From: Georhizobium profundi
GTDB taxonomy: Bacteria; Pseudomonadota; Alphaproteobacteria; Rhizobiales; Rhizobiaceae
Direction of reading: 5' to 3'
Assembly (NCBI RefSeq): GCF_003952725.1
Contig: NZ_CP032509.1
Span: forward strand, 2,814,001-2,878,000
Length of the DNA stretch: 64,000 bases
In this document: positions 1 through 64,000 of the stretch, piece after piece
Position numbering within the stretch: position 1 is the stretch's first letter
Layout: each line of letters opens with the position of its first letter
Position numbers and translations under genes: made by a program
The notes under the pieces: generated by a model
Seen by the model: the letters and a program-made list of their open reading frames with translations, nothing else
What the model was told of the DNA's origin: nothing
Databases searched by the model: none

Positions 1-585
1 AAGATCGCTGCCAATGTCGGCGGCCATCCGGCTCTCCAGCGCGCCTTCAACGGAAATACGGCCAATGTCGGCTATCGCTACGGCGACGCGATCGCGACGC
101 GGTTGTCGGGCAATGTCGGCTTGGCGTTGCAGAAGATCGACGCTCTTCTCGCGGAGCAGCCGAACAATCCGTATTTCCATGAGGCCAAGGGCGAGATCCT
201 GCTCAGCGGCAACCAGGCTGAAGCAGCCGCCAGTTCATTCCAGCGCGCGGCTCAGCTCGACCCGAACAATTCCGGCCTGATCCGTGCGCAGCGCGGTTTC
301 GCACTGATGCGGACCGGCCAGCCGGCGCTCATCGAGCAGGCGATCAGCGATCTGCGTGAGGCGATCGGCGCCGACCCCACCAATCTCAGCGCTTATCGCC
401 AGCTTTCGCAGGCCTATGGCCAGCGCGGCGATGTTGCCAATGCCGAACTGACCATGGCAGAGGGCTATTTCCGCGCCGGCAACGTGCAGGAAGCGCGCAT
501 TTTCGCAGCCCGGGCGCAGCAGAAGCTGCAGCCGGGCACTCCGGCATGGACACGTGCCAATGACATCGTCACCGTCGGCCAATAA
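1..585 (+). CDS. TPR-containing 3' end of a probable M48 metalloprotease (5' truncated)
   Basis: The frame is open from the first base and ends with TAA at 583-585, so about 194 C-terminal residues are present and the start lies outside the window. The visible part is TPR-like helical repeat sequence (EAKGEILLSGN, AAQLDPNNSG, EAIGADPTNLSAYRQL). This is what the C-terminal half of BepA/YfgC-type periplasmic zinc proteases looks like; these act in outer-membrane protein quality control. The HExxH protease domain is not in the window. The family call therefore rests on the TPR part and on its place just upstream of a DsbA-like gene and aroQ, the common rhizobial order. Another TPR protein cannot be excluded. 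Confidence 0.7.
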   Translation, partial: KIAANVGGHPALQRAFNGNTANVGYRYGDAIATRLSGNVGLALQKIDALLAEQPNNPYFHEAKGEILLSGNQAEAAASSFQRAAQLDPNNSGLIRAQRGFALMRTGQPALIEQAISDLREAIGADPTNLSAYRQLSQAYGQRGDVANAELTMAEGYFRAGNVQEARIFAARAQQKLQPGTPAWTRANDIVTVGQ

Positions 586-628
586 GCTCGGCGAAACCGT
601 GACACTGCCGAGAAAGAACAGGATCCAG

Positions 629-1396
629 ATGAACAGCCTGCTCCGCACCCTGCGTCGCCATAGCGGCGCTATTTTCCTCGGTGCCGCTCTCACCGTCGCA
701 AGCCCTGCCCTGGCGCTTGACGATGCGGAGAAGGAAGAGATGGGCGCGTTCATTCGCGAATATCTGATCGCCAACCCGGAGATCATGATCGAAGTGCAGC
801 AGGCGCTGGAAACGCGTCAGCAGGCCAGCCTACAGGAGCGCGCCGGCGCGGCGATCGCAGCTTCGGCGTCAGCGCTGTTCGAAGCGCCGGGCGATGTCGC
901 ACTCGGCAATCCCGACGGCGACGTCACCATCGTCGAGTTCTTCGATTACAATTGCGGGTACTGCAAGCGCGCACATGCGGACATGAAGGCGATCATCGCG
1001 AGCGACGACAATGTGCGCGTGATCCTGAAGGAGTTCCCGATCCTCGGTCCGGACTCCATAGGCGCGCACCGCATCAGCATGGCATTTCGCGCGGTGTCGC
1101 CCGAGCAATACGGGGAGTTCCAGGATGCGCTGATGACCGGCGAGCGCGCCGACGAAGCGTCGGCCATTGCTGTTGCGGCTGAGTTGGGTGTCGAGGAAGC
1201 GGCTCTTCGCGAGAAGCTGGCCGATCCCCAGATCGATGCCCAGATCCGGCAATCCTATGAGCTTGCCGATGCGCTCGGCATCTCGGGAACGCCCTCCTAT
1301 GTCATCGGCGACGAGGCGGTTTACGGTGCGATGGGAGCCGATTTCCTGATCCAGAAGATCGAGAACGTGCGCAGCTGCGACAGCGCGACCTGCTGA
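629..1396 (+). CDS. DsbA-family thiol:disulfide oxidoreductase, Com1-like, exported
   Basis: A 255-residue periplasmic thioredoxin-fold protein. The start at 629 gives a clean signal peptide (about residues 1-29, cut near ALA-LDD); an in-frame start at 554 would overlap the upstream gene. Residues 30-85 are a charged helical segment, like the N-terminal oligomerisation region of Com1/ScsC relatives. The active site is CGYC at 109-112, and the cis-Pro loop is GTPSY at about 220-224. Two extra cysteines sit at the very C-terminus (250 and 255). The expected role is oxidation or isomerisation of disulfides in exported proteins. It follows the TPR/protease gene by 43 bp and is probably co-transcribed with it. 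Confidence 0.88.
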   Translation: MNSLLRTLRRHSGAIFLGAALTVASPALALDDAEKEEMGAFIREYLIANPEIMIEVQQALETRQQASLQERAGAAIAASASALFEAPGDVALGNPDGDVTIVEFFDYNCGYCKRAHADMKAIIASDDNVRVILKEFPILGPDSIGAHRISMAFRAVSPEQYGEFQDALMTGERADEASAIAVAAELGVEEAALREKLADPQIDAQIRQSYELADALGISGTPSYVIGDEAVYGAMGADFLIQKIENVRSCDSATC

Positions 1397-1589
1397 AGCG
1401 CACCACGAGCGCCGATTGACTATCCGAAACCGTGCAAATGGTGGCTTTGTCTGTGTCAAAAGCCTTCCGTTGCGTCACTTGGACCGTTATACCACCCGCA
1501 CAAATTTGATTGCGCGCCGATGGACGACCCCACCGACGATGACAGAAGTCTCGCCGGATGCGTGACACACATCGGCCTGCCCATCGTGA

Positions 1590-2051
1590 GTGAAGCTGAA
1601 CGTGCCAGGTACCCTGTTCGTCCTCAACGGCCCCAATCTCAATGCGCTCGGTAAGCGCGAGCCTGGCATTTATGGCGCCGTAACGCTGGCCGATATCGAG
1701 ACGACCTGCCGGCAGCAGGCCGACGAGCTTGGCTGTGTGCTCGAGTTCCGACAGACGAACCATGAAGGCGTGCTGGTCGACTGGCTGCATGAGGCCGGTG
1801 AAAAGGCTGAAGGCGTCGTCATCAATCCCGGAGCCTACGGCCACACGTCGATCGCGCTCCACGACGCGATCCGTGCGATCGGCATTCCCGTCGTCGAACT
1901 GCATCTTTCCAACATCCACGCCCGCGAGGCCTTCCGCCACCGCACGATGATTGCGCCTGTCGTCAAAGGCGTCATCTGTGGCTTCGGGCCCGCAGGCTAC
2001 CCGCTTGCGCTTCAGGCGCTCGTGGGCATCGTGAACCAGCAAAAGAACTGA
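1590..2051 (+). CDS. aroQ: type II 3-dehydroquinate dehydratase
   Basis: This cytosolic enzyme dehydrates 3-dehydroquinate to 3-dehydroshikimate in the shikimate pathway. The 153-residue length fits the family. Visible landmarks are [16 protein letters not shown], the catalytic Tyr28 in GIYG, Arg23, the substrate loop NPGAYGHTS (Asn79, His85) and [16 protein letters not shown]. The start is a GTG, because an in-frame TGA (1587-1589) stands just before it; a second GTG at 1602 would remove four residues. It lies just upstream of accB, and this order is conserved in rhizobia. The 193 bp before it hold no gene that I can see. Confidence 0.95.
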
Positions 2052-2079
2052 CAAGATCATGAAGAAGGGCGACAAGCCG

Positions 2080-2553
2080 ATGGCAGACAAGAAGCCGGGC
2101 ATCGATCAGGGGCTCATCCGCGATCTCGCGAACATCCTGACCGAAACGAATCTGACCGAAATCGAGGTCGAGCAGGACGATCTTCGGATCCGCGTTTCGC
2201 GCAGTCCCGCTCCCCAGTATGTTCAGGCACCGGCTGCCCAGCATGCTGCCGCACCGGCGCCTGTCGCTGCCGCGGCGCCTGCCGAGCCTGCTGCACCGGC
2301 CAAGCCCGAACACAACCCGAAGGACATCGTGTCTTCGCCGATGGTCGGCACCGCCTATTTGGCGCCCTCGCCCGGCGCGCGCCCCTTCGCCGAAGTCGGC
2401 CAGACGGTGAAAGAAGGCCAGACGATCCTGATCATCGAGGCGATGAAGACGATGAACCAGATCCCGGCGCCTAAGTCCGGCACCGTGACGGCGATTCTGA
2501 TCGAAGATGGCCAGCCCGTCGAGTTCGGCGAGCCGCTCGTGACGATCCAGTAG
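2080..2553 (+). CDS. accB: acetyl-CoA carboxylase biotin carboxyl carrier protein
   Basis: BCCP carries the biotin that shuttles CO2 from AccC to the carboxyltransferase in the first step of fatty-acid synthesis. It has 157 residues: an N-terminal helical domain (1-45), an Ala/Pro-rich linker (46-78) and a biotinyl domain (80-157). The biotin lysine is Lys123 in EAMKTMNQI, the rhizobial variant of the usual EAMKM motif. I chose the ATG at 2080 (MADKKPG) because family members start there; an upstream in-frame ATG at 2059 would add seven residues. AccC follows after 10 bp, so the two form an operon. Confidence 0.96.
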
Positions 2554-2563
2554 GCCGCCCGCG

Positions 2564-3907
2564 ATGTTTTCAAAGGTCCTCATAGCCAATCGCGGCGAAA
2601 TCGCCCTTCGCGTGCTGCGCGCCTGCAAGGAACTCGGCATTCAAACGGTTGCCGTGCATTCGACGGCCGACCAGAACGCGATGCATGTGCGTCTTGCCGA
2701 CGAAAGCGTCTGCATCGGCCCGCCGCCATCGCGCGACAGCTACCTGAACATCCATCAGATCGTCGCCGCCTGCGAAATCACCGGTGCGGATGCCGTCCAT
2801 CCAGGCTACGGCTTCCTGTCCGAGAACGCGAAATTTGCGGAGATCCTGGAGGCGCACGGCCTCACCTTCATCGGCCCGACCTCCGAACACATCCGGATCA
2901 TGGGTGACAAGATCACCGCGAAGAAGACGGCCGAAGCGCTCGGCATTCCGGTCGTGCCTGGCTCTGAAGGCGAAGTGCAGGATGATGCCGAAGCCGCCCG
3001 CATCGCCGAAGAGATCGGCTACCCGGTCTTGATCAAGGCGACGGCAGGTGGCGGCGGCCGAGGCATGAAGGTCGCGCGCACGCCCGCCGATCTCTCCGAG
3101 GCGCTGTCGACGGCACGCTCGGAGGCCGGCTCTGCGTTTGGCAACGATTCCGTCTATCTGGAAAAGTACCTCGGCAAGCCGCGGCACATCGAGATCCAGG
3201 TTCTGGGCGATGGCCAGGGCAACGCGATCCATCTCGGCGAACGTGACTGCTCGTTGCAGCGTCGTCACCAGAAGGTTTGGGAAGAGGCCAATTCGCCGGC
3301 TCTCAATGAAGAACAGCGTGCCCGCATCGGCCAGATCTGCGCCGAGGCGATGTCGAAGCTGAAATATCGCGGCGCCGGCACGATCGAGTTTCTTTACGAG
3401 AATGGCGAGTTCTATTTCATCGAGATGAACACGCGCCTGCAGGTGGAGCATCCGGTCACGGAAGCGATCACCGGCATCGATCTGGTGCATGAACAGATCC
3501 GCGTCGCCTCGGGCGGTGGTCTCTCGGTGCGTCAGGAAGACGTTCGCTTCCACGGCCATGCCATCGAGTGCCGCATCAACGCTGAAGATCCACGCACTTT
3601 CGTGCCGTCGCCGGGTACCGTGACCCATTATCACACGCCCGGCGGCCTCGGCGTGCGTGTCGATTCAGCTGTCTACCAGGGCTACGCGATCCCGCCCTAT
3701 TACGACAGCCTCATCGGAAAGCTGATCGTGCATGGGCGCACGCGCGTTGAGTGCATGATGCGTCTGCGCCGCGCGCTCGACGAGTTCGTGGTCGATGGAA
3801 TCAAGACGACGATCCCCCTCTTCCGGGAACTGCTCAACAATCCCGACATCGCGAATGGGGACTATGATATCCATTGGCTGGAAAAGTTTCTGAAAGAGCC
3901 TGAGTGA
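2564..3907 (+). CDS. accC: acetyl-CoA carboxylase biotin carboxylase subunit
   Basis: The 447-residue biotin carboxylase uses ATP and bicarbonate to carboxylate the biotin on AccB. The domains are in the normal order: N-terminal domain (ANRGEIALR at 8-16), ATP-grasp with the glycine loop AGGGGRGMK (161-169), [15 protein letters not shown], the metal/catalytic segment [16 protein letters not shown], and a C-terminal domain ending EKFLKEPE. The length is standard. It is translated right after accB. The 83 bp to aat hold two small inverted repeats (about 3909-3925 and 3941-3967) but no T-run, so read-through into aat is possible. Confidence 0.97.
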
Positions 3908-3990
3908 ACTGAGGCTCTTCTCAGGTCCTGAGCAAACAGCGCCGTGCGGCTTTTTGAGACGCACGGCATTCTCTGGAGAGCAAGACGGCG

Positions 3991-4605
3991 ATGGCGCGCG
4001 GACGGGACAGTCGGCTGGAACTGACGCCGGAGCTGCTTCTGAAGGCCTATAGCTGCGGCCTGTTTCCCATGGCCGAATCCGCAGATGACCCGACAATCTT
4101 CTGGGTCGAGCCGGAGGTGCGCGGCATCATACCGCTCGACGACTTCCATCTGCCCCGGCGCCTGGCCCGCACCCTGCGGGCTGCCCCCTTTGACATCCGC
4201 GTGAATACCGCTTTCCCGGCGGTCATCGCCGGGTGCGCCGAACCTGCGCCCGGCCGTAAATCCACCTGGATCAACGCAACGATCCGCGCGCTGTACAACG
4301 ATCTCCATAGGCTCGGCCATGCGCATTCCGTCGAGGCCTGGCGGGGCGATGAGCTCGTGGGTGGGCTCTATGGTGTATCGCTCGGCGCCGCGTTCTTCGG
4401 CGAGAGCATGTTCTCGACCGCGACCGATGCGTCGAAAATCTGCCTGGTGCATCTTGTCGACCGACTCAAGCGGCGCGGGTTTCAGCTGCTCGACACGCAG
4501 TTCACAACCGACCATCTGAAGCGCTTCGGCGCTGTCGACGTACCTCGTTCGACCTATGACGGGCTTCTTGCCGACGCGCTCTCCTACCCAAATATATCCT
4601 TCTGA
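3991..4605 (+). CDS. aat: leucyl/phenylalanyl-tRNA--protein transferase
   Basis: This N-degron enzyme adds Leu or Phe from aminoacyl-tRNA to proteins with an N-terminal Lys or Arg, marking them for ClpS/ClpAP. The 204-residue length is standard. Recognisable family blocks are [15 protein letters not shown] near the N-terminus, [31 protein letters not shown], the core [20 protein letters not shown] with FFGESMFS, and the terminal [15 protein letters not shown]. It follows accC in the same direction, as in other rhizobia. Confidence 0.96.
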
Positions 4606-4692
4606 AACTATTGCGTTATCAGCATTTGATGAACAACGCTTTCATGGGCGGTTCAGCTTGGTGCTTTCATTGTGTTCCGACCGATCCTTGTT

Positions 4693-4717
4693 GGAACCAG
4701 GGACCTGTTCACACGTT
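4693..4717 (+). promoter_or_regulatory. candidate EcfG (general stress) promoter upstream of the OmpA-like gene
   Basis: The sequence reads GGAAC (4693-4697), 16 bases, then CGTT (4714-4717). This is the spacing of the alphaproteobacterial EcfG/RpoE2 consensus (GGAAC-N18-TT). It lies about 38 bp upstream of the ATG at 4755, so the leader would be short. The match is seen directly; promoter activity is inferred. Confidence 0.5.
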
Positions 4718-4754
4718 TTTGACCGCAGGGACGGACAACAAAAAGGAACACGAT

Positions 4755-6908
4755 ATGTCAGTCATTCGAAAGAGGCTGCTGGCGACAGCGGCTCTTCCCC
4801 TATTGGCGGCCAGCATTGCCGCTGGCGGCGCCATTGCCGCGCCGAAGCAGGCTGCCAACGCGGCTGGCACCTCGATGCTGCTCGCTCAGGCAGAGTGCCC
4901 TCCCGGTACGGTGCCCATGGATGGCGCTTGTGTCGGCGGCGAGGCTCCTGCCCCGCAAGCTGAACCACCGGTAGAGGAAGCGCCGCAAGAGCAGCCGCCG
5001 GTTCAGGAAGCACCACCGGAAATTCCCGCCGAGCCTGCTCCCGAGCCCGAGCCCGCGCCAGCCCCGGAACCCGCTCCAGAGCCGGCTCCTCAACCTGAGC
5101 CCGCCCCGGAACCTGCTCCGGCGCCAGAACCCGCTCCAGAGCCAGCACCCGTGCCGGAAGAAGCGCCGGTGATGGAAGAGCCAGCCGTCGAAGAAGCACC
5201 CGCGCCCGAGGCAGCTCCCGTCGAAGAAGCTCCGGCTGTTGAAGAAGCTCCCGTAGAGGAAGCTCCTGTCGAGGAAGTGCCGGCAGAAGAAGCTCCGGTC
5301 GAGGAAGAACCGGCGGTTGAAGAAGCCCCTGCCGTAGAAGAGACTCCGGCCGAAGAAGCGCCTGCGGCTGAAGAAGCTCCTGTCGAGACGATGCAGGAAG
5401 AAGCTCCGGCCGTTGAAGAAGCACCCGCTGCCGAAGAAGCACCGGTAGAAGGCGAAGCCCCTGCTGCCGAAGATGTGCCGGTTCCGCAAGAAGCCCCGGT
5501 CGATGCAGCGCCGCAGACCGAAGCACCGGTCGATGCAGCCCCTGAAGCGCCTACTGTCGAACAGCCGCCTGTTGATGGCGCGCCTGTCGAAGATCCCGCT
5601 GCTGCTCCGGCACAACCGCTGCCTGGCGACGTTCCTGCCGGCGCGGAAGCTCCCGTCGACGGCACGCTCGATGCGACCGGCGGCGAACAAGGCGCGGTCG
5701 AACAGCCCGCTCCGGAAATGCTGCAGGTCGAAGACGGTGCACCGATCCTCGACAGCGCCAAGGAAGAGCCGCTCCCGGCCGAGGCAACGGTCGATCCGAA
5801 TGCGGATCCGAACGCTGCCGGTGCGGATGCTGCCGTTCAGGCCCAACCTGTTCCAGCTCAGGATCCCGAGGAAGTCGAGCGTCTTCGTCAGCGCATCGAA
5901 GCTCTCGAAGCGCAGCGCAGCCAGCGCCCGACGTCGGACGCCGAAGCTCAGGCCATCGCACGGGAGTTTGCACCGCAGATCGAAGTTCAGTCGGTCATTG
6001 CCGAGCAAGGCCAGCGTATCGACGTGGTTCCGACCTATGAGCGGCCGAACAACATCACGATCATCAACCAAACGGAAAATCGTTACGTCTACGAGGTGAA
6101 CAACCGCTACATCGTCGAGAACAACGACCGCGAGCGTATCGCCATCAATTCTCAGGATGTGTATTACGAAGAACTACCGCGTGGCCGTGTTCGTGAAGTC
6201 GTTCTCCGCGAAAACGGTTCGCAGATCATCACGATCCGCAACCGTTACGGCGACATCGTCCAGCGTTCGCGCGTCCGGCCGAACGGCCAGGAAGTCGTTC
6301 TGTTCTATGCTCCTGAGTACGACCAGGAAGAACAGTACGTCTACGTCGATCCGGGCACATACCTGCCGCCGCTGCAGCTCACCATTCCGGTCGATGAGTA
6401 CATCTACGACTCGACCCGGGCGGATGACTACACCGACTACGTCACGTTCTTCGAGCAGCCGCCGATCGAACCCGTGACCGAGATCTATTCGGTCGAGGAA
6501 GTGAAGCGCTCGGCTCGCGTTCGTGACATCATGCCCCGCGTCGACCTCGACAACATCACGTTCGACTTCGGCAGCGCATCGATCAGCGAGAGCCAGGTTC
6601 CCGCTCTCGAAGAAATCGCGAATGCGATGATCGACATGCTGGAGACCAACGAGAGCGAGATCTTCTTGCTCGAAGGTCACACCGATGCTGTCGGCAGCGA
6701 TCAGGCAAACCTTCTGCTTTCAGACCAGCGCGCCGAATCGATCGCTGTTGCCCTGACCAATGTCTTTGGGATCCCGCCGGAAAACCTGCAGACGCAGGGC
6801 TATGGCGAGCGCTTCCTGAAGGTGAACACGCAAGAGCCTGAGCAGCTGAACCGTCGCGTGACGGTCCGCCGCATCACGCCTCTGGTTCAGAGCGCCCAGG
6901 CTCAGTAA
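4755..6908 (+). CDS. large OmpA-domain envelope protein with Pro/Glu/Ala-rich stalk
   Basis: The 717-residue protein probably tethers the outer membrane to peptidoglycan. The start at 4755 has a good ribosome site (AAAAGGAA at 4741-4748) and yields a signal peptide (1 to about 29); an ATG at 4611 would bury that signal. After a short Cys-containing segment comes an acidic stalk (about 55-330) of PAPEP and EEAP-type repeats, then a short predicted coiled coil (about 372-395, VERLRQRIEALEAQR). Next is a region rich in Asn, Tyr and Arg, and a C-terminal OmpA domain (about 590-717) with LLEGHTDAVG, LSDQRAES and RRVTVRR. The peptidoglycan-binding Asp and Arg are present. A possible EcfG promoter precedes the gene and a terminator follows. 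Confidence 0.87.
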   Translation: MSVIRKRLLATAALPLLAASIAAGGAIAAPKQAANAAGTSMLLAQAECPPGTVPMDGACVGGEAPAPQAEPPVEEAPQEQPPVQEAPPEIPAEPAPEPEPAPAPEPAPEPAPQPEPAPEPAPAPEPAPEPAPVPEEAPVMEEPAVEEAPAPEAAPVEEAPAVEEAPVEEAPVEEVPAEEAPVEEEPAVEEAPAVEETPAEEAPAAEEAPVETMQEEAPAVEEAPAAEEAPVEGEAPAAEDVPVPQEAPVDAAPQTEAPVDAAPEAPTVEQPPVDGAPVEDPAAAPAQPLPGDVPAGAEAPVDGTLDATGGEQGAVEQPAPEMLQVEDGAPILDSAKEEPLPAEATVDPNADPNAAGADAAVQAQPVPAQDPEEVERLRQRIEALEAQRSQRPTSDAEAQAIAREFAPQIEVQSVIAEQGQRIDVVPTYERPNNITIINQTENRYVYEVNNRYIVENNDRERIAINSQDVYYEELPRGRVREVVLRENGSQIITIRNRYGDIVQRSRVRPNGQEVVLFYAPEYDQEEQYVYVDPGTYLPPLQLTIPVDEYIYDSTRADDYTDYVTFFEQPPIEPVTEIYSVEEVKRSARVRDIMPRVDLDNITFDFGSASISESQVPALEEIANAMIDMLETNESEIFLLEGHTDAVGSDQANLLLSDQRAESIAVALTNVFGIPPENLQTQGYGERFLKVNTQEPEQLNRRVTVRRITPLVQSAQAQ

Positions 6909-6936
6909 ATGGGCCTCTAAAAAGCAATGACGCAAA

Positions 6937-6969
6937 GGGCCGCCGGATTTGCATCCGGCGGCCCTTTTT
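6937..6969 (+). terminator. intrinsic terminator of the OmpA-like gene
   Basis: A perfect 12-bp stem (GGGCCGCCGGAT at 6937-6948, ATCCGGCGGCCC at 6953-6964) with a TTGC loop is followed by five T (6965-6969). It lies 28 bp after the stop, between convergent genes. Confidence 0.95.
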
Positions 6970-6991
6970 GATTCGATGTCCTGAAGGCCGA

Positions 6992-7426
6992 TCAGCTTTC
7001 CTGTGGTGCAGGCACGTCCGATTCCATTTTGCAGGTGTCCAGCCAGACGTCGTAGACGGCATGCTCGACGGCGTTCAACGCCGGTGAATCGGCAAACATC
7101 CAACCGGTGAAAATACGTCTGATCTTGCGGTCGAGGGTGATCTCGTCGACCTCGACGAAGGTCGTCGTCTTCGGCGCTTCGGTTTCATCGCGGGTATAAC
7201 AGACGCGCGGCGTCACCTGCAGCGCACCGAACTGGACCGTCTCGTTGATGTAGACGTCGAAGGTAGTGATCCGCCCGGTGATCTTGTCGATGCCCGAGAA
7301 CACGGCGACGCGATTCTCGATGCGCGCAGCCTGAGCTTCAGGAATCGCGAACTGCGCAAGACCTGCGACGCCGAGCAAAGCGGTCGCGCCGCAAACGATA
7401 AGATGTTTCCTGATCGAAGATATCAT
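6992..7426 (-). CDS. DUF2155-domain exported protein
   Basis: A 144-residue protein with an N-terminal signal peptide (about 1-33, ending QAQA-like before ARIE). The mature part has the DUF2155 signature: NRVAVFSGIDKITGRITTFDVYINE, with the paired-cysteine segment VTPRVCYTRDE and the terminal RIFTGWMFADSPALNAVEH. The family is common in Alphaproteobacteria and has no assigned biochemistry. It is the conserved neighbour of NDUFA12 and aat in rhizobia. NDUFA12 lies 115 bp upstream on the same strand. Confidence 0.9.
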   Translation of the reverse strand: MISSIRKHLIVCGATALLGVAGLAQFAIPEAQAARIENRVAVFSGIDKITGRITTFDVYINETVQFGALQVTPRVCYTRDETEAPKTTTFVEVDEITLDRKIRRIFTGWMFADSPALNAVEHAVYDVWLDTCKMESDVPAPQES

Positions 7427-7540
7427 GCTCGCCTGCCTTGAAGCCGCTTTCAGCTCAGCTCTGCGCCTGACGAGCGGCGAGCCGATTCATCGGTGACCTA
7501 ACTGCGCATTGTGGCCAAAAGGTTTCGGCTGGTCGATCGC

Positions 7541-7939
7541 TCAGGACTTCGGCGTCCAGGCGTCGTAATCGCCGGTGACGCGCGGACGCTCCGTGCCGGT
7601 CAGGATCGACCCCTTCGGACGGTAAGCGGCCGACGAGCCGGTCAGGTTCGGCTTGTGCGGCTTTTGCCATGCCCGCGGCTGATAGTTTTCGTCGTTCGGC
7701 GCGATGTCGGTCCGGTGGTGCATCCAGCCATGCCACGCGGCAGGAATGCGCGATGCATCCGCAAGCCCATTATACATGACCCAGCGCCGCGTCCGGCCCT
7801 CGGAATCGGTGCCGCCCTGATAGTAGACATTGCCGAACTCATCCGTTCCCACCTCGGCGCCGTGTCGCCACGTGTGGAAGCGCGTGTTGAGCGTTGCGCC
7901 GTTCCACCAGGTGAAGAACTGCAGCAAAAATTTCTTCAT
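7541..7939 (-). CDS. NDUFA12-family accessory subunit of respiratory complex I
   Basis: A 132-residue homologue of mitochondrial NDUFA12 (B17.2), an accessory subunit of NADH:ubiquinone oxidoreductase found in Alphaproteobacteria and mitochondria. Visible family features are GAEVGTDEFGNVYYQ, RRWVMYNGLADASRIPAAWHGWMHH and the C-terminal WQKPHKPNLTGS...AYRPKGS. There is no signal peptide, as expected for a subunit on the cytoplasmic arm. It sits far from any nuo operon in this window. Its 5' flank (7940-8081, 142 bp) contains no gene that I can recognise. Confidence 0.93.
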   Translation of the reverse strand: MKKFLLQFFTWWNGATLNTRFHTWRHGAEVGTDEFGNVYYQGGTDSEGRTRRWVMYNGLADASRIPAAWHGWMHHRTDIAPNDENYQPRAWQKPHKPNLTGSSAAYRPKGSILTGTERPRVTGDYDAWTPKS

Positions 7940-8081
7940 GAGAAACCTCGATAAACGCCGAGCGCCCGGCTAATTTCAACAGGCGCGTTATGGCGTCAAC
8001 GCGTTGCGAAGTCCATAGGCGGCGCCAATCCGATACCCATCCCGTGCCCGTTGCCGCGCGAAATCCCAACGGGCCGGCGGA

Positions 8082-8471
8082 TCAGTTCTCGATCCTCGCC
8101 AGCTGCTCCGGGCCATGGTTTCGCGCCAGCGCCTGCAGTTCGGCTACGCGCGCGCGATAGCGATTGGCGGCGCTGCGGTCGTTGCGCTGCGAAGCGAGTG
8201 CCGCGGCCAGTTCTGCACGCTGCATCTCGCGCTGCAGCTCGGTCATCTGGACCGTGCTTCGCGCGGGCGGAGTGGCAAAGGTCGGAAACACGCCGCTACG
8301 CCGCGCACCGGCGTCAACGAAGGGCGCAGGCGTGCGGGGCTCCGGACGGTTCAGCGTGTCATTGATGGCCGCAAAGCTCGGGTTGTAGTTCGGCGCACTC
8401 GGGTCGCTCGATGTGCACGCTGCAAGCCCCGCACAGAGGACCAGAGGGATCCACCGCAAATGTTTCGTCAT
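8082..8471 (-). CDS. small hypothetical lipoprotein
   Basis: The 129-residue product starts at 8471, where AGGATGG precedes the ATG at good spacing; longer in-frame starts would place the signal peptide internally. It begins MTKHLRWIPLVLCAGLAAC, a lipoprotein signal with lipobox LAAC. The mature region is Pro-rich, then helical with many Ala, Arg and Gln (MTELQREMQRAELAAALAS). I do not recognise a domain. It is divergent from phaC, with 177 bp between the two starts. Confidence 0.7.
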   Translation of the reverse strand: MTKHLRWIPLVLCAGLAACTSSDPSAPNYNPSFAAINDTLNRPEPRTPAPFVDAGARRSGVFPTFATPPARSTVQMTELQREMQRAELAAALASQRNDRSAANRYRARVAELQALARNHGPEQLARIEN

Positions 8472-8648
8472 ACGTCCATCCTGCCGCCACACTCCGCCGC
8501 ATGCTGACCGCACCGGTCGCATGACGGGCCGACACATCGAATCCCATCGTCTTATTTCTCTTACAATGAAGCGCTTCGGTATAGTAGGCTTTGGGAACAA
8601 GCCGTTAAGGCGACGCGCAATCCAAGCGCAGCATGAGGGAGGATGGCC

Positions 8649-10496
8649 ATGACAAAGGCGTCTGGCAGCGACAAGCCGTCGACCGGCGACGCGAACGCAA
8701 TAGAGCCTTATATCGTCAAGGATCCCGAGGCGTTCGCGCGCAACCTCGCGCGCATGCTCGAAGAACTGGGTCGTGCTGCCGCAGCCTGGGTCGCGCCGCG
8801 GGAGAGCGGCGAGAAAACCGACACCATTTCAGAGCCTTATGCCGACATGGTGAAAACCTTTGCGAAGGTTTCCGAGTATTGGCTTTCCGATCCCTCGCGC
8901 GCGATCGAAGCGCAGACGCATCTTCTCACGTCCTATTTCTCGATCTGGAATGCGTCGATCCAGCGCCTCTCGGGCGCAGACGCGCCACCGGCCACGCCGG
9001 CTGCACATGTCGGCGACAAACGCTTTGCCGACAAGGATTGGAACGACAACGCCTTCTTCGATTTCCTGCGCGGTGCCTATTGGGTGACATCTGACTGGGC
9101 CGAGAAGCTGATCGTCGATGCCGAAGGTCTTGACCCGCACCTCAAGCACAAGGCGCAGTTCTACACGCGCCAGATCATCGATGCGCTTTCGCCGAGCAAT
9201 TTCCTTCTGACCAATCCGGAGCTCTACCGCGAGACCGTGGCAGAGAACGGGGAGAACCTCGTGCGCGGCATGCGGATGCTGGCCGAGGACATCGCCGCCG
9301 GCAAGGGCGACCTGAAGCTCCGCCAATCGGATGCGTCGAAGTTTAAGGTTGGCGAAAACCTGGCAACGACGCCCGGCAAGGTGATCGCGCAAAGCGATGT
9401 CTGCCAAGTCATCCAATACGAGCCGACGACGGAGAAGGTGCTGAAGCGCCCTCTTCTCATCTGCCCGCCGTGGATCAACAAGTTCTACATCCTCGACCTC
9501 AACCCGCAGAAGTCCTTCATCGCCTGGGCGGTGGCGCAGGGTCACACGGTCTTCGTGATTTCCTGGGTGAACCCGGACGAACGCCATCGCGACATGGACT
9601 GGGAGTCCTATGCGCGCGACGGCATCGGATTTGCGATCGACGCTGCCGAGCAGGCGACGGGCGAAACCGGCGTCAACGCCATCGGCTACTGTGTCGGCGG
9701 CACGCTTCTGGCGGCCACACTGGCACTCCATGCCAAGGAAAAGGACACGCGGATCAAATCGGTGACCTTCCTGACGACGCAGGTCGATTTCACCCATGCG
9801 GGCGACCTCAAGGTGTTCGTCGACGAAGACCAGATCGAGGCGATCGAAGCCGGCATGGAGAAATCCGGTTTCCTCGAGGGCTCCAAGATGTCGACTGCCT
9901 TCAACATGCTCCGCTCTTCGGATTTGATCTGGCCTTACGTCGTCAACAACTACCTGAAGGGCAAGGATCCGATGCCCTTCGACCTGCTCTACTGGAATTC
10001 CGATTCGACGCGAATGCCCTGCGCCAACCATTCGTTCTACTTGCGCAACTGCTATCTCGAGAACAAGCTTTCCATGGGGAAGATGGAGCTAGCAGGGCAT
10101 CGTCTGTCGCTGAAGGACGTTCGGATACCGGTCTACAATTTGGCGACGAAGGAAGACCACATTGCGCCAGCGAAATCCGTCTTCATCGGCAGCCAGTTCT
10201 TCGGCGGCGACGTCCACTACGTGCTGTCGGGCTCCGGCCACATTGCCGGCGTGGTCAATCCGCCCGACAAGAAGAAGTACCAGTTCTGGACCGGTGGACC
10301 GCCGGTCGGCGCCTTCGAGGATTGGGTTCAAACTGCGGAGGAGCATCCGGGATCGTGGTGGCCGCACTGGCAACAATGGCTCACGGCGCTCGACGGTATG
10401 GACGCCACCGTGGACGCCAAGTCGCGCAAACCCGGGGGCAGGAAGCTTAAGCCTATCGAGGATGCACCGGGCTCCTACGTTCGCGCCAGAGCCTGA
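8649..10496 (+). CDS. phaC: class I poly(3-hydroxyalkanoate) polymerase
   Basis: This enzyme polymerises 3-hydroxyacyl-CoA into intracellular polyester granules. The start at 8649 (MTKASG) is preferred because GAGGGAGG (8635-8642) stands six bases away; the ATG at 8643 touches that site. The product has 615 residues: an N-terminal region, then an alpha/beta-hydrolase core. The catalytic Cys348 lies in GYCVGG, with Asp503 in KEDHIAP and His531 in GSGHIAG. PxxWxxKFYI is also present. No phasin, phaA or phaB is nearby. The gene is the first of a + strand run with sfsA, map and radC. Confidence 0.96.
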
Positions 10497-10503
10497 CGTC
10501 TCG

Positions 10504-11253
10504 ATGAAGTTCAAGACGCCCCTCGTGCCGGCGACGCTGGTCAGCCGATACAAGCGCTTTCTGTTCGACGCCGTCCTCGATGACGGCACGAAAATCACGG
10601 GCTCCTGCCCCAATACGGGGTCGATGTGGGGCCTCACGACGCCGGGCTCGCGGATCTGGCTTTCCGAGCACAACAGCCCCACCCGCAAATATCGTCACTG
10701 CCTGGAACTGGTCGAAGCCGACGGCACCATCGTCGGCATCAATACGGGCCTGCCCAACCGGCTTGCAGAAGAAGCGATCGGTGCAGGGCTGATCTCGAAC
10801 CTTGGCGACTACGCCCTGCTGAAGCGCGAACAGAAATACGGCCAAGCCTCGCGCATCGACATTCTGCTCGAGGACCCGCAGCTCGGCCGGGCCTATGTCG
10901 AAGTCAAGAACGTGCACATGACGCGCGTGAACGGACTGTTTGAGTTTCCCGACAGCGTGACCGCTCGCGGCGCCAAGCATCTGGACGAGCTTGGCGACAT
11001 GGTCGAAGCGGGGCACCGTGCGGTCATGCTGTTTCTCGTCCAGCGCAGCGATGGATTCCGATTGAAGCTTTGTCGCGATCTCGATCCCAATTATGCTGCG
11101 GCTTTCGACCGCGCCGTGGGGCGCGGGGTTGAAGCTTTTGCCGTTCGATGCGACATCACTTCAGAAGAAATTCGTCCTGTGGATCTCATCGTGATCGACG
11201 AGCCCGGGATGATGGTCCGCGAGGACCGGCTCCTGAAAACCGGACATCCATAG
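10504..11253 (+). CDS. sfsA: SfsA-family DNA/RNA nuclease-like protein
   Basis: A 249-residue SfsA homologue. The family was named as a sugar-fermentation stimulation protein and has an OB-like N-terminal part plus a nuclease-like fold; its exact role is unsettled. Visible motifs are [15 protein letters not shown], the conserved [30 protein letters not shown], and the nuclease-core piece [10 protein letters not shown] with [13 protein letters not shown]. The start at 10504 follows the phaC stop by 7 bp. The gene ends directly against map, so translation is probably coupled. Confidence 0.94.
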
Positions 11254-12081
11254 ATGGTCAGCTACATCGCCGCAGAATTGGCGCCACAAAAAAACAACGG
11301 ACAGATCCGCCTCTACGGAGAAGATGGCTTCGAAGGGATGCGCAAGGCCTGCCAGCTGACCGCACAGTGCCTGGACGCACTGGCGCCGATGGTCGTGCCC
11401 GGTGTCACCACCGATGCGATCGACAAGTTCGTCTTCGAATTCGGCCGCGATCACGGCGCCCTGCCCGCCACAATGAATTATCGCGGCTATACCAAATCGT
11501 CCTGCACCTCGATCAATCACGTCGTCTGTCACGGCATTCCGAACGACAAGCCGCTGCGCGACGGTGACATCGTCAATATCGACGTGACGCTCGTCGTCGA
11601 TGGATGGCATGGCGATTCAAGCCGCATGTACCCGGTCGGCCAGATCAAGCGGGCCGCCGAGCGACTGCTCGAAGTCACGCACGAATCGATGATGCGCGGC
11701 ATCGCGGCGGTGAAGCCCGGCGCACGCACCGGGGCGATCGGCGAAGCGATCCAGACCTACGCAGAGGCCGAGCGCTGCTCGGTCGTTCGCGATTTCTGCG
11801 GCCACGGGCTCGGTCGTCTTTTTCACGATGCGCCCAACATTCTGCACTATGGCCGCGCGAATGAAGGCCCGGAAATGCGGCCCGGCATGATCTTCACGAT
11901 CGAACCGATGATCAATCTGGGCAAGCCGCATGTGAAGGTGCTGGCCGATGGCTGGACAGCAGTAACGCGCGACCGCTCGCTTTCAGCCCAATACGAACAC
12001 ACGGTCGGTGTAACCGAGACAGGCTGCGAGATCTTCACGCTCTCGCCTGGCGGTCTCGACCGCCCCGGCCTGCCTGGCTGA
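11254..12081 (+). CDS. map: methionine aminopeptidase, type I
   Basis: Removes the initiator Met from nascent proteins. In the 275-residue product all five metal ligands are visible: Asp110 (NIDVT), Asp121 (HGDSSRM), His184 (CGHGLG), Glu217 (TIEPM) and Glu248 (YEHTV). His93 (VCHGIP) is also present. The ATG begins immediately after the TAG of sfsA with no spacer, so translational coupling is likely. About 15 extra residues at the N-terminus compared with E. coli Map are typical for rhizobial copies. Confidence 0.96.
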   Translation: MVSYIAAELAPQKNNGQIRLYGEDGFEGMRKACQLTAQCLDALAPMVVPGVTTDAIDKFVFEFGRDHGALPATMNYRGYTKSSCTSINHVVCHGIPNDKPLRDGDIVNIDVTLVVDGWHGDSSRMYPVGQIKRAAERLLEVTHESMMRGIAAVKPGARTGAIGEAIQTYAEAERCSVVRDFCGHGLGRLFHDAPNILHYGRANEGPEMRPGMIFTIEPMINLGKPHVKVLADGWTAVTRDRSLSAQYEHTVGVTETGCEIFTLSPGGLDRPGLPG

Positions 12082-12105
12082 CGCGGCACGGCGGGGACGT
12101 TCGTC

Positions 12106-12876
12106 ATGGCATCGATCACAGAGCCGGACGATGAGCAGCACGCCGACGAACGCGCCTTTTTCGCGGTAGGCCCGGTCCAGCCGCCCCGTGCCACGAAGGC
12201 GTCGCCGGCGCACTACCATGGGCACCGAGACCGGCTGCGCGACCGCTTTCGAGACAATGGTGTCCAGGGGCTTGCAGATTACGAGCTTCTGGAGCTTCTG
12301 CTCTTTCGAATACTGCCCAGACGCGACACAAAACCAATCGCAAAGGCGCTTATCGCGCGGTTCGGGTCCTTGTCGGAGGTCCTCGGCGCACCGCCGCATC
12401 TGCTCAGCGAGATCGACGGTATCGGCGAGGCGGCGGCGCTCGATCTGAAAGTGGTGGCGGCGGTCGGTCAGCGCATGTTGAAAGGCGAGATCGCGGCGCG
12501 CCAGGTGCTGGCTTCCTGGCAGCAGGTCATCGACTATTGCCATGCCGCCATGGCGTTCGAGACGCGGGAGCAGTTTCGAATCCTGTTCCTCGACAAGAAG
12601 AACGTCCTGATAGCAGACGAAGTGCAGCAGACCGGCACGGTCGATCACACGCCTGTCTATCCCCGCGAAGTGATGCGCCGGGCGCTGGAGCTTTCGGCCA
12701 GTGCGTTGATCCTCGTCCACAATCATCCATCGGGCGATCCGACACCATCGCGGGCCGATATCGACATGACGCACACCATCGTGGAGACCGGAAAGCCGCT
12801 CGGCATCGTCGTACATGACCACATCATCATCGGTCGACAGGGCCATGCGAGCCTGCGGGGCCTGCAGCTGATGTAA
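12106..12876 (+). CDS. radC: RadC/YeeS-type JAB-domain protein
   Basis: A 256-residue RadC family member. It has an N-terminal helix-hairpin-helix-like part ([20 protein letters not shown]) and a C-terminal JAB/MPN metalloprotein domain with [14 protein letters not shown]. The probable zinc ligands are His205, His207 and Asp218. The historical DNA-repair assignment of radC is doubtful, and the present function is unknown. It follows map by 24 bp on the same strand and is convergent with the photolyase gene (16 bp apart). Confidence 0.92.
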
Positions 12877-12892
12877 GAGGCCGGCTTCCCTT

Positions 12893-14437
12893 TCAGCTCA
12901 GCTGATCGAGGAAGCGCCGGCTGTCGCGCCTGATGGCATCGATCTTGTCCTCGCCCATTTGGTCGAGACTTTTCATGATCACGCCCATGCGGTGATTCTT
13001 CTGGAACGCGGCACGGTTGCGCAGCAGGAAATCCCAATAGAGATAGTTGAAGGGACAGGCCTTCTCGCCGTTCTTCTTCTTCACATCGTAGCGGCAGTTG
13101 CCGCAATAGTCCGACATCCGGTCGATATAGGCGCCGGAGGCAGCATAGGGCTTGGAGGCAAAGAAGCCGCCATCGGCATAGAGGATCATGCCGACGACGT
13201 TCGGCATCTCCACCCATTCATAGGCGTCGTGGTAGACGAGCAGGTACCATTCCTGCACTTCCTTCGGGTCGAGGCCCGCGAGCAGGCAGAAATTGCCGAT
13301 GACCATCAGGCGCTGAATGTGATGGGCATAGGCATTGGCCTTGGTCTCGCCGATCGACTGCTTCAGGCAGTTCATCTCGGTTTTCGCCGTCCAGAAGAAG
13401 TCGGGCAGCTTCTTGTCAGCCGACAAGGCGTTTGAGCCGGCATAGTCCGGCATCTTCAGCCAGTAGATCCCGCGGATGAATTCGCGCCATCCGATGACTT
13501 GGCGGATGAAGCCTTCCGCCGCGTTGATCGGCACAGCCCCGTCGCGCCAGGCTTCTTCCACGCGGTCGCAGCATTCACGTGGTGAAAGCAACCCGCAATT
13601 GATGAGACCTGACAGGTTCGAATGAAAGAGCAACGGCTCGCCCTGGCGCATGGCGTCCTGATAGGTGCCGAAATTCGGCAATGCTGTTTCGATGAACCAG
13701 TCGAGATAGTGAAGCGCCTGCCGGCGCGTGACGGGATAGTCGAACGGCTCGAGATCACCAAAATTGTCTTCGAACTGCTCCGCGACGAGCGCCAGAACTT
13801 TCCTCGTCTCGTCATCGACTGCGTAGGTCGGCCGCTTCGGCGCCTTCAGATCGGCTGGCAGCTTCTCCCGGTTGTCGTGGTCGAAGTTCCACTTCCCACC
13901 TTCCGGTGCGTCGCCGTCCATCAGATAGCCGGTCAAGCGGCGCATCTCGCGGTAAAAATACTCCATCCGCAGCGATTTCGGGTTCTCGCCCGCCCATTCC
14001 TTGAACCGCTTGTGAGAGCAGAAGAAGCGCGCGTCGGGAAGCACCGTTAAAGGCAAGCCTACCCCATCGCGCCACTCTTTCTGCATCATCAGCACGCGGT
14101 GCTCCGCGGCCTCGGTCATCACGACCGCTTCAGGTGCATGCTCGTCGATCGCGCGCTTCAGCGCATCCTCTAGCGACGCGACGCCCTCGTCGAATCGCAT
14201 GTAGTGGACGGTGAAGCCGGCGCCCTCCAGATCGCGTGCGAAATGGCGCATGGCGGAGAATAGAAAGGCGATCTTCTTCTTGTGATGGCGCACATAGCTT
14301 GCCTCGGCGCCCACTTCCGCAATCAAGATGACGTCGCGATCCTTGTCGGCTCCGTCCAGCGCAGACAGGTCGCGGCTCAGTTGATCGCCAAGGACAAATC
14401 TGAGCGTTCCGCCCGTGCGGTCTTTCGTTTGCGCCAC
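12893..14437 (-). CDS. phrB: FeS-containing bacterial (6-4) photolyase/cryptochrome
   Basis: A 514-residue photolyase of the FeS-BCP class, whose model is Agrobacterium PhrB, which repairs (6-4) photoproducts with blue light. The N-terminal Rossmann part starts RFVLGDQLSRDLSAL. The FAD-binding C-terminal half contains EGFIRQVIGWREFIRG and YAHHIQRLMV. Four cysteines expected to hold a [4Fe-4S] cluster are at 357 (EMNC), 445 and 448 (YCGNC) and 461 (KACPFNY). Their spacing equals that of Agrobacterium PhrB (350, 438, 441, 454), shifted by seven. The family binds a lumazine antenna. Confidence 0.95.
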   Translation of the reverse strand: MAQTKDRTGGTLRFVLGDQLSRDLSALDGADKDRDVILIAEVGAEASYVRHHKKKIAFLFSAMRHFARDLEGAGFTVHYMRFDEGVASLEDALKRAIDEHAPEAVVMTEAAEHRVLMMQKEWRDGVGLPLTVLPDARFFCSHKRFKEWAGENPKSLRMEYFYREMRRLTGYLMDGDAPEGGKWNFDHDNREKLPADLKAPKRPTYAVDDETRKVLALVAEQFEDNFGDLEPFDYPVTRRQALHYLDWFIETALPNFGTYQDAMRQGEPLLFHSNLSGLINCGLLSPRECCDRVEEAWRDGAVPINAAEGFIRQVIGWREFIRGIYWLKMPDYAGSNALSADKKLPDFFWTAKTEMNCLKQSIGETKANAYAHHIQRLMVIGNFCLLAGLDPKEVQEWYLLVYHDAYEWVEMPNVVGMILYADGGFFASKPYAASGAYIDRMSDYCGNCRYDVKKKNGEKACPFNYLYWDFLLRNRAAFQKNHRMGVIMKSLDQMGEDKIDAIRRDSRRFLDQLS

Positions 14438-14494
14438 TGTGGTCTCAGCCCTTCATCCGTTCGATGTCCGGCACATAGCGCGCTGCAAGCATTG

Positions 14495-14524
14495 AAAAAG
14501 GCCGCCCGCGTTTTGCGGACGGCC
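14495..14524 (-). terminator. intrinsic terminator of tig
   Basis: The stem GGCCGCCCGC (14500-14509) pairs with GCGGACGGCC (14515-14524) with one mismatch and a 5-base loop. Five A on the + strand (14495-14499) form the T-run for the minus-strand transcript. It lies just after the tig stop at 14556. Confidence 0.88.
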
Positions 14525-14555
14525 TCTTGTCGAACTTAGAGATCCGAAGAGAGGA

Positions 14556-16040
14556 TCAGGCCTCTTCGGCGTCGTCCTTTTTGGCTGCCTTCTTCTTGGC
14601 GGGCTTCTTCTCGCCCTCGTCGGCGGCAGCCGTCTCGTCCTTCTTGGCAGCCTTCTTCTTGGCCGGCTTCTTTTCGGAAGCTTCGGCCTTGCTGCCCTTC
14701 TCGTCCTCTTCTTCAGCCATCAGCTCTTCCTTGCTGACGGTCTTATCGGTGACGTCGGCTTCGGAAAGCAGGTGATCTATGACCTTTTCCTCGAAAATCG
14801 GCGCGCGCAGCGATGCGGCTGCACCCGGGGTCTTCTGGAAGTATTCCATGATCTGGCGTTCCTGGCCGGGGAACTGGCGAACCTGCTCATAGAGGGCCCG
14901 CTGCATTTCCTCGTCGGCAACCTTCACGCCGGCCTTTTCGCCGATCTCGGAAAGAACCAGACCAAGGCGTACGCGGCGTTCGGCAAGCTTGCGATACTCT
15001 TCGCGTGCTGCTTCCTCAGTCGTATCCTCGTCTTCGAAGCTCTTGCCGGATTGTTCGAGATCACGGGTGATCTGCGTCCAGATGTTGTTGAACTCGGCAT
15101 CGACCAGCGTCTCGGGTGTGTCGAACTGGTAGAGTTCGTCGAGCTGGTCGAGGATCTGACGCTTCACCTTCTGGCGGGTCATCTGGCCGTACTGGCTCTC
15201 GATCTGACCGCGAACGACTTCGCGCAGCTTCTCGGCCGATTCGAGGCCCAGCTTCTTGGCCAGTTCGTCATCGATCGTCAGTTCGGCGGCAGCGGCGACG
15301 TCCTTGACCTTGATGTCGAAGGTGGCTTCCTTGCCGGCGAGGTTTGCGGCCGGGTAATCATCCGGGAACGATACGGTGATCGTCTTCTCGTCGCCGGCCT
15401 TCACGCCGATCAGCTGCTCTTCGAAGCCGGGAATGAAGCGCTTAGAGCCGATGACCAGTTCGGCATCGTCGTCCTTGCCGCCATCGAAGGGCTCGCCGTC
15501 GATCTTGCCGAGATAGTCGATCGTCACGCGATCGCCGTCGGCAGCCTTGCCCTTCTTGGTCTCGTAGGTCTTGGCGTTCTCGGCGATGCGGAGCACTTGC
15601 TCCTCGACTTCCTCATCCGGAATGTCGACGACTTCGCGCGTGACCGTGAGCTTGGAATCGCCCTTGAGTTCGATCGCCGGGATGACTTCGTAGGCCAGCG
15701 AGAACTCGAAGTCCTTCTTGGCATCGAGGATCTCGTTGGCTTCCGCCTCGTCCTCGGTCATCTTGATTTCAGGCTGCGTGGCGGAGCGCTCGCCGCGCTC
15801 GGTCAGAATCGCGCCCGGCTTGTCGCGGATGATCTCGTTGACGAGATCGGCCATGAACGACTTGCCGTACATCTTCTTGAGATGCGACATCGGCACCTTG
15901 CCGGGGCGGAAGCCGTTCAGACGGACCTTGTTCTTGGCATCGGCCAGGCGCTCATTGAGCTTCTGCTCCATCTCCTGCGCGGGCACGACGACTTTGATCT
16001 CGCGCTTCAGGCCTTCGGCCAGGGTCTCGGTTACCTGCAT
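14556..16040 (-). CDS. tig: trigger factor (ribosome-associated chaperone, PPIase)
   Basis: A 494-residue trigger factor. It has an N-terminal ribosome-binding domain with the signature GFRPGKVP (45-52), an FKBP-type PPIase domain (about 155-245; [19 protein letters not shown]) and a helical C-terminal chaperone arm. The last ~55 residues are an unusual Lys/Ala tail with two [16 protein letters not shown] repeats, longer than in E. coli TF (432 residues). The tail may increase affinity for ribosomes or nucleic acid; this is inference. The gene has its own terminator and is transcribed away from tRNA-Leu. Confidence 0.97.
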
Positions 16041-16138
16041 CGTTCACCTTCTTGATAGTTCTTGGCAGCGCTCTCGCGACGTCGTCGAGGAGCGCTGAAC
16101 CGGAATTCAAATTGCCGGAAGCGGCGTTCAATTCTGTC

Positions 16139-16223
<85 letters not shown>

Positions 16224-16366
16224 TCTGCTCGCCAGATCAACACTCAAGGCATAGCGGGCCAGCCTTGAACGCGCGTCTCTATATCACCCGTTCTGGAGGG
16301 TTCAAAGGAAAAATGGGGTATTTGGCGCCGCCATTCCGCTCTTTTAGCATCGACGCAAGATCGAAT

Positions 16367-16391
16367 GGAACCTTCGCCCAACGAGCGCGTT
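16367..16391 (+). promoter_or_regulatory. candidate EcfG promoter upstream of sRNA 1
   Basis: GGAAC (16367-16371), 16 bases, CGTT (16388-16391). This is an exact fit to the alphaproteobacterial general-stress consensus, on the strand that reads into the sRNA hairpins about 240 bp further on. Activity is inferred from sequence only. Confidence 0.45.
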
Positions 16392-16531
16392 CATGCACCG
16401 TGTTCGCCTCGGCGAGCGAGCGGCCCGCTCTTGAAACGCTGGGATCGCCTCCTCACATTGCGGACGCAAGGCCGGCCAAAAGCTGACGTGTGATAGAGTT
16501 GCGTAAGGTGCATGGCTTCCATGCAGATATT

Positions 16532-16563
16532 GCACTGCACAAATCGGATCGGCCGCCTTATGT
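16532..16563 (+). promoter_or_regulatory. presumed promoter of sRNA 1
   Basis: CTGCAC (16535-16540), 17 bases, TTATGT (16558-16563), embedded in GCACTGCACAAAT (16532-16544). The same 13 bases, followed by CTATCT at nearly the same distance, occur at 16933-16964 before the first DUF1127 gene. The start site would be near 16570. The core TGC-N3-GCA is an inverted repeat. Confidence 0.45.
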
Positions 16564-16627
16564 TGAAGTCATCGAACGGCGCAATTGAGCGCCTCGGTCG
16601 AGGGTCGCCCGTAAGGCGGCAAAGAAT

Positions 16628-16751
16628 TCGGAGCGGCAAACTCCTCCTCCCATTGCCTCTCCGATATGATGGATGGTTCTCCTCCTCCCAACCATTCATC
16701 GCCACAAATGACGCCCGCTGGATCCTCCTCCCCCAGCGGGCGTTATTTTTT
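16628..16751 (+). ncRNA. sRNA with three CCTCCTCCC-loop hairpins (alpha-r14/NfeR1, 'cuckoo' type), copy 1
   Basis: Three consecutive hairpins each expose an anti-Shine-Dalgarno motif. Hairpin 1 is 16628-16664 (CGGAG-c-GGCAA with TTGCC-t-CTCCG; loop with CTCCTCCTCCC). Hairpin 2 is 16668-16700 (GATGGATGGTT with AACCATTCATC; loop CTCCTCCTCCC). Hairpin 3 is 16711-16743 (ACGCCCGCTGG with CCAGCGGGCGT; loop ATCCTCCTCCC), followed by T-A-T6, so it is also the terminator. This architecture is that of the alpha-r14 family (NfeR1 of Sinorhizobium) and of the cuckoo/CcsR RNAs of Rhodobacter, trans-acting stress sRNAs. The 5' end is inferred near 16570, giving about 180 nt. Confidence 0.88.
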
Positions 16752-16932
16752 CCGACTCTCTCATATAAATCATCTGATGTGCTTCGCCTCGCTTTCGCCA
16801 GTTGGCGGCGGCGGGCAATGTCGTGCGTCATCCGGTGCTCCATCGGCCTGGGCGCGGATGCACGTGCAAATGAATCAAATCTTAACGATCTGATCCGGTC
16901 TGCAGCCAGCGCATAGCCATGATGCTTATTTC

Positions 16933-16964
16933 GCACTGCACAAATTGGCCTATCGCACCTATCT
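16933..16964 (+). promoter_or_regulatory. presumed promoter of the DUF1127-sRNA 2 transcript
   Basis: GCACTGCACAAAT (16933-16945) is identical to the element before sRNA 1. CTGCAC (16936-16941), 17 bases, CTATCT (16959-16964) resembles the rhizobial housekeeping pattern CTTGAC-N17-CTATAT. The start would be near 16971, about 53 bases before the DUF1127 start. Confidence 0.5.
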
Positions 16965-17023
16965 TCAGTCCAACGAGATCGGGCCGCTCAAGAGCATGCC
17001 TGGGAAATACGAAGGACATGAAG

Positions 17024-17164
17024 ATGAACGTAGCACGCACTTTCAACAACTGGCGCAAGTACCGTCAGACCCGCAACGAACTGGCCCGTATGTCGGATCG
17101 CGAACTCAGCGACATCGGTGTAAACCGCGCTGACATCGCGCGCATCGCTCGCCAGGCGATCTAA
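17024..17164 (+). CDS. DUF1127 small Arg-rich protein, copy 1
   Basis: A 46-residue protein starting MNVARTFNNWRKYRQT, with the DUF1127 core ELARMSDRELSDIGVNRADI. GAAGGA (17011-17016) favours the ATG at 17024 over the one at 17018. DUF1127 proteins are small and basic, and common in Alphaproteobacteria. Some bind RNA and affect sRNA turnover and phosphate or carbon metabolism (known for the family, not seen here). The sRNA hairpins begin 10 bp after the stop, so they are probably processed from the same mRNA, as in the Rhodobacter ccsR locus. Confidence 0.9.
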   Translation: MNVARTFNNWRKYRQTRNELARMSDRELSDIGVNRADIARIARQAI

Positions 17165-17173
17165 TCAAGAAAT

Positions 17174-17295
17174 TCGGCCGGACACACTCCTCCTCCCAGT
17201 GTCAGGCCGAGCGATCGGCGGCCCTCCTCCTCCCAGCTGCCGATCAAACAAAGTGCGCCCGCCGGATCTCCTCCCCCGGCGGGCGCTCTTGTTTT
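17174..17295 (+). ncRNA. sRNA with three anti-Shine-Dalgarno hairpins (alpha-r14/cuckoo type), copy 2
   Basis: The three-hairpin layout repeats copy 1. Hairpin 1 is 17174-17210 (CGGCC-g-GACAC with GTGTC-a-GGCCG; loop with CTCCTCCTCCC). Hairpin 2 is 17213-17245 (GATCGGCGGC with GCTGCCGATC, one G-T pair; loop CCTCCTCCTCCCA). Hairpin 3 is 17255-17286 (GCGCCCGCCGG with CCGGCGGGCGC; loop ATCTCCTCCC), followed by TCTTGTTTT as terminator. Stem sequences differ from copy 1 but compensate, while the loops are conserved, which argues for selection on loop and structure. It lies directly behind DUF1127 copy 1. Confidence 0.88.
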
Positions 17296-17343
17296 GAGCG
17301 ACGTGATCCAAATTGCGGTCCCGGACCGAACAGAGCGAGCATC

Positions 17344-17487
17344 ATGAGCCTTACGGAGTCCTTTCGACGCTGGCGCCAATACCGCATCGCCTGCACCGAT
17401 CTGCAGCAGATGACGAGCCGTGAGCTCGAAGATCTCGGCCTCACCCGCCGCGATATTCCGATCGTGGCGCGGACCGCCGTCAAGTAG
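17344..17487 (+). CDS. DUF1127 small protein, copy 2
   Basis: A 47-residue ORF reading MSLTESFRRWRQYRIAC and then DLQQMTSRELEDLGLTRRDI, a good DUF1127 match (Trp near residue 10, SRELEDLGLTR). The Shine-Dalgarno is weak (GAGCGAG about 5 bases upstream). It starts 49 bp after the sRNA 2 terminator; I see no strong promoter, so it may depend on read-through. Confidence 0.85.
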   Translation: MSLTESFRRWRQYRIACTDLQQMTSRELEDLGLTRRDIPIVARTAVK

Positions 17488-17492
17488 CGCTC

Positions 17493-17540
17493 AAGCGGCT
17501 GGCAAATGCCTCAAAAATCGGCATTCGAATGCAGCCGCTT
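17493..17540 (+). repeat. long stem-loop after DUF1127 copy 2
   Basis: AAGCGGCTG (17493-17501) pairs with CAGCCGCTT (17532-17540), and inside it AATGCC (17505-17510) pairs with GGCATT (17520-17525). There is no T-run, so it may be an mRNA-stabilising or processing element rather than a terminator. An alternative fold uses the palindrome GCATTCGAATGC (17521-17532). Confidence 0.55.
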
Positions 17541-17674
17541 CGGATCGATCTCAGCGGTGTTCGGCCCGCATGGCTGGCCTTGGACATTGGCGCTACTAGA
17601 GATCGCCGATCGGCAGTAGAAGCAGCACCAAGAGACGGCCCATTCGCCGCCACATCCCAGTCAGGTTCAGTTCC

Positions 17675-17815
17675 ATGCTTACGCTCAACAATGCCCGGTC
17701 GTGGCTCAGCCGCCGCCGCACCATGAACACGCTTCGCGGCCTTTCCAACGAGACGCTCGAAGACATCGGTCTGACGCGTTTCGACGTTGCTCGCAGCGCA
17801 CGCCAGGCGCGCTAA
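17675..17815 (+). CDS. DUF1127 small protein, copy 3 (diverged)
   Basis: A 46-residue ORF: MLTLNNARSWLSRRRTMN, then LRGLSNETLEDIGLTRFDVA. It keeps the Trp, the basic stretch and the LxDIGLTRxDxA core of DUF1127 but has diverged more than the other two. It lies 45 bp before trmFO and may be its co-transcribed neighbour. The ribosome site (CAGGTT) is weak. Confidence 0.75.
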   Translation: MLTLNNARSWLSRRRTMNTLRGLSNETLEDIGLTRFDVARSARQAR

Positions 17816-17859
17816 AACGCCCCGTTGGCCTTGCCGCGCCGGAATGATATGACGCGCGC

Positions 17860-19296
17860 ATGACAGATACAGCAGGTCACACACAGCCCGTTCACGTGAT
17901 CGGCGGGGGACTCGCCGGCTCGGAAGCCGCCTGGCAAATAGCGCAGGCAGGCATTCCCGTCGTCCTCCACGAGATGCGGCCGATCCGCGGAACCGATGCC
18001 CACCTCACCGACGGTCTCGCCGAGCTCGTCTGCTCGAACTCGTTTCGATCGGACGATGCGGAGACGAACGCCGTCGGCGTCCTGCATGCCGAAATGCGGC
18101 TTGCCGGTTCGCTCATCATGGCATGCGGCGACCGCAATCAGGTGCCCGCGGGCGGCGCGCTCGCCGTCGACCGCGTCGGCTTTTCCGACGCCGTCACGAA
18201 GGCACTCAAAGAACATCCCCTCGTCACCATCGAGCGCGAGGAAGTGACCGGCCTGCCGCCCGCCGAGTGGGGACGGACGATCATCGCCACGGGCCCGCTG
18301 ACGGCGCCCTCGCTTGCCGAATCGATCGGAGCCGTGACAGGCGCGGATGCGCTCGCCTTCTTCGATGCGATCGCGCCCATCGTCCACGCCGATTCGATCG
18401 ACATGGACATCTGCTGGTATCAGTCACGCTACGACAAGGTCGGCCCCGGCGGCACGGGCAAGGACTATATCAACTGCCCGATGACGGAAGCGGAATACAA
18501 CGCCTTCGTCGACGCATTGCTTGCCGGCGACAAGACGAGCTTCAAGGATTGGGAAGGCACGCCCTATTTCGATGGCTGCCTGCCGATCGAAGTGATGGCC
18601 GAGCGCGGCCGCGAAACGCTTCGCCATGGGCCGATGAAGCCGATGGGCCTGACCAACGCGCACAAGCCGACCGAAAAGGCTTATGCTGTCGTCCAGCTGC
18701 GCCAGGACAATGCTCTCGGTACGCTCTTCAACATGGTCGGCTTCCAGACAAAGCTGAAATATGGCGCACAGACCGAGATCTTCCGGATGATACCCGGGCT
18801 GCAGAATGCCGAATTCGCCCGTCTCGGTGGCCTGCATCGCAACACCTATCTCAACTCGCCGGTGTTGCTCGACGCGACGCTGCGCCTGAAGGCGCGTTCG
18901 GACATCCGCTTCGCCGGACAGATCACGGGCTGCGAAGGCTATGTCGAATCGGCCGCAATCGGTCTCCTGGCCGGCCGCTTCGCTGCAGCGGAGGCCAAGG
19001 GCCTTGCGCCCGCCGTGCCGCCTGCGACGTCCGCGTTCGGCTCGCTGCTGGGTCACATTACGGGTGGCCATATCGTTTCCGACGATGAGCCGGGCAAGCG
19101 GTCGTTCCAGCCGATGAACGTCAATTTCGGTCTGTTCCCGCCACTCGACCCGGGAGCGATCGTGCGGCCGGAGGGCGTGAAGCGCTTTCGCGGCAAGGAC
19201 AAGACGATCGCCAAAAAGCGCGCCATGGCGCATCGCGCGCTCGCCGATTGTGCCGCCTGGCTTGGCGACAGCGATTTTCGTCAAGCCGCCGAGTAG
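17860..19296 (+). CDS. trmFO: methylenetetrahydrofolate--tRNA-(uracil-5-)-methyltransferase
   Basis: A folate- and FAD-dependent enzyme that makes m5U54 in the T-loop of tRNA. The 478-residue product has the FAD-binding motif [13 protein letters not shown] near the N-terminus, [12 protein letters not shown], the conserved [25 protein letters not shown] segment (here starting [11 protein letters not shown]), [14 protein letters not shown], and HITGGHI and [13 protein letters not shown] towards the C-terminus. Family members occur in Alphaproteobacteria and Firmicutes instead of S-adenosylmethionine-dependent TrmA. It is convergent with the DUF4153 gene. Confidence 0.97.
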
Positions 19297-19317
19297 CTGC
19301 GGAACCTGGCCCTTCGC

Positions 19318-21093
19318 TCAGCGCTGGGCAGGGCCGTCGCTGCTCCAGTCAGACAGCCTGAACAAGAGAACGCCGCCGATGGTTACGAGCGACGGCTCGT
19401 CGAACCGATCGAAGGTGACGTAGTTCGGCTGAATGCTGATCTGGCGCGCTTGGCTCGACAGCTTGATCTCGGCTGCTTCGGACGGGGTCCCGTCTTCCAT
19501 CTCCAACAGGGTGTCGACCGGGACGTCGAAGACGACCGTTTCGCCTCCGATGCTGAGCGTCAGGGAGTTGTCCCGCAGGCTGATCGACAGCGGCTGCGAC
19601 AGCCCCGGCACGGACCAGTTGCGCGCGGTCGTTCCGCGGTATGCAGAGAAATCGACGATCAGGATGTCGTAGTCATCCGTGGCGATGACACCCGATGTCT
19701 GGAACGATCGGCTGAACTGGCCTGCTTCGCCCGTGGTTCGGAGTGTCGGGTCAAGGCCATAGGCGACCGCGATACGGCGTGAAAGGCCCGTGCCCGCCTC
19801 GGCAGAACTCGGCAGAGCCTCGGGCTCGACCGCGCCGAGCCCGCCTGCGACTTCGAGATAACCGAGAATGTCGAGTGCTTCGGCGTTCTCTTCCGGCGTG
19901 AAGGGCGGATCGGCGACCATCGCACGAAACCGCTCGCTCTGGCTTTCGATCGAGATGCTGACCGCACCCTGGGGCCCGAAGGACGTGACGAGAAGCGCCA
20001 GAACGGGAAGTGCCGCGATGACCCGGATGTCGCCGCGCAGGCTCGGACGCAGTTGAGCGAGAAGGGTGGCCGCCGTCACCACTCCGAAAAGCACCAGCAG
20101 ATAACGATCCGGCGTTACGCCATAGACCGAGATGCGCTGCCAGGTTGCCAGCAGCAGAAGGAGCAGCGGCACGGGCAGCATGACGGGCCACCAGCGCAGG
20201 AGCAGTCGCGTCGGCGGCCGGGCGCTGGAGAGGAACGGGTGGATGACCATCAGCGCTGCAAACAGACAGACGCCGAAGGTGAGCACGAGCCAGCCTACCT
20301 GGCCTGCCGGCCAGTCACCCGACAGGATGATGGTCGCGGCATAGATGTGCAGGAGCACGGCGTAGATGATCAGCAGTGGTGCGGCCACGTAATCGCCGAG
20401 CACCTGCATGCCGCGCCGAACGGGAATTGGAGCGTCTTCCGGTGTGTCGAAATCAGTCGCCGCGGGCAATTGGCCAAGCGCAAACAAGGGCGCTGCAAAG
20501 CAGCCGACTGTCGCCCAGACATGGCCATAGACCTGCTCCGGGACCGCGATGCCGAAGAGGTAGGTAAGGCTCGCGAGGATTGCGGAGAAGCCGCCGGCAA
20601 AGAGGAGCAGGGCGAGAAGCCCCAGCAAGCCGGCGAACAGGAAACGCACCACGAACAGCCAGAAGCTTTCGCTGCTCCCGCGCTGCAGGAATGGGCCGAC
20701 AAGGACCAGCCCCGCGAGTGCGACGACGAATGTCTGCTCGTACAGACGAACGGCTTCTTTCCACTCGATCAGACAGAAGGCGAGAAGCGCGGCCGAGCCG
20801 GTGAGCAGCAGTTCGGGTAGTCGCCCCAATCGCCGCGACTGTAGCGAGAGACAGACAGCCAGCGCCGCTATGGTAGCGACCGTCAGCGGATAGGCGAAAC
20901 CGCGGTCGCCCCAGAACAGCGGCCACCATTCGCCAACACGGCCATTCGCCTCGATGGTGATGAGCACCAGAAGCAGCGCCACGACTGGAAAACGCCGCAG
21001 CGCTTTGAGCGTGCCATCGAACATCTCGCCGATCACGCTGCCCCAGCCCTTGCGCGGGCCGGTCGAAGACTGGTTCTGTTCGACTGATGTCAC
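19318..21093 (-). CDS. DUF4153-family polytopic membrane protein
   Basis: A 591-residue integral membrane protein. The first ~380 residues contain about a dozen hydrophobic segments. The region YGVTPDRYLLVLFGVV is typical of DUF4153. The C-terminal ~190 residues are a soluble, beta-rich part of unknown fold. Its function is not known. The start overlaps the stop of the sterol-desaturase gene by four bases (ATGA), so the two are translationally coupled. Confidence 0.82.
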   Translation of the reverse strand: MTSVEQNQSSTGPRKGWGSVIGEMFDGTLKALRRFPVVALLLVLITIEANGRVGEWWPLFWGDRGFAYPLTVATIAALAVCLSLQSRRLGRLPELLLTGSAALLAFCLIEWKEAVRLYEQTFVVALAGLVLVGPFLQRGSSESFWLFVVRFLFAGLLGLLALLLFAGGFSAILASLTYLFGIAVPEQVYGHVWATVGCFAAPLFALGQLPAATDFDTPEDAPIPVRRGMQVLGDYVAAPLLIIYAVLLHIYAATIILSGDWPAGQVGWLVLTFGVCLFAALMVIHPFLSSARPPTRLLLRWWPVMLPVPLLLLLLATWQRISVYGVTPDRYLLVLFGVVTAATLLAQLRPSLRGDIRVIAALPVLALLVTSFGPQGAVSISIESQSERFRAMVADPPFTPEENAEALDILGYLEVAGGLGAVEPEALPSSAEAGTGLSRRIAVAYGLDPTLRTTGEAGQFSRSFQTSGVIATDDYDILIVDFSAYRGTTARNWSVPGLSQPLSISLRDNSLTLSIGGETVVFDVPVDTLLEMEDGTPSEAAEIKLSSQARQISIQPNYVTFDRFDEPSLVTIGGVLLFRLSDWSSDGPAQR

Positions 21094-22028
21094 GGAGCTA
21101 CGCCCTGCCCCGGCAGGCCCGGCGTTCCGATGTGATCAGGGTTTCGGCGCAAATACTCTTCCTTCAGTTCGAGCGACCCCTGACGCGAGCAGTCGTGGCT
21201 CCAGCCTGGCGGCGCGAACAGGTATCCGAGCCTCTGGCGCAAGGTCAGCCCGGGGCGTGCGGCATCCTTGAACATGTCGATCCATTCGTGAAATGCGAGC
21301 CGGATCGGATTGAAGGTGCCGACATTGCGGACGATCCCATAGCGCGGCTGGTCGCTATCCAGTTCCGGCACAAACGTGCCGAACATGCGATCCCAGATAA
21401 TCAGGCAACCGGCATAGTTGGCGTCCAGGTACCGCGGATTGGTCGCGTGGTGCACGCGATGATGAGATGGCGTGTTGAAGATCCATTCGATCGGCCGCCA
21501 CATCTTCCCGATCGTCTCGGTGTGGATCCAGAACTGATAGACGAGGTTCAGCCCGCCGACGAACAGGATGACGAGCGGATGGAAGCCGATCAGCACCAGC
21601 GGCAGCCGCAGGATGAACATGCCCGTGAAGGTGCCGGTCCAACTCTGGCGAAGCGCGGTAGAGAGATTGTAGTGCTGCGAGGAATGGTGGATCACGTGCT
21701 CCGCCCAGACCCAGCGGGAACGATGGGCGATGCGGTGATACGAGTAGTAGCGCAGATCATCGAGCACGAAGCAGAGCGCGATGGCCCACCAGGACGTGCC
21801 GAAATCGAAGATGCGATAGTCCCACGCCCAGATCAGAACGCCGAAAGACACGAAACCGAGCAGCAGACCGGAGACGACATTGCCGGTGCCGAGCAGCAGG
21901 CTCGCCAGCGTATCGCGCGTTTCGAAGGCACCGCGCCGCTTGAACCGACGGATCAGCACGATTTCGATGAGCATCGCGCCGATGAACAGCGGGATGGCGA
22001 GTTGCGTGACATCCGGAAAATCAGGCAT
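21090..22028 (-). CDS. sterol desaturase/fatty-acid hydroxylase family protein
   Basis: A 312-residue membrane di-iron enzyme. The histidine clusters expected for the superfamily are present: HRIAH, HVIHHSSQH and HHRVHH, with an additional His (WIHTE) between. At least four hydrophobic segments are seen. The substrate is not evident; bacterial members act on lipids such as hopanoids, ornithine lipids or carotenoids. The start at 22028 (MPDFPDVT) has GGAGAG at good spacing, and upstream in-frame ATGs exist. It overlaps the stop of the next upstream gene by eight bases. Confidence 0.88.
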   Translation of the reverse strand: MPDFPDVTQLAIPLFIGAMLIEIVLIRRFKRRGAFETRDTLASLLLGTGNVVSGLLLGFVSFGVLIWAWDYRIFDFGTSWWAIALCFVLDDLRYYSYHRIAHRSRWVWAEHVIHHSSQHYNLSTALRQSWTGTFTGMFILRLPLVLIGFHPLVILFVGGLNLVYQFWIHTETIGKMWRPIEWIFNTPSHHRVHHATNPRYLDANYAGCLIIWDRMFGTFVPELDSDQPRYGIVRNVGTFNPIRLAFHEWIDMFKDAARPGLTLRQRLGYLFAPPGWSHDCSRQGSLELKEEYLRRNPDHIGTPGLPGQGVAP

Positions 22029-22482
22029 CGCCATTCTCTCCGCGGGACGGCCGCTCTTCATCCCTGGCAGCAATCAGGGCTCCGATGAGCCATAGCGACA
22101 CTTCGGCGGCGTCTTCCGCCGTTGCGAACACGAAAACGCCGCCCTTGAAGGTGGTTTCCTTGAAATCGATCGCGAGCGAGCGCGCTTCCGGCCCTGCCGA
22201 CACATGCACGGCGCCTCCCTGCAGCAGGCGTGCAATCGTGTGACGTCCGTGTGCCTGAACGAAGCCCGTCTGCTGGTCGGCAAGGCGCAGGAACGCAGCG
22301 CGTCGATCCGCGGTCAGCACGACGTCGCGGATAGGAAGAGCCGGGTACGCCTTGCCGAATTCGACGATCGCGGCGCCGGCATCATCCAGCAATGCCTGTG
22401 CGGAGCCGCCTGAGCGATGAACCGTCAGGACCACGAGCACGATACCGCCTATCACAATGGCAACGAGCAGACCGAGACTCAC
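22021..22482 (-). CDS. hypothetical protein with one N-terminal membrane helix
   Basis: 153 residues. Residues 3-21 form a hydrophobic anchor (LGLLVAIVIGGIVLVVLTV), followed by a soluble domain with alternating helices and strands (ADRRAAFLRLADQQTGFVQ, KGGVFVFATAEDAAEVSLW). I do not recognise the family. It precedes and overlaps the sterol-desaturase gene, which suggests one operon of three membrane proteins (22482 down to 19318). Confidence 0.65.
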   Translation of the reverse strand: MSLGLLVAIVIGGIVLVVLTVHRSGGSAQALLDDAGAAIVEFGKAYPALPIRDVVLTADRRAAFLRLADQQTGFVQAHGRHTIARLLQGGAVHVSAGPEARSLAIDFKETTFKGGVFVFATAEDAAEVSLWLIGALIAARDEERPSRGENGDA

Positions 22483-22602
22483 TGCAACCGCCTCCCAAGA
22501 GCGTGAATACGCACCAGCCTTGCAACCAGCTCCCCCTGCCGGTCAAGCTGTCAATGAACGGCCCGATGATCAAGCACGTTCGTTGCGGCCGCTTTGTCGT
22601 GG

Positions 22603-23469
22603 TTAGAAACGACTTGTGGCGGCAGCCCGGAGCAACCTGAGCTGTCGCCGCCACTGGGGTGGCTGTATGCTCGAAAGGTCCTCGATCGTCTTGCCGGATC
22701 GCGCCGCACGATCAAGGATCGGAGCCACGAGCGCAATCGGCAGGAAGGCGGCGAACAGGTCCCTGTCCATCCGTTTCGCGGCGCTGCGTGCCCGCTCGAG
22801 ATGATCGCGTCCATAGGCGACGAGGGCTGCAATCACCGATCCTTCGTGGTGCCGCTCACCCAGAAACGATTCGGCATCGGTGCCGCATGCCGAGAGAATA
22901 TCGCCCGGCACCAGCAGCTGGCCGCGTGCATGGTGGATGGGCAGCAGGAGCAGCGTGCCGGCGACCACCTGTGCAACGCCTGCATGGCCTGCTGCTTCCG
23001 CAGCACTCGTTGCCCGCTCTCCACCCAAAATCACCGCCACGAGTTGGATGACCGTCGCTGCCGTCTCACCGGCATAGGCTTCGAAGCCTGCGCGGTCCGG
23101 CATGGGATCATCGTAAAGATCGAAGAGGCGGGCTTCGATGAAACGATCGAAGGCACCGCGTGGCAGGCGGTGTCGGTCGATCGTAGCCAGCAGCGCCTCG
23201 GCACCCGGGTGGCCTGCTGCGGCGCTCGTACCCGAACCGGTGATCACATCGCGCCACCACTGCAGACGCACTTCGCCGGCCAATGGCTCACGTACGAGGT
23301 CGCGAACGCGCGCGATCTCCGCGTTGAACAGGTAGAGCGAAGCGAGCGCACCGCGGACCGAAGCCGGTGAAAGCAGGCAGGCGAGATAGCGATCCCGATC
23401 GAGCTCGCGCAGCTCAGCGAGGCAGTATGCTTCGTGTTGCGTCAGCGTGCCGTCGGCCTCGCGATCCAT
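22603..23469 (-). CDS. squalene/phytoene-synthase-like protein, NDUFAF6-type
   Basis: A 288-residue member of the squalene/phytoene synthase fold. The first Asp-rich catalytic motif is replaced by FNAEIARVRD, and the following REPLAGEVRLQWWRD resembles mitochondrial NDUFAF6, a complex I assembly factor that has lost prenyl-transferase residues. The second motif region reads FEAYAGETAATVIQL. It lies 6 bp behind the NDUFAF3-like gene and the secDF operon, the arrangement seen in other Alphaproteobacteria. A role in complex I assembly is inferred from homology; a lipid-synthesis role is not ruled out. Confidence 0.83.
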   Translation of the reverse strand: MDREADGTLTQHEAYCLAELRELDRDRYLACLLSPASVRGALASLYLFNAEIARVRDLVREPLAGEVRLQWWRDVITGSGTSAAAGHPGAEALLATIDRHRLPRGAFDRFIEARLFDLYDDPMPDRAGFEAYAGETAATVIQLVAVILGGERATSAAEAAGHAGVAQVVAGTLLLLPIHHARGQLLVPGDILSACGTDAESFLGERHHEGSVIAALVAYGRDHLERARSAAKRMDRDLFAAFLPIALVAPILDRAARSGKTIEDLSSIQPPQWRRQLRLLRAAATSRF

Positions 23470-23475
23470 GGGGGA

Positions 23476-23862
23476 TCAAACGACGATCAAGGCAGCGGCG
23501 ACAGCGCGCGATTCGGCCAGCATGACATTGTAGGTCCGCACGGCCGCACCTGTGCTCATGGGGTCGGACGTCATGCCGGCTGCCCGAAACGCGGCCTTCA
23601 GCTCCTTGGGGAGAGGTCGGATTTCGCGGCCCGTGCCGACCAGCAACACCTCGATGTCGCCGGCTTCCGCCAGCACCCGCTCGAAGAGCTCGACATCCAG
23701 TGCCGCGCCCTCCTCCGCCGACCAGCCGTGAATGCCCGACGGCAGGCACAGCAGCGATCCGCGATGCGACATGTCGGCAAACCGGAAGCCCCCGTCCCCA
23801 TATGCGTCGATGGGCGCGCGTCCCGGAAAGTGCGCTTCGCGAATGACGATGCCTTTCGCCAT
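23476..23862 (-). CDS. Mth938-domain protein (NDUFAF3 homologue)
   Basis: From the ATG at 23862 (MAKGIVIREAHFPGR) the protein has 128 residues and is one Mth938/DUF498 domain: IDAYGDGGFRFADMSHRGSLL, VLLVGTGREIRPLPKELKAAF, then the terminal STGAAVRTYNVMLAESRAV. The mitochondrial homologue NDUFAF3 assembles complex I, and its genes in Alphaproteobacteria sit beside secDF. A longer start (23928) would overlap secDF by 62 bases, so I prefer the start 4 bases after the secDF stop. Confidence 0.9.
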   Translation of the reverse strand: MAKGIVIREAHFPGRAPIDAYGDGGFRFADMSHRGSLLCLPSGIHGWSAEEGAALDVELFERVLAEAGDIEVLLVGTGREIRPLPKELKAAFRAAGMTSDPMSTGAAVRTYNVMLAESRAVAAALIVV

Positions 23863-23866
23863 GGGC

Positions 23867-26434
23867 TCAGGCCGTTCCAGGACGCTGATCGATCGCACCC
23901 TCGGTCGTGCTGCCACGCTCATTGCCATCGTCGAGCGACAGCGCGCCCGGACGAAGGTTGAAAAGCACGAGCATCGGACCGGCGATGAAGATCGACGAGT
24001 AAGTACCGACGACGATACCGATGATCATTGCCAGCGTGAACGAGGCAATGACTTCACCGCCGAACAGGTAGAGCGCCGTCAAGGCCAGCAGCGTCGTGAT
24101 GCCGGTGAGCACAGTTCGCGAAAGCGTCTGGTTCATCGACAGATCCAGAAGCTCGATCAACGGCATCTTCTTGTAGCGCCGCAGATTCTCACGCACGCGG
24201 TCGTAGACGACCACGGTATCGTTGATCGAATAGCCAACGATCGTGAGGATGGCCGCGATACTCGTCAGATTGAATTCGATGCCGAAGAGCACGAAGAACC
24301 CGATCATCAGGATCACGTCATGCAGGGTCGAGGCGATGGCGCCCAGGCCAAAGTGCCATTCAAACCGCAGCCAGATATAGACGAGCATCGCCGCCATCGC
24401 GGCAAGAACGCCGATCGTGCCGGCCAGTGCCAGTTCCGACGAAACCGTTGGCCCGACCACTTCAACACGCCGGATCTCGTAGTCGGATGCCAGTTCCTGC
24501 TGTGCGGCAGTGACGTTGGCCTGCGTCGTCACGTCGTCCTCGGCAGAGCCGATGCGGACGAGCAGATCGCTTTCGGAACCGAATTCCTGAACCTGGACCT
24601 CGCCGATCTGCAGGCTGCCGAGCCTGTTGCGGACATCGGCGACATCGGCGACACCCGACTGGGCGCGCACTTCGATGCTCGACCCGCCAAGAAAGTCGAT
24701 GCCGTAGTTCAGGCCCATGGCGAAGAACATGGCGATCGCGGCGATCGACGAGACGATCGAGAAGCCGAAAGCAGCCTTGCGCCAGCGCATGAAGCCGATC
24801 TTCGTATCCGGCGGCACCAGCGTGACCATGCCCTTCGGCATTTCCTTCGGCTTAGCACGACGCAGCCAGAACGCGATCAGCCAGCGGGTGAGCGTGAAGG
24901 CGGTGAAGACGGTGGTCACGATGCCGATCGCAAGCGTGATGGCGAAGCCGCGAACCGGGCCGGAGCCGAGATAGAACAGGATCACGGCGGCGATCAGCGT
25001 GGTCATATTGGCGTCGAGAACCGTAGCCATGGCGCGGGAAAAGCCCGCATCGAGCGACTGAACAAGGCTGCGTCCCTGTCTGCGCTCTTCCTTGACGCGC
25101 TCATAGATGATGACGTTGGAATCGACCGCCATGCCCATGGTGAGGATGATGCCGGCGATGCCCGGCAAGGTGAGCGTCGCACCGAGGAATGTCAGGATCG
25201 CGATGATGAGTGCGACGTTGGCGACAAGCGCGATGTTGGCGATGATGCCGAGCTGGCCGTAGGCAACGATCATGAACACCACGACCAGCAGTCCGCCGAT
25301 GATCGAGGCGAACTGACCAGCCGCGATGGAATCGGCACCGAGACCCGGACCGACTGCGCGTTCTTCAACGACGGTCAGATCCGCCGGCAACGCACCGGCG
25401 CGCAGGAGGATGGCGAGGTCATTGGCCGTCTGCGGTGTGAAGCTGCCGGAAATCTGGCCAGAACCACCGAGGATAGGTTCGTTGATGACAGGTGCGGAGA
25501 TGACCTGGTTGTCGAGCACGATCGCGAAAGGACGGCCGACATTCTGCTGCGTCGCCGCGCCGAATGCCTGCGCGCCGCGCGAATCGAAGCGGAACGTCAC
25601 GATCGGCTCATTGGTGCGCTGATCGAAACCGGCCTGTGAGTCGGTCAGGCTTTCGCCCGAAACGAGCTCGCGGATCTCGACGAGATAAGGCTGATCGCCT
25701 TCGACGGACTGGAGCACTTCCGATGTGGCCGGCGGCCGCCCGTTGATCGCTTCCTGCACGGGGATGGACGTATCGACCATGCGGAACGACAGTCGAGCGG
25801 TCTGACCGATCAGATCCTTGACGCGCTGCGGATCGGCCTCGCCCGGAACCTGCACGAGCACTCGGTTGGAGCCCTGGCGCTGGATGGTCGGCTCAGTCGT
25901 GCCGAGTTCGTCGATACGGCGGCGAACCACTTCGACCGACTGCGCGACTGCCGACGACATGCGGTAGTCGATCCCGGAATCAGTGAGCCCGATGTTGAGG
26001 ACGCCCGTTTCCGGCTCGTTGATCGCGACTTCGCTCACCGTTCCGCCGCCAAACAGGCCGGAATTGACCGGCGCCGTCAGCGGCTGCAGAGCCGTGCGTG
26101 CTGCAGCCAGTTGCTCGGCATCACGGATGCGAACGCGGACCGACGTGTCGGAGCGCACGAGACCGGTATAGCCGATGCCGGCTTCGCGCAGATACTGCCT
26201 GACGTCGCTCTCGACGGTGCGCAGACGCTCTTCGACGATGTCGTCGCGATCGATCTCGAGAAGGAGATGGACGCCACCCTGCAGATCGAGGCCCAGTGTC
26301 ATCTGCCGCTTGGGCAGCCAATCGGGGAGACCCGCCAGCCGTTCCTGCGAGACCAGGTTCGGTGCCGCGACGACGACGCCGGCGAGAACCACGAGCCAGA
26401 TCAGGATGGTTTTCCAGCGGGCGAAATACAGCAT
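23867..26434 (-). CDS. secDF: protein translocase subunits SecD and SecF, fused
   Basis: An 855-residue fusion that uses the proton-motive force to pull preproteins out of SecYEG. The SecD half (about 1-520) starts with a membrane helix and the motif LGLDLQGGVHLLLEID, followed by a periplasmic domain and membrane helices with AILTFLGATLTLPGIAG and GMAVDSNVIIYERVKEE. The SecF half (about 540-855) has GIDFLGGSS, VGYSINDTVVVYDRVREN and a last membrane cluster. Many rhizobia carry the fused form. It is downstream of yajC, with a stem-loop in the 100-bp spacer. Confidence 0.97.
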   Translation of the reverse strand: MLYFARWKTILIWLVVLAGVVVAAPNLVSQERLAGLPDWLPKRQMTLGLDLQGGVHLLLEIDRDDIVEERLRTVESDVRQYLREAGIGYTGLVRSDTSVRVRIRDAEQLAAARTALQPLTAPVNSGLFGGGTVSEVAINEPETGVLNIGLTDSGIDYRMSSAVAQSVEVVRRRIDELGTTEPTIQRQGSNRVLVQVPGEADPQRVKDLIGQTARLSFRMVDTSIPVQEAINGRPPATSEVLQSVEGDQPYLVEIRELVSGESLTDSQAGFDQRTNEPIVTFRFDSRGAQAFGAATQQNVGRPFAIVLDNQVISAPVINEPILGGSGQISGSFTPQTANDLAILLRAGALPADLTVVEERAVGPGLGADSIAAGQFASIIGGLLVVVFMIVAYGQLGIIANIALVANVALIIAILTFLGATLTLPGIAGIILTMGMAVDSNVIIYERVKEERRQGRSLVQSLDAGFSRAMATVLDANMTTLIAAVILFYLGSGPVRGFAITLAIGIVTTVFTAFTLTRWLIAFWLRRAKPKEMPKGMVTLVPPDTKIGFMRWRKAAFGFSIVSSIAAIAMFFAMGLNYGIDFLGGSSIEVRAQSGVADVADVRNRLGSLQIGEVQVQEFGSESDLLVRIGSAEDDVTTQANVTAAQQELASDYEIRRVEVVGPTVSSELALAGTIGVLAAMAAMLVYIWLRFEWHFGLGAIASTLHDVILMIGFFVLFGIEFNLTSIAAILTIVGYSINDTVVVYDRVRENLRRYKKMPLIELLDLSMNQTLSRTVLTGITTLLALTALYLFGGEVIASFTLAMIIGIVVGTYSSIFIAGPMLVLFNLRPGALSLDDGNERGSTTEGAIDQRPGTA

Positions 26435-26457
26435 GGCGAGGTGCTTCCAATTGGATT

Positions 26458-26483
26458 GCGGACCGATGGCTCCATCGGTCCGC
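26458..26483 (-). repeat. perfect stem-loop between yajC and secDF
   Basis: GCGGACCGATGG (26458-26469) and CCATCGGTCCGC (26472-26483) form an 11- to 12-bp hairpin in the yajC-secDF spacer, starting 24 bp before secDF. No T-run follows on the minus strand. It may set the relative level of the two messages. Confidence 0.6.
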
Positions 26484-26534
26484 GGTCTATGCGCCCCCTC
26501 TAGGAGCGCAGGATGGTCTTTCTACGGCGAAGGG

Positions 26535-26858
26535 CTATTCCTTGACCGGCTCGCCCTTGACGCGGACGTCGGCAATCAGCGCGCGGGCAATCCGCACCTT
26601 GGTGCCCTCGGCAATTTCCGCTTCCAGTTCAGTGTCGTCGATCACCTTGGTAACACGCGCCAGGATGCCACCGCCCGTCACGATCTGGTCGCCACGACGA
26701 ATGCCCTTCAGCATTTCCTCGCGCTTCTTCATCTGCTGGCGCTGAGGCCGGATGATGAGGAAGTACATGATGACGAAGATCAGGATGAACGGCAGGATCG
26801 ACATGACGATCTCGGCGCCGCCGCCCGCGGACTGCGCATAGGCCGGAGTGACGAACAT
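26535..26858 (-). CDS. yajC: preprotein translocase subunit YajC
   Basis: 107 residues from the ATG at 26858, which has AGGAG at good spacing. It has a short periplasmic N-terminus (MFVTPAYAQ), one membrane helix (MSILPFILIFVIMYFLIIRP) and the family signature RPQRQQMKKREEML, GDQIVTGGGI. YajC associates with SecDF and modulates AcrB and Sec function. Upstream frames extend but have no ribosome site. Confidence 0.96.
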   Translation of the reverse strand: MFVTPAYAQSAGGGAEIVMSILPFILIFVIMYFLIIRPQRQQMKKREEMLKGIRRGDQIVTGGGILARVTKVIDDTELEAEIAEGTKVRIARALIADVRVKGEPVKE

Positions 26859-27040
26859 GAATAGGCTCCTTCGGAAAACTCGTTGCGGCGGCTTTTTGCC
26901 CCCCTTGGCGTGCGCGGAATATAGCCACGACGCCTTGGAATGCAACCGAACTGGGCGCGTCATCCAAGCCGTCGTCTTTCGCCCGGTGGCATGACATGCT
27001 AACCGCGCCCTCAACGTTGGTGGAGGCTGGGTAGAGGCGG

Positions 27041-27928
27041 ATGACGAAGGCAGTGTTGAGCGAGTTGATCGAGGAGGTGCGCCTGCTGCGCCTGGCCGTC
27101 GAGCGAGGCGGTCGTCAGTGGCCAAAACCGGACCTCGCCGCGGCGCAGTGCTTCCTCTTCGAAGGTGAGACTGGAACGCTGAAGCCTGTGCCTCAGCCGA
27201 ACCGTATCGACCTCAGCCTCATCAAAGGCGTCGATCGCGTCCGCGACATCTTCGTTGAAAACACGCAACGGTTTGCCGATGGCCTCCCGGCCAACAACGT
27301 GCTGCTCTGGGGCGCGCGCGGCATGGGCAAATCTTCCCTGATCAAGGCGACGCATGCGACGCTGACGGCAAGCGCCGATCCAGCACGGCCGCCGCTGAAG
27401 CTCGTGGAAATTCACCGCGAAGACATCGCTCTTCTACCGCGTCTGATGGCTGTTCTGCGCCTGGAGACCGCCTACCGGGTCCTCCTATTTTGCGACGATC
27501 TGTCCTTCGATCACGACGATACGGACTACAAATCGCTCAAGGCCGCGCTCGATGGCGGGATCGAGGGGCGTCCGGAGAACGTGTTGTTTTACGCGACGTC
27601 CAACCGCCGCCACCTGCTGCCGCGCGACATGATGGAGAACGAGCGCTCGACGGCGATTAATCCCTCCGAGGCAGTTGAGGAAAAAGTCTCTCTGTCGGAC
27701 AGGTTCGGGCTCTGGCTCGGCTTTCACAAATGCAGCCAGGACGACTACCTTGCCATGGTGACGTCCTATGCCAGCCATTACGGCCTCGATGCCGATGCGG
27801 ACACGCTCAGGCGAGAATCGCTTGAATGGGCGACGACGCGGGGCGATCGGTCCGGCCGCGTCGCCTGGCAGTACATTCAGGATCTCGCCGGCCGAAGCGG
27901 TAAGGCGCTCACAGCCCGGCGCGCCTGA
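27041..27928 (+). CDS. DUF815 AAA-type ATPase
   Basis: The 295-residue ATPase has a Walker A motif at WGARGMGKSSLI, Walker B at YRVLLFCDDLSF and a sensor-like FYATSNRRHLLPR. These are the features of the DUF815 (YgiS-like) ATP-binding family, conserved beside yajC-secDF in Alphaproteobacteria. Its biological role is not established. The ATG at 27041 follows AGAGGCGG. It is divergent from yajC (182-bp spacer) and ends at a hairpin terminator. Confidence 0.9.
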   Translation: MTKAVLSELIEEVRLLRLAVERGGRQWPKPDLAAAQCFLFEGETGTLKPVPQPNRIDLSLIKGVDRVRDIFVENTQRFADGLPANNVLLWGARGMGKSSLIKATHATLTASADPARPPLKLVEIHREDIALLPRLMAVLRLETAYRVLLFCDDLSFDHDDTDYKSLKAALDGGIEGRPENVLFYATSNRRHLLPRDMMENERSTAINPSEAVEEKVSLSDRFGLWLGFHKCSQDDYLAMVTSYASHYGLDADADTLRRESLEWATTRGDRSGRVAWQYIQDLAGRSGKALTARRA

Positions 27929-27942
27929 CGGCGCAAACGAAA

Positions 27943-27970
27943 GCGGCGCCACATGGGCGCCGCGATTTTT
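27943..27970 (+). terminator. terminator between convergent DUF815 and LysM/M23 genes
   Basis: GCGGCGCC (27943-27950) pairs with GGCGCCGC (27956-27963) with a 5-base loop, followed by GATTTTT. It serves the + strand mainly; the reverse strand has only three T after the stem. Confidence 0.8.
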
Positions 27971-27988
27971 GAAACTTGTGATCGACTG

Positions 27989-29494
27989 TCAGTCGAGGAA
28001 GCGGGTCGGGTCCACCGGCGTGGCGTTTTCGCGCACCTCGAAATGGACTTTCGGCTGTGTTGCCGTGCCCGTCATGCCCGATGCCGCGATGACCTGACCG
28101 CGCGTGACATTGTCGCCTCGATTGACTTTCAGCTCGCTTGCATGGCCGTAGACCGTTACCAAGCCGTTGTCGTGACGCACCAGAACGGTGTTGCCGTATT
28201 CCTTGAGGCCGGAGCCTGCATAAATGACGACGCCGTTCTCGGCTGCCTTGATCTCGGAGCCTTCCGGCACCGAAATGTCGATGCCGTCATTGCGCACGCT
28301 GCCATCCTGAGCACCGAACGCCGTTACGACCTGACCGCGTACCGGCCAGCGAAGCTTGCCGATGCCCGTTGCTTCCGGAGCGATCGCGGCGACATCGTTG
28401 CCGACGGCGTCGTCGATGCGTGCAGCTGGCTCGCTGGCTGCCGGGGGCGTGTAGCTCTGCTGCGGCGCCGCAGGCTGCTGCGGCTGGGCGGCGGGTGCGG
28501 CGGCAGCAGTGGTGACGGCGGCAGTCTGCTGCGGGTCGACCCGCGGCTGCTGAGCGGGGGCCTGTGCGACAGCCGTCGTTGCCGGCTGCGGAGCGGCTGC
28601 ACCACCCAAATTCAGCGTCTGGCCAAGACGGATGTTGTCGCCCGAAATGTTGTTCGCCTGGCGAAGAGCCGCAACGGAAACACCGGTCTCACGCGAAATG
28701 CGGCTCAGCGTATCGCCTGCCTTGACGGTGTAGGTCGAACCACCCGCCGAAGGAGCCGAGGCAGCAGGCGCTGTCAGCTGCGCGGCCTGCTCGTTGAGCG
28801 ACCGTTCGGCAAGACGCGGGTCCACTGCCGACGAAGCGGCTGCCATCTGCTGTCCTGCGGGAGCCGCAAGCTGGGCAGGCGCCGGCTGGGCAGGTGCTGC
28901 CGAAGCGACGGTGCCGCCGCGGCTATAGCCCGGTATGACGATCTGCTGACCGCTTCTGATCTGGGATGCGTCGCTGATGCCGTTTGCCTGCATGATCTGC
29001 TCGACGGGCACGCTGTAGCGCTGCGAGATGCTGAAGAGTGTTTCATTCGGCTGCACGGTGACGCGCGGCGCACCTTCGGTCGACCAGCCACGGGGCCGGT
29101 TGGCGCTCGCCGTTGCCGGAGGAATGACCGGCGCCGTGGCCACCGGGGTCGTTGCCGTCGTCATCGTGTCCGGCGTCATGGGGGCGGCCGACGTCGGCGC
29201 CAACTGCGAACGCTGCACGCCACCGGTCGGAGCGAGCGCATACTGGCCGGAAGAATAGCTTTGATCGCCGGGGTAAGGCTGGGAAGCCGCTGCCTGCTGA
29301 GGCGCCGCCATGCCCTGCCCCATGCCACCCTGGCCAACGTTTTCCTGCGGGGTCGGCACCGTGGCGGTGGTGAAATTGTCGAGACCGCCGAGCCTCAGGG
29401 ATTCAGAACTGCAGCCGGCGAGAAGAACGGCCAGCAGTGCCGCGCCGATGACGCCGGCGGATTTGGCGGATTTAGATGGACCAGTCTTTCGCAT
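27989..29494 (-). CDS. LysM/LytM (M23) lipoprotein, NlpD/DipM-like, degenerate active site
   Basis: A 501-residue lipoprotein (lipobox LLAGC, Cys28) with two LysM peptidoglycan-binding domains (about 143-190 and 254-297) separated by Pro/Ala-rich linkers, and a C-terminal LytM domain (about 381-495). Two of the zinc/catalytic residues of active LytM enzymes are altered. The HxxxD motif reads NDGID (Asn401, Asp405), and the HxH motif reads KVH (Lys482, His484); His451 in YGHAS remains. This suggests an amidase activator like NlpD/EnvC rather than an enzyme. It sits directly after surE-pcm, as nlpD does in E. coli. The start at 29494 puts the signal peptide first. Confidence 0.88.
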   Translation of the reverse strand: MRKTGPSKSAKSAGVIGAALLAVLLAGCSSESLRLGGLDNFTTATVPTPQENVGQGGMGQGMAAPQQAAASQPYPGDQSYSSGQYALAPTGGVQRSQLAPTSAAPMTPDTMTTATTPVATAPVIPPATASANRPRGWSTEGAPRVTVQPNETLFSISQRYSVPVEQIMQANGISDASQIRSGQQIVIPGYSRGGTVASAAPAQPAPAQLAAPAGQQMAAASSAVDPRLAERSLNEQAAQLTAPAASAPSAGGSTYTVKAGDTLSRISRETGVSVAALRQANNISGDNIRLGQTLNLGGAAAPQPATTAVAQAPAQQPRVDPQQTAAVTTAAAAPAAQPQQPAAPQQSYTPPAASEPAARIDDAVGNDVAAIAPEATGIGKLRWPVRGQVVTAFGAQDGSVRNDGIDISVPEGSEIKAAENGVVIYAGSGLKEYGNTVLVRHDNGLVTVYGHASELKVNRGDNVTRGQVIAASGMTGTATQPKVHFEVRENATPVDPTRFLD

Positions 29495-29635
29495 GTAGAG
29501 CCCCAAGACGACGCAGATACGCATGACCGTCATTAAGCCCTGTTAATGTTACCCGCCGGTTAATGCGCCACGCATTGTCCCGCACAAGATGCGAATAACC
29601 CGCAGAAAAGCCGATCGATTTCGTGATTTCCGCTA

Positions 29636-30298
29636 TTAGATGCGCGCTGCGACGCCGGGGACCAGCGGCAGATAGGGCAGCTCAGGCCCATCGGTGCGTT
29701 CGAAGCGGTTGCCGATGCGCGTCAATCGCGACAGGACGACCCTGCCGTTCTCCTTGATGATGCCCGTCAGCATCTGCCCTTCCGGTGCAAGATGATCGAC
29801 GAAGCTTCGCGGCATCTGCTCGAAGGCGCCCGCGACGAAGATGCGATCGAATGTCCCCTCGCCGGCGACACCCTGCCGGCCATCGGCGAGCTTGAGCGCG
29901 ACATTGCGCAGGCCGAAATGCTCCAGCCGCTGCTGCGCAATGGCATGCAGCGTACGGTAGCGCTCGACGCTGACCACTCGGTCGACGATGCGCGCCATGA
30001 CGGCTGCGGCGAAACCGGAGCCGGTGCCGACTTCCAGCACCCGCTGCCCCGCCTTCAGATCGAGCTGGTAAAGAAGACGCGCCATCAGGTCCGCGCCTTC
30101 CATGAAGGTGCCGCACTCGATCGGAATCATCCGCGACGAGTACGCCAGATCCGCATGGATCGGGGGCACGAATTGCGAGCGGGGCGTCTCTTCCAAGGCG
30201 GCAAGCAGGGTCGCGTCCGCGATGCCTTCCCGCCGCAAACGCAGGAGCAGGCTCGCAAAGCCTTCGATCTCTCCAAGAGGATTTCGGCTGTCAATCAA
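29636..30298 (-). CDS. pcm: protein-L-isoaspartate O-methyltransferase, copy 1
   Basis: A 220-residue PCMT that methylates isoaspartyl residues as a protein-repair step. Features are FVPPIHADLAYSSRMIPIECG, the substrate loop, and the SAM-binding motif VLEVGTGSGFAAAVMA. The C-terminal part ends LPYLPLVPGVAARI. It follows surE by 9 bp and belongs to the surE-pcm-lysM group. A second, more diverged copy lies at 56073-56747. Confidence 0.94.
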   Translation of the reverse strand: MIDSRNPLGEIEGFASLLLRLRREGIADATLLAALEETPRSQFVPPIHADLAYSSRMIPIECGTFMEGADLMARLLYQLDLKAGQRVLEVGTGSGFAAAVMARIVDRVVSVERYRTLHAIAQQRLEHFGLRNVALKLADGRQGVAGEGTFDRIFVAGAFEQMPRSFVDHLAPEGQMLTGIIKENGRVVLSRLTRIGNRFERTDGPELPYLPLVPGVAARI

Positions 30299-30307
30299 GG
30301 ACGACGA

Positions 30308-31078
30308 TCACTCTGCTGCGTCTTGCAGCACCTCTGCCAGGTGCGCCTGAAATTTATAATCGGTCATATCCAGTTTAAGCGGCGTTACCGAGATGCGGTT
30401 CTCGGTCATCGCCTCGACATCGGTGCCGGGTGCAATGTCTTCGGCAGCATCGCGTGAGAACCGCAGCCAGTAATAGGGAAAGCCGCGGCCGTCCGCGCGC
30501 TTTTCCATCGACAGGCCATGCAGGCGGCGCGCCTGGGACGCGACTTTGACGCCGGCGACATCTTCCGGGCCGCAAGGCGGGAAGTTGACGTTGAGGAAGG
30601 TGTCGCGCGGGATGTCCAGGCCGATGAGACGCTTCAACAGCGCCGGTGCGTGACGACCGACCGTCTCCCAGTCGATGCGGCGTTCCCGATGGGACAGAAA
30701 CGCCTGGCTGAGTGCGATCGACCTGATGCCGAGCAGCGTGCCTTCGATCGCACCGGCAACGGTGCCGGAATAGGACACGTCTTCGGCGATGTTCTGGCCA
30801 GCATTGACGCCGGACAGAACGAGATCAGGCGGATTGTCCATCACTTCGCGCACGCCCATGATGACGCAATCGGTTGGCGTGCCGCGCAGCGCGAAACGCC
30901 GGTCGCCCTCTTTGCGCAAGCGCAAGGGCTCCGACAGGGTCAGCGAATGAGCAAGACCGCTCTGATCGGTTTCCGGCGCGACGACCCACACGTCATCGGA
31001 TAGCGTTGCCGCGATGCGCTCCAGCACCTTCAGGCCTTCGGCATGGATGCCGTCGTCATTGGTCAGAAGAATGCGCAA
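30308..31078 (-). CDS. surE: 5'/3'-nucleotidase (survival protein SurE)
   Basis: A 256-residue SurE, a metal-dependent nucleotidase important in stationary phase. The signature [11 protein letters not shown] is at the N-terminus with metal ligands Asp8 and Asp9. Ser at APETDQSG and Asn in [10 protein letters not shown] complete the site ([21 protein letters not shown]). It lies downstream of serS and is followed at once by pcm. Confidence 0.96.
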
Positions 31079-31108
31079 GCGCCTCGCTCCCTCGTTTGTC
31101 CGTCCGTC

Positions 31109-32392
31109 TTAGCGAACTGCCTCGATCCGCGTCTTGCTACCCATGTAAGGAACCAAAGCCTCGGGGACGGTGACGGACCCATCCGCGTTCAAATAGTTCT
31201 CCAACACGGCGATGAGTGCGCGCCCGACCGCTATGCCCGACCCGTTCAGCGTGTGCACGAAGCGCATCGTCTTCTCGCCGGCAACGCGGTAACGAGCGTT
31301 CATCCGCCGCGCCTGAAAGTCGCCGCAGACGGAGCAGGATGAAATTTCGCGATAGGCGTTCTGGCCAGGCAGCCAGACTTCGATGTCGTAGGTCTTGCGG
31401 GCGCTGAAGCCCATGTCGCCGGTGCAGAGCGTCACGACGCGGTAATGCAGGCCGAGGCGTTTCAGGACCTCCTCAGCACAGGCTGTCATCCGCTCATGCT
31501 CCGCCACCGAACTCTCCGCATCGGTGATGGAGACGAGCTCGCATTTCATGAACTGATGCTGACGCAGCATTCCGCGCGTGTCGCGGCCGGCAGAACCCGC
31601 TTCGGAGCGGAAGCTCGGCGTCAGTGCCGTGAAGCGCAGCGGCAAATTGGCCATGTCCACGATCTCATCGCGCACCAAGTTCGTCAGAGGCACTTCGGCG
31701 GTCGGGATCAGATAGCGGCCGTCGCCTGTCTTGAAGAGATCTTCTTCGAACTTCGGCAGCTGACCTGTGCCGAACAGGGCCGGGTCACGCACCAGCAAGG
31801 GCGGCGAGACTTCCTGATAGCCATGTTTGGTCGTGTGCAGGTCCAGCATGAACTGACCAAGCGCGCGTTCCAGCCGGGCGAGATCGCCCTTAAGGACCGT
31901 GAAACGTGCGCCGGAGATCTTTGAAGCACCCTCGAAATCCATGCCGCCGAGCGCTTCGCCGATCTCGAAGTGCTCCTTGGCCGGATGGGTCCAGGTTGAC
32001 TTGTTACCATGGGTGCGGATTTCGACGTTGTCGCCTTCGTCGGCGCCCTCGGGCACGTCGTCTGCCGGGATGTTCGGCAGCACGCTGAGCGCTGCCGACA
32101 GGTCCTCGTCATTGCGACGCGCAGCCTCTTCGCTGTCCTGCATCGCCTGCCTAAGGCCAGCAACCTCGGCCTTCAGGGCTTCGGCGCGTTCTTTGTCACC
32201 GGCCGCCATGGCAGTGCCGATCTCTTTCGAGGCGGCGTTGCGGCGCGACTGCATGTCCTGAAGCCGGCCAATCTCCGCGCGGCGCGCCTCATCCAGTGCG
32301 ATCAGGCGCTCGGCGATGGGCTCGGCACCACGCTTCTTCAGCGCCTGGTCCATGAGGCCGGGATTGTCACGGATCCATTTGATGTCGAGCAT
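31109..32392 (-). CDS. serS: seryl-tRNA synthetase
   Basis: A class II synthetase of 427 residues, with an N-terminal coiled-coil arm (about 30-110; [19 protein letters not shown]) that holds the tRNA, and a catalytic core with motif 2 [21 protein letters not shown] and motif 3 [17 protein letters not shown]. The start at 32392 ([16 protein letters not shown]) is the family standard; the longer frame is upstream tail. It is the downstream neighbour of tatC, as in other rhizobia. Confidence 0.97.
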
Positions 32393-32513
32393 GGCACGTC
32401 CAGAAGTCTTCGAGCTGCGTGGAATTGGGTTCAATGACCGTGTGCGCGCTCTACGCGATTTGAGAGGCAAGCGGAAGCCCCGCCCCTCGCGACACGCACT
32501 CCCGCTCGGACGA

Positions 32514-33338
32514 TCAGTCCTTGACCGGCACCGTTGCTTGCTCTGCGGCCTCGGCTTTCGCCTCATCTTCCTTGCGCTGGCGTTCGATGCGACGACCGAT
32601 CCAGATGGAGATCTCGTAAAGAAGGATCGTGGGCAGCGCGAGACCGATCTGGCTGACCGGATCCGGCGGGGTCAGGATGGCGGCGGCCACGAAGGCGATC
32701 ACGATCGCGAATTTGCGTTTGTCGATCAACGACTGAACGGTGATCAAGCCGGACTTGACCATCAGCGTCGTGACGACCGGCAGCTGGAACACCAGGCCGA
32801 ACGCGAAGATCAAGGTCATGACCAGACCGAGATATTCCGAGACGCGCGGGAGCAACTGGATCGCGACCTCGCCGCCTGCGCCGGTCTGCTCCATGGCCAG
32901 GAAGAACCACATGACCATGGGAGTGAAGAAGAAATAAACGAGCGCGCCACCGAGCAGGAACAGGATCGGTGAAGCCACAAGGAACGGCAGAAATGCCTGC
33001 TTCTCGTTCTTGTAGAGGCCTGGAGCCACGAATTTGTAGATCTGCGCCGCGATCACCGGAAAGGCGAGCACCAGGCCGCCGAACATGCCGATCTTGATCT
33101 GCGTGAAGAAGAATTCCTGCGGCGCCGTGTAGATCAGCTCGACCTCGCGGCCGTCCAGCCCGGCCCAGATGACGGCCCACTGGAATGGATAGACGAGGAT
33201 GTTGAACAGCGGCTGAGCAAAGAAAAAGCAGACGAGGAAGGCGAGGAAGAAGGCGCCGACAGCCCACATCAGCCTCGAACGAAGCTCGATGAGATGCTCG
33301 ATCAGTGGCTGGGGCTTGTCCTCAATGTCCGCGCTCAC
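32514..33338 (-). CDS. tatC: Sec-independent translocase TatC
   Basis: The 274-residue six-helix receptor for twin-arginine signal peptides. It starts with [17 protein letters not shown], the conserved cytoplasmic N-terminal helix with Glu and Arg residues. Typical segments are [15 protein letters not shown] (first periplasmic loop), [17 protein letters not shown] and VITPPD-like [10 protein letters not shown]. It overlaps the tatB stop by four bases. The acidic Ala-rich C-terminus (about 245-274) is longer than in E. coli. Confidence 0.97.
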
Positions 33339-34135
33339 GCTTCACCTGTCTTTTTTGCTGCCTGACGGGCTCTTGGCGCGGCAGCAGGCTTATCGGCAGA
33401 CGCCTGGTTCGGCTTCGGATTGACGGCACCGGCCGACGACGCCGGCTTCGCTCTTGGGGTTTTTGTTGCAGCTGGCTTGCGCACACTGCTCGGCGGCGCA
33501 CCAACCGTTGTCGCACTCACGGCTTCAGGCTTGGCGATACCTGCCGTGCTTTTCGGCGCGGCGCTGGCGGACGCAGCCGGCTTGGCGGATGTGGTCGACT
33601 TGGCTGGAGCAACTTGCTTGGCGGCCGCTACTGGCTTGGCAACTGCGTCCGGCTTTGCAACAGCGGCTGCAGATGAGGCCGAAGTGGATGAAGTCGACGC
33701 TGCAGCGCCGGAGGCCGCGGAAGACGACGACGCAGCTACAACGGCTGGCGGCGTAGATGCAGGCGCGGGATTTGCGGCGTCCGAACCAGGTGCCGGAGCC
33801 GACGGGTCCTTCTGCGCGACGGTCGGCTTGTCGCGCATCGCTTTGTTGATGTCGGAGCGAAGGTCGTCACCCGCCTGCTTCAGCGGGTTCAGCGCATCGC
33901 GCAATTCGCGGGCGGGATTGAGACTACGAGCGTCGTTGACAGTCTTTCGAACGTCATCGAGCTCCGCTTCCTTCAGAGCCTCGTCGAATTGGCTGCGGAA
34001 TTCGCCGGCCATGGATCTGAGCTTCGTCATCGTCCGCCCGAATGTCCGCAACACGCGCGGCAAGTCCTTCGGGCCGACGACGAGGATCAGCACGATCGCG
34101 ATGACGAGGATTTCTCCCCAACCTAAGTCCAACAT
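33335..34135 (-). CDS. tatB: twin-arginine translocase TatB
   Basis: 266 residues. A membrane helix (WGEILVIAIVLILVVGP) and the amphipathic helix KDLPRVLRTFGRTMTKLRS are followed by an acidic stretch and a very long Ala/Ser/Pro/Lys-rich tail (about 110-266), roughly 100 residues longer than E. coli TatB. The first ~90 residues are clearly TatB. The tail is low complexity and common in rhizobial members. Confidence 0.94.
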   Translation of the reverse strand: MLDLGWGEILVIAIVLILVVGPKDLPRVLRTFGRTMTKLRSMAGEFRSQFDEALKEAELDDVRKTVNDARSLNPARELRDALNPLKQAGDDLRSDINKAMRDKPTVAQKDPSAPAPGSDAANPAPASTPPAVVAASSSSAASGAAASTSSTSASSAAAVAKPDAVAKPVAAAKQVAPAKSTTSAKPAASASAAPKSTAGIAKPEAVSATTVGAPPSSVRKPAATKTPRAKPASSAGAVNPKPNQASADKPAAAPRARQAAKKTGEA

Positions 34136-34182
34136 GGAAGTGAACGCTCCTCGCGCTGAGCTCTAAAGACGGTCGGACCGAC

Positions 34183-34398
34183 TTAGCTCACCCGATCCTT
34201 GCGCTCTTCAGCCTGGTGCTCGACCGTCTTGGAGCTGTCCGGCGTTGCCGCAGTCTCGTCGTCGCTCATGCCCCGCTTGAAACTCTTGATGCCTTTTGCG
34301 ACGTCGCCCATCAGCTCGGGGATCTTGCCACGGCCGAAAAGAAGCAGAACGACGACCAGAACGATCAGCCAGTGCCAGATGCTAAAGCTACCCATCAC
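34183..34398 (-). CDS. tatA: twin-arginine translocase TatA
   Basis: 71 residues: a short N-terminus, one membrane helix ([21 protein letters not shown]) and the amphipathic helix starting [16 protein letters not shown], then a polar tail. TatA oligomerises to form the export pore. The next ATG, one codon on (MGSFSIWHW), may be the true start. The gene is first of the tatABC run, and a large hairpin lies upstream. Confidence 0.95.
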
Positions 34399-34477
34399 AT
34401 TCTCCCATGCGGCACGCCCGCTTCCCTCATGTGGGATACGAGGCAGCCCCTTTCAAATTCAATCCTGCCAGTGGTTA

Positions 34478-34510
34478 GCCCAATCATTGCGCACGTGCAA
34501 TCGATTGGGC
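34478..34510 (-). repeat. long inverted repeat between scpB and tatA
   Basis: GCCCAATCATTGC (34478-34490) pairs with GCAATcGATTGGGC (34497-34510), a 13-bp stem with one bulged C and a 6-base loop. No T-run follows on either strand, so it is more likely a processing or insulating element than a terminator. Confidence 0.6.
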
Positions 34511-34563
34511 ATCAGTCTTCAAGCTGATAAACGGCTGGCCGCTCGATCTATTCCGCGGTGAAT

Positions 34564-35271
34564 TCAATTCTCTTCGCCGCGTGGCGCAAGCAGGCCGAGC
34601 TCTTCGAGGTCCATCTGTGTGATCGGATCTTCGTCCTCGGCGAGTTCCTCGCCCTCACCCGGCATGGGGAAGCTGAAATTGGCCGGAACGCGCCCGGAAA
34701 GGAGACCGGCGCCCTTCAATTCTTCCACTCCCGGCAGATCCCCGAGCTCGGCCAGGCCGAAATGGTCGAGGAAGCCGTTCGTGGTTCCATAGGTCACAGG
34801 GCGGCCCGGCGACCGGCGCCGGCCGCGCATGCGGACCCAGCCGGATTCCAGCAACACGTCCAGCGTGCCTTTCGACGTCGCCACACCTCGGATTTCTTCG
34901 ATTTCGGCCCTTGTTACCGGCTGGTGATAGGCGATGATGGCGAGCACTTCGAGACCTGCCCGCGACAATTTGCGTATCTCGGTCTTCTCGTCCCGGATCA
35001 GGAAGGCAAGATCGGCGGCAGTGCGAAACGCCCAGGCATCGCCGACCCTGACCAGGTTCACGCCGCGGTCGGCATAGTGGTGCATGAGCCGATCCATGAC
35101 GACGCGCACGTTGATGCCCTGTGGCAGCTTGCGGACGATCAGCGCTTCGTCGACCGGTTCGGCCGAAGCAAAAATCAGCGCTTCCGCGATGCGCGCAGCT
35201 TCATCGATTTCGGCGTCGAGCCCGGACGACGTGCCGTTCTGACCAGGCTTCAGAGGAACGATATCAGCCAT
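34564..35271 (-). CDS. scpB: SMC-Scp complex subunit ScpB
   Basis: A 235-residue winged-helix kleisin partner in the SMC condensin complex for chromosome segregation. It shows the double winged-helix pattern EAARIAEALIFASAEPVDEALI, LEVLAIIAYHQPVTRAEIEEIRG and GRPVTYGTTNGFLDHFGL, and a long acidic C-terminus. The start at 35271 (MADIVPLKPG) overlaps the scpA stop by eight bases, so the pair is coupled. Confidence 0.96.
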   Translation of the reverse strand: MADIVPLKPGQNGTSSGLDAEIDEAARIAEALIFASAEPVDEALIVRKLPQGINVRVVMDRLMHHYADRGVNLVRVGDAWAFRTAADLAFLIRDEKTEIRKLSRAGLEVLAIIAYHQPVTRAEIEEIRGVATSKGTLDVLLESGWVRMRGRRRSPGRPVTYGTTNGFLDHFGLAELGDLPGVEELKGAGLLSGRVPANFSFPMPGEGEELAEDEDPITQMDLEELGLLAPRGEEN

Positions 35272-36100
35272 TGGGTTGTGCACCCGCCTTGGGGCCCCGG
35301 CGCAGGTAGATAGGGGCGAAGGGCTCGGCCTGGCGGATGTCCAGGTGCCCTTCCCGCACCAGTTCCAGCGATGCCGCGAAAGCGCTGGCCATGGCACTGG
35401 CGCGCTCCTCGGGCCGCGACAGGTAGCGCACGAGGAACTGGTCGAGCGCCGTCCACTCCTCAATCGTGCCAACCATGCGGGTGAGGATCGCGCGGGCATC
35501 GGCAAGCGACCACACCGCCCGCGAGGCGATCGTCACCGTTGTGACGGCGAGCCGCTGGCGCTGAGAGGCATAGGCGATCAGGAGATCATAGAGCGAGGCC
35601 TGAAACTTCGAGCCGCGCTCGGCCTCGATCTCCTCCGGCGCCCCACGCGCGAAGACGTCGCGGCCAAGCCGGTTGCGGTTGACGAGGCGGGCTGCAGCCT
35701 CGCGCATGGCTTCGAGCCGCTTCAGTCGGAAGGCCAGCTGAGCTGTCAGTTCCTCGCCGCTTGGCCCATCGTCCTTGGCGGGCTTTGGCAAAAGCAGGCG
35801 CGATTTCAAGAAGGCAAGCCAGGCCGCCATGACGAGGTAATCGGCCGCGAGTTCGAGCCGAACCTTTCGCGCCTGGTCGATGAAATCCAGATATTGCTCG
35901 GCAAGCGCAAGGATCGAGATCCGTGACAGATCGACACGCTGGTGCCGCGCGAGATGCAGCAGCAGATCGAGCGGGCCTTCGAAACCATCCACGTCGATAT
36001 GCAGAGCTTCTTCGGGTCGGCGCTCGGGCGCATCCCAGGGCGTCGACTCCGCCGGGCTGACGGTTGTCTGGCTTGCGCTTTCGACAGGCTTCGGCAGCAT
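35264..36100 (-). CDS. scpA: segregation and condensation protein ScpA
   Basis: The 278-residue kleisin subunit that bridges the SMC heads. The family start FEGPLDLLLHLARHQRVDLSRI is at about 40-61, followed by ISILALAEQYLDFI and AADYLVMAAWLAFLKSRLLL. The C-terminal kleisin winged helix is at about 215-262 (FAASLELVREGHLDIRQ). It is 14 bp downstream of nagZ. Confidence 0.96.
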   Translation of the reverse strand: MLPKPVESASQTTVSPAESTPWDAPERRPEEALHIDVDGFEGPLDLLLHLARHQRVDLSRISILALAEQYLDFIDQARKVRLELAADYLVMAAWLAFLKSRLLLPKPAKDDGPSGEELTAQLAFRLKRLEAMREAAARLVNRNRLGRDVFARGAPEEIEAERGSKFQASLYDLLIAYASQRQRLAVTTVTIASRAVWSLADARAILTRMVGTIEEWTALDQFLVRYLSRPEERASAMASAFAASLELVREGHLDIRQAEPFAPIYLRRGPKAGAQPNG

Positions 36101-36113
36101 CTGAACAGCCCTC

Positions 36114-37133
36114 TCAAGCCACGGCTTGGGTCAGTCCTTCGAATTCGTCGCGAATGGCGCGCTCGTCCGCATCGTCCCTGTATGACAAGCCTTCAAGCGC
36201 GGCTTTGGCACGTTCGAGCGGACGGCCTTCAAGGAGGGGCGTCTCAGCCGCAACGGCGGCCATCTCGTCCATGTCGCCATTGCAGTGCAGGGCCACATCG
36301 CAACCGGCAGCAAAGATCGCCCGTGTCCGGTCAGCAAAAGAGCCGGCCAGCGCCTTCATGGACACATCGTCCGACATCAATAACCCGTCGAAGCCCATCT
36401 GGCCGCGGATGATGTCGGCGATGACCTTTTTGGACGTCGTCGCCGGATGATCAGGATCGATCGCCCGGTAGACGACATGCGCGGTCATCGCCATCGGCGC
36501 CCTGTTCAGTGCGGCGAACGGCTTGAAATCCGTTGCTTCCAGTTCTTCGAGGGATTCATCCACCACCGGCAGTTCGAGGTGCGAATCTCCCCGTGACCGG
36601 CCATGGCCGGGGATGTGCTTGATGACCGGCAGAACGCCACCCGCGAGAAGACCCTGCATTGCCGCCTCGCCCATCTCCGCGACCGTGACCGGATCGGTGC
36701 CATAGGCACGATCACCAATCACGTCGTGGCTGCCGGGAACGGGAATGTCGAGAACCGGAAGGCAATCGGCATTGATCCCGAAACGGTTGAGGTCGAAGGC
36801 GTGGATGCGTGACAGTAGCCAGGCAGCGCGGAGGCCGCTCTGGCGGTCCTGGCGATAGATGTCGCCCAGGCGGGCGCCCGGTGGATAGTTGGGCGCGAAT
36901 GGCTGCCGCAAACGCTGAACCCGTCCGCCTTCCTGATCGATGAAAATCGGCAGGGGCCGGTCGCCTGCGAACGACCTAAGGTCGGCAGTCAACGCACGAA
37001 GCTGGTCGGCATCAACGATGTTTCGGGAGAAAAGAATGAAGCCCCAGGGGCGCTCTGCTTCGAAGAAGCTGCGCTCTTCCGGAAGAATTTCAGGACCTTT
37101 GAGGCCCAAGATCATCGCTTTTGATTCGGTCAT
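36114..37133 (-). CDS. nagZ: beta-N-acetylhexosaminidase (GH3, NagZ)
   Basis: A 339-residue cytosolic peptidoglycan-recycling enzyme that releases N-acetylglucosamine from anhydromuropeptides. The start at 37133 (MTESKAMILGLKG) is typical for rhizobia. Catalytic features are KHIPGHG at 172-178 (catalytic-loop His) and SDDVSMK at 254-260 with the probable nucleophile Asp255; DQEGGRVQRL (66-75) is also there. It has no signal peptide. The gene lies between the SPOR gene and scpA. Confidence 0.96.
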   Translation of the reverse strand: MTESKAMILGLKGPEILPEERSFFEAERPWGFILFSRNIVDADQLRALTADLRSFAGDRPLPIFIDQEGGRVQRLRQPFAPNYPPGARLGDIYRQDRQSGLRAAWLLSRIHAFDLNRFGINADCLPVLDIPVPGSHDVIGDRAYGTDPVTVAEMGEAAMQGLLAGGVLPVIKHIPGHGRSRGDSHLELPVVDESLEELEATDFKPFAALNRAPMAMTAHVVYRAIDPDHPATTSKKVIADIIRGQMGFDGLLMSDDVSMKALAGSFADRTRAIFAAGCDVALHCNGDMDEMAAVAAETPLLEGRPLERAKAALEGLSYRDDADERAIRDEFEGLTQAVA

Positions 37134-37235
37134 TTCGCCATGATAGCGACCGAGGCAGAGACCGGGTAGCACGCCACCCGGCCATCAACATCTTTAGACG
37201 CTCCGCCCCCAAAGCCTCGTGGTCAGAACTTCGCC

Positions 37236-40200
37236 TCAGCGGGCGACGAAGCAGCTGCCACCAGCCGCCTGGTACCGCTCGCACAGTGCCACAGCCTCTT
37301 CGCGTGAACCGCCTGCGACGCGAACACGGTAGAACGTTCCGCGATCAGGGATTTCGGCGGCCTGGATCTGAACCTGCCGTCCGCCGATGATCGAGCCATA
37401 GCGCGAGGCCAGGCTGTTATAGGTCGACTGTGCCGATTCCTGCGTCGGCTGCGAGGCGATCTGCACGACATAGCCGCCTGGATTGTCGAGCGCGCCGGAC
37501 TGCGTGACGGCAGCCGTTTGCACAGGCTGCTCGGCAGGTGCCGCCGGCTGCGGCGCTTGCACGGCAGCTGGCGATGTCTGGCCGACGATCGTCACCGGCT
37601 GGTCGGCCGGCCGGTCGCCAGGCGTCGGCTGAGCCGGATTGCTGAAGGTCGTCGTCTGAACCGTTCTCACGGGCGCCACCGATTCCGCAGAAGCCGGCGG
37701 CACTTCTGCCTGGAGCCGCTCGCTGGCTACAGCGGGCGCGGAAGCAGCGTCGGGGCGAGGTTGCGGCAGCGGGACACCCGGCGCTGGTGACGCCGCAGCA
37801 GCCTGATCAGCCGGCACCTGAGCCGTTCCATCGGTAAGACCTGCGCCCGCGTCGGCGGCTGCAATCAGCTGCGTAGCGTCCAGAGCCGCCTGGTCACTGA
37901 TCGAGGCAATTCCCGCAGCCTCGTCGCCAGGGAGTTGCGCATCCTCACCAACGACCGGCACATCGGCTGCCGCCGAAAGATCGACCGGCGCGGCGGGAAC
38001 GAGCGTTCCATCGGCACGGACAACGGATGTGCGAACCATGCGGGGTGCGACACCCAGCGGATCTTCATCGCTGACGGCGCCGCGCATGGCGAGATTGCCT
38101 TCGCTGAGGCCCGCCACATCCTCATCCATCACGTCCATGTCGTCTTCGGGCGCTCCGCCGGAGAACGGGCGACCCTCGAGCGGCAGGACATTGGGATCAA
38201 CCGTGCGCTGAACCACGTCGACGGGTTCTTCGGCACGGGAAATCAGATTGATGTCGTCGCCATTGGCGCTGCTGCCATCGACCTGCCCATAAACGGCCTG
38301 ATCCTGGTTCGGAACGGTGCGGCCGCCCGGATCTTCGGGAGCGACTTTGATCGGCTCTTCGCTCGCCGCGATGATGCGAGGCTCGCCGCTGCCGCCGCCG
38401 GAGCTGCCCATGAAGGCGTAGGCGGCAAGACCTGCAGCCGCGATAATGGCGAGCGCCGCAGCACCCGTTTTCCACGCAGGACGCCGAGCAGCGGCTCCTG
38501 GAGCAACCGCGCTTTGGGCGATCTCGCCGCGCTCCAGATCGGCGAACGAAATATCGTCGACATCCCGTTCGTTGTCATGGTCGGGAGCAGAACTGGATGG
38601 GCGAGTGGCCTGGCCGAAATCGAAATCGGTGAAATCGATCTGGTCAGGCAGCGGCCGCGCAGCTTCGGGTCTTGCGGCTGCCAGCGGAATGACGACAGCC
38701 GACGCGGCATTGTTTTGTGCTGTCGACGGTTCGGCAGTGTCGCTCGGTTCGTTGCGTGCCAAAATGTCAGCGAATTCCGCTTCCAGACCCGACAGATCGA
38801 AATCGTCGCTCGTGTCTGCGCGGGGAACCTCTTCGTCTTCCGGCAGGTCGGGCACTTCGATTTCACGAACAGGCTCGATCACGTCACTTGTGTCGGCAAC
38901 ATCATGAAATTCGAAAGGCAGCACCGCCGGCGCGGCCGGTTCCTGTCGGACGGGTTTTGACCGCGAGGCAATGGCCGCTTCGAACGACAATGCTTCCTGA
39001 CGTGCCGGCTCGGTGCGGGCCGGCTCGATGCGGGTGGGCTCGGGACGGGCTGGCTCGCTCCGCTGCGATTCCACGCGGGAATCATCGTTCCGCACAGGTT
39101 CGGCGCGGGCTGGCGCAGGGTCGCTCGCCCGCCGACCTAGAAGCGATGCCAAGGTCGGCGCAGCGGCGACCGCTGCTGCCGCGGCGGCAATCGGTGCAGG
39201 CTGGATGATCGGTTCAGACGGCTGATCCTGCCAGGTAGTGTCCTCGGCAACCGGTGCCTCGGTCAATGGCTCGGGTGCAGCAGCGTGTTCCGCCGGCACG
39301 GGATCGGCTGGCCCGACATCCTGCAGTTCGAATTCGAAATCCGAGAAATCGAAATTGATGTCCTGTCCGTCGCTGACCGACGACGGATCCGCAGATGACA
39401 CCGGCTCGATATCCACGAATGCGTGGTCCGCAGCGCTCTCACCCGGCGCCGGCTCATCGAGTTCCAGATCTGTGATCGTGAGTTCTTCTATAAATGGATC
39501 CGGTTGCGGAGCTTCAGGTGCTTCGGGCGTGAAGGACAGCGCCTCGAAAGCCGGTTCGTACACCGGCTCCTCCCGGGACAGGTCCTCGGGTTCGTCGAAC
39601 TCGAAATTCTCAAGTGCCGAGAAATCGAGCTCGATTTCTGGCTCTGGCTCTGGCTGAGGCTCCGGCGCGAAAGCTACGGCAGGCTCGTCGGAGCTTTCGT
39701 GATAAGCATCTTCGGCGCCAACAACTGGCTCGAAGGCCTCCGCTTCCAGGGCAACGGGCTCAACATAGGGCCCAGTGCTTTTCTCTTCGGCCTGGAGCGG
39801 AAGAGCTTCAAATGCCTCGGCAAGGTCCTCTTCGATGGGATGCGACAGGTCTTCCGAGTACTCAACCGTCGAGGCCCGAGGTTCAATCTCGGCCTCAGGG
39901 ACCGTTACTTCAGCGGCCGGCGCGGCCTTTGGCGAGCCGTAGTCGGCAAATGCGGCCTCAAGCTCGTCTGCGATGTCCCAATGACCGTCGTCGATAAGGG
40001 GAGCGGGAACCGCGGCGACCGCGATCGGCTCCGCCGCTACAGGCTCGAACGGGGCTTCTTCGGCCACGATCCCGGCATCCTGATACTCAGGCTCAACAGG
40101 CGCAGTTTCAACTTGCTCGGCCGCCATCACCGCAGGAGCGGCTGCGACGGCCTGCGCTTCGTTACCGGGAAGCGCGTATTGCACCATCTCGCGCCAAACG

Positions 40201-41069
40201 GCATCTTCATCCGAAGTGTCGAGAGCTGAAAAATCAGTCAGAGCACTGGTGTCGGCCGGTTGAGCGTAGGCGGCCAGCGCCGGTAGCGGGCTTGACGCCG
40301 TGGCCGGCTCCCAAGCCTCGACGGCCGGCTCATCGAACGAAGCCGTTTCGAGGTCCTCGTCGAACGAACGCAGGATTTCGTCGCTGAGTTGCGCCTCCTC
40401 AGTGGCATCGAACTCCTCGACCCCACCAAACTCCGCCTCAACGGTTGCTTCTTCCACAAGCTCGATTGGCGCGGACGGGCCCGCCTCGAGTTCTGCCTCT
40501 GCCGCGACAGCATCATCGGTCTCGCCGGCAGGCGCGCTTTCGCCAAAGGCTTCCAGGCGCTGATCGATAGCAAGTTCAGCGTTGGCGGCAGACTGAGGAT
40601 CGACTTCCGGTACGAAAGGTTCGGCCATCAGCAATTCATCAGCAAGCTCGGTCTGGTCCGGCAATGCTTCGTCGGCGGCCGAGGCCATGACTGGCTCTTC
40701 GACGAGGACCGGCGGAGTATTTTCAGTAGCAGGCGGCGCATCCGATTCGACCGGCGCCGGGCGCGCTTTGAGGAAGGCTGGAATTTCCTCTTCGCTCAGC
40801 TCGACAGGCTCGTGGCTTTCTGAATGCTGATCCTCGACCGTCTCCGGCGTGATCTCAGGTGCGTCTTCGAGGCCGATCGAGCGCATGAGTTCGGCTTCGA
40901 GGTCGAATGCGGATGCATCGGCGTCCTCGGCCGAAGTCGAGTGCTGTTCGACCACTTGCTCCTCGGGCTGGTCGAAGCCCGCAATACGTGCGAGCTCCGC
41001 GAGAGGATCGCCATCCGACAGGAACGGCGCGTCTCTACCCGTGTAACGCGTCCTTTGATTGTCAGCCAT
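37236..41069 (-). CDS. very large SPOR-domain cell-division protein
   Basis: 1277 residues. A very long acidic, Ala/Pro/Glu-rich cytoplasmic part (1 to about 860, with few hydrophobic residues) precedes one membrane helix (about 862-886, AAALAIIAAAGLAAYAFMG). A periplasmic linker and a C-terminal SPOR domain (about 1200-1277; YVVQIASQPTQESAQSTYNSL, GTFYRVRVAGGSREEAV) follow. SPOR domains bind denuded septal glycans. I took the ATG at 41069; an in-frame GTG lies two codons upstream. It lies between argS and nagZ, as in other rhizobia, but the length is far above FtsN. Confidence 0.88.
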   Translation of the reverse strand: MADNQRTRYTGRDAPFLSDGDPLAELARIAGFDQPEEQVVEQHSTSAEDADASAFDLEAELMRSIGLEDAPEITPETVEDQHSESHEPVELSEEEIPAFLKARPAPVESDAPPATENTPPVLVEEPVMASAADEALPDQTELADELLMAEPFVPEVDPQSAANAELAIDQRLEAFGESAPAGETDDAVAAEAELEAGPSAPIELVEEATVEAEFGGVEEFDATEEAQLSDEILRSFDEDLETASFDEPAVEAWEPATASSPLPALAAYAQPADTSALTDFSALDTSDEDAVWREMVQYALPGNEAQAVAAAPAVMAAEQVETAPVEPEYQDAGIVAEEAPFEPVAAEPIAVAAVPAPLIDDGHWDIADELEAAFADYGSPKAAPAAEVTVPEAEIEPRASTVEYSEDLSHPIEEDLAEAFEALPLQAEEKSTGPYVEPVALEAEAFEPVVGAEDAYHESSDEPAVAFAPEPQPEPEPEIELDFSALENFEFDEPEDLSREEPVYEPAFEALSFTPEAPEAPQPDPFIEELTITDLELDEPAPGESAADHAFVDIEPVSSADPSSVSDGQDINFDFSDFEFELQDVGPADPVPAEHAAAPEPLTEAPVAEDTTWQDQPSEPIIQPAPIAAAAAAVAAAPTLASLLGRRASDPAPARAEPVRNDDSRVESQRSEPARPEPTRIEPARTEPARQEALSFEAAIASRSKPVRQEPAAPAVLPFEFHDVADTSDVIEPVREIEVPDLPEDEEVPRADTSDDFDLSGLEAEFADILARNEPSDTAEPSTAQNNAASAVVIPLAAARPEAARPLPDQIDFTDFDFGQATRPSSSAPDHDNERDVDDISFADLERGEIAQSAVAPGAAARRPAWKTGAAALAIIAAAGLAAYAFMGSSGGGSGEPRIIAASEEPIKVAPEDPGGRTVPNQDQAVYGQVDGSSANGDDINLISRAEEPVDVVQRTVDPNVLPLEGRPFSGGAPEDDMDVMDEDVAGLSEGNLAMRGAVSDEDPLGVAPRMVRTSVVRADGTLVPAAPVDLSAAADVPVVGEDAQLPGDEAAGIASISDQAALDATQLIAAADAGAGLTDGTAQVPADQAAAASPAPGVPLPQPRPDAASAPAVASERLQAEVPPASAESVAPVRTVQTTTFSNPAQPTPGDRPADQPVTIVGQTSPAAVQAPQPAAPAEQPVQTAAVTQSGALDNPGGYVVQIASQPTQESAQSTYNSLASRYGSIIGGRQVQIQAAEIPDRGTFYRVRVAGGSREEAVALCERYQAAGGSCFVAR

Positions 41070-41134
41070 AACCACTCACTCGCCCGCAAAACCAGTTTCG
41101 GATGCCAGACTATTGTGGGGAAATGGTGGCTTTG

Positions 41135-42889
41135 CTACCGCATTTCTTCTGGTGCTTCAGTGCCGGTCAAGGTCAGTCCGGAACGAAGGACTGCGGCGAC
41201 TGCGCGCACCAGACCCAGTCTGGCGAAGCTTAATTCTCGATTTTTATCGTTAACAAAGCGTAATTCAGGGAAATCCTTCCCCTTGTTCCAGTGGCCGTGA
41301 AATTCGCTGGCCAGATCGTAGAGGTAGAATGCGATCTTGTGCGGCTCCTGTGCGATGGCGGCGCTTTCCACCATACGCGGATATTCGGCGAGTTTGCCGA
41401 TCAGCTGCAATTCGCTTGGGTCGGTCAACAGGTCGAGATTTTCGGCGAATGCGGCATCGTCGAGTGCTGCATCGGGAAAGGCCTCCGCCGCCTGCCGCAT
41501 CACGCTGGCGCAGCGCGCATGGGCATACTGCACATAGAAAACCGGGTTATCCTTCGACTGCTCGGTGACCTTGGCGAAATCGAAATCGAGCGGCTCGCTG
41601 CTCTTGCGATAGATCATCATGAAACGCACGGCGTCGCGGCCGACCTCGTCGACCACCTCACGCAGCGTCACGAAATCGCCGGAGCGCTTCGACATGCGGA
41701 CGGGCTCGCCGTTGCGGTAGAGCTTGACGAGCTGGCACAAAAGCACGGTCAGTTTGGACTTGCCTTCCGAAACCGCGCGCGCAACGGCTTCAAGCCGCTT
41801 CACATAACCGCCATGGTCGGCCCCGAGCACATAGATCATCTCGTCGAAATGGCGCTCGAACTTGTCGCGGAAATAAGCGACGTCGGCGGCGAAATACGTG
41901 AAGGTTCCGTCGGATTTGACCAGCGGCCGATCGATGTCATCGCCGACAGCGGTCGAGCGGAACAAGGTCTGCTCGCGATCTTCCCAGTCTTCCGGCAGCT
42001 GGCCCTTTGGCGGCGGCAGCGTGCCTTTGTAGACGTGGCCCTTGAACGTCAGATCGTTGATCGCCGACAGAATCGCGCCGCCACTCCCGGCATGAAGCGA
42101 GCGCTCGGAATAGAAAACGTCGTGCACGACATTGAGCTGGGCGAGATCGGCGCGGATCATCACCATCATGGCATCGATCGCGCGATCTGAGACGAGCGGC
42201 AGCCATTCCTCTTCCGGCATATGCTTCAGATCATCGCCGAATTCGGCCTTCAGCGCCTCGCCTACCGGCACGAGATAGTCGCCCGGATAGAGGCCGGACG
42301 GGATCTCGCCGATCGTTTCGCCGAGCGCTTCGAGGTAACGGAGATAGGCGGAACGGGCGAGCACCTGGATCTGCGCGCCGGCATCGTTGATGTAATATTC
42401 CTTGGTGACTTCGTAGCCAGCAAAGCCAAGCAGGTTGGCGAGCGTGTCGCCGACGACGGCGCCGCGGCAGTGGCCAACATGCATCGGGCCCGTCGGGTTG
42501 GCCGAAACATATTCGACGTTGACGGCCTTGCCGGCGCCGAGCTCGGAGCGGCCGAAATCGGTGCCCTGCTTCAGGACATAGGCAAGAAGCTTCTGCCAAT
42601 AGGCCGGCGACAGCTTCATGTTGATGAAGCCAGGCCCCGCGATCGAGACGGCAGCGATGTCGGGGTCGGCTTCCAGAACCGGTACGATGCGTTCGGCAAG
42701 CGCTCGCGGGTTCATGCCCAGCGGCTTGGCGAGAACCAGCGCCGCATTCGTCGCAACGTCGCCATGCGAGGTGTCGCGTGGCGGCTCCACGGCAATGCGA
42801 TCGAGCGGCAGACCTTCGGCAGCTGCAATGTCTTCAAGGGTTTGAAGCCCACTCTTGATGCGGCCTTCGAAGTCTTTGAACAGATTCAT
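41135..42889 (-). CDS. argS: arginyl-tRNA synthetase
   Basis: A 584-residue class I synthetase. The start at 42889 ([15 protein letters not shown]) fits the family. The HIGH-like motif [15 protein letters not shown], the tRNA-recognition N-terminal domain (about 1-110), the KMSKS equivalent [12 protein letters not shown] and a C-terminal DALR anticodon-binding domain (ending [17 protein letters not shown]) are present. It follows dgt and precedes the SPOR gene. Confidence 0.97.
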
Positions 42890-42973
42890 CGTTTCAGTCC
42901 GAAATACGGGTCGTTCACGGCGTTGAAGAGCGCGCACGCGGTCACGACGGGGAAGCGGGAAGTCGGGCCTGCG

Positions 42974-44236
42974 CTAACGCAATTCAGGCGTATGGTCAAA
43001 CAATCGCCGGTGCATCGACAGCGCGTAGGTGTCCGTCATCCCGGCCAGATAGTCGGCAACGTGGCGCGCCTTGTCGTCGCCCGATGCCCCGACGACGCCG
43101 TCCTGCCAGAAATGACCTTTCATCAGGCTCGGATCGTCCATCAAGGCGTCGAACAAATCATGCAGCACCTTCGCCGCCGCCTTGCGGACCCGCATGACGT
43201 CCGGATGGCGATAGAGATTGGCGAACAGGAAGCGTTTCAAAGCCTTGTCTGTCGCGGCCATTTCATCAGAGAAGACGGCAAATGCCTGGCCCGCGGCGCG
43301 GACATCGGCGGACGATTGCGGATTGACTTCCGCAATGCGGGCTTGGGCGACGGTGATGACATCCTCGACCATGGAAGTGATCTGCCGGCGCATGATCTCA
43401 TGGGCGATACGGTCGGCCTCGAGCTTCGGGTGCTGCGCCCGCATCGATGCAAGCATGTCGGCCAGAAAAGGCACCTCCTCCAGCATCTCCAGTGTCAGCA
43501 GGCCGGCGCGCAGGCCGTCATCGATGTCGTGGGTGTTGTAGGCGATGTCATCGGCGATCGCCGCCACCTGTGCTTCCAGGCATGCGAAACTGTCGAGTTC
43601 CAGATTGAGGCGGGCGTCGAAATCGAGGATCGGCTTCGGCACCGGTTTCCCGTTTGCATGCGGGCCAATCAAAGGGCCGTTGTGCTTGACCAGGCCGTCG
43701 AGCGTCTCCCAGGTGAGGTTCAGGCCATCGAAATTTGCGTAGCGGCGCTCCAGCGCGGTGACGATGCGCAACGACTGCGCGTTATGGTCGAAGCCGCCGC
43801 AGTGATCCAGCACCTCGTCGAGCACATCCTCGCCCGTGTGGCCAAAGGGCGTATGGCCGAAATCATGCACGAGTGCGACGGCCTCTGCGAGATCCTCGTC
43901 CAGCCGCAACGCCCGGGCGAGACCGCGAGCGATCTGGGCCACTTCCATCGTGTGTGTGAGGCGCGTGCGGTAGTGGTCGCCTTCAAGCGCCACGAAAACC
44001 TGCGTCTTGTGTGCAAGCCGCCTGAAGGCGGTGGAATGGATGATGCGGTCGCGGTCCCGCTGGAAATCGGAGCGGGTGCGGCTTTGCTCTTCGGGAACCA
44101 GCCGGCCGCGCGTGCCCGCCGGGTCTGCCGCATACGGTGCCCGCTCGCAAAATCCGTAGCCTAAAAGGCTCTTGTCCAGCATCTCCGCCCATCCCTTGAA
44201 GCCGCATTCACGTTTGAAGCACGAGACGCGCGCCAT
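42974..44236 (-). CDS. dgt: dGTP triphosphohydrolase-like HD protein
   Basis: A 420-residue dNTP triphosphohydrolase. HD-domain metal ligands are seen at [19 protein letters not shown] and [10 protein letters not shown], and [27 protein letters not shown] is the family block. The start at 44236 has GAGGGGG at good spacing; a start at 44182 ([10 protein letters not shown]) is also plausible. It is divergent from erpA, with an AT-rich palindrome in the shared promoter region. Confidence 0.93.
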
Positions 44237-44261
44237 TGACGCCCCCTCGCCCGCTTCATAC

Positions 44262-44275
44262 CTATAGATATATAG
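44262..44275. promoter_or_regulatory. AT-rich palindrome between dgt and erpA
   Basis: CTATAGATATATAG (arms CTATA at 44262-44266 and TATAG at 44271-44275) lies in the 88-bp space between the divergent starts and contains -10-like hexamers on both strands. It is probably where the two promoters overlap. Regulator binding is speculative. Confidence 0.35.
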
Positions 44276-44324
44276 TTACAGGAATTTCTGCTGCCTCTCG
44301 CGCTGCCCTGTCGACGGAGTGATC

Positions 44325-44666
44325 ATGACCATCCAAGATATCCAGAAAGTGACATTGTCGGAGGCTGCCGCCCGGCGTGTCGCGGAAATCGTTGCGGCCG
44401 AGCCGTCCAAGACGGCTCTGCGCGTCTCGGTGGAAGGTGGCGGCTGCTCGGGCTTTTCCTACAAGTTCGATCTGGTGGACGACCAGCAGGACGACGACCT
44501 GGTTCTTGGCGGCGAGAGCGGCAAAGTGCTGATCGATTCCATGTCACTCGTCTACATGGCCGGCTCGGAGATCGATTTTGTCGATGATCTGATGGGCCAG
44601 AGCTTCCAGATCCGCAATCCGAACGCGATCGCGTCCTGTGGCTGCGGCACCAGCTTCTCGATCTGA
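44325..44666 (+). CDS. erpA: iron-sulfur cluster insertion protein ErpA (A-type carrier)
   Basis: A 113-residue HesB/IscA family carrier that hands FeS clusters to apoproteins. The three conserved cysteines are visible in GGGCSGF and the terminal SCGCGTSFSI. The ATG at 44325 is preferred over a GTG two codons upstream. IscA/SufA relatives look similar; ErpA fits rhizobial annotation, but assignment among A-type carriers is from the sequence only. Confidence 0.93.
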   Translation: MTIQDIQKVTLSEAAARRVAEIVAAEPSKTALRVSVEGGGCSGFSYKFDLVDDQQDDDLVLGGESGKVLIDSMSLVYMAGSEIDFVDDLMGQSFQIRNPNAIASCGCGTSFSI

Positions 44667-44748
44667 ACGGCTGAGGCACCGGTTTCAGCCGCCGGCGCTT
44701 GTCGGCTATTCGCCTGGGCTGCTCGCGCGGCGCTTCGTCCTCGGCGCA

Positions 44749-44934
44749 ATGATCTCAGCGGGATTGCTCGTGATCATCGGCACGGAACTGCGCCATGCCT
44801 TGACGGACGAGCCACATGATCTATCCCTGCTCGCATTCGGCGTCAGCCTCGTTCTCCTTCCCGTGGTGACAGCCGCCATTTCTTCGATCGTCGCCTCGCG
44901 GCGCCTTTCCACCCGAGCGAGATCATCGGCATGA
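44749..44934 (+). CDS. putative small two-helix membrane protein
   Basis: A 61-residue ORF from the ATG at 44749, within a longer frame open from 44638. Two hydrophobic stretches are visible (MISAGLLVIIGTEL and LLAFGVSLVLLPVVTAAISSIV), and the end is basic (SRRLSTRARSSA). Its TGA overlaps the ATG of xthA (ATGA at 44931-44934), a sign of coupling and of a real gene. I do not recognise it, and the start has no clear ribosome site. Confidence 0.42.
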   Translation: MISAGLLVIIGTELRHALTDEPHDLSLLAFGVSLVLLPVVTAAISSIVASRRLSTRARSSA

Positions 44935-45713
44935 AAATCGTCACCTGGAACATCAATGGAATCAAGGCGCGGCTCGACAATCTTCTCACCTGGCTGAAGG
45001 AGACGGATGCGGACGTGATCTGCCTTCAGGAGATCAAATCCGTCGACGAGAACTTTCCGAGACTGGAGATCGAGACGCTCGGCTTCCATGTGGAGACACA
45101 CGGCCAGAAGGGCTTCAACGGTGTGGCCATCCTGTCGCGCACTTCACCCGATGAGGTGCTTCGCGGACTTCCGGGTGACGACGAGGACGACCACGCGCGT
45201 TTCATGGAAGCGGTCTTTTCCACCGCCTCCGGCGTCGTGCGGGTCGCTTGCATCTATTTGCCCAACGGAAATCCGATCGACACGCCGAAATTTCCTTACA
45301 AGCTCGCCTGGATGAAACGGCTTCACATCTGGCTGGAGGGGCGGCTCGCGCTCGAGGAGCCAATCGTGATCGCCGGCGACTACAACGTCATTCCGGAGCC
45401 CTACGACTGCTACAATGCGGATGCATGGCTCGGCGATGCTCTTTTCCAGCCTGAGACGCGCAACGCCTACCGCATGCTCGAAAACCTCGGCATGACCGAC
45501 GCAATTCGCGCGGTCAGCGATGCGCCGGGCCTCTACACCTTCTGGGACTACCAGGCAGGCGCATGGCAAAAGAACAACGGCATCCGCATCGACCATCTGC
45601 TGCTGTCGCCGGAAGCGGCGTCAAAGCTCGTATCCGCCGACATCGACCGGCAGGTGCGTAGCTGGGAAAAGCCATCGGACCACGTGCCCGCAGCGGCCGT
45701 TCTGGCGTTCTGA
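44931..45713 (+). CDS. xthA: exodeoxyribonuclease III (AP endonuclease)
   Basis: A 260-residue base-excision repair enzyme of the EEP superfamily. The conserved starts MKIVTWNINGIKARL and ADVICLQEIK, the catalytic GDYNVIPEPYD, and NNGIRIDHLLLS and KPSDHVPA near the C-terminus are all present. The ATG overlaps the stop of the preceding small membrane ORF. Confidence 0.95.
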   Translation: MKIVTWNINGIKARLDNLLTWLKETDADVICLQEIKSVDENFPRLEIETLGFHVETHGQKGFNGVAILSRTSPDEVLRGLPGDDEDDHARFMEAVFSTASGVVRVACIYLPNGNPIDTPKFPYKLAWMKRLHIWLEGRLALEEPIVIAGDYNVIPEPYDCYNADAWLGDALFQPETRNAYRMLENLGMTDAIRAVSDAPGLYTFWDYQAGAWQKNNGIRIDHLLLSPEAASKLVSADIDRQVRSWEKPSDHVPAAAVLAF

Positions 45714-45789
45714 ACACCTGTAGCTCGGCGACATTGCTTGTCGGGCAAACCCGGCGCATCCTGTGGATGGGAGCGCGGGAGGTGTCGCA

Positions 45790-46071
45790 ATGCAAACGCT
45801 GGGACGAGTTCTTCTACTATCGGCACTGATGGCAACCGGATCAGCCGCGCAGGAGCCATCACGGGAATGGCCCAGCCAAAGCGCCATGGGCGAGGTCCAG
45901 GACCGCGGCGACGACCCTGCGATGGGCCGTGGCGGGCGATGCCGGCATCAGGGTGAGCGTGTGGCTCAGGGCGGCACGATTTGCCTGGAGGTCAATGGAG
46001 AGCGCTACAACGCGCTGTGCGGCATGGAGCTCAACAACACGTCGTGGCTGCGCCAGCCCGGCTCGTGCTGA
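45790..46071 (+). CDS. small Cys-containing secreted protein, unknown function
   Basis: A 93-residue ORF from the ATG at 45790, which has GGGAGG at 45777-45782. Residues 1-20 form a signal peptide (MQTLGRVLLLSALMATGSAAQ). The mature part is polar with four cysteines (GGRCRHQG, TICLEVN, ALCGMEL and the final GSC), spaced as if for two disulfides. I do not know the family. It is convergent with exoR. Confidence 0.72.
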   Translation: MQTLGRVLLLSALMATGSAAQEPSREWPSQSAMGEVQDRGDDPAMGRGGRCRHQGERVAQGGTICLEVNGERYNALCGMELNNTSWLRQPGSC

Positions 46072-46089
46072 TCGGGAGCAACTGAGCGG

Positions 46090-46902
46090 CTACTGCCTTG
46101 CGATGAGATCCTGAGCCAGTGCGATCGCAGTGCGACGGTCGTTTTCGTCTGCGATCGAAAACGCCTGCTCCTGCAACGTGCGGATCCAGATCTTTTCGGC
46201 GTCGCCTGCCCGTTCCAAGCCGCTCGTCATGTAAGCCAGGCCACGGACGACCTGCCCTTCGGTGAAGAGCTGATGGCCCAAAAGCGCTGTAGCGCCCGCG
46301 TGCCCCGTCTGAGCCGCTCGGTTCAGCCATTTCTTCGCCTGGTGGACATCGTCGTCGCCGCCCAAGCCGTCCATCATCAGCCGAGCGAGCTCGAACTGCG
46401 CGTCGGCGAGGCCGAATGCCGAAGCAGCGTGGAAATAGAGCTGGCGGGCCTGCACCATATCGACGGCCACCGGGCTGCCCGGAATGCCGCGCTTGTAGTA
46501 GCCGGCAAGGGACATGAGGGCGTTGACGAAGTAGCCGAGATCTTCCGACCCCGGCTCGACGCCCTGCCTTGCGATCTCGTTATAGATCTTGAAGGCTTCG
46601 TAGTCGTTTTCTTCCACGCCATCGCCATAGGCGTACATGTTGGCGAGCGCCCAACGGGCACCGGGATGGCCCTTTTCGGCCGCATAGCGATACGCTTCGA
46701 CGGCGTCGTCCTTGTCGCCGTTCTTGTAGGCGGAAAAGCCGAAGCGGAAGAGATCGAACGGACCGGATTCGCGCGTCACGCCGGCATCGGGGTCGAAAGC
46801 GCGCGACGGGGTCGCCGCGATGCAGACCGTCGCCACGCTCGCGACAAAACCCATCAACCGACAAAGGCGCGACCGACGCAGCATGGTGTCAAATATCCGC
46901 AT
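46090..46902 (-). CDS. exoR: Sel1-repeat periplasmic regulator, ExoR homologue
   Basis: A 270-residue Sel1-like repeat protein with a signal peptide (about 1-35, cut near SRA-FDP). It matches rhizobial ExoR in length and in conserved blocks: [41 protein letters not shown], and GIPGSPV. ExoR is the periplasmic inhibitor of the ExoS sensor in the ExoR-ExoS-ChvI pathway, which controls succinoglycan, motility and acid responses. The start overlaps the end of ilvD by 14 bases. Identity as ExoR, rather than another Sel1 protein, is strong but not proven. Confidence 0.82.
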
Positions 46903-48613
46903 AGCAGTGTTTTTCTTTTGCGCCGCCGGGATGGGTCACAGCGCCATAGCGCGCCGATCCGACCGTCTGCGCGTATTTCCAGAGCACGCCCGAGGCGTAG
47001 TCCGTTTCCCGAGGGCTCCAATCCGCAGCGCGGGCCTTCAGTTCTTCGTCCGTCAGCTGGACGTTCAGCGTGCCGGCGACCGCATCGATCTCGATGATGT
47101 CGCCATCGCGCAGCAGGCCGATCGGACCACCTTCGGCCGCTTCAGGTCCGACATGGCCGATGCAGAAACCGCGGGTCGCACCCGAGAAACGGCCATCGGT
47201 GATAAGCGCGACCTTGTCACCCATGCCCTGACCATAGATCGCCGCGGTCGTTGCCAGCATCTCGCGCATGCCGGGGCCGCCTTTCGGGCCCTCGTAGCGA
47301 ATGACGATCACGTCGCCTTCGTTATAGGCGCGCTGGCCGACGGCCTCGAAGCAGGCCTCCTCGCTGTCGAAGCAGCGTGCGGGTCCGGAGAATTTCTGGT
47401 TCGTCATGCCGGCAACCTTCACGATCGCGCCTTCCGGCGCGAGGTTGCCCCGTAGCCCCACGACACCGCCCGTTGCCGTAATGGGCTTGTCGGCTGGGCG
47501 AACGACATCCTGCTGCTCATTCCAGCGGACATAATCCATGTTTTCGGCGATAGTGCGGCCTGTCACGGTCATGCAATCGCCATGAAGATAGCCGTGCTCG
47601 AGCATGGTCTTCATCAAGAGCGGGATACCGCCGGCCTCGAACATGTCCTTGGCCACATAGCGCCCGCCGGGCTTCAGATCGGCGATATAAGGCGTCTTAC
47701 GGAAGATCTCGGCGACGTCGAAGAGATCGAACTCGATGCCGCATTCATGCGCAATGGCTGGCAGATGCAGTGCGGCGTTGGTGGACCCGCCAGTTGCGGC
47801 AACCACGGCTGCAGCATTCTCCAGCGCCTTCTTCGTCACGATGTCGCGCGGACGGATGTTGCGGGCGATGAGTTCCATCACCTTCTCGCCCGAGGCGTAG
47901 CAGAAGCGGTCGCGGATTTCGTATGGCGCCGGTGCGCCGCAGCTATAGGGCAGCGCCAGACCGATCGCCTCGGCGACGGTGGCCATCGTGTTGGCCGTGA
48001 ACTGCGCGCCGCAGGAACCGGCTGAGGGACAGGCGACCTGTTCGATCTCGAGCAGGTCTTCGTCGGACATGGCACCGACTGAGTGCTGGCCCACGGCCTC
48101 GAAGACGTCCTGAACGGTGATCTGGCGGCCGCGGAACGAGCCAGGGAGGATCGATCCGCCATAAATGAAGATCGAGGGCACGTTGAGACGGACCATCGCC
48201 ATCATCATACCGGGCAGCGACTTGTCGCAACCGGCAAGACCGACGATGGCATCGTAACAATGGCCGCGCATGGTCAGCTCGACGCTGTCGGCGATGACGT
48301 CGCGGGAAACCAGCGACGCCTTCATGCCCTGGTGGCCCATGGCGATGCCATCGGTGACGGTGATGGTGCAGAATTCTCGCGGGGTACCCCGGGCGGCGGC
48401 AACGCCCTTCTTCACAACTTGCGCCTGGCGCATCAGCGAGATGTTGCACGGCGCTGCCTCGTTCCAGCAGCTGGCGACGCCCACGAGCGGCTGGTTGATC
48501 TCTTCAGCCGAGAGACCCATGGCGTAAAGATATGACCGGTGCGGAGCCCGCGCCGGACCTACCGTCGTATGACGGCTCGGAAGTTTCGATTTGTCGAACG
48601 ACTTGACGTCCAT
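46889..48613 (-). CDS. ilvD: dihydroxy-acid dehydratase
   Basis: A 574-residue FeS dehydratase of branched-chain amino-acid biosynthesis (IlvD/Edd family). It has [21 protein letters not shown] (Cys and the carbamylated Lys) and [12 protein letters not shown], the three cysteine motifs expected for the cluster, and the C-terminal [19 protein letters not shown]. It is the short (about 575-residue) subtype; rhizobia may also carry a longer one. exoR starts inside its end. Confidence 0.93.
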
Positions 48614-48826
48614 GAATGACCCGACCCCGGCACTCTCTCTCGCTCGAACTCCGCGATCATTGCGGTCCCCCTTCGAGCCCCCTCCAACTGCCGCCGGTTT
48701 GTGGCGGCACAGGGGCAGATTATGCCCGAGGAATGGTTAGCAAACTTGTCTGCCCACGACTGTGACCAAAGCGCCACATTGCAACAAAGTGAGAGTAGCG
48801 GCGCGCAATAGACTTAGAGCAAAGCA

Positions 48827-48853
48827 CAAAAAAACCCGGCGCATGCGCCGGGT
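48827..48853 (-). terminator. intrinsic terminator of the FadL-like gene
   Basis: A perfect 20-bp palindrome ACCCGGCGCATGCGCCGGGT (48834-48853) with a run of seven A at 48828-48834 on the + strand, the T-run of the minus transcript. It begins 27 bp after the stop of the porin gene. Confidence 0.92.
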
Positions 48854-48879
48854 TTCGCAGTCAACACTTGAAGGTCGTA

Positions 48880-50124
48880 TCAGAACCGGATGCGGGCGCC
48901 GGCCTGGATCGCACCAACGAAATCATTGCCGAAATCGTAGGCGACATCGTCGTCGATGGACGATCCGGAGGTCAGCACGCCCAGCGCGCCGCCGAAGCGC
49001 AGTTCCACCATCTCGCTTGGCGTGTAGGACAGGCCGCCGGACACCGTCCAAGTGTCCGTCTGGGTGCCGAGCGTCGTTGCCGTGCCACGATCCCAGGTGA
49101 GCGACGCAGCACCGCTGATCGTCTCGGAGAACTTGTGACCTATGCCGGCCGACACCGTCCAGCCATCCTGGTAGAGCAGCTCAAGCGAGGTCGCCTGCGT
49201 CGGGCCACCCGCGGTGCAGGGGACAGCGCTGAAAGCGGTGGGGCAGAACGGCAGCGTCTGAAGAACGCTCCAGTCGACCCACTTCACACTACCGAAGGCG
49301 AGCCAGCCTGGCGCGATGCCCGATTGTACCTTGAGCTCGACGCTCTGAGGCATGGTGGCCGTGCCGAACACGTCCGTTACGCGACCGAGAAATGGGTTTG
49401 CCGGATTGATGGCACCGGGGACCTGACGCAGATCGAGCGTGCCGGTGACGTCGCCGAGATCGACTTCGGAGTTGTAGACGAGGCTCGCGCGAAGGGCGAT
49501 CTCAGGCATCTCATAGGCGGCGCCGACGCGATAGCCCCAGCCATTGCCTTCGAGATCCAGACGACCGACGCCGCTGCCGGCACCAGGTGCGAGCAGAGGA
49601 ACCGGAGCGACGAGACGCTCCTTGAAGCCTTCGACTTCCTGGTAGTAGCCACCGCCGATGATGCGGAACTGGCCGGGACCGACCGCGAAGCGATAGGAAC
49701 AGGTAAAGTCGGCGCTGTGGCTGTCGATCTTGGTCTCGATGTTCGAGTTCGCGCCAACCCAGTCAGCACCCGGGTTCGAGTGGGCACCCCATGGCTGGGA
49801 GTACTGCACGAGGCAGTCTGCCGCTTCGGCGAAACCGGCCTTGAAGCCGACGCGCGGGACGGCATAGCTTTCGGTGTCACGAACGCCGCTGCTCCGACCG
49901 CCACCGATGCCGTTCGAGCCAACGCCGTTGGCCGGATTGATGTCGCGGACGTTTTCGAGATCGCGCTTCGGCATGACGTAGGTCACGCTGGCGTCGGCTG
50001 CGTAGTCGCTCGGATCGAACAGGAGATCGATGTTGTAGCCGCCGCGTTCCAGGCCGCCGGCGAAAGCCTGGCTGGCTGACAATGCGACGCCAAGAGCCGT
50101 CGAAATAAGTAGTGCACGCTTCAT
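48880..50124 (-). CDS. FadL/OMPP1-type outer-membrane transporter
   Basis: A 414-residue outer-membrane beta-barrel with a signal peptide (about 1-22, QAFA-GGLERGG). The C-terminal residue is Phe (AGARIRF), as required by BAM. It shows many alternating strands with aromatic girdles and the FadL-like N-terminal hatch segment NIDLLFDP. FadL-family porins take up long-chain fatty acids or other hydrophobic compounds; the substrate here is unknown. GGGGAGGGG lies just before the ATG. It is monocistronic with its own terminator. Confidence 0.87.
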   Translation of the reverse strand: MKRALLISTALGVALSASQAFAGGLERGGYNIDLLFDPSDYAADASVTYVMPKRDLENVRDINPANGVGSNGIGGGRSSGVRDTESYAVPRVGFKAGFAEAADCLVQYSQPWGAHSNPGADWVGANSNIETKIDSHSADFTCSYRFAVGPGQFRIIGGGYYQEVEGFKERLVAPVPLLAPGAGSGVGRLDLEGNGWGYRVGAAYEMPEIALRASLVYNSEVDLGDVTGTLDLRQVPGAINPANPFLGRVTDVFGTATMPQSVELKVQSGIAPGWLAFGSVKWVDWSVLQTLPFCPTAFSAVPCTAGGPTQATSLELLYQDGWTVSAGIGHKFSETISGAASLTWDRGTATTLGTQTDTWTVSGGLSYTPSEMVELRFGGALGVLTSGSSIDDDVAYDFGNDFVGAIQAGARIRF

Positions 50125-50577
50125 GGTAACCCCTCCCCGATCAGTCTAGTCAAACGAGCGTGCTGGAATGGGTACTTGTTCGCGGCGGAATGGCAATATG
50201 TACGATTTGGGCGATTTCTTCTAAGCGCACACACGCGGTTCAAAAGCGCTCGCTTTTCGCGCTCCATTGGGTGATCGCGACGGGATTTCAACCGGATTGA
50301 GGCACGAACGGCCCGATTTGAGACAAATTTCGGCCTTGCACCGCGATTTGTTGCTGTTGCGCAACATTCCGCCGCAAAGCAATCCATCCGTCGTTCCTGA
50401 CGTGATCTGCCCTTACGTAAGGTCCTGCAAGAAGCGGATGCCGCCGGTTCCCGGCAACGGTCCCGAGTGATTCACATTGAATGAACCAGGCCATCCAGGC
50501 CAATGGGCAGAGCGGTGCAGTGATCACGCTCTGCGACGTGGAGGCGCGGTTCCTTGCGGTCCGCGCCTTCCGAATCC
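50125..50577 (-). other. 453-bp spacer between valS and the FadL-like gene
   Basis: No convincing gene. The part near 50411-50422 is the palindrome CCTTACGTAAGG, possibly an operator upstream of the porin. Next to valS lie two hairpins without T-runs (50507-50534 and 50543-50567) that may end the valS message. Confidence 0.6.
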
Positions 50578-53484
50578 TCAGTCGGCCGCTGCGATCCGCT
50601 CGCGGGCCGCGACCAGCCCGGCACGCTGGGCTTCGAGTTCGGCAAGCTTCTCGCGCTCGGCTTCGACCACTTCGGGCTTGGCATTGGCAACGAACTTCTC
50701 GTTCGACAGCTTGCCGCCGATCTTGGCGAGATCCGCATCGACCTTGCCGATCGCCTTGTCGAGGCGGGCCTTTTCAGCCTCCACGTCGATCAACTGGCCG
50801 AGCGGCAGGCAATAGGTCGCTTCACCCACGACAATCTGGGCGGCACCGCGAGGTGGGGCCTCTGCGTGATCGATCGACGTGGCACGCGCCAGACGGCCGA
50901 TGGCGTCGCGCTGACGTTCCAGCCGCGAAACGGTGTCGGCGGAGGCACCGACTACGACGAGCGGCGCCGTTGCCGAAGGCGGAACGTTCATCTCGGAACG
51001 AGCCGATCGGATGCCGGTGACGAGATCGACCAGCCAGTTGAGTTCGCCGGCTGCCGCTTCGTCGGCGAAGTCCGGATTCGGCCATTCGGCGTGGCACAAA
51101 AGCGTTGCACGGCCCTCGCCCGTGGCCGTTACCCGCCACAGCTCTTCCGTCATGAACGGCATGAACGGGTGCAGCAGGCGGTAGATGGAATCGAGCACGA
51201 AGCCGGCACAGGCGCGCGCCTCGGCCTGTTCGTCCGCGCTGCCGGCCATGAAGACAGGCTTCAGAAGCTCCAGATACCAATCGCAAACCTGGTTCCAGAC
51301 GAACCGGTAGGCGCTCGCGGCGGCTTCGTTGAAGCGGTATTCTTCCATCGCGCGCGTCATCTCACGCGCGGTCCGGGTGAGTTCGGTCAGGATCCAGCGA
51401 TTGACCGGAAGCTTTGCCGATTCCGGATCAAAATCCCCGCCATGAATGGCGCCGTTCATTTCGGCAAAGCGGGTGGCATTCCAGAGCTTGGTGCCGAAGT
51501 TCCGGTAGCCGGCGATACGGGCCGGATCGAGTTTCACATCGCGGCCCTGAGCCGCCATGATCGCCAGCGTGAAGCGCAGCGCGTCGGCGCCATATTCGTC
51601 GATGAGTTCGAGCGGATCGATGACGTTGCCCTTCGACTTCGACATCTTCGCGCCGTTCTTGTCGCGAACGAGCGCATGGACATAGACCGTGTGGAACGGC
51701 TCTTCGTCCATGAAATGCAGACCCATCATCATCATGCGGGCGACCCAGAAGAAGATGATGTCGAACCCGGTGACGAGGACGTCGGTCTGGTAATAGGTGT
51801 CGAGTTCCTTCGTCTTGTCGGGCCAGCCGAGCGTGGAGAACGGCCACAGCGCGGAGGAGAACCACGTGTCGAGCACGTCCTCGTCGCGAGTCAAGATCTC
51901 GCCGGGCTTGTAGGTTTCAAGCTTCTCCTCGATCCAGGCCTTCCACGGGCCTTCATGCGAAATGTAGTGCTGGATGGCGGCGTGGAGCGCCTCTTCTTCC
52001 GTCTTTTCGACGAAAACGGTGCCATCAGGCCCATACCAGGCCGGGATCTGGTGACCCCACCACAGCTGGCGCGAGATGCACCAGGGCTGGATGTTTTCCA
52101 TCCATTCGAAATAGGTCTTTTCCCAGTTCTTCGGAACGAACTTGGTGCGGCCTTCGCGGACAGAGGCAATGGCGGGCTTTGCCAATGTCGCGGCATCGGC
52201 AAACCACTGGTCGGTGAGCATCGGCTCGATGACGACGCCGGAGCGATCGCCGAAGGGCTGCATGATCATCTTGGTCTCGACCAAGGGCACGGTGTTGCCC
52301 TCGACATCGGTCGTCATGACCGCAAGGCCTTCCGCTTTGATCGCCTGAACGATCTTTTCACGCGCAGCGTAGCGATCGAGACCTCGGTATTCGTCGGGAA
52401 CGAGATTGATCTCGTCGATGGCCGCTTCGTCAGGCAGTTCGCCCGAACGGACGATTGCAGCAGCCTGAGCGGCGCAGGTCGCGTAGTCCTCGCCGTCGGT
52501 GCGCAGCGAAGCCGTCAGGTCCATGAGGCGGTAGAGCGGGATGTCGTTGCGCTTGGCGACAGCGTAGTCGTTGAAGTCGTGCGCACCGGTGATCTTGACT
52601 GCACCGGAACCGAAATCCTTGTCGGGATACTCGTCGGTGATGATCGGGATCAGGCGGCGGTGCTCTTTGGGCCCGACGGGAATTTCGCAAAGCTTTCCGA
52701 CGATCGGCGCGTAACGTTCATCCGATGGATGAACAGCGACGGCACCGTCGCCGAGCATCGTTTCCGGGCGCGTTGTCGCGATTGCGATATAATCGCGGGT
52801 CTCGCTGAGCACGACGTTTCCGTCGGCATCGCGCTCGACATATTCGTAGGTTTCTCCGCCGGCCAGCGGATACTTGAAGTGCCACATGTGGCCTTCGACT
52901 TCGCGATTCTCGACTTCTAGATCCGAAATCGCAGTTTCGAATTTCGGGTCCCAATTGACCAGCCGCTTGCCGCGATAGATCAGGCCTTCCTTGTAGAGCG
53001 TGACGAACACTTCCAGGACTGCCTTGGACAGGCCCTCGTCCATGGTGAACCGTTCGCGCGAGAAATCCGCCGATGCGCCGAGGCGCTTCAGCTGGTTCAT
53101 GATCATCCCGCCGGACTCGTCCTTCCACTGCCAGACGCGGTCGACGAACGCGTCGCGGCCCATGGCGCGGCGGTTCGGCTCCTGGCGCTCGGCCAGCTGG
53201 CGCTCGACGACCATCTGCGTGGCGATGCCCGCATGGTCCATGCCCGGCTGCCACAGCACGTTTTTCCCGCGCATGCGCTCGAAACGGATCAGCGCATCCT
53301 GAAGCGTGTTGTTGAGCGCATGGCCCATATGGAGCGAGCCGGTGACGTTCGGCGGCGGGATGACGATGGTGTAGGGATCCGCCCCTTCCTTGGCACCGGC
53401 ACCGGCGCGGAAGGCATCGGCCTCTTCCCAACGCTTGGAAATTTCAGGCTCGATCGCCCGTGCATCATAGGTTTTTTCAAGCAT
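50578..53484 (-). CDS. valS: valyl-tRNA synthetase
   Basis: A 968-residue class I synthetase. Family markers are PPNVTGSLHMGHALN (HIGH motif), the editing domain in the middle, NGAKMSKSKGNVIDP (KMSKS motif) and a C-terminal coiled-coil arm ending EREKLAELEAQRAGLVAAR. The start at 53484 (MLEKTYDARAIEPE) fits the family; the longer frame is non-coding upstream. It follows popZ on the minus strand, as in other rhizobia. Confidence 0.97.
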   Translation of the reverse strand: MLEKTYDARAIEPEISKRWEEADAFRAGAGAKEGADPYTIVIPPPNVTGSLHMGHALNNTLQDALIRFERMRGKNVLWQPGMDHAGIATQMVVERQLAERQEPNRRAMGRDAFVDRVWQWKDESGGMIMNQLKRLGASADFSRERFTMDEGLSKAVLEVFVTLYKEGLIYRGKRLVNWDPKFETAISDLEVENREVEGHMWHFKYPLAGGETYEYVERDADGNVVLSETRDYIAIATTRPETMLGDGAVAVHPSDERYAPIVGKLCEIPVGPKEHRRLIPIITDEYPDKDFGSGAVKITGAHDFNDYAVAKRNDIPLYRLMDLTASLRTDGEDYATCAAQAAAIVRSGELPDEAAIDEINLVPDEYRGLDRYAAREKIVQAIKAEGLAVMTTDVEGNTVPLVETKMIMQPFGDRSGVVIEPMLTDQWFADAATLAKPAIASVREGRTKFVPKNWEKTYFEWMENIQPWCISRQLWWGHQIPAWYGPDGTVFVEKTEEEALHAAIQHYISHEGPWKAWIEEKLETYKPGEILTRDEDVLDTWFSSALWPFSTLGWPDKTKELDTYYQTDVLVTGFDIIFFWVARMMMMGLHFMDEEPFHTVYVHALVRDKNGAKMSKSKGNVIDPLELIDEYGADALRFTLAIMAAQGRDVKLDPARIAGYRNFGTKLWNATRFAEMNGAIHGGDFDPESAKLPVNRWILTELTRTAREMTRAMEEYRFNEAAASAYRFVWNQVCDWYLELLKPVFMAGSADEQAEARACAGFVLDSIYRLLHPFMPFMTEELWRVTATGEGRATLLCHAEWPNPDFADEAAAGELNWLVDLVTGIRSARSEMNVPPSATAPLVVVGASADTVSRLERQRDAIGRLARATSIDHAEAPPRGAAQIVVGEATYCLPLGQLIDVEAEKARLDKAIGKVDADLAKIGGKLSNEKFVANAKPEVVEAEREKLAELEAQRAGLVAARERIAAAD

Positions 53485-53636
53485 CAACGCGGCTTTCGGG
53501 GAGAACTGGTGGTGCGGTGTAAACCGGATGGCCAACGCCGAGTCAACCAAATGCGCAACCGAGCGAGGCTCTACAGGCCTGCCCGCTTGCAGATGCAGTT
53601 TGCGATGTCAGTTGGCGTTCGAGGCGGCGTCGGGAG

Positions 53637-54413
53637 TTAGCGCCGACCACCCCTCGCGACGCGCTCGATCTCTTCGCGCACGAGGCGCTCCACGAGCGTC
53701 GGCAGATTATCGTCGAGCCAGTCCTTGAGCATCGGACGCAGCATGTCCTCCGCGATGTCGTCGAAAGACCGCATCTGGCCGCGCACGACCGCTTCGTTCA
53801 GATCTTCGAAGGCCGCTGCGACCTTGGCGCCGGCAGCGCTCGAGATGAGCTCGCCGCCCTTCTGCTCCGTGGATGTGCGCGTGTCGTGCGCCTTTTCTGC
53901 AGCATGCTCGTGCAGGTGAAGAACGGAGGCAGACTGCTCGATCGCGTCGAGGTCCGGCCAGTCGCTTCCATCGGCCGGCTCTTCGAAATCATCCTCATCG
54001 GCCAAGCGGTTCCAGTGGTCGTTCGAGACATCGTCCTCGGCGACGTCCAGCTCTTCGCTGTCGAAGCGCTCGAGGCCATCCGCCGTCATGGCCCTTGCGA
54101 CCTCTTCCTCCACGGCAGGCGCTGCGGCGGCCGGTGTCGGTTGCGCATCCGGCGCCGACCGAAGACGCGCGGCAACATCGGCAAGCGAAATGGTTCGGGC
54201 CGCCGCAGCCGATTGTGCAGCCTGGGGCTGGGAGTGATTGTCGGCTTGGATGTTCTGAGGCTGCGCCGCAGCAGGCACCTCGCGCACGGCAGCGAGTTGG
54301 GGCCGGCTATCGCCGCGGTCCGGCGACGCCGCATCGTTGGTCTCGATGATCCGGCGGATGGAGGCCAGAATTTCCTCCATGGAAGGCTCTCGCGCCGCGC
54401 TCGTCTGTACCAT
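53637..54413 (-). CDS. popZ: DUF2497-family protein, PopZ (polar organising protein)
   Basis: A 258-residue protein. The N-terminal motif EPSMEEILASIRRIIE (about 9-24) is the hallmark of DUF2497/PopZ. The middle is Pro/Ala/Glu-rich and disordered, and the C-terminal ~70 residues are helical (FDDIAEDMLRPMLKDWLDDNL, LVERLVREEIERVA), the oligomerisation region. PopZ forms a condensate at the cell pole that anchors ParB-parS. The start at 54413 has AGAGGG at good spacing. Confidence 0.9.
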   Translation of the reverse strand: MVQTSAAREPSMEEILASIRRIIETNDAASPDRGDSRPQLAAVREVPAAAQPQNIQADNHSQPQAAQSAAAARTISLADVAARLRSAPDAQPTPAAAAPAVEEEVARAMTADGLERFDSEELDVAEDDVSNDHWNRLADEDDFEEPADGSDWPDLDAIEQSASVLHLHEHAAEKAHDTRTSTEQKGGELISSAAGAKVAAAFEDLNEAVVRGQMRSFDDIAEDMLRPMLKDWLDDNLPTLVERLVREEIERVARGGRR

Positions 54414-54568
54414 CGTTGCCCTCTTACCGCCGCCTGCCGGGCCTGATGGGCCCGATTCGTTCGGTTTGATCATAAGCGATTGATGCGACGAAAAGAATCC
54501 CCGGTGACCGTGGGCCACCGGGGATGCACAACTTTGTCTGAGAAGAAACTTCGAGACTGAAGCGTGGA

Positions 54569-55915
54569 CTAGCGTCCGTCGATGGTCCGCAGGCCGTACC
54601 ACTTGTCTTGGACAGCCTCGTAATGCACTTCCGGACGATATTCGGCTACCTGGAGGCCAAGGCGACCGACAAGCAGCCGGCCGGTGGTGGACAGCACCGA
54701 ATAGCTGGCCACGATGGCATCGCGCTCGGCCTGAGCCAGTGTTTCGCGCGCAGTAAGCACGTCCTGCTGCGCATTTAGCACGTCGAGCGTGGTGCGCTGT
54801 CCAACATCGCGTTCTTCGATGACGCCCGAGAGAGCGAGGTCGGAGGCGTTCAGCTGGGCGCGGTTCGCGGCGATCGCCGCGCGGGAGGCCTCGAGCTGGG
54901 TCCAGGACGTGACGATCGCCTGACGAAGCTGGTTGCGGGCAACATCGACATTGATGCGCGCCTGGCCGAGCAGTTCCTTGCTCTGGCGCACCTGGGCCGA
55001 CGTCAAGCCGCCCTGGTAGATCGGCACCGAGAGCGTTGCGCCGATCGTCGCCTGCGTATCGCCGCTCTGAAGATCCTGGCCGACCGATCCGCTTAGATTG
55101 ACGCCAGGGAGGAGCGCGCCTTCGGCCTGCTTGACCGAGAAGTCGGCAGCGTTCATCTGAAATTGAGCGGACTTGACCAGCGGGTGTTCGGCAAGACCGG
55201 ATGTAACCGCCGTATCGAGCGAGGGCGGCAGCAGGCCGCCAGAGGCAGGAGCGGGCGTCATGGAGGCAGGCGGTGCCGCGCCGACGATCTGCACGTAGAC
55301 GGCTTCGGACGAGCTCACCTGCGCCCGCGCAGCCACCAGGCCGGCTTCCGCTGCAGCGAGCGAGGCCTGCGCCTGACTGACATCGGTGCGGGTGCCTTCA
55401 CCCACATCGAAACGCGCCTGGGCAGCATTCAGCTGCTCGTTGAGGAATTCGAGGTTCTGGCGACGGATTTGAACGATCTGGCGGTCACGCACGACGTTCA
55501 TGAATGCCTGCGCCGCCGACAGCAGGATATCCTGCTCGGTGCTGCGAAGCCCTTCCTGGCCCGCGAACACATCCGACTGCGCGCCGAGAACGGCATTGCG
55601 CGTCTGGAAACCGTCAAAAAGGGTCTGCGAAACGGACAGTCCGAGTGCCGCATCGGTGCCATCGCCAAAACTGGACGAGGTCTCGGTGGCCGACACATCG
55701 AGTTGCGCGGCGATGCGGGGGCGATATCCCGACCGGGCAATCGCGACGCCCTCGTCGGTCGCCCTGAGGCCGGCACGGGCCGCGTTCAGATCAGGATTGT
55801 TCTCGTAGGCCTTGGCCATGGCGCCGAGGATCGTTTCGGCCATGGAGATCGTAGGGGAGAAGGCCATGATAGACGCAAGCGCGAATGTCGAAAGCCATTT
55901 GCGGTAACGCGCCAT
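54569..55915 (-). CDS. tolC: TolC-family outer-membrane efflux channel
   Basis: A 448-residue TolC-type protein with a signal peptide (about 1-25, ISMA-ETIL). Both TolC repeats are seen: long helices with AYENNPDLNAARAGLRAT, GFQTRNAVLGAQSDV, VGEGTRTDVSQAQASLAAAEAGL and RDVGQRTTLDVLNAQQDVL. It works with RND or ABC exporters. The start at 55915 has AAGGAG at 6 bases; the ORF extends six codons further upstream. It lies between popZ and pcm copy 2, a conserved rhizobial order. Confidence 0.95.
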   Translation of the reverse strand: MARYRKWLSTFALASIMAFSPTISMAETILGAMAKAYENNPDLNAARAGLRATDEGVAIARSGYRPRIAAQLDVSATETSSSFGDGTDAALGLSVSQTLFDGFQTRNAVLGAQSDVFAGQEGLRSTEQDILLSAAQAFMNVVRDRQIVQIRRQNLEFLNEQLNAAQARFDVGEGTRTDVSQAQASLAAAEAGLVAARAQVSSSEAVYVQIVGAAPPASMTPAPASGGLLPPSLDTAVTSGLAEHPLVKSAQFQMNAADFSVKQAEGALLPGVNLSGSVGQDLQSGDTQATIGATLSVPIYQGGLTSAQVRQSKELLGQARINVDVARNQLRQAIVTSWTQLEASRAAIAANRAQLNASDLALSGVIEERDVGQRTTLDVLNAQQDVLTARETLAQAERDAIVASYSVLSTTGRLLVGRLGLQVAEYRPEVHYEAVQDKWYGLRTIDGR

Positions 55916-56072
55916 GACGAACTCCTTAGTCAAAATACATCGCGATCACGATGATGAATCGTGTCCGTTCGACGCTTATCGCGCCGCCGTCTATTAGAGA
56001 CAAGTACACAGGCAAGCTTACGCCAAGTATGCGGCGGCGCGTTGCCGGATCGCAACAGCGCCATTCAACCGA

Positions 56073-56747
56073 TCAAAACACGAATTCAGGCGCCTTGGAG
56101 AAACCGGGCAGCGGCTTCACGGCCGAGTTGAAGACGGTCCGCTGCGCCGTAAATTCGCCTTCGCGTATATAGAGTTTGGCGCGCGCGGCGTTGCCCGTTC
56201 CCTCGACCACGACGAGCCGACCACCATCGCGCAACTGAGTCAAAATCGCCTGAGGAAAAACCTCCACGGCGCCGGAAAAGATGATGGCGTCGTAAGGCGC
56301 TTCGTCCTGATAACCGGCTGCTAGGTCACCCTGCACGACCGCAACATTGTCGAAGCCAAGCTCGGCGAGCTTCGCGCTGGCTTCCTCGGCAAGTTCAGGA
56401 TCCGATTCCAGTGCGACGACCGAACCGGCAAGACGCGATAGGATCGCAGCGCCGTAGCCGGTCGCACATCCGATCTCCAGGACGACGTCGTTCGGCGTGA
56501 TTTCCGCAAGCTGAACGAGACGGGCGTGCTGGCCGGCCTCCATCATGAAGCGATCGGGCGCACCGTCCTTGCCTTCCTTTACGAGCAGATCGTCATCGAT
56601 ATAGGCAAGCTGCACGAACTTGGCCGGCACGAAAGCCTCGCGCGGCACCTCCGAGAAGGCCGCAAGCACCGCATGTTGCGTGACATCCATGGTGCGGATT
56701 TGGCAGTCGACCATCTTGGCACGAGCCTGAGCGTAATCGATCGTCAT
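56073..56747 (-). CDS. protein-L-isoaspartate O-methyltransferase, copy 2
   Basis: A 224-residue PCMT paralogue: KMVDCQIRTMDVTQHAVLAAF, FVPAKFVQLAYIDDDLLV and the SAM motif VLEIGCATGYGAAILSRL. It differs from copy 1 (29636-30298) in the substrate region and has no SurE neighbour. This subtype is regularly found next to tolC in rhizobia, so it may have a different substrate. The start at 56747 is chosen by family alignment; an ATG at 56768 is possible. Confidence 0.88.
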   Translation of the reverse strand: MTIDYAQARAKMVDCQIRTMDVTQHAVLAAFSEVPREAFVPAKFVQLAYIDDDLLVKEGKDGAPDRFMMEAGQHARLVQLAEITPNDVVLEIGCATGYGAAILSRLAGSVVALESDPELAEEASAKLAELGFDNVAVVQGDLAAGYQDEAPYDAIIFSGAVEVFPQAILTQLRDGGRLVVVEGTGNAARAKLYIREGEFTAQRTVFNSAVKPLPGFSKAPEFVF

Positions 56748-56910
56748 CGGACTGGAAAACTCCTGCATATCCCCGTCGGCACCGCTGCAAGCGCTGCCCG
56801 TCGCTTCGATAAACCGTCGCTGCGCGAATGGCAAAGACAAAGAACCGCCCTCGCCTGTACACGCACAAGCGCTGCATTCGGCAGGACTGCTCTTGCTGGG
56901 ATCGAAAGAT

Positions 56911-56984
56911 TGGAGGCCTCGCCCGGAATCGAACCGGGATACAAGGATTTGCAGTCCTCTGCGTAACCACTCCGCCACGAGGCC
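56911..56984 (-). tRNA. tRNA-Cys (anticodon GCA)
   Basis: On the minus strand GGCCTCG opens the acceptor stem and CGAGGCC-T-CCA closes it, with the anticodon loop CTGCAAA and the T-arm CGGTTCGATTCCG. The gene is 74 nt including encoded CCA. Confidence 0.97.
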
Positions 56985-57404
56985 TCGTATCGGCAAGCGC
57001 TGCCGACGGCTGAGGGCATTAGAATGAATTCCCCCACAGTTCAAGCAGGGCGTACGGCAATGGTGCGTTTTTTGGCTGCCACCGCGAATTCCATCGCAGG
57101 CGCACACGCTGCGTCCGTCATGGTGCCGAGAAGAAACGGGGGATCCACTGGCCGCAAGCACCAACGGACACGTCTTTGCCCAGCTTTGCAGGTCGACTGG
57201 GGCTTCAGTGAGTCGCGATTCGTCGTCTCGCGAGCCCCTGCCGTGAAGGACAGTCTCGGCATCGCTTCGCCGGACGACCAGGTCCGAGCGCCGTGCCGAT
57301 TTGGAACAGGCCACCAGCCTCGCTCCAGCTTCGCACAGGCAAGCTCGGTTAACGGTTGGTTAACCAACGCACGCCTATCGATTGGCAATGGATTTTTAAC
57401 GTAG
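56985..57404 (+). other. 420-bp regulatory region upstream of minC
   Basis: No gene that I trust. The frame at 57024-57404 has no family features and no ribosome site. The region holds two GANTC methylation sites (57210-57214 and 57217-57221) and a perfect CtrA box (57349-57364) near the minC start. Confidence 0.65.
57349..57364 (+). promoter_or_regulatory. CtrA binding site upstream of minC
   Basis: TTAA (57349-57352), 7 bases, TTAAC (57360-57364): an exact match to the CtrA consensus TTAA-N7-TTAAC, about 41 bp upstream of the minC ATG. Two GANTC sites lie upstream. Control of min genes by CtrA is reported in Sinorhizobium; binding here is inferred. Confidence 0.75.
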
Positions 57405-58148
57405 ATGACCAAAGTGCTAACCGACACCCGTCCCATCAGGCTCAAAGGCCGTTCCTTTCTGGCGCTCGTCCTGTCGCCGGAACTGCCTTTGGACGGCTGG
57501 CTTGCCCGCCTGGACGACCTTGCGCACCGCTCGGCGGGTTTCTTTCTCGGTCGCCCGGTTGTGCTGGATGTCGAGGATCTCGACGTCGACAAGCACGAAC
57601 TGAAATCGCTGATCGACGCGCTTTCCGAGCGCAATGTACGGGTCATGGGCATCGAGGGCGCGCGTCCGTCTCAACTGACGAGCGGCATGCCACCGGCAAT
57701 GCGCGGCGGACGCCCTGCTCCCGATTTCGACGAGCCGGAAGCCGATACCGCGGCGCCGGAAAAATCCGCGGCGAGCAGCAAGCCGCAGCCGGTCAGCGCG
57801 CCGCAAGTCATGCGTGCCATGCCGTCGATCATCATTCACGAGCCGGTGCGCTCGGGCCAGTCGGTGATCTTCCCGGAAGGCGACGTGACCATCATCGGAT
57901 CGGTCGCCTCCGGCGCGGAAGTCGTCGCGGGTGGTTCGATCCACGTCTACGGAACACTGCGCGGCCGTGCGCTTGCCGGTTCGATCGGCAATGCATCGGC
58001 GCGCATCTTCTGCCGCAAGCTCGAAGCCGAGCTTCTGGCAATCGACGGTTTGTACAAGACAGCGGAAGACATGCAGCCTGGATTGCGTGGCGAGGCCGTT
58101 CAGCTCTGGCTGGAAGGCGACGCGATCATGGCAGAAAAACTCATTTGA
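57405..58148 (+). CDS. minC: septum-site determining protein MinC
   Basis: A 247-residue FtsZ inhibitor. The N-terminal domain (about 8-85; SFLALVLSPELPLDGWLARL) and the C-terminal beta-helix (about 145-247; GDVTIIGSVASGAEVVAGGSIHVYGTLRGRA) are both visible, joined by a Pro/Ala/Lys-rich linker. It is the first gene of minCDE and has a CtrA box upstream. Confidence 0.95.
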   Translation: MTKVLTDTRPIRLKGRSFLALVLSPELPLDGWLARLDDLAHRSAGFFLGRPVVLDVEDLDVDKHELKSLIDALSERNVRVMGIEGARPSQLTSGMPPAMRGGRPAPDFDEPEADTAAPEKSAASSKPQPVSAPQVMRAMPSIIIHEPVRSGQSVIFPEGDVTIIGSVASGAEVVAGGSIHVYGTLRGRALAGSIGNASARIFCRKLEAELLAIDGLYKTAEDMQPGLRGEAVQLWLEGDAIMAEKLI

Positions 58149-58177
58149 GCCGGGGGCGGCCAGGACAGGAGAGAGAT

Positions 58178-58993
58178 ATGGCTAAAGTTATCGTGGTGAC
58201 ATCGGGCAAAGGCGGGGTCGGCAAGACGACTTCGACCGCCGCGCTCGGCGCAGCACTTGCGCAAAGGAATGAGAAGACCGTCGTCGTCGATTTCGACGTC
58301 GGCCTGCGCAACCTCGATCTGGTGATGGGCGCCGAGCGACGCGTCGTCTATGACCTGATCAACGTGATCCAGGGCGATGCGAAGCTGTCGCAGGCACTCA
58401 TCCGCGACAAGCGCCTGGATACCCTTCACCTGCTGCCTGCCTCGCAGACGCGCGACAAGGACAATCTCACGTCCGAGGGCGTGGAGAAGGTCATGGCCGA
58501 GCTTCGTCAGCAGTTCGACTGGATCATCTGCGACAGCCCCGCAGGCATCGAACGTGGCGCGACGCTCGCCATGCGTCATGCCGACATCGCCGTCGTCGTC
58601 ACCAATCCGGAAGTGTCGTCGGTGCGCGATTCGGATCGCATCATCGGCCTTCTCGACGCCAAGACGGCGAAAGCCGAACGCGGCGAGCGGGTCGAGAAAC
58701 ATCTGCTTCTCACGCGTTACGATGCGGTTCGCGCCGAGCGTGGCGACATGCTGAAGGTCGACGATGTTCTGGAGATTCTCTCTATCCCGCTTCTCGGCAT
58801 CATTCCCGAAAGCATGGATGTGCTTCGTGCCTCCAACATCGGTTCGCCGGTGACGCTTGCCGAAGGCCGTGGTGCTGCCGCTATTGCCTATCACGATGCG
58901 GCTCGTCGTCTTGCCGGCGAACAGGTGGCGATGACCATCCCGGGCGAAAAGCGCGGGCTGTTCGAGAAGATTTTCGGAAGGAGGGCCGCATGA
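58178..58993 (+). CDS. minD: septum-site determining ATPase MinD
   Basis: A 271-residue ParA/MinD ATPase. It has a deviant Walker A ([14 protein letters not shown], with Lys11 and Lys16), switch motifs [16 protein letters not shown] and [11 protein letters not shown], and a C-terminal membrane-targeting amphipathic helix ([14 protein letters not shown]). The ATG at 58178 follows AGGAGAGA. It recruits MinC to the membrane and overlaps minE by four bases. Confidence 0.97.
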
Positions 58994-59256
58994 GCCTCTT
59001 CAGCTTCTTCAATCGACAAACGACCTCGGCGCCGAAAGCGCGCGAGCGTCTGCAGGTCCTCCTGGCCCATGAGCGCACCACGGTCGGCCATTCCGATCTG
59101 GTGGCGGTCCTTCGCGAGGAAATCCTGGCGGTGATCGCGAAGCACGTACAGGTCGATCGCGACAAGGTTCTCGTGAAGATGGACCGGGGCGACTCGGTCT
59201 CGACGCTCGAGGTGGACATCGAAATACCGCTGTCGGCTGGCGTTCGCGCTGCCTGA
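58990..59256 (+). CDS. minE: cell-division topological specificity factor MinE
   Basis: An 88-residue MinE. It shows the anti-MinCD helix ([17 protein letters not shown]) and the C-terminal topological-specificity domain ([21 protein letters not shown]), ending in DIEIPL. The ATGA overlap with minD indicates coupling. Confidence 0.96.
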
Positions 59257-59339
59257 CGACCTGGCCGGTGCAAATGCCGGCATCGAAAGCTCCGGTGGCT
59301 GATCTCGGCCGCCGGCTCCAGACGATAAGGAGACCCAAC

Positions 59340-59516
59340 ATGACACGAGTGGCCCTTCTCGAACGTTTGAAAGAGCTTCAGCGGCTGCCGAAGTTTCAAA
59401 ACCGTGACATCCGTACGATCAGCGCCTGCCTGACCATGGATGCACTCATCGAACATGTGCGCGTATGCGAAGAAGTGGCCGGCGTGCATGAGCGAGTGGT
59501 CAGCCAGGCCGGCTGA
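59340..59516 (+). CDS. small protein of unknown function downstream of minE
   Basis: A 58-codon ORF from the ATG at 59340, preceded by AAGGAG (59328-59333) at good spacing. The sequence begins MTRVALLERLKELQRLPKF and looks helical and amphipathic (LTMDALIEHVRVCEEVAG). I do not recognise it. It is 83 bp after minE and could be read from the min promoter. Codon use is unremarkable. Confidence 0.55.
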   Translation: MTRVALLERLKELQRLPKFQNRDIRTISACLTMDALIEHVRVCEEVAGVHERVVSQAG

Positions 59517-59573
59517 CCATCGCGATCGTCGATCTGACGTTTCGAGCCAGCGAATGCCTTCAAGCAGCGCTGG

Positions 59574-60494
59574 TCAGTCGTCCATGGTCGGCAGAATCTG
59601 GTCGGCGATGTCGCTCGCTTGATCACCGAGCGCCGACAACGAGGCGAGGATGCCGCTCCCGTCAAACTGCTCCATGAAAGCAGCGATCGCCTGCCGTCCG
59701 CCCAGCCGGATGATGTTCACGTGGTTTGCAGTCGGCACGATGACAGCCGTCGCAAACTGATCGTTTGCAGATGCCAGCATGGTCGCAAACCTAGCCGGCG
59801 TCACCGGATCCTGTTCACCGGCAACGATCAGAACCGGAACCTTGAGTTCCGCAAGCCGCGCAACATTGTCGAACTTGGTGCGCACCACCCAATTCGGCAC
59901 GCGGGCAACCTGCTGGCGAACAGCTTCCGGAAAACTGGTCATCGGCGCTTCCAGGATCAGCGCGCGGGGCTCGATCTGCACCGCCGCGTTGGTAGCGATC
60001 CCCGAACCCATCGAGTAGCCGTAGAGCACGAAGCCGTCCCGGGCGAGGCCCGCCTGCTCCGCCTGATCGAGCATCGCGGCAGCATCGCGATACATGTTGC
60101 CCTCGCGCGGCCGGCCCGGATTGCCGCCATACCCCCTGTATCCCGCGAGAATCAGGCCGTAGCCTTCCTCCGCGAGCTCATAGAGATGCCGCGGCTTTCG
60201 AACCAGGTCGCCTTCCCGGCCGGCGAAGTAGACGATGGTGGGTTTGCCCGGGACGGCAGGCAGATACCAGGCGCGGATCGTCAGGCCGTCATGGGTCTCG
60301 TAATCGAGCGGCTGGACGGCAAGCCGGCTGTCGAGTTCCAGCAAGTTGAAGAGCGTCCGCTGGCGAAAAAGGATGTGCTCGGGAATGGTCGTGGCGACGC
60401 CGAACGTCGCGGCCAACAGCGTGGAAGCCAATACAAGCCCGATTGCCATCTTGCGCATCATCCCCGTGCCGGAGCGGTCGGTCGAAACAGTCAT
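59574..60494 (-). CDS. membrane-anchored alpha/beta hydrolase (ABHD13/Bem46-like)
   Basis: A 306-residue hydrolase with a hydrophobic N-terminus (about 16-36) that may be an anchor or signal. The nucleophile Ser161 is in GYSMGSG. The oxyanion region is YFAGREGD and the acid is in AGEQDPVTP, with the His in ANHVNI. The family acts on lipid or thioester substrates; the actual substrate is unknown. It is convergent with the small ORF behind minE. Confidence 0.85.
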   Translation of the reverse strand: MTVSTDRSGTGMMRKMAIGLVLASTLLAATFGVATTIPEHILFRQRTLFNLLELDSRLAVQPLDYETHDGLTIRAWYLPAVPGKPTIVYFAGREGDLVRKPRHLYELAEEGYGLILAGYRGYGGNPGRPREGNMYRDAAAMLDQAEQAGLARDGFVLYGYSMGSGIATNAAVQIEPRALILEAPMTSFPEAVRQQVARVPNWVVRTKFDNVARLAELKVPVLIVAGEQDPVTPARFATMLASANDQFATAVIVPTANHVNIIRLGGRQAIAAFMEQFDGSGILASLSALGDQASDIADQILPTMDD

Positions 60495-60624
60495 TGGGAA
60501 GTGCGCGTGCCCTTGCTGGAGGCGTCATCTTTCGATTCGTTCACCCCACATCAAGCAGCGCGATTTGGCTGGAACGTGGCAATGGCGTTCATCACCAACG
60601 ACGCTTTGGCGCACGCCAACACGC

Positions 60625-60927
60625 TCAATGCTCGGGATGGTCCTGACCAGCTGGCGCCTTGGGCTTCCGGCCCCAGCGCCGGCCGTAGTAGACCGAGCCC
60701 GACCGGCGCCAGCGGCGCACGAAGGCAAAATCCTGCGACAGGACCAACAGGCCGAGCGGCAGCATCCAGATGCCGAGAATCGGCAGGAAGCTAAAGATCC
60801 CTCCGAAAATCAGGGCAATACCGAGCGCTATGCGTGCACCACGCGATTGCGGCAGGCTGATCCGGCGCCCGAGGATGTGGATCGTGCGAGTCACGGGATC
60901 GAACCGGAAACGGCTTTCGGATGCCAT
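60625..60927 (-). CDS. small membrane protein, two-helix hairpin
   Basis: A 100-residue protein from the ATG at 60927 (MASESRFRFDP). After a polar N-terminus, residues 33-66 form a helical hairpin (ALGIALIFGGIFSFLPILGIWMLPLGLLVLSQ, split by a Pro-Gly turn), then a basic tail. It resembles the small PGPGW-type membrane proteins of alphaproteobacteria. No function is known. Longer starts exist in frame but add only polar sequence. Confidence 0.62.
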   Translation of the reverse strand: MASESRFRFDPVTRTIHILGRRISLPQSRGARIALGIALIFGGIFSFLPILGIWMLPLGLLVLSQDFAFVRRWRRSGSVYYGRRWGRKPKAPAGQDHPEH

Positions 60928-61120
60928 TTTGCTTTCAGGATTGGTTTCGGACACGGCTGGCAACGCCACCTCGCAACGGTCGCCCCCAGGCGCCTCGGTG
61001 TTGAGAAGTGGGCACTCTGCGATGAATGTGCAAGACGGAGCACTTTTTTCTGGAAACGGCTTTGCAAGTGGGAAAGGCATTTGTTATAGGCTCGCCAACT
61101 CGACGAAAAGACGAGTTTTT

Positions 61121-61195
61121 TCCCCGGTAGCTCAGTGGTAGAGCACTCGACTGTTAATCGATCGGTCGCTGGTTCGAATCCGGCCCGGGGAGCCA
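61121..61195 (+). tRNA. tRNA-Asn (anticodon GTT)
   Basis: TCCCCGG opens and CCGGGGA-G-CCA closes the acceptor stem. The anticodon loop is CTGTTAA and the T-arm GCTGGTTCGAATCCGGC. The gene is 75 nt including encoded CCA. It is preceded by a T-rich stretch and followed by a terminator. Confidence 0.97.
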
Positions 61196-61206
61196 ATCAC
61201 GTCAAA

Positions 61207-61245
61207 GGCCGCTTGCCATCCGTTTCACGGGGCAGCGGCCTTTTT
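61207..61245 (+). terminator. terminator behind tRNA-Asn
   Basis: GGCCGCTTGCC (61207-61217) pairs with GGCAGCGGCC (61231-61240) with one bulge, then five T at 61241-61245. It ends the tRNA transcript 12 bp after the gene. Confidence 0.85.
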
Positions 61246-61341
61246 CATGTGCAGCCCTCCTTGCTTTGTCTCTGAAACCTTTGATCCATTCCGTTCGTAT
61301 CGACGTAACGACACCAACACGGGGATGGTCCGATCTCCCCT

Positions 61342-61355
61342 TCTGACGTTTCAGA
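61342..61355. promoter_or_regulatory. inverted repeat upstream of the CPD photolyase gene
   Basis: TCTGA (61342-61346) and TCAGA (61351-61355) with a 4-base spacer, centred about 22 bp before the ATG at 61371. It may be an operator; no regulator gene is in the window. Confidence 0.3.
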
Positions 61356-61370
61356 CAGAAAAGCGTTTTC

Positions 61371-62861
61371 ATGGCACCTAAAGCGCGGGAGAAGGATGGT
61401 GGCGCGACGGATGGAGCGCATGCCGGCGGACCTGTTGTGGTGTGGTTCCGCAACGATCTGCGCGTCAAAGACAATCTCGCTCTCTCCAAGGCCGTGGACA
61501 GTGATGCGCCGGTCATTGCACTCTTCATTCTGGACGAAACGGCTCGAGCGCCGCGCAAGCTCGGTGGCGCCCGCCGCTGGTGGCTGCATCACTCGCTGGT
61601 CGCGCTGGAGGCATCTCTCGCCGCGCTGAACATCCCCTTGATCCTGAAAAGCGGCGAGTCGGAAAAGCTCGTGCGCGCCGTCGTCGACGAATCGAAAGCA
61701 GACAGCGTCTTCTGGAACCGCCGCTACGACCCTCCGGGCATTGCGATCGACACGGAACTCAAGGCTGCCCTGAAGGATGACGGCATCCACGTGGAGAGCT
61801 TCGACGGGCAGCTCCTGCACGAACCGTCCAAAACGACGACGGGCAGCGGTGGTCATTACAAGGTCTACACGCCGTTCTGGCGCGCGCTGGATGCCGGAAC
61901 GCCGCCGCGCGATCCGATCGGCGCACCGCGCAAGGTCACAAATAACGCCAAGGATCTTTCGTCAGACAAGCTCGACGATTGGAAGCTGTTGCCGACCAAG
62001 CCCGACTGGTCGGGGGGAATCGCGGACAGCTGGACGCCGGGTGAAGCCGGCGCATGGAAATGCCTGGACGATTTTATCGCAGGTCCCTTCGATGCCTACG
62101 CCGAGGGGCGCGACCTGCCCGACCGTGCCGGAACGTCACGCATGTCGCCGCACCTCGCCTTCGGCGAAATCACACCCTATCAGATCTGGGCCGAGACGAG
62201 CCGCCGCCCGAAGGAAGTGGCAAGCGAGGATCGCACCACCTATCGCAAGGAAATCGTCTGGCGCGAGTTTTCCTACCACCTGCTCTTTCACAAGCCGGAT
62301 CTTGCCGAAGCGAACTACAATGCCGCCTTCGACGCGATGCCGTGGCGGCAGGACAAGGATGCGCTTCGCGCCTGGCAGCGCGGGATGACGGGTTATCCGA
62401 TCGTGGATGCAGGAATGCGTCAGCTTTGGCAGACCGGCTGGATGCACAATCGGGTCCGGATGATCGTGGCATCGTTCCTGACCAAGCATCTCCTGATCGA
62501 CTGGCGCATTGGCGAGGACTGGTTCTGGGATACGCTCGTCGATGCCGACCCGGCTTCGAACGCGGCGCAATGGCAGTGGGTCGCCGGATCCGGCGCCGAC
62601 GCTTCCCCTTATTTTCGCATCTTCAACCCAATGCTCCAGGGCTCGAAATTCGATCAAAAGGGCGACTATGTGCGCCGCTTCGTGCCGGAACTGGCCAAGC
62701 TGTCAGACAAGTACATCCAGACGCCCTGGGAAGCGCCGACCGAGGTATTGAGCCGCGCGGGTATCACGCTTGGCAAGGATTACCCGCGCCCGATCGTGGA
62801 CCATCAGAAAGCGCGCCAGCGCGCTCTCGACGCCTACAAGAAACTCAAGGAAGCAGCATGA
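61371..62861 (+). CDS. phr: class I deoxyribodipyrimidine (CPD) photolyase
   Basis: A 496-residue photolyase. It starts with the Rossmann antenna domain (VVVWFRNDLRVKDNLAL) and has an FAD-binding C-terminal half with the family signature TGYPIVDAGMRQLW, WMHNRVRMIVASFLTKHLLIDWR and the DPASNAAQWQW segment. It repairs cyclobutane dimers with blue light. The gene overlaps the next one by ATGA. With the FeS photolyase at 12893 the genome has two light-dependent repair systems. Confidence 0.97.
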   Translation: MAPKAREKDGGATDGAHAGGPVVVWFRNDLRVKDNLALSKAVDSDAPVIALFILDETARAPRKLGGARRWWLHHSLVALEASLAALNIPLILKSGESEKLVRAVVDESKADSVFWNRRYDPPGIAIDTELKAALKDDGIHVESFDGQLLHEPSKTTTGSGGHYKVYTPFWRALDAGTPPRDPIGAPRKVTNNAKDLSSDKLDDWKLLPTKPDWSGGIADSWTPGEAGAWKCLDDFIAGPFDAYAEGRDLPDRAGTSRMSPHLAFGEITPYQIWAETSRRPKEVASEDRTTYRKEIVWREFSYHLLFHKPDLAEANYNAAFDAMPWRQDKDALRAWQRGMTGYPIVDAGMRQLWQTGWMHNRVRMIVASFLTKHLLIDWRIGEDWFWDTLVDADPASNAAQWQWVAGSGADASPYFRIFNPMLQGSKFDQKGDYVRRFVPELAKLSDKYIQTPWEAPTEVLSRAGITLGKDYPRPIVDHQKARQRALDAYKKLKEAA

Positions 62862-64000
62862 CCGTTCACTTGCCTCATCCGGAACGCGGCGCCGTCCCGA
62901 TCGACCGTGAGAACGGCCAGCGCCGCCGGATCGCCGTGATCGGGTCCGGCATCTCCGGATCGTCCGCTGCCTGGGCATTACACGCCGACAACGACGTTAC
63001 GCTTTACGAAAAGGAATCGCGTCTCGGCGGACATACGGCCACTGTCGACGTCGACTATGATGGCAAGGCCATCGCCGTCGATACGGGGTTCATTGTCTAT
63101 AACGAGGTGAACTATCCGAACCTCAAGGCGCTTTTCGAGCATCTCGGCGTCGAGACCCATAAGAGCAATATGAGCTTTTCGCTGTCGCTCGACCACGGCA
63201 AGCTGGAATGGAGCGGTGACAGCTTTCGCACGCTCTTTGCTCAGAAGCGGAATTTCTTTCGCCCGACCTTCCTCGTGATGCTGCGGGAAATCCTGCGCTT
63301 CAACAAGATGTGCCTGCGCGATCGCGCCGACGGCCATCTGCGCAACATTTCGATCGGCGATTATCTCAACTGGCGCCGCTTCTCGCCGGGCTTCACCAAC
63401 AACTACCTGGTGCCTATGGCGGCCGCGATCTGGTCGACGCCGGCCAAGCAGATGATGGAATTCCCGGCGGAGCATTTCGTCAATTTCTTCGACAATCATC
63501 GTCTCGTATACAGCCAGCAGCTGCCGTGGCGGACCGTCACGGGTGGATCGCGCACTTATCTCGAGCGCCTGCTCGCTCCACTGAGGGACAAGACGCGCGT
63601 GGGCTGCGGTGCCGTCAGTGTCCGGCGCTCCGGTGGCAAGGTCTTCGTTCGCGATTCTGCGGGCCATGAAGACGTTTTCGATGCCATCGTGATCGCGGCG
63701 CACTCCGACCAGGCGCTCGCGTTGCTTCAAGATGCGAGCGAAGCAGAGAGACAGGTGCTCAAGGGTATTCCCTATCGGCCAAACCGCGTCGTTCTGCATC
63801 GCGATCCGGCTCTTATGCCGAAGCGCCGCAAGGTCTGGGCATCCTGGAATTATCTGCGCTCGTCGGTCGATGGCGGCGAAGGCGACGTGGCCGTCACCTA
63901 CTGGATGAACCGCCTTCAAGGCATCGATTCCGCCTGCCCGCTCTTCGTGACGCTCAATCCCGATCGCGAACCGGATCCGACAAAGGTCTTCGGCGAGTTC
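62858..64000 (+). CDS. FAD/NAD(P)-binding amine-oxidase-like protein (3' truncated)
   Basis: The frame is open to the end of the window, about 381 codons, so the stop lies outside. It begins MTVHLPHPERG and has the nucleotide-binding motif IAVIGSGISGSSAAWAL (25-41) followed by LYEKESRLGGH. This is the FAD-dependent NAD(P)-binding family whose members are found next to photolyase, DUF1365 and cyclopropane-fatty-acid synthase genes in Alphaproteobacteria. It overlaps phr by four bases. Its physiological substrate is unknown. Confidence 0.88.
   Translation, partial: MTVHLPHPERGAVPIDRENGQRRRIAVIGSGISGSSAAWALHADNDVTLYEKESRLGGHTATVDVDYDGKAIAVDTGFIVYNEVNYPNLKALFEHLGVETHKSNMSFSLSLDHGKLEWSGDSFRTLFAQKRNFFRPTFLVMLREILRFNKMCLRDRADGHLRNISIGDYLNWRRFSPGFTNNYLVPMAAAIWSTPAKQMMEFPAEHFVNFFDNHRLVYSQQLPWRTVTGGSRTYLERLLAPLRDKTRVGCGAVSVRRSGGKVFVRDSAGHEDVFDAIVIAAHSDQALALLQDASEAERQVLKGIPYRPNRVVLHRDPALMPKRRKVWASWNYLRSSVDGGEGDVAVTYWMNRLQGIDSACPLFVTLNPDREPDPTKVFGEF

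Follow-up and report, generated by a model that had tools for sequence, protein, structure and literature searches.

Does a small protein that is encoded directly in front of a small RNA (sRNA) help to process that RNA, or do the two only share a regulatory switch? This question is raised by a locus of Georhizobium profundi, located in a window of 64,000 nucleotides (contig NZ_CP032509.1, positions 2,814,001 to 2,878,000), in which the gene for a tiny arginine-rich protein, DUF1127a, is followed by an RNA of the ar14/cuckoo family (Table 1). Loci that combine a DUF1127 gene with a cuckoo RNA are called "CIN1" in a 2023 paper that cites a 2015 paper on cuckoo RNAs (PMC10253847), and the linked locus is a new copy of this already described protein-plus-RNA arrangement. 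It is a clean place at which to ask the question, because the same genome has a linked and an unlinked ar14 copy under similar promoters. We assign a probability of roughly 0.7 to the reading of region 16911-17291 as a single LysR-activated unit, of the cuckoo/CIN1 type, in which the ar14 RNA would form the 3' untranslated region (UTR) of the DUF1127a mRNA.

Table 1 Features of the locus, in window coordinates.
Feature	Position	Strand	Basis
LysR-type palindromic box TGCATGGCTTCCATGCA, upstream of solo ar14	16509-16525	+	GCATRGC-N4-ATGC match, four aligned genomes
Second box TTGCACTGCACAA; CTGCAC 16535-16540 placed as -35 by eye	16530-16542	+	19 nt from first box
-10-like TTATGT, solo ar14	16558-16563	+	41 nt from box centre; putative start ~16570
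Solo ar14/cuckoo sRNA, without DUF1127	16623-16748	+	RF02344, 113.8 bits; RNWUU site 16624-16628
LysR-type box GCATAGCCATGATGC, upstream of DUF1127a	16911-16925	+	GCATRGC-N4-ATGC match, four aligned genomes
Second box TCGCACTGCACAA; CTGCAC 16936-16941 placed as -35 by eye	16931-16943	+	Genome match, footprint, spacing
-10-like CTATCT, DUF1127a-ar14 unit	16959-16964	+	41 nt from box centre; putative start ~16971
DUF1127a ORF, 46 aa	17024-17164	+	PF06568, 67.6 bits; Shine-Dalgarno AAGGA 17012-17016
DUF1127-linked ar14/cuckoo sRNA	17169-17291	+	RF02344, 112 bits; fold; covariation
RNase E-like site AAAUU, 5' foot of hairpin 1	17170-17174	+	RNWUU in 49/57 units close behind DUF1127
Hairpins 1, 2 and 3 of linked ar14	17173-17211, 17213-17245, 17251-17290	+	Predicted fold
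DUF1127b, 47 aa, without cuckoo RNA	17344-17487	+	PF06568, 43.7 bits
DUF1127c, 46 aa, without cuckoo RNA	17675-17815	+	PF06568, 38 bits

An ar14 RNA directly behind DUF1127a

The linked RNA matched the full Rfam model ar14 (RF02344, positions 1-123) with 112 bits, compared with a gathering score of 58.8. Its predicted fold of three hairpins has a free energy of -65.5 kcal/mol (z = -8.1), and none of 200 shuffled sequences was equally stable. The loops read CUCCUCCUCCC in hairpin 1 and CUCCUCCUCCC again in hairpin 2, with a shorter CUCCUCCC in hairpin 3. Cuckoo RNAs have two to four hairpins, each with a CCUCCUCCC-type loop and variable stems, and the linked RNA shows this composition, with the shorter loop in its last hairpin. 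The three hairpins, the loop type, the variable stems, and a hairpin 3 that is likely the terminator are all shared with the ar14/cuckoo family; we saw no difference in the linked RNA itself, which is an ordinary member. The U-tract past hairpin 3, judged by eye, is weaker in the linked copy (TCTTGTTTT) than in the solo copy (TTATTTTTT), and a terminator scan of the + strand listed hairpin 3 of neither ar14 copy. On its + strand, the window has 14 copies of the heptamer CTCCTCC, 10 of which lie inside the two ar14 elements; the - strand has three.

A preliminary description had placed three anti-Shine-Dalgarno hairpins 10 nt behind a DUF1127 gene. The ar14 match and the fold agree with this layout, except that the spacer between the DUF1127a stop codon (end 17164) and the first stem base (17173) measures 8 nt, with the model match beginning at 17169. 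The genome contains two ar14 matches, 17169-17291 and 16623-16748. The RNA at 16623-16748 has no DUF1127 gene directly upstream, so that one of the two sRNAs here is DUF1127-fused. DUF1127 itself matches at four places of the genome, of which three belong to the window cluster, with a cuckoo RNA behind the first only and none behind the other three.

The likeness to the Rhodobacter DUF1127-ccsR locus noted earlier was borne out, in that the order is that of CIN1 and of ccaF1-ccsR. A short DUF1127 ORF, an sRNA directly behind it on the same strand (at 8 nt), an RNase E-like site at the junction, and one likely transcript are features in common with CIN1 loci. The type example, ccaF1-ccsR1-4 of Rhodobacter sphaeroides, carries four CcsR RNAs, however, whereas a single three-hairpin ar14 is found here, and an RpoHI/RpoHII promoter is described for ccaF1-ccsR (PMC10253847), whereas the promoter predicted for the window locus is of a LysR-box, sigma70-like kind.

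Association of ar14 with DUF1127 genes

The source genome and 59 relatives (60 genomes) were searched for both elements. An ar14 match was present in 44 genomes, over the cut-off in 36, and a DUF1127 match in 55. The 95 over-cut-off ar14 copies comprise 36 with a DUF1127 gene ending within 200 nt upstream, 8 behind another ar14, and 51 solo copies. Among the 36 linked copies, the DUF1127 gene ends at a distance of 27-119 nt in 29 and of 164-197 nt in 7, some of the latter being second arrays behind the same gene. At least one linked ar14 occurs in 26 of the 36 genomes with an over-cut-off copy. In the fetched loci, which were chosen by similarity to the trigger factor or ar14, include many Mesorhizobium and Brucella-group records, and come from relatives that are not independent of one another, DUF1127 ends no more than 130 nt from loop 1 in 85 of 168 distinct units (17-32 nt in 64 and 44-112 nt in 21). 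A DUF1127-ar14 locus of this sort is common in Rhizobiales. Several findings speak against a strict link between protein and RNA: the remaining 10 of the 36 genomes, in which no over-cut-off ar14 is linked, the three of four DUF1127 copies of G. profundi itself without a cuckoo RNA, and a pair of ar14 copies in Sinorhizobium saheli described below.

These counts bear on the possibility that the association reflects co-regulation only, with a shared promoter and with DUF1127a playing no role in RNA maturation but acting on proteins such as sensor kinases. We give this explanation a little less than an even chance. The 51 solo copies among 95 indicate that ar14 needs no DUF1127 in cis, and DUF1127 proteins of Agrobacterium are described as working through protein-protein contacts, on PhoR, in a source that also gives Salmonella YjiS as a protein for which no RNA binding was found (PMC12501420). 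CcaF1 of Rhodobacter, on the other hand, is described as an RNA-binding protein that alters CcsR levels in trans (PMC10253847), so that solo copies are compatible with a role of the protein, and many of the loci that were fetched show the close DUF1127-ar14 linkage again.

Proposed promoters of the two ar14 units

Two footprints common to four aligned genomes were found, one 5' of the solo ar14 and one 5' of DUF1127a. Each consists of the palindrome GCATRGC-N4-ATGC, a second box (TTGCACTGCACAA or TCGCACTGCACAA) with a possible -35 element CTGCAC, an interval of 17 nt, and a -10-like element; before DUF1127a this reads, by eye, CTGCAC-N17-CTATCT. The palindrome is slightly changed in Pararhizobium haloflavum (L036), the most distant of the four genomes. 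A genome-wide search for the 13-mer GCACTGCACAAAT gave exact matches at these two places only, plus two sites with one mismatch, compared with one match for a control pattern.

To these we added the upstream regions of related units, for which 168 units yielded 129 distinct regions (81 DUF1127-linked and 48 solo) once duplicates, two false clusters, array copies preceded by another array, and units close to the end of a locus had been removed. Given that the shuffles preserve single-base content only and that the species are related, the following figures measure conservation rather than independent events. The palindrome, with at most one mismatch allowed, was present in 75 of the 81 linked and 34 of the 48 solo regions (shuffles, 1.6 and 0.8). 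The VtlR box in its strict published form was present in 61 linked and 19 solo regions (shuffles, 1.8 and 0.8), and the second box TTGCAYTGCACAA, for which one mismatch was again allowed, in 43 linked and 15 solo regions (shuffles, 0.1 each). The distance from palindrome to -10 element was 41 nt in 64 and 40 nt in 9 of 108 promoter regions, the window's own two included, compared with no more than two at any distance in a single shuffle. In the 50 regions with both boxes, their centres lay -17 nt apart in 31, +19 in 15, -16 in one, and at other distances in three. Among the loci compared, L030, L044, and others included, the TTGCAYTGCACAA box follows the palindrome at 19 nt in other Rhizobiaceae-like units as in the window, and precedes it at 17 nt in Mesorhizobium-like units, while the distance from palindrome to -10 element clusters at 41 nt overall.

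The palindrome has 20 matches on both strands of the genome, compared with 4 for a reversed-pattern control. Thirteen of 19 palindrome loci lie inside stop-free frames of more than 300 aa and are likely due to chance; the matches in front of AbcR, the two ar14 units, and a pdhA gene appear to be intergenic. The last of these (L132 1501-1515; G000:C1:2756911) lies just 5' of the gene for the E1 alpha subunit of pyruvate dehydrogenase (TIGR03182). The palindrome before AbcR belongs to a group in which a LysR-type gene is situated between an ORF that by eye is trxB-like and AbcR/ar15, an order also described for VtlR (PMC12595884). According to published accounts, activation by VtlR extends to AbcR2 and three DUF1127 genes of Brucella and, in Agrobacterium, to AbcR1 and a gene for a small protein (PMC12595884, PMC7486931), and NfeR1 is activated by LsrB through such a box (PMC10746234). 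The genome has the GCAT...ATGC palindrome and a LysR-type gene beside a trxB-like ORF and AbcR in common with the LsrB/VtlR regulon (AbcR, DUF1127 genes, VrsA). The strict VtlR box GCAT-N3-TG-N3-T, by contrast, has no exact match in the window, being by eye one base off at the solo copy and two bases off at DUF1127a, where the palindromic form is exact in both cases.

A sigma70 scan with the strict consensus found no site in 16200-17900, the proposed promoters of both units included, and the case for these promoters therefore rests on footprinting and spacing. An exact palindrome search from 16926 to 17291 yielded no further site. The conserved box and -10 element precede DUF1127a. With no promoter found directly 5' of the linked sRNA, DUF1127a and the sRNA probably share one transcript.

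NfeR1 (Smr14C2) of Sinorhizobium meliloti shares with the linked RNA the ar14 family, an LsrB-type box, and a sigma70-like promoter. It differs in being a stand-alone transcript of 123 nt (PMC10746234), whereas the linked ar14 comes after an ORF, with some 200 nt between it and the proposed promoter; rather than abutting hairpin 1 as in NfeR1, the -10-like element (16959) is separated from the hairpin (17173) by the ORF.

Upstream of the solo ar14, CTTGAAA followed by CCTCACATT (16431-16460) resembles by eye a heat-shock sigma promoter; CTTGAA and CTCACATT are also present in L010 and L011 and absent from L036.

An RNase E-like motif at the base of the first hairpin

The motif RNWUU, the RNase E consensus of Salmonella (PMC5222698), occurs at 17170 in the linked and at 16624 in the solo ar14. 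With the caveat that this consensus is a Salmonella one, we examined a region of 16 nt (24 to 9 nt before loop 1) in 166 units. The last bases of RNWUU overlap the stem foot, so that stem pairing may add to its conservation. Of the 57 distinct regions that closely follow DUF1127, 49 had the motif (shuffles: mean 10.2, most 18), as had 20 of 21 units behind another array (4.7, most 11) and all nine leader-bearing solo units (1.1, most 4), or eight of eight without the doubtful L146. Solo units with a promoter abutting the hairpin had it at chance level (7 of 29; shuffles, 7.8), and it was present in one of 10 units of unclear promoter (shuffles, 1.7). Long-gap units, in which at least 35 nt separate DUF1127 from loop 1 (21 of the 85 linked units), had it in 9 of 19 distinct regions (shuffles, 4.7), which does not exceed the shuffle maximum of 11. 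A first classing over a wider region (52 of 57 linked, 29 of 30 tandem, 10 of 10 leader, and 7 of 22 abutting units) was replaced because that region touched -10 elements and some rows had been misplaced, for example L139 among the leaders and the second ar14 copies of L009 and L039 among the tandems; the contrast held under the stricter classes.

The motif thus appears strong where only cutting could give a 5' end near the hairpin, and no more frequent than by chance where initiation could give one; the long-gap units fit this contrast less well. The contrast between unit classes suggests that the linked sRNA is probably excised from the DUF1127a mRNA.

A start of its own, inside or just behind the DUF1127 ORF, would instead make 17169-17291 a stand-alone NfeR1-like sRNA. 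The second ar14 of S. saheli, with no DUF1127 in front, has a promoter that abuts its hairpin, the box (two mismatches) lying 71 nt before loop 1, and offers a precedent; the sigma70 scan is moreover insensitive in this region. The empty palindrome search, the conserved box/-10 pair in front of DUF1127a, and a processing-like site as in other linked units nevertheless render an own start unlikely.

Conserved loops and covarying stems

The two ar14 copies of the window are alike in 33 of 36 loop columns and in 43 of 68 stem columns, the latter divided into 12 of 20 for hairpin 1, 10 of 20 for hairpin 2, and 21 of 28 for hairpin 3. An alignment of 37 ar14 units, hand-picked across genera from 100 three-hairpin units, gave a mean pairwise identity of 0.875 for loops and 0.558 for stems (0.413, 0.467, and 0.727 for hairpins 1 to 3). 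In the RNAalifold structure, 31 of 34 pairs had changed on both sides with pairing kept. The remark in the preliminary description that the stems differ and the loops are nearly the same is correct. Paired cells amounted to 90.9%; column shuffles gave 71.5%, and slid partners no more than 49.9%, the latter being a control that favours the structure since the structure derives from the same alignment; double changes in pairs numbered 293, compared with 95.9 after shuffling. Loops with CCUCCUCCC and more variable stems were in print by 2011 (PMC3927594), and conserved loops with variable stems are also described in later papers on ar14 and NfeR1 (PMC10746234, PMC7143759).

That the hairpins mainly form a stabilizing 3' UTR and terminator of the DUF1127 mRNA rather than a trans-acting RNA would suit their position directly behind the ORF and the likely terminator, but is very improbable given the stronger conservation of the loops, the existence of the same kind of RNA as solo copies with a promoter box of their own (in 34 of 48 regions), and the silencing of mRNAs in trans described for NfeR1 (PMC7143759).

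Proposed mechanism

For the preferred reading of one transcript with a processed 3' RNA, we suggest the following sequence of events. An activator of the LsrB/VtlR type would bind the palindrome 41 nt upstream of the -10 element, with transcription starting near 16971. The mRNA would yield the 46-aa protein and would end at hairpin 3. By analogy with CcsR, RNase E may then cut within GAAAUU (17169-17174) to release a three-hairpin sRNA with a 5'-monophosphate, whose CCUCC-type loops, as for NfeR1, would pair with Shine-Dalgarno sequences of targets and lower their translation. RNase E and CcaF1 are both described as taking part in ccaF1-CcsR processing (PMC10253847, PMC8625941), and DUF1127a may likewise aid cutting or general RNA turnover; that it helps its own sRNA to mature is suggested by the Rhodobacter case. 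The solo ar14 would be a separate unit with a similar promoter, in which some 50 nt of leader precede the RNA and a processing site of like kind is predicted.

The complement of the loop core in a translation start context, GGGAGGA-N7-ATG, has 11 sites in the genome (L179-L189), compared with 2 in the control. Two of these precede ORFs of only 59 and 107 aa; the others include sites before genes for 5-aminolevulinate synthase, the FDH3 beta subunit of formate dehydrogenase, and a periplasmic binding protein. Given that a Shine-Dalgarno match alone predicts targets poorly, we claim no target.

What is added here is the shared promoter layout with its 41-nt spacing, the finding of no sRNA-proximal promoter, and the RNWUU contrast. 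Our literature search covered an open-access library of papers, and we claim no priority for the spacing or the contrast. More tentatively, and at somewhat less than even odds, the cuckoo RNAs of Rhizobiales may constitute one regulon of the LsrB/VtlR type with a rigid two-box promoter, in which the RNase E-like mark is kept if the RNA arises from a leader, an array, or a DUF1127 mRNA and lost if it has gained a start of its own. NfeR1 of Rhizobiaceae would then have escaped its protein gene, and the window, in which a linked copy neighbours a solo copy with a leader, would represent an intermediate state. Both the fixed spacing of the promoter and the processing mark serve as predictions open to direct checks in model rhizobia.

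Gene order in relatives

The trigger factor beside the locus shares 99% identity with that of Rhizobium albus NBRC 110149 and, in the best segment, 89% with that of P. haloflavum. The order ar14, DUF1127, ar14, followed by one or two more DUF1127 genes, is found at the trigger factor in the window, in R. albus (L037, which is also locus L011), and in P. haloflavum, and a genome of the same genus (G002, L010) has the element order of the window. In S. saheli (L039), the order by the trigger factor is ar14, ar14, DUF1127, DUF1127, so that neither ar14 is preceded by DUF1127; in Hoeflea halophila (L044), about 2.4 kb from the trigger factor, it is DUF1127, ar14, DUF1127, DUF1127. The comparison suggests, without proving it, that stand-alone copies of the NfeR1 type may have arisen through loss of the ORF.

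The solo ar14 leader (16600-16622) holds, just 5' of hairpin 1, the stretch GGTCGCCCGTAAGGCG, which resembles DUF1127 genes at their 3' end (V-A-R-K-A). A relic of such a gene was considered and dropped because two tests, both with p values per leader uncorrected for the many leaders, disagree. The position-specific test, for which only low p values and named loci were printed, gave no signal in the window (p of about 0.58) or its two nearest relatives (0.59 and 0.54), and p = 0.003 for P. haloflavum; the remaining printed leaders ranged over 0.08-0.96, and three tandem arrays of L175, where chance is the likely cause, over 0.003-0.007. When aligned locally with 64 DUF1127 3' ends, the leaders of the window and of its two nearest relatives, together one lineage, had p = 0.010-0.015, and eight other leaders 0.31-1.0, P. 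haloflavum among them at 0.585.

The fourth DUF1127 match of the genome (L004, G000:C1:3031655-3031753), with no ar14 nearby, is located inside a longer frame (179 aa from a TTG) and adjoins an ORF that by eye looks LysR-type.
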